DNA of 17,214 nucleotides, taken from the NCBI GenBank assembly GCA_002401945.1, contig NVUP01000014.1, positions 1-17,214 on the forward strand, read 5' to 3'. The position numbers and the translations under genes were made by a program. Within the stretch, counting starts at the first letter, position 1. Each line of letters opens with the position of its first letter. A model generated the notes under the pieces. That model made no database searches. It saw nothing but the letters and a program-made list of their open reading frames with translations, and was not told the DNA's origin. Shown here piece by piece: positions 1 through 17,214 of this stretch. This DNA is from Paracoccaceae bacterium (GTDB lineage: Bacteria > Pseudomonadota > Alphaproteobacteria > Rhodobacterales > Rhodobacteraceae).

Positions 1-423
1 TGAAATGATCAGCGGTCGACACCCCGCCGCCTCCAGCCGCGCCCGCCAAAATCCAAACAGGCGGCAATTGCGGGGATCTTTGAAGAAGAAGAAGCTCGAC
101 TCGTCGTATTCCCCAGCCAGAATCTCATCGGCGCGGCGGCGGAACCCTACCGCTGTAGGTGAATGTTCCCATTCCGGATTGAACGGCAACCAGTCGTCCC
201 AGGCCGATCCCGCCGAAGCCAGTATCTCATTGTTCAGTTTATTGAGAGGGGCCGATTCAAAATATCCCTTGGGGTTGGCACCTTCCCCACCAATGGCGCG
301 GCGCGGCATATCACAGCCCAGCAGGTTCAGCAGCCCACCCAGGGCCGACGTTCCCGACCGATGCATCCCCAGAATCACAAGGCATGTTCTGGCGGGGGTT
401 TTCTTCGATTTGGGAGAGGGCAT
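1..423 (-). CDS. Sulfotransferase family protein, 3' end cut by window edge
   Basis: The first 141 residues of an open frame that starts at the ATG at 423-421 and runs off the left edge. Residues 14-37 form a beta-strand followed by the phosphate-binding loop GMHRSGTSALGG, the 5'-PSB site that holds PAPS in sulfotransferases. NPKGYFES (50-57) and KDPR (115-118) are typical of the capsule-associated group of this family. The inferred role is transfer of sulfate from PAPS to a sugar of the polysaccharide in the cytoplasm. It lies 54 bp downstream of the giant glycosyltransferase on the same strand, so it is probably the last visible gene of that operon. The ribosome site is weak, but an in-frame stop upstream leaves this ATG as the first possible ATG. 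The acceptor is unknown and the C-terminal half is outside the window. Confidence 0.85.
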   Translation of the reverse strand, partial: MPSPKSKKTPARTCLVILGMHRSGTSALGGLLNLLGCDMPRRAIGGEGANPKGYFESAPLNKLNNEILASAGSAWDDWLPFNPEWEHSPTAVGFRRRADEILAGEYDESSFFFFKDPRNCRLFGFWRARLEAAGCRPLIIS

Positions 424-477
424 GATGTGTCCGAACGTCCGGGTGACTAAAGTATCTGAAATTTTGATTTACAGTTC

Positions 478-6137
<5,660 letters not shown>

Positions 6138-6145
6138 TCACTTTT

Positions 6146-6174
6146 CTTAGACTGGAATTGCGGTGTCCCTGCAA
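6146..6174 (-). promoter_or_regulatory. Weak candidate promoter for glf
   Basis: On the minus strand TTGCAG (6174-6169), a 17-bp spacer and TCTAAG (6151-6146) make a degenerate -35/-10 pair 30 bp upstream of the glf ATG. The match to the sigma-70 consensus is only partial. It is offered mainly because the 90-bp gap between the sulfotransferase stop and glf is larger than elsewhere in this operon. Confidence 0.25.
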
Positions 6175-6206
6175 GGCACCCCAGGCAGCCCCCGCCCCAA
6201 AAGCTG

Positions 6207-7121
6207 TCAGCTGTCTCTGCGATAGCCCAGAGTTTCGGCATAGGGAAAGGTCACCTCTTCCGCCATCGCATGCAAGTGAGCATTTTTTGAGTGCTTCCAG
6301 CCCTCGGCCGGAGTGATGACAATGTCGGTACGACGCTCTTTCAGCACCGTGGCATTGGCTGGTGGGAACAGATGCGTGTCCAGCCAGGAGATATCAGCCG
6401 TGTTGCGGCTGGTGAACAGCGACAGATCTGGCGTCAATCCGGCCCAGTCCTGGATTGCCTCAATCCAATGCCGAGGCCGCTCGGTCAGATCCTCATAACG
6501 CAGCCGCATGAACCGGTGCGGGTTCAGATCACGGATCACCTGCAACCGCCGTTGCCGCCCGGCCCAGTTGCGGGTCCGGCCGCGCAACACAGCCGGGCGC
6601 TTCAGCACCTTGGCCCAGCTGACAGCCACTGCGCGCGGGTCACGCACCAGATTCAACACATGCAAATCGATTTCCGGGATCAGACTAAGCGCCAGGCACA
6701 GGTCCACTGATTTGGAACTGTCAACCAGCAGCCGCCCCCCCGCCTGCGCGGCCGCCGCAATATAGAGATCGCGGAAAGCCTCAAGAAAAACGGCGTGATC
6801 CTGGGTCAATGCCTTGCGGACTGCAAGCTCGCCCCAGCGGGGATCCGCGTTGGCCGCCTTGCGGAACAGCTGCATCCCCTCGGTCAGCGCCTGCAAGGCT
6901 CCGGCGCCATGCAGCTTTTCGACCTGTGCCACCACGGCACCCCAATAAGAACAGCTTGGCACCGGTTGATCACAGCTGCAAATTTCCTGCTCCAGCAGGG
7001 CCAGCGGCAGGTCACGAATCTGGCCAATATTATAGACCTGCGCATGTTGTGACAGCATCAACGACAGGAAGGTTGTCCCCGACCGACCAGCCCCAGCAAT
7101 ATAAAGAACCTTAGTAAGCAA
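6207..7121 (-). CDS. PAPS-dependent sulfotransferase, 304 aa
   Basis: A cytoplasmic sulfotransferase. The 5'-PSB loop GAGRSGTTFLSL (10-21) binds the 5'-phosphosulfate end of PAPS, and VRDPRAVAVSW (159-169) is the 3'-phosphate motif. A Cys cluster CSCDQPVPSCSYW (48-60) and LLVDSSKSV (131-139) are common in this subfamily. I chose the TTG at 7121 because GGAGG (7127-7131) sits five bases before it. The frame is open four codons further, to a TTG at 7133 (308 aa), but that start would overlap the ribosome site. The gene is first on the minus strand of a divergent pair with the adenylation fusion at 7236, and it is followed by glf after 85 bp. The probable acceptor is the capsular glycan; the specificity is unknown. 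Confidence 0.9.
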   Translation of the reverse strand: MLTKVLYIAGAGRSGTTFLSLMLSQHAQVYNIGQIRDLPLALLEQEICSCDQPVPSCSYWGAVVAQVEKLHGAGALQALTEGMQLFRKAANADPRWGELAVRKALTQDHAVFLEAFRDLYIAAAAQAGGRLLVDSSKSVDLCLALSLIPEIDLHVLNLVRDPRAVAVSWAKVLKRPAVLRGRTRNWAGRQRRLQVIRDLNPHRFMRLRYEDLTERPRHWIEAIQDWAGLTPDLSLFTSRNTADISWLDTHLFPPANATVLKERRTDIVITPAEGWKHSKNAHLHAMAEEVTFPYAETLGYRRDS

Positions 7122-7126
7122 TCGTC

Positions 7127-7131
7127 CCTCC
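7127..7131 (-). promoter_or_regulatory. Ribosome-binding site deciding the sulfotransferase start
   Basis: GGAGG on the minus strand, five bases upstream of TTG at 7121-7119. This favours that TTG over the in-frame TTG at 7133, which lies inside the site. Confidence 0.6.
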
Positions 7132-7146
7132 AATATCGTAATTCAT

Positions 7147-7175
7147 TTGCGAGTACGAGGATCGCAAAACTCGCA
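7147..7175. promoter_or_regulatory. Inverted repeats in the divergent control region (possible operator)
   Basis: The 114-bp gap 7122-7235 between divergent genes holds TTGCGA (7147-7152) and TCGCAA (7162-7167), a perfect 6-bp inverted repeat with a 9-bp spacer. An overlapping second pair is TGCGAG (7148-7153) and CTCGCA (7170-7175). Such geometry fits a dimeric repressor or activator site, or alternative RNA hairpins. No convincing -35/-10 pair was found in either direction, so the promoter positions remain open. The regulator is unknown. Confidence 0.4.
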
Positions 7176-7223
7176 CCAGCTTGCAACCGGATCATTTACG
7201 GCTTGTTTCATGCCTTGTTTTTT

Positions 7224-7229
7224 GGGAGA
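7224..7229 (+). promoter_or_regulatory. Ribosome-binding site of the adenylation-carrier-SGNH gene
   Basis: GGGAGA, six bases upstream of ATG at 7236. It decides the start: the frame is open further upstream to a TTG at 7203, but that codon has no comparable site. Confidence 0.6.
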
Positions 7230-7235
7230 AACACA

Positions 7236-10034
7236 ATGTTTTTTACGGCTGGCCAGGTACTTGACATGAAAGACCTTTTCCCATCTCCGATCGCGTCAAA
7301 GCGCTGGCGCGCCAGCGATGACTTCCTTCGGTCTGTCGCAAGATGGCCGGATCGCCCAGCCATCACCGTTGCCGGTCGCAGCTATTCCTACAGCGACCTC
7401 AACACCCATGTCCAAGCGCTCGCCGCAGCCATCGCTGATTGCGAAAACAGCAGCGATGCTCCCGTGGCCGCAATCTATGCCAACCGGAGCCTGGAGACCT
7501 ATGTCGCGGTCCTCGCCGCCGGGATGCGGGGCTATGCCTATGTGCCGCTAAATTCAAAATTCCCCGCCGAGCGCAATCGCTATATCCTCGACCGCTCCGG
7601 GGCCTCGGTGCTGATCTTTGATCAAAACAGCGGCGCAGCCGTTGCGGATATTCTGACCAGTGACAGCGATGCTCCCACAGCCCCGCTCCCCCATCAGATC
7701 CTGAGCAGCAACGTGCCGACATCGACCCGCCGGGATCTCCCGCGTCTGCATGACAACCCTTATGCCTATGTGTTGTTCACCTCGGGCAGCACCGGCCAGC
7801 CCAAGGGTGTCGCCATTCGACACAGCAATCTGGAGGCTTATCTGCAGGCGACCTTTGCGGTCACCGATTATAATCACCAAGACCGAATGTCGCAAAATTT
7901 TGACCTCACCTTCGATCTCAGTGCCCACGACATGTTTGTCTGCTGGCGCGCCGGAGGCCATCTGATCGTGCCTTCCGCCGCCGATCTGGAACGCCCCGCC
8001 GACTATCTGCACAGCCATAACATCACCTGCTGGTTCTCGGTGCCCAGCCTGGCGCAGAAAATGCGCCTGCAGGGCGCGGTGCAGCCTGGATCCCTGAGCA
8101 ATCTGCGTCTGACGCTGTTCTGCGGCGAGGCCCTGCCGGTCGATCTGGCACAGGACTGGGCCCGCGCCACCGGTCAAAGGGTGGAAAACTGGTATGGCCC
8201 AACCGAGGCCACCATTGCCTGCACCCGCTACCAGCTGCCTGCGGATCCGGAACAGATCCAAGGTCGGTTCAACCTGGTGCCCATTGGCATCCCGCTGCCC
8301 GGTGTGCAGACTCTGGTGCTGAAAGAGGATGGCAGCCCTGCTGCTGCCGGAGACAGCGGTGAATTGCTGGTCACCGGACCGCAGGTGGCGGATGGCTATG
8401 TCGGCGACGCCGATAAGACCGCCAAAGCCTTTGTGCTGCCAACCGGGCGAAGCGCAATTCACTACCGCACCGGCGATCGGGTCGAAACGGAAGAGGATGG
8501 CAACCTGCAGTTCATCGACCGTATCGACAATCAGATCAAGATCCGCGGCTACCGGGTTGAGCTGGGTGAGATCGAAGCAGTGCTGCGCAGCCACGCCGCA
8601 GGCTGCAATGCGGTGGTGGTTGCGCTGCCATTGAAATCCGCCATACCCACCAGCCTGGTCGGCGTGGTCGAAGGCTGGGAGGGCCCCGGCCGCCAGCTCA
8701 AACAGGCCATCGAAGGTCACCTGCCGGACTACATGACCCCCTCGCGGGTTCTGGTAATGAAACACTTCCCAAAAAACGCCAGCGGCAAGGTTGATCGCGG
8801 TGCCATTGGCCAGCGGGTTGTCAGCCGGCTGGAAAAAATGCACGCAGCGGCCACCCCAAAGAAAAAATTCAAACGTCAGGATCGGCTGGTTCAATTCATA
8901 CAGCAGATCAACCCGGCCATCGCCCGCCAGGATATCGAGCGGGCAGAAAACCTGATGGATGCTGGCCTCGATTCGATGGGGTTTGTCGACTTCACCATTC
9001 GGCTGGAGAACCATTTTGACCTGTCCCTGACCCAGGAAACTGTGTCAGAGCTGTCGCAGATGTCCCTGACCCAGATGGTGGGGTTTCTGCGACGGGCGCT
9101 AGAGCCCAAAGGCGCCGACCGGTTCCAGCCGCCCACCACCGGCACATTGTCCTCTCCCAAACTGAAACGTCACCTGCATTACCGGGCCATGCGGGCGCTG
9201 GATATGCTCGATAAATTCCCTGACTTTGCCAAGACCACCACCGATCCAATGGTGCTGTGCATCGGCTCTTCCGGGTTTATGCGCGGGATCTGCCCGGCCA
9301 CCATCGAAGCCACCGCCCAGCAGGCGGGTCACCGGGTCCGGGCCGGCAATCTCGGCATGGCCATGCTCAGTGTCGACGGCATCACCGAAGTCTGCGAGTT
9401 CCTCCGCAGCACGATGCAGGATCTGGACCGCCGCATTGATCATGCGGTGATCGAGATGGAGATCATGCAATTGAGCATTCTCCCCCCCGCCGGCGACATC
9501 GAGATCATGGAGGCCTTCAAGGCCGGCGCCTTCCGGGATGTCCCGCGTAAATATTATGATGCCGATACCATCTGGGAGGCTGACAGCGGCGGTGCCATCG
9601 CGGCCTCGGAAACGCCGGAGGCCGTGGTTAGCCAGGCCAATTGGGAACGCAATCGGAACCGCGAAATCCGCGATGCCTTTGACGGTCAGATCAAGATGGA
9701 CAGTCGCGCCGTCGCCAGTTGGATCCGCGGCGTCAAGGCGCTGCAGCAGGTGAGCAACCATGTGACTGCAGTGATCCACCCGATCCAGAGCAGCGGAGCA
9801 AAAGCCGCCCCAGCCCAACACGGCCCCAACCATGTCCGCGATCTGATTGCACAAGTCACCCGCGAAACCGGGGTCGAGATACGGTTGGATACCGACTTTG
9901 ACATGGCCGATGAAGATTTCAAGAATATCAGCCACATGAATGATCATCGTGGCCGCCAGACCTTTTCGGCGCAAATCACCCGCCACCTTTTCAAGTTCAA
10001 GCCTGACACGGCAGGACACACCGGAGAACATTGA
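7236..10034 (+). CDS. Dlt-like fusion: adenylation (DltA-like) - carrier protein - SGNH domain, 932 aa
   Basis: Predicted to activate an amino acid with ATP, load it on its own phosphopantetheine arm and pass it to an acceptor, probably the polysaccharide. Adenylation domain, about 27-535: LFTSGSTGQPKG (180-191), FDLSAHDMF (226-234), LFCGEALP (294-301), WYGPTE (319-324), YRTGD (410-414), QIKIRGYRVELGEIE (433-447) and catalytic Lys518 in NASGKVDR. FCGE and the overall pattern match DltA; the Cys (296) corresponds to the residue tied to D-Ala preference in Bacillus DltA. Carrier domain, about 547-622: Ser580 in GLDSMGF is the arm site. C-terminal SGNH-like domain, about 670-925: GSS (677-679) as in DltD and HMNDHRG (900-906), with Asn897 where Asp is usual. 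No signal peptide or membrane span, so cytoplasmic. It overlaps the next sulfotransferase by one base. D-Ala is inferred; another small amino acid is possible. Confidence 0.88.
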   Translation: MFFTAGQVLDMKDLFPSPIASKRWRASDDFLRSVARWPDRPAITVAGRSYSYSDLNTHVQALAAAIADCENSSDAPVAAIYANRSLETYVAVLAAGMRGYAYVPLNSKFPAERNRYILDRSGASVLIFDQNSGAAVADILTSDSDAPTAPLPHQILSSNVPTSTRRDLPRLHDNPYAYVLFTSGSTGQPKGVAIRHSNLEAYLQATFAVTDYNHQDRMSQNFDLTFDLSAHDMFVCWRAGGHLIVPSAADLERPADYLHSHNITCWFSVPSLAQKMRLQGAVQPGSLSNLRLTLFCGEALPVDLAQDWARATGQRVENWYGPTEATIACTRYQLPADPEQIQGRFNLVPIGIPLPGVQTLVLKEDGSPAAAGDSGELLVTGPQVADGYVGDADKTAKAFVLPTGRSAIHYRTGDRVETEEDGNLQFIDRIDNQIKIRGYRVELGEIEAVLRSHAAGCNAVVVALPLKSAIPTSLVGVVEGWEGPGRQLKQAIEGHLPDYMTPSRVLVMKHFPKNASGKVDRGAIGQRVVSRLEKMHAAATPKKKFKRQDRLVQFIQQINPAIARQDIERAENLMDAGLDSMGFVDFTIRLENHFDLSLTQETVSELSQMSLTQMVGFLRRALEPKGADRFQPPTTGTLSSPKLKRHLHYRAMRALDMLDKFPDFAKTTTDPMVLCIGSSGFMRGICPATIEATAQQAGHRVRAGNLGMAMLSVDGITEVCEFLRSTMQDLDRRIDHAVIEMEIMQLSILPPAGDIEIMEAFKAGAFRDVPRKYYDADTIWEADSGGAIAASETPEAVVSQANWERNRNREIRDAFDGQIKMDSRAVASWIRGVKALQQVSNHVTAVIHPIQSSGAKAAPAQHGPNHVRDLIAQVTRETGVEIRLDTDFDMADEDFKNISHMNDHRGRQTFSAQITRHLFKFKPDTAGHTGEH

Positions 10035-11005
10035 TGACTCACCCCCCCAGCTTTCTGATCTGTTCAGAGCGTTCTGGCTCAAACCTGATCAGCACAATCA
10101 TGGGCACCCATTCCCAAATCTATGCGCCACCACCGCTTCACTTTGGCCAAGTTGTCTTTAAAAATCTGCATGAAACCCTCCCCCGTGGCACCCGTTCGCG
10201 GGCATGGGAAAAGCTCCAGGCCCAGGCCACAAGACGGGTCCGAAAACTGGCCGGTCCGGAGGAGGCCCAAATCCTGCAGGATTGGTTGGCCACCCGCAAC
10301 ACAGTTGATCCCGAGGAACTGATCCGGTTCCTCTATCTTCAGGTCCCTTCCGAGGCCACAAACAAGCGAGTCTTTATAAAAGAGAACAACCTTCACCAGT
10401 TGCTGTTCTTCATTCTTAACTGTTTTCCGGATGCCAAATTTGTCTTCCAGGTCCGCGACCCGCGGGACTTTCTAGCTTCGGCCAGGGCCGCCACGGCAGC
10501 TCCACACGGCAATAAATTCGGCTCCGATCGTGGCGCCCTCAGGGTTTGGGAGCAAGATCAGAGAACCGGCCTGCAGGCCCTTGCCCTGTTGGGGGCAGAC
10601 CGCGTTTTTCTGCACCGATATGAGGATCTCCTGATCGATTCCGAAGCCGTGGTGCGGCGGATCTGCAGCTTTCTCGGCGTGGATTTCGAACCTGAAATGC
10701 TGGAGTTTCACAAGACTGAAAAAGCCAGCCAACTGGCAGACAGCCACAAGCAGCGTCAAAACATCAACAAGCCACTTATGGAAAATAATTTTGCCAAATA
10801 CCGAAAGGCCCTGACCCAGGCTGATATCCGAATGGTGGAACGGCCCCTGGGCCGCCTGATGCACACCTTCGGCTATCCCCTGGATCTGATCCTCCTGGGC
10901 AAGGGGGCCAAGAAGAGCCGGCGCAAAACCTCTGCCGAACAGTCCAGCTTCCAACGCAGGCCCCTGTTGCCACCGCTGGACTATGGCCCCTCGCCTTTCT
11001 TCTGA
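10034..11005 (+). CDS. Sulfotransferase family protein, 323 aa
   Basis: A cytoplasmic PAPS-type sulfotransferase. The 5'-PSB loop is CSERSGSNLIS (10-20), a variant of the usual PRSGTT pattern. RDPRDFLASA (141-150) is the 3'-phosphate motif, and HRYEDLL (194-200) followed by a helix ending in FLGV is typical of Stf0/Sulfotransfer families. The start is ATG at 10034, which shares its A with the TGA stop of the adenylation fusion; GGAG at 10023-10026 lies seven bases upstream. A TTG directly before it is also in frame but less likely. Co-translation with the fusion suggests the two act on the same product, for example sulfation of the glycan or group that the fusion aminoacylates. The last 35 residues are basic and Pro-rich and outside the family core. 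The acceptor is unknown. Confidence 0.88.
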   Translation: MTHPPSFLICSERSGSNLISTIMGTHSQIYAPPPLHFGQVVFKNLHETLPRGTRSRAWEKLQAQATRRVRKLAGPEEAQILQDWLATRNTVDPEELIRFLYLQVPSEATNKRVFIKENNLHQLLFFILNCFPDAKFVFQVRDPRDFLASARAATAAPHGNKFGSDRGALRVWEQDQRTGLQALALLGADRVFLHRYEDLLIDSEAVVRRICSFLGVDFEPEMLEFHKTEKASQLADSHKQRQNINKPLMENNFAKYRKALTQADIRMVERPLGRLMHTFGYPLDLILLGKGAKKSRRKTSAEQSSFQRRPLLPPLDYGPSPFF

Positions 11006-11020
11006 CAGCTCTGCTGCCAA

Positions 11021-11075
11021 AATCAGGGATCAAACCACATCCACATACTCTAAAGAGGGGTTTGGGGCCCTGATT
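11021..11075. terminator. Inverted repeat between convergent genes (possible bidirectional terminator)
   Basis: AATCAGGG (11021-11028) and CCCTGATT (11068-11075) are perfect reverse complements, with a nested AAACC (11032-11036)/GGTTT (11059-11063) pair inside. The element fills the 68-bp gap between two convergent genes and includes bases of the minus-strand stop codon. The loop is long and no T-run follows on either side, so it is a weak or factor-assisted terminator at best. Confidence 0.35.
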
Positions 11076-12177
11076 ACTCCTGAGCGCTCAGATCATCCAG
11101 ACGTTTGTCAGCCGCTTCATCGCCACGTTTTCTTAAAAGGCGCCGGATCTGCTGCAGCGCCGGAGCATAAACCGTCTCCTCAGAAACCGGCAGCACCTGC
11201 CGCGCCTGGTCAAGATCATCAAAAAACGCGGCGCGCCCGACCACCCCGCCCAGATAGGCATTGATCGGCGCAAACTGCTCCACCAGATGCTGCCGATTTT
11301 GCACACCAAACAGCTCAATCTGAGTGCTGTCTGGCAACCTGAGCTTCGGTGTCAGGTCTCGTATTTCAGCGCGCAGAGCGCTGGCCTGGTCACGAGGCAA
11401 CTCGGTAATACCCCGGCGAACAATCTCATAGACACCGCGATGCAGAGAGTCGTTTTCCCGCCGCTCCCGGGCCAGGCCTTTTGGGACTTTCAGCCCGTTC
11501 TGGGTGATGAAATCCGCCACCGACCCGCCTGCATTACGCACTTCGGTGTAATTTCTCAAAATCACCCGGGCTTCTGGCAAGGCCTGCAACCAGCCTTCGA
11601 CCATCAGCCGATAATCAAAGTGAATGCCGCTGATATAGGGCTCCACCCCATTGGTGCGCAGCGGCGCAATCGTATGGCCAAACTTCAACCTCTGGCCGTG
11701 CCAAGACGCCAGATATTCATCAATCCGCCGCAGGGTGGCGGTCACCGTGAATTCGGCCTCAGGGAAAAACCCAACCAACTGGTGGATCAACTCCGGGGCA
11801 ACGGCATTGAAATTGGCAAACACCTCGGCGGCCAGAATCATCGTATGGGGGGTGAAAAAGCTGACCTGCTGACGGATCGCATGTATCATCTGCGGCTGCC
11901 CCGGCAGCCGCTTGTGATAGTTGGGCACTTTGCCACCCTGGTGGTCAGCCAGCATCCGAAAGGCCAGCGCATTATGTGGTTCACGGGCATTGATCGGCAA
12001 AGGCCCATCCGGCTGATGCCGACCCGCTGCCATCGCAGACATCAGCGCCAGGCCTTCAAAATCAGTGGCTGGGTACAAAATCCCGGCCTGCGCCAGCGCC
12101 ACCGCGTTGCGCGCCAGATAATCTTGCAACGAGGTCGACCCAACCTTGTGATGGCCAATAAACAGAATGATCTTCAT
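11074..12177 (-). CDS. Sulfotransferase-like protein, 367 aa
   Basis: The N-terminus IGHHKVGSTSLQDYL (7-21) is a sulfotransferase-type phosphate-binding loop (K-x-G-S-T-S) directly after the first beta-strand. TLRRIDEYLASWHGQ (148-162) fits the 3'-phosphate-binding Arg/Ser strand-helix seen in this family. The rest, including a basic C-terminal helix (QIRRLLRKRG), carries no motif I recognise. It is therefore a probable PAPS-dependent sulfotransferase of a divergent type. The start ATG at 12177 has a modest site, AAGAG, five bases upstream. It lies 58 bp after the GlfT2-like gene and is the last gene of the kpsE-kpsT-galactofuranosyltransferase operon, so the galactofuran chain is the likely acceptor. 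That acceptor assignment is inference. Confidence 0.78.
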   Translation of the reverse strand: MKIILFIGHHKVGSTSLQDYLARNAVALAQAGILYPATDFEGLALMSAMAAGRHQPDGPLPINAREPHNALAFRMLADHQGGKVPNYHKRLPGQPQMIHAIRQQVSFFTPHTMILAAEVFANFNAVAPELIHQLVGFFPEAEFTVTATLRRIDEYLASWHGQRLKFGHTIAPLRTNGVEPYISGIHFDYRLMVEGWLQALPEARVILRNYTEVRNAGGSVADFITQNGLKVPKGLARERRENDSLHRGVYEIVRRGITELPRDQASALRAEIRDLTPKLRLPDSTQIELFGVQNRQHLVEQFAPINAYLGGVVGRAAFFDDLDQARQVLPVSEETVYAPALQQIRRLLRKRGDEAADKRLDDLSAQE

Positions 12178-12235
12178 AAATGCTCTTAAACCTGTTTTAG
12201 TCGGCTTGATCTTACCCTATGCGGGGGGGCGTCGC

Positions 12236-14068
12236 TCACTCAGCAACCTTTTGCGCCGCGCGGGATGGCTCTGCCATCTCCAACTTGTCCCGCCAATAGG
12301 TCTCGCTGGTCAGTCGGCCATAGTCACCCCGATACTGCATCGCCAATGTCTCATAACATTTAAAAAACCGCAGGCCATTGCGCAGGAACCGGCCACAGAG
12401 CTGCACCGCCCGCCACTTGTCATGACAGACGGTATAGGCCTTGGTTTCCTCGGCATTCAACACCGTGATCTGTGCCGCCCCCCACACATATCCGATATGG
12501 CCACGGTGTTTTGCCCGCAGGGTGATCTTGCGGCCCAGACGGCCATAAAATGGGATCAGCAATCCGTTTAGTGTCAGCTTCATCAGCAGCCGCCCGCCCC
12601 AACTCAGCGGAGTTTTGCGGATCGGTGGCAACCCATGGGTGGAGTCTATATTCTGCCAGGTCTCGCTCTTGGTCAGCGCCTTCAAATCAGCGCGCCGCTG
12701 CGCCATATCAGCGTTTTGATCAAAAAATTCAGGGCCTTGCATCACATCTTCCAAAGCCAAGTTGACCGCCGCCATAGTGTCGTAATGCATCCGTGGCAGG
12801 TTGCGCAGCATAAACCAGGCCGCTATTTTTAGCACCCGCAGCCGCCCCATATCCAACGCTGGCAGGCTCAAGTGATGCGCCATATGACTGCGCAGGTCCA
12901 AATACCAAGTCTGCGGGCTTTCCTTTTCAGTAAAGCTCTCCTGGAACGATACAACGCCGTTTAGGGTGACAATGTTAAAATCGTTGGCCAGCGAGAAACT
13001 GACATCATCCCCCCGGACAAAAAACGGAAAGGCCAGATGCTCGGCCCGTTCCAGCGGAAAGGCAAAATACCACCAGCCACCATAGAAATTCCACGGCACC
13101 GGGCGGCAGGCTGAGGCTTCCATGTCGATCACTTCGTCAACATCCCTCAGGTCGGTGCCCATATGCAACGGCTGGCATCCGCCATGAAACAACGCGCCGT
13201 TTTCCCAGATTGCCCAGCGGTGCTGCTCACCAATCATCGCACCAGCCACCGCCGTGCCCGGATCCGTTGCATAGGCCAAAAACTGATAGGTGCGTTCCAG
13301 GCTGTCCATATGGATCGAGGCATCATCATCCATGAACAGGCAATGGCTGGCGCCGCGCCCGCGCGCCTCCAGCAACCCGCGGGTAAAACCGCCAGCCCCG
13401 CCCAGGTTGGCATTTGGAATGATGCTGACATGGTCATTGGCTGTCGTTTCAACCGACTGGCCATTGTCGACCACAACCATATGCAGATGGTCCTGCATCC
13501 AGGACTGGGCGGCAAAGGCGCTGAACCGCGCCATGGTCCGCGCCACTTCGGCCTCCCGCCTGAAGGTGGTCACTGCCAGCACCAAATCGGGGCTGCGCCG
13601 CGGCGCCTGCCTGGTCTGCCAGCTGGCATTGAGCAACGCTCCCTGTCCCAGCGCCCGTAGTTCGAAAAACAACTGCCCCGGATCATACGGCGGCTGCAGC
13701 ACATGGCTCAGCTCCAACCGCAGCTGACCGTTTTCCGGAAAGGTAACAATGTCACTAACCACCCGGTCCCAGGATTTTCCCCGCGATGCCAGAAACACCG
13801 ACAGCTCAAACTCGCCAGCGCCCTCCAGCAACAGAGACAGATCTTCCAGCCCGCATTCCCGAACCCATTTCTCCCCGTTGAACAGATTGAACCAGGTGCT
13901 AAAGGCGACCAGACCACCGCTGGCAAAGCGCACCCGCCTGCCTCGATCCGATACCGCAACCGGGCCTTTGCTGCGCAGATACAGATCCCGTTCTGTGCAA
14001 ATGCCGGACTCGGGCCACATCAGAGATTGCAGGCTATAGAAGCTTGGTAGGTCAGAATGATCAGTCAA
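12236..14068 (-). CDS. GlfT2-like galactofuranosyltransferase (GT2), 610 aa
   Basis: Expected to polymerise or add galactofuranose from UDP-Galf, the product of glf in this window. It has an N-terminal beta-sandwich region (about 1-150) and a GT-A domain (about 155-400) with AVTTFRRE (165-172), NANLGGAGGFTRG (219-231), the metal/UDP-binding MDDDAS (246-251), GGWWYFAFPL (330-339) and RGDDVSFSL (352-360), then a helical C-terminus. DDD, WW and GDD in this order, and a length near 640 aa, are hallmarks of mycobacterial GlfT2. I chose TTG at 14068 because GGAGG (14076-14080) lies seven bases upstream; the frame is open to an ATG at 14116, which has no suitable ribosome site. The gene follows kpsT on the minus strand. 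The linkage type and processivity cannot be told from sequence. Confidence 0.9.
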   Translation of the reverse strand: MTDHSDLPSFYSLQSLMWPESGICTERDLYLRSKGPVAVSDRGRRVRFASGGLVAFSTWFNLFNGEKWVRECGLEDLSLLLEGAGEFELSVFLASRGKSWDRVVSDIVTFPENGQLRLELSHVLQPPYDPGQLFFELRALGQGALLNASWQTRQAPRRSPDLVLAVTTFRREAEVARTMARFSAFAAQSWMQDHLHMVVVDNGQSVETTANDHVSIIPNANLGGAGGFTRGLLEARGRGASHCLFMDDDASIHMDSLERTYQFLAYATDPGTAVAGAMIGEQHRWAIWENGALFHGGCQPLHMGTDLRDVDEVIDMEASACRPVPWNFYGGWWYFAFPLERAEHLAFPFFVRGDDVSFSLANDFNIVTLNGVVSFQESFTEKESPQTWYLDLRSHMAHHLSLPALDMGRLRVLKIAAWFMLRNLPRMHYDTMAAVNLALEDVMQGPEFFDQNADMAQRRADLKALTKSETWQNIDSTHGLPPIRKTPLSWGGRLLMKLTLNGLLIPFYGRLGRKITLRAKHRGHIGYVWGAAQITVLNAEETKAYTVCHDKWRAVQLCGRFLRNGLRFFKCYETLAMQYRGDYGRLTSETYWRDKLEMAEPSRAAQKVAE

Positions 14069-14075
14069 TGGGTGG

Positions 14076-14080
14076 CCTCC
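14076..14080 (-). promoter_or_regulatory. Ribosome-binding site deciding the GlfT2-like start
   Basis: GGAGG on the minus strand, seven bases upstream of TTG at 14068-14066. The upstream ATG at 14116 has its only AGGA more than a dozen bases away. Confidence 0.6.
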
Positions 14081-14117
14081 AAGTCCGCCTCTCTTTAGTC
14101 TTCCGTCGCCGCACATT

Positions 14118-14771
14118 TCAACTCATCATTTCCTGATGCAGGGCAATGGCTTCTTCAAGGTCCTCAAAATACTGCATTCTGCCATGCTCCAGCACGATGC
14201 CGGCATTACAGAATTTGCGCACCTGCCCCATTGAGTGATTGACCATGATGGCACTGGACTGCTGCATCCGATCGGCAAACAGGATCCGGCTTTTGCGCTT
14301 GAACTGGGCATCTCCCACTGCGGTCACCTCATCAACCAAGTAGGTGTCAAACCGGATCCCCATTGAGGCGCCAAAGGTCAACCGCGAGCGCATGCCCGAT
14401 GAATAGCTGCGCATGGGCATATGGTAAAATTTACCCAGCTCGGCAAACCCATCGACAAAGGCCACCAGCTCATCGGTATCGACACCATAGATCCGGGCGA
14501 TAAATCGCACATTTTCGGCGCCACTCAGGTCCTTGTGAAACGACGCCCCCAGCCCCACCGGCCAAGAGATGCTGCCATCGCTAACCACCCGCCCATGATC
14601 CGGGCGCATGGTGCCCGCGATGATTTTAAGCAGGGTTGATTTCCCAGCGCCGTTGCGCCCCAACAGCGCCAGAGATTTCCCGGTGGGCAAGGTCAGGTTC
14701 AGATTATCGATGACGATCTTGCGCTCGCCCTCCAGCCAGAAGCTTTTGGTCAGGTTCTCAAAACGGATCAT
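14118..14771 (-). CDS. kpsT: Capsular polysaccharide ABC exporter, ATP-binding subunit
   Basis: The ATPase of the KpsMT exporter that moves the finished polysaccharide across the inner membrane. In 217 aa it shows Walker A GRNGAGKST (38-46), the signature YSSGMRSRL (123-131), Walker B TYLVDEVTAVGD (143-154) and the H-loop His179 in VNHS. Length and the SYSSGM signature match KpsT/Wzt N-terminal domains; there is no C-terminal glycan-binding domain of the Wzt type. I chose ATG at 14771, giving MIRFENLTKSF, the usual KpsT beginning. The frame is open to a TTG at 14825, but that lies inside kpsE and adds an unrelated tail. The start is five bases after the kpsE stop, so the genes are coupled. 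The partner permease kpsM is encoded divergently at 16250-17071. Confidence 0.96.
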   Translation of the reverse strand: MIRFENLTKSFWLEGERKIVIDNLNLTLPTGKSLALLGRNGAGKSTLLKIIAGTMRPDHGRVVSDGSISWPVGLGASFHKDLSGAENVRFIARIYGVDTDELVAFVDGFAELGKFYHMPMRSYSSGMRSRLTFGASMGIRFDTYLVDEVTAVGDAQFKRKSRILFADRMQQSSAIMVNHSMGQVRKFCNAGIVLEHGRMQYFEDLEEAIALHQEMMS

Positions 14772-14776
14772 AGGGC

Positions 14777-16168
14777 TCAACTGCGGTCCCGGATTGAATA
14801 ATAAATCAGCGACAGGATAGACCAACCCAGCAACAGGAACAGCCCGGCCAGCCCGGCCAGAATAAACCGCTGCGGGTACTGCGAATCTTCCGCCTGGGTT
14901 GGCTTGATATAGGTGGCCAGATAGCGGCTTTGGCGCACCGCATCGTCGCGTGCCACTTCCAGCGCAGTCAAGGCCGCACGATAAGACGTCTCGGCATATT
15001 CCAGATCCACAGTCAGCCGCTCAAATTCGGAAATCAGCGACGGGTAATCCTCGCCCACAGCCCCGGTCTCGGTACTGGCTGAAGTAAAGGTCTGACGTTC
15101 TATATCGATACGGTCGCGGATCACGTCAATGCGCTGGCGGGCCGTTTTCAGCCGTGGATCCCCCTCGCTGACGCTGCCGCGCAGCAGGTCAAAGTCGATC
15201 AGTGCTTCAGCCAGTTGCTGCTGCAGATTGTTCATCACCCCCATGCGGCCCTGAATGTCGGCGTTTGGATCGACAATACGGGTGCGGGTGCGGAATTGGG
15301 TCAGCGCCTCGCGGGCGGCCTTCAGCCGTTCGATCGCCTCGTCCAGATCGGCCTGAGCATATCCCATCGCATCCTCGCGGGCACGGGCGTTCAGAACATT
15401 GATGCGAGTCTGGCTCTCGGCGACAATCTCGCGCGTGATGGCCTGCGCCATCACCGCATCAAACGCCACCGCCTGCACTTCAATCAGCCCAGAAGAGCCA
15501 TCATAAGAAATGCTAACCACTCGCTGCCAGTACCAGACCAGATCTTCAAGACTGGCATCCGGCCACAGCGAAAAAGCCCAGTCATCCGGCCAGCGTTGCG
15601 CATAATGCGCCTTCAGGCCCAATCGCGCATCAACCACTTTGGCCATTTCCTGGCTTTGGATGAACTCATAGAGAATATCGCTGTCCGAAGCTGCGTTGCC
15701 ACCGGCAAATTGTGCCAACCCGCCCAGCAGATCATTGGCGCTGCTGCTTTCTTGGCTGCGCACAGTAAACCCGGTGGTGGAGATATACTGATCCCCAGCC
15801 ACGGTCCACAGATACAAAACCACCGCCACCAGCGGCGCCAGCACCAGCAGAAGGAAACTGGCCAGCAGCCCCACATGCCGCTTTTTCATCCGCGCCGGAC
15901 GGGCGACCGGTGGCAATTGCAGGGCCGCCAGCTCTGGGGCAGCCAAGGCTTTGGCCGCCGCTCGTCTTTTTTTGCGCCGCTGTTTATTACCTTTGCCACG
16001 GCCCTTGCCTCTCCCGCCCCCTGGCACCAACAGTTGCACATTGCTTTGTGGGTCGGGTTCAATGACCTCGTTGCCGACAACTTCGGTTTGCACAGCGGGT
16101 GCAGCCGGATCATCCGGCAAGGACCGTTTCGGGTCGGGAGAAGAATTACCCTGCTTCATATCGGTCAA
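14777..16168 (-). CDS. kpsE: KpsE/PCP-type capsule export protein
   Basis: A polysaccharide co-polymerase-type inner-membrane protein that links the KpsMT exporter to the outer-membrane channel. In 463 aa it has a cytoplasmic N-terminal tail, a first membrane span at about 98-122, a periplasmic domain with coiled-coil segments (about 265-300, 310-360 and 380-415) and a second span at about 435-458 close to the C-terminus, which is the KpsE/Wzz topology. The DQYISTTGFTVRS strand after span 1 is typical. The tail holds a very basic stretch (53-69, 11 Lys/Arg in 17 residues, with Gly alternating in its first part). The start is a TTG at 16168 with a weak AGG upstream; an ATG at 16159 (460 aa) is an equal alternative. 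It is the first gene of its operon, divergent from kpsM. No KpsD-type outer-membrane gene is visible in the window. Confidence 0.92.
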   Translation of the reverse strand: MTDMKQGNSSPDPKRSLPDDPAAPAVQTEVVGNEVIEPDPQSNVQLLVPGGGRGKGRGKGNKQRRKKRRAAAKALAAPELAALQLPPVARPARMKKRHVGLLASFLLLVLAPLVAVVLYLWTVAGDQYISTTGFTVRSQESSSANDLLGGLAQFAGGNAASDSDILYEFIQSQEMAKVVDARLGLKAHYAQRWPDDWAFSLWPDASLEDLVWYWQRVVSISYDGSSGLIEVQAVAFDAVMAQAITREIVAESQTRINVLNARAREDAMGYAQADLDEAIERLKAAREALTQFRTRTRIVDPNADIQGRMGVMNNLQQQLAEALIDFDLLRGSVSEGDPRLKTARQRIDVIRDRIDIERQTFTSASTETGAVGEDYPSLISEFERLTVDLEYAETSYRAALTALEVARDDAVRQSRYLATYIKPTQAEDSQYPQRFILAGLAGLFLLLGWSILSLIYYSIRDRS

Positions 16169-16185
16169 TCTCGGCCTACATCCGT

Positions 16186-16240
16186 TTGTAATTGGCTTTA
16201 GTTGCTGCCATAGTATGGCTTGCTAACGTCTGCATCACAA
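16186..16240. promoter_or_regulatory. Divergent kpsM/kpsE promoters sharing a 13-bp palindrome
   Basis: The 81-bp gap contains GCCATAGTATGGC (16207-16219), two perfect 6-bp arms around one base. On the plus strand TTGTAA (16186-16191), a 17-bp spacer and CATAGT (16209-16214) form a plausible promoter for kpsM. On the minus strand TTGTGA (16240-16235), a 17-bp spacer and CATACT (16217-16212) form one for kpsE. Each hexamer matches four of six consensus bases. Both -10 boxes fall within the palindrome, so a protein bound there could switch both operons. The palindrome is seen directly; the promoters and operator role are inferred. Confidence 0.45.
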
Positions 16241-16249
16241 TGGGCTTTC

Positions 16250-17071
16250 ATGGTCAGCATTCCTCCCGCGGCAGCGCCTGCCCAACGTCCAAAACCCGTC
16301 GGCAAACGTCGTTTTGCCACCCTGCGCACCATCTTCGCTCTGGTGCTGCGCGAGATGTCCACACGTTACGGGCGCACCCCCGGAGGCTACCTCTGGGGTG
16401 TCCTGGAACCCCTGGCCACCGTCATATTTCTCAGCCTTGGGTTTTCACTGGTTCTGCGCTCCCCCTCTCTGGGCACCAGCTTTTTGCTGTTCTACGCGAC
16501 CGGCTATTTGCCGTTCAATTTCTACCAGGTGCTGTCCGGCTCCATCGCCTCAGCTCTGAGCTTTTCCAAACCACTGCTGAAATACCCCGCCGTGACCTGG
16601 CTGGATGCGGTGATGGCACGGTTTTTGCTCAACAGCCTGACCAACATTCTAATCGCGGCCCTGCTGTTTACCGGCATCCTGGCGGCCATCGGCAACCGCT
16701 CGGCTCTGGATCTGCCAGCAATTGTTCTGGCCATTGGCCTGGCGATGATTTTTGGCTTGGCAGTGGGGGTCCTCAACTGCGTGCTGATGGGGCTTTATCC
16801 AGTATGGAAAATGACCTGGGGCATCGTCACCCGGCCGCTATTTCTAGCCTCGGGGGTGCTTTTTCTCTACGATGACCTACCACCGATGGCACAGCAGGTA
16901 CTGTGGTATAATCCACTGATCCATATCACCGGGTTGACGCGCACCGGATTCTTTTCCACCTACAACCCCGCCTACATCAGCGTCATCTATGTTCTGGTTG
17001 TCAGCCTAATAGTGCTCACCCTGGGGCTGGTGCTGATGGGCCGCTATCACCGGGTCATTCTGAACCGCTAA
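16250..17071 (+). CDS. kpsM: Capsular polysaccharide ABC exporter, permease subunit
   Basis: The membrane subunit that pairs with KpsT to carry the polysaccharide across the inner membrane. Six hydrophobic spans are visible in 273 aa, at about 48-69, 76-98, 127-147, 154-178, 189-207 and 243-264. LREMSTRYGRTPGGYLW (33-49), just before the first span, is the hallmark of ABC-2 polysaccharide permeases (KpsM/Wzm), and FLYDDLPPMAQQVLWYNPL (205-223) is the usual loop before the last span. I chose ATG at 16250; the frame is open to a TTG at 16220, but that codon overlaps the predicted transcription start. The ribosome site (GGG) is weak. It is separated from kpsT by the divergent promoter region rather than lying next to it, as it does in many clusters. 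Confidence 0.95.
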   Translation: MVSIPPAAAPAQRPKPVGKRRFATLRTIFALVLREMSTRYGRTPGGYLWGVLEPLATVIFLSLGFSLVLRSPSLGTSFLLFYATGYLPFNFYQVLSGSIASALSFSKPLLKYPAVTWLDAVMARFLLNSLTNILIAALLFTGILAAIGNRSALDLPAIVLAIGLAMIFGLAVGVLNCVLMGLYPVWKMTWGIVTRPLFLASGVLFLYDDLPPMAQQVLWYNPLIHITGLTRTGFFSTYNPAYISVIYVLVVSLIVLTLGLVLMGRYHRVILNR

Positions 17072-17214
17072 CAGGACCTTCATCCGCCAGTGCCAAGACA
17101 TTGCCGTGCGACCGGCCCAGACGTCGGCCCAATCCGTCACCGATGGCCCGCCAGGTCAGCCGCAGATACGCGCGCCGCACGCCGCGGTGATGGCGCACCT
17201 TGAGGATCCATTTG
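17055..17214 (-). CDS. Unidentified protein, C-terminal 52 residues (cut by window edge)
   Basis: An open minus-strand frame enters from the right edge and stops at TGA 17057-17055, overlapping the end of kpsM by 17 bp in convergent orientation. The 52 residues are Arg-rich (KVRHHRGVRRAYLRLTWRAI near the start) and end in an acidic tail, DEGPVSGSE. The codons favour G/C at the third position, and the other two minus-strand frames are closed by stops, which supports a real gene. No family can be named from this fragment. Its position suggests another polysaccharide-locus gene, but that is only context. Confidence 0.5.
   Translation of the reverse strand, partial: KWILKVRHHRGVRRAYLRLTWRAIGDGLGRRLGRSHGNVLALADEGPVSGSE

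Follow-up and report, generated by a model that had tools for sequence, protein, structure and literature searches.

A single-chain adenylation-carrier-SGNH protein related to the Dlt pathway and its constant sulfotransferase partner

In the Dlt pathway, carrier-dependent aminoacylation by a DltD-type transferase occurs outside the cell by means of a membrane relay. A stretch of 17,214 nucleotides from a Paracoccaceae bacterium, here called the window, encodes a protein in which the initial annotation recognized a DltA-like adenylation domain, a carrier, and a DltD-like domain on one chain. This raises the question of what such a fusion does, and which of its neighbors belong to its function. 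The protein and its domains are as follows.

7236..10034, plus strand: A-PCP-SGNH protein, 932 amino acids plus stop
7329..8789, plus strand: adenylation (A) domain, residues 32-518, from PF00501, PF13193, and TIGR01733 matches and conservation
8868..9110, plus strand: carrier (PCP) domain, about residues 545-625, PF00550, with Ser-580 (codon 8973-8975) in a DS motif
9168..10010, plus strand: DltD-like SGNH domain, residues 645-925, from a model, fold searches, and conservation

The proposed combination of the three parts was borne out by the Pfam and NCBIfam matches together with the model of the SGNH domain. The A domain exceeds the cut-off of the amino acid adenylation model TIGR01733 (348.8 bits; cut-off 317.4) and reaches 272.7 bits with the DltA model TIGR01734, below the cut-off of 559.85, and is thus related to DltA without being its equivalog. 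It carries an FCGE cysteine as DltA does. Ser-580 of the carrier is invariant in the 52 aligned homologs, and all 52 also keep Asp-227 of the A domain, which we take to be the aspartate contacting the α-amino group of the amino acid substrate. The SGNH domain contains Ser-679 (codon 9270-9272) and His-900 (codon 9933-9935). Its block V position is occupied by Asp in 37 and by Asn in 15 of the 52 homologs, with Asn-897 in the window protein, and the block III Asn of the superfamily could not be picked out by eye in this domain. At an E value of 0.001, Pfam matched PF00501, PF13193, and PF00550 only, with neither a condensation nor a classical thioesterase domain in the fusion. Peptide synthesis by a multimodular nonribosomal peptide synthetase (NRPS) was rejected, as a condensation domain is found neither in the fusion nor among the 25 listed neighbor families of 157. 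Second A-like genes of about 510-550 residues, with weak matches, are present in loci L017 and L043. In a further genome (G512, a single contig of 3.5 Mb; L042:9699-12393), the reading frame of the fusion gene is broken in two inside the A domain, by either a frameshift or an error.

A fold search with a model of the full protein returned A-domain and NRPS chains, and for this reason the SGNH piece was modeled alone. The C-terminal domain then proved SGNH-like, as had been proposed, and DltD headed the Foldseek list with a modest TM-score, most of the SGNH matches being esterases and thioesterases. The Pfam model of DltD (PF04914) did not match the window protein at an E value of 1, and one stand-alone relative of the domain scored 21.3 bits against it, near the cut-off of 22.7. 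A hydrophobic N-terminal anchor is lacking by hydropathy: on the Kyte-Doolittle scale with a 19-residue window, the first 60 residues reach 0.57, and the maximum of the whole protein, 1.84, lies inside the A domain. By the same measure, the N-terminal stretches of five stand-alone SGNH relatives (L065-L069) reach 1.66 to 2.43. In the seven fetched loci with weak relatives of the domain (L065-L071), an MBOAT-looking gene adjoins in six, as judged by eye, and none was seen in L071; the three such neighbors scanned with Pfam (L065, L067, and L069) all matched PF03062. The genome of the window, 85% complete, gave no MBOAT match, and in the 3 of 20 fusion-bearing genomes that possess an MBOAT it always lies on a contig other than that of the cassette. 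The view of an apparently soluble chain working without DltB is thereby supported. Because the window protein lacks the N-terminal stretch, whereas its stand-alone relatives have both the stretch and MBOAT neighbors, it looks like a DltD-type domain that was brought into the cell interior and joined to the C-terminal side of its donor carrier. We infer the cytosolic location of the fusion and also the outside-to-inside direction of this move, the SGNH tree having a midpoint root only.

The amino acid that the A domain would load was approached through its relatives. Among solved single-domain A chains, those closest in sequence are IdnL7 (6akd), VinM (8k4r), AlmE (4oxi, with glycyl-AMP), CytC1, and DltA. 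IdnL7 and VinM are small-amino-acid ligases, and CytC1 structures are available with aminobutyric acid and with D-valine. Glycine is the substrate of AlmE and D-Ala that of DltA, according to a passage of PMC12930378. A structure-based ranking places TycA variants first, so that the rank of relatives is no proof of substrate. The pocket, assigned by eye from motif numbering, consists of Asp-227, Leu-228, His-231, Phe-267, Leu-294, Cys-296, Trp-319, Ile-327, Ala-328, and Lys-518, and its bulky His, Phe, and Trp suggest a small substrate, most likely Gly, Ala, or Ser. An argument for Gly from the rank of LgrA was dropped, because the LgrA score sums two A domains that each reach 186-195 bits alone.

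The fusion gene is flanked in the window by the following genes.

1..423, minus strand: N-terminal part of a sulfotransferase-like protein that runs off the window, 47% identical to part of a CP104103 gene annotated as sulfotransferase family protein
478..4962, minus strand: multidomain glycosyltransferase, 1494 amino acids (PF00535/PF13641/PF13524)
4959..6116, minus strand: UDP-galactopyranose mutase, glf (TIGR00031, 313.4 bits over 303.75)
6207..7133, minus strand: ST1, PF13469 sulfotransferase, divergent from the fusion, its constant partner
10034..11005, plus strand: ST2, PF13469 sulfotransferase, whose ATG overlaps the fusion stop (TGATG)
11074..12177, minus strand: protein without a Pfam match, in which a sulfotransferase-like GHHKVGSTS loop is seen by eye; L072 and L042 have homologs
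12236..14116, minus strand: GlfT2-like galactofuranosyltransferase (PF17994, 28.3 bits over 26.1)
14118..14825, minus strand: KpsT/Wzt-like ABC ATPase (PF00005; below NCBIfam cut-offs)
14777..16168, minus strand: KpsE-like export protein (TIGR01010, 216.9 bits, below the cut-off of 437.5)
16220..17071, plus strand: KpsM-like ABC-2 permease (PF01061; NF050053, 79.5 bits, below the cut-off of 300)

The neighborhood was compared across 23 loci with long enough flanks (the window, L017, L018, L020-L030, L042-L046, L062, L064, and the plasmids L072 and L073); L019, which starts inside the gene, L037 and L063 at contig edges, and L015, a duplicate of L017, were left out. In 22 loci, ST1 is no more than 4 kb from the fusion; in the remaining one, L042, the distance is about 11 kb. 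ST2 is complete in 14 loci, a remnant in L021, and absent from eight. Both proteins are PAPS sulfotransferases by their PF13469 match and by two loops, R[ST]G[ST] and RDPR, the 5'-PSB and 3'-PB loops of these enzymes, which are kept in all 22 ST1 and all 14 full ST2 rows, including those of the window. In four loci (L043-L046), ST2 forms the N-terminal part of an ST2-A-PCP-SGNH protein, ST1 and ST2 are fused to each other in L025 and L028, and PF13469 is carried by 3 of the 120 homologs listed. Three cysteine residues of ST1 (Cys-52, Cys-54, and Cys-61) are invariant in ten aligned proteins and possibly form a metal site.

This proximity is well above chance: of 20 genomes, 19 were observed to have a PF13469 gene no more than 4 kb from the fusion, where chance predicts 0.45 for an 11-kb stretch, with 2-13 PF13469 matches per genome, those of the cassette counted in. 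In the family of the window, 7 of 394 genomes have the fusion, 7 of 388 have ST1 with at least 250 bits, and the seven genomes are identical; six more have ST1-profile matches of 90-108 bits and no fusion. Of 107 genomes from the family of G1135, 7 have ST1 with at least 250 bits, all within the eight that carry the full fusion; the eighth fusion contig begins inside the gene and ST1 is not among the strong matches there, and two fusion-free genomes reach 76-88 bits. ST2 occurs in four of these 107 genomes, all fusion-bearing, once as a remnant. Fisher tests for co-occurrence of the fusion and ST1 gave p = 4e-15 for the family of the window and 3e-10 for that of G1135, ignoring relatedness, treating the window-family samples of 394 and 388 as the same genomes, and with the 250-bit line drawn after the gap was seen. 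In two genomes (G487 and G1222), the pieces of the cassette lie on different contigs. The link to sulfotransferases noted for the window is supported, and the conserved unit is an aminoacyl-transferase and sulfotransferase cassette, the sulfotransferase link being the main new fact on the fusion. In a literature search, with subscription journals mostly outside its scope, neither an A-carrier-SGNH protein nor its link to sulfotransferases was the subject of any paper listed.

The fusion is rare and scattered. Strong SGNH-profile matches were obtained in 2 of 385 genomes of the class, 7 of 394 of the family, 2 of 398 of the phylum, and 8 of 107 in the family of G1135, and a species-genome collection yielded 14 fusion loci. 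These counts of fusions exclude weak matches in G313, G391, G843, G872, G895, G1056, G1137, and a second contig of G1222. The sources span alpha-, beta-, and gammaproteobacteria and include Rhodospirillales, Paracoccaceae, Caulobacteraceae, Comamonadaceae, and Woeseiaceae; one homolog bears the name Verrucomicrobiales.

The contig that carries the window (C38, 110,410 bases) ends in a copy of its opening 17,328 bases with 138 mismatches, which is what a circular replicon would give. Either the window lies on a circular, plasmid-like replicon of about 93 kb, or the assembly duplicated it. The contig carries an RPA gene (PF10134, 329.5 bits), a ParA-type ATPase, rml genes, and, with scores under the model cut-offs, a ParB/RepB-like protein. 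Its replication region is closest to Parasedimentitalea and Phaeobacter inhibens plasmids. RepA-type plasmids of this kind are known as the biofilm plasmids of roseobacters, with a rhamnose operon. The window replicon resembles these in its nearest replication region, RPA, and rml genes but differs by the SGNH domain, which was matched in just 2 of 72,556 plasmid records (E 1e-5) in a collection that may omit near relatives of the genome. Plasmid CP104103 of Phaeobacter sp. G2 shares the order of the window from glf to the KpsM-like gene, with proteins 63-88% identical; the exception is ST2, in place of which a different gene, annotated as hypothetical, is present. RepA/ParA/ParB-type genes of the same kind as those of the window replicon adjoin the Gemmobacter lutimaris locus (L026:17007-20838).

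The initial annotation had tied the fusion to kpsMT and a capsule. This holds in the clade of the window but not as a rule. Kps-type genes are near the fusion in 4 of the 23 loci, namely the window, L026 (Gemmobacter), L042 (G512), and L072 (the Phaeobacter sp. G2 plasmid), and the fusion therefore does not track with kpsMT in general; the exporter of the window itself appears related to KpsMTE but diverged, as its NCBIfam scores lie below the cut-offs. On the Leisingera thetidis plasmid L073, one gene for polysaccharide export and one for a sugar transferase take the place of Kps-type genes. In a tree of 29 SGNH-domain rows, with over-long L046 and L062 pieces trimmed, the window, L072, L042, L073, L018, and L026 form one clade (support 95/99), and five of these six have polysaccharide genes around the fusion, none being recognized in the sixth, a Paracoccaceae MAG. 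No polysaccharide cluster was recognized within the fetched flanks of loci outside this clade, where the fusion sits with ST1 and with or without ST2; the examined Woeseiaceae, Comamonadaceae, Rhodospirillales, and Rhodovulum loci have the fusion and ST1 without Kps genes. Capsule as the general acceptor was accordingly dropped and retained for the window clade, and in the window the cassette has joined a polysaccharide cluster.

A neighbor tally covered 131 of 150 candidate open reading frames of at least 200 residues in 17 of 18 loci, leaving out L018 and 13 mostly longest frames. Among its 25 listed families of 157, Sulfotransfer_2 occurs in 3 and Glyco_transf_41, the sole glycosyltransferase family, in 2. 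Single glycan-type genes in the flanks are an Epimerase_2 gene in L017 and a group 1 glycosyltransferase in L024. In a Comamonadaceae MAG (L025), one strand holds cysD (cut by the contig start), cysN-APS kinase, an ABC exporter (PF00664 and PF00005), ST1-ST2, and A-PCP-SGNH; the model that fits this exporter best is MsbA-related, with a score short of the cut-off, and L028 carries an exporter of the same two families. This row ties the cassette to PAPS supply and export. A 1598-residue protein without a Pfam match and repetitive by eye, a Glyco_transf_41 protein, and a Stf0 sulfotransferase adjoin the cassette of L025 (L025:10620-19224), and L028 has a protein of similar size; the L025 protein is a possible glycoprotein acceptor. 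LptC, LptD_N-type, and ABC ATPase genes adjoin the cassette of a Caulobacteraceae MAG (L022:3960-6015), a hint at LPS as the acceptor there. Peptidase_M19 genes lie near the cassette in L029:3630-4826 and L064:4573-5664, both confirmed individually, with five members in the tally, perhaps by mere local synteny.

Taken by its sequence, the fusion is a real and conserved enzyme, and its reading as a Dlt-like, single-chain, MBOAT-free system stands as a predicted activity. Fairly probable in our view is a cytosolic relative of Dlt that loads a small amino acid and passes it to an acceptor that is also sulfated, the conjugate being exported later. The A domain would activate Gly, Ala, or Ser as aminoacyl-AMP and load the phosphopantetheine of Ser-580, from which the SGNH domain (Ser-679/His-900) would take the aminoacyl group as an acyl-enzyme and hand it to a hydroxyl of the acceptor. 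The same acceptor would be sulfated from PAPS by ST1 and often also by ST2, and the finished conjugate exported after decoration. In the Dlt pathway the acyl group has to cross the membrane by DltB/DltX to reach DltD outside; no such relay would be needed here because the DltD-type domain sits inside beside its donor carrier. The acceptor in the window is most likely the polysaccharide with Galf that the KpsMTE-like system would export, or a lipid-linked precursor of it, and in other loci another exported (glyco)conjugate. The amino acid, the acceptor, transfer rather than hydrolysis, and the order of sulfation and aminoacylation are what we infer; together, the fusion and its sulfotransferase probably add amino acid and sulfate groups to a surface molecule that is exported.

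A narrower version, the full model of the initial annotation and a special case of the above, makes the fusion a capsule enzyme that yields a zwitterionic sulfated capsule. The glf, GlfT2-like, KpsMTE-like, and several sulfotransferase genes of the window, the near-identical order on the Phaeobacter sp. G2 plasmid, and the kps-type genes in G512 and Gemmobacter speak for it, but with Kps genes confined to four loci and the cassette occurring without them in the four other groups named above, it is rather doubtful. The product could instead be a free small molecule or lipid: the A and PCP domains would load an amino acid, ST1/ST2 would sulfate it or a lipid acceptor, and the SGNH domain would release or transfer it for expulsion by an ABC exporter. 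The single glycosyltransferase family in the tally, the exporters of L025 and L028, and the mainly esterase and thioesterase fold matches fit this, yet the SGNH domain has relatives whose genes adjoin those of MBOAT proteins, the window clade has the fusion among polysaccharide genes in five loci, and L017 and L024 each have a glycan-type gene in the flank. Glycolipids, too, are flipped by exporters of the MsbA type, and we regard a free small-molecule or lipid product as unlikely. Least probable by far is that the SGNH domain merely edits or hydrolyzes a mischarged carrier while another enzyme performs the transfer. Thioesterase activity has been reported for DltD, and block V has Asn for Asp in 15 of 52 homologs, but no other constant neighbor was recognized as a candidate transferase, with profile and sequence searches covering ST1, ST2, and the window's own genes.

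The favored reading, aminoacylation inside the cell followed by export, can be set against known systems. With the Dlt pathway (DltA, DltC, DltB, DltX, and DltD; D-alanylation of teichoic acid), the window enzyme shares an A domain with the FCGE cysteine, a carrier, and an SGNH domain with DltD as top fold match, but it is one chain without an anchor, with MBOAT unmatched, and is paired with sulfotransferases. The AlmG transferase of the Vibrio cholerae AlmEFG system belongs to a different family than the SGNH domain, and we know of no sulfotransferase in that system. AlmE, AlmF, and AlmG are separate proteins, unlike the one-chain window enzyme, whose A domain nevertheless has AlmE among its closest single-domain chains. 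AlmEFG, which glycylates lipid A, is likewise Gram-negative and uses an A domain and a carrier to aminoacylate a surface molecule, as a section of PMC12930378 describes. The MBOAT-SGNH acyltransferases (PatA/PatB, AlgIJFX, and WssHIFG) share the SGNH kinship with proteins encoded beside MBOAT genes, whereas the window enzyme is without an MBOAT match and would have its fused carrier as donor; the donor of PatA is acetyl-CoA, as stated in part of PMC12148441.

More broadly, the loci may represent a scattered yet widespread class of cytosolic aminoacylation systems, a proposal to which we give even odds. In such a class, a DltD-type domain once outside and served by an MBOAT would have moved inside behind its donor carrier, with an obligate PAPS sulfotransferase, to place sulfate and amino acid esters on surface conjugates, encoded on chromosomes and biofilm-type plasmids and served by various export routes. 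The reading gives a testable prediction for genes annotated merely as nonribosomal peptide synthetase. If it is true, the soluble one-chain version would be a simple system for studying carrier-to-acceptor aminoacyl transfer, and one cassette could explain the decoration of surface molecules with both amino acids and sulfate.
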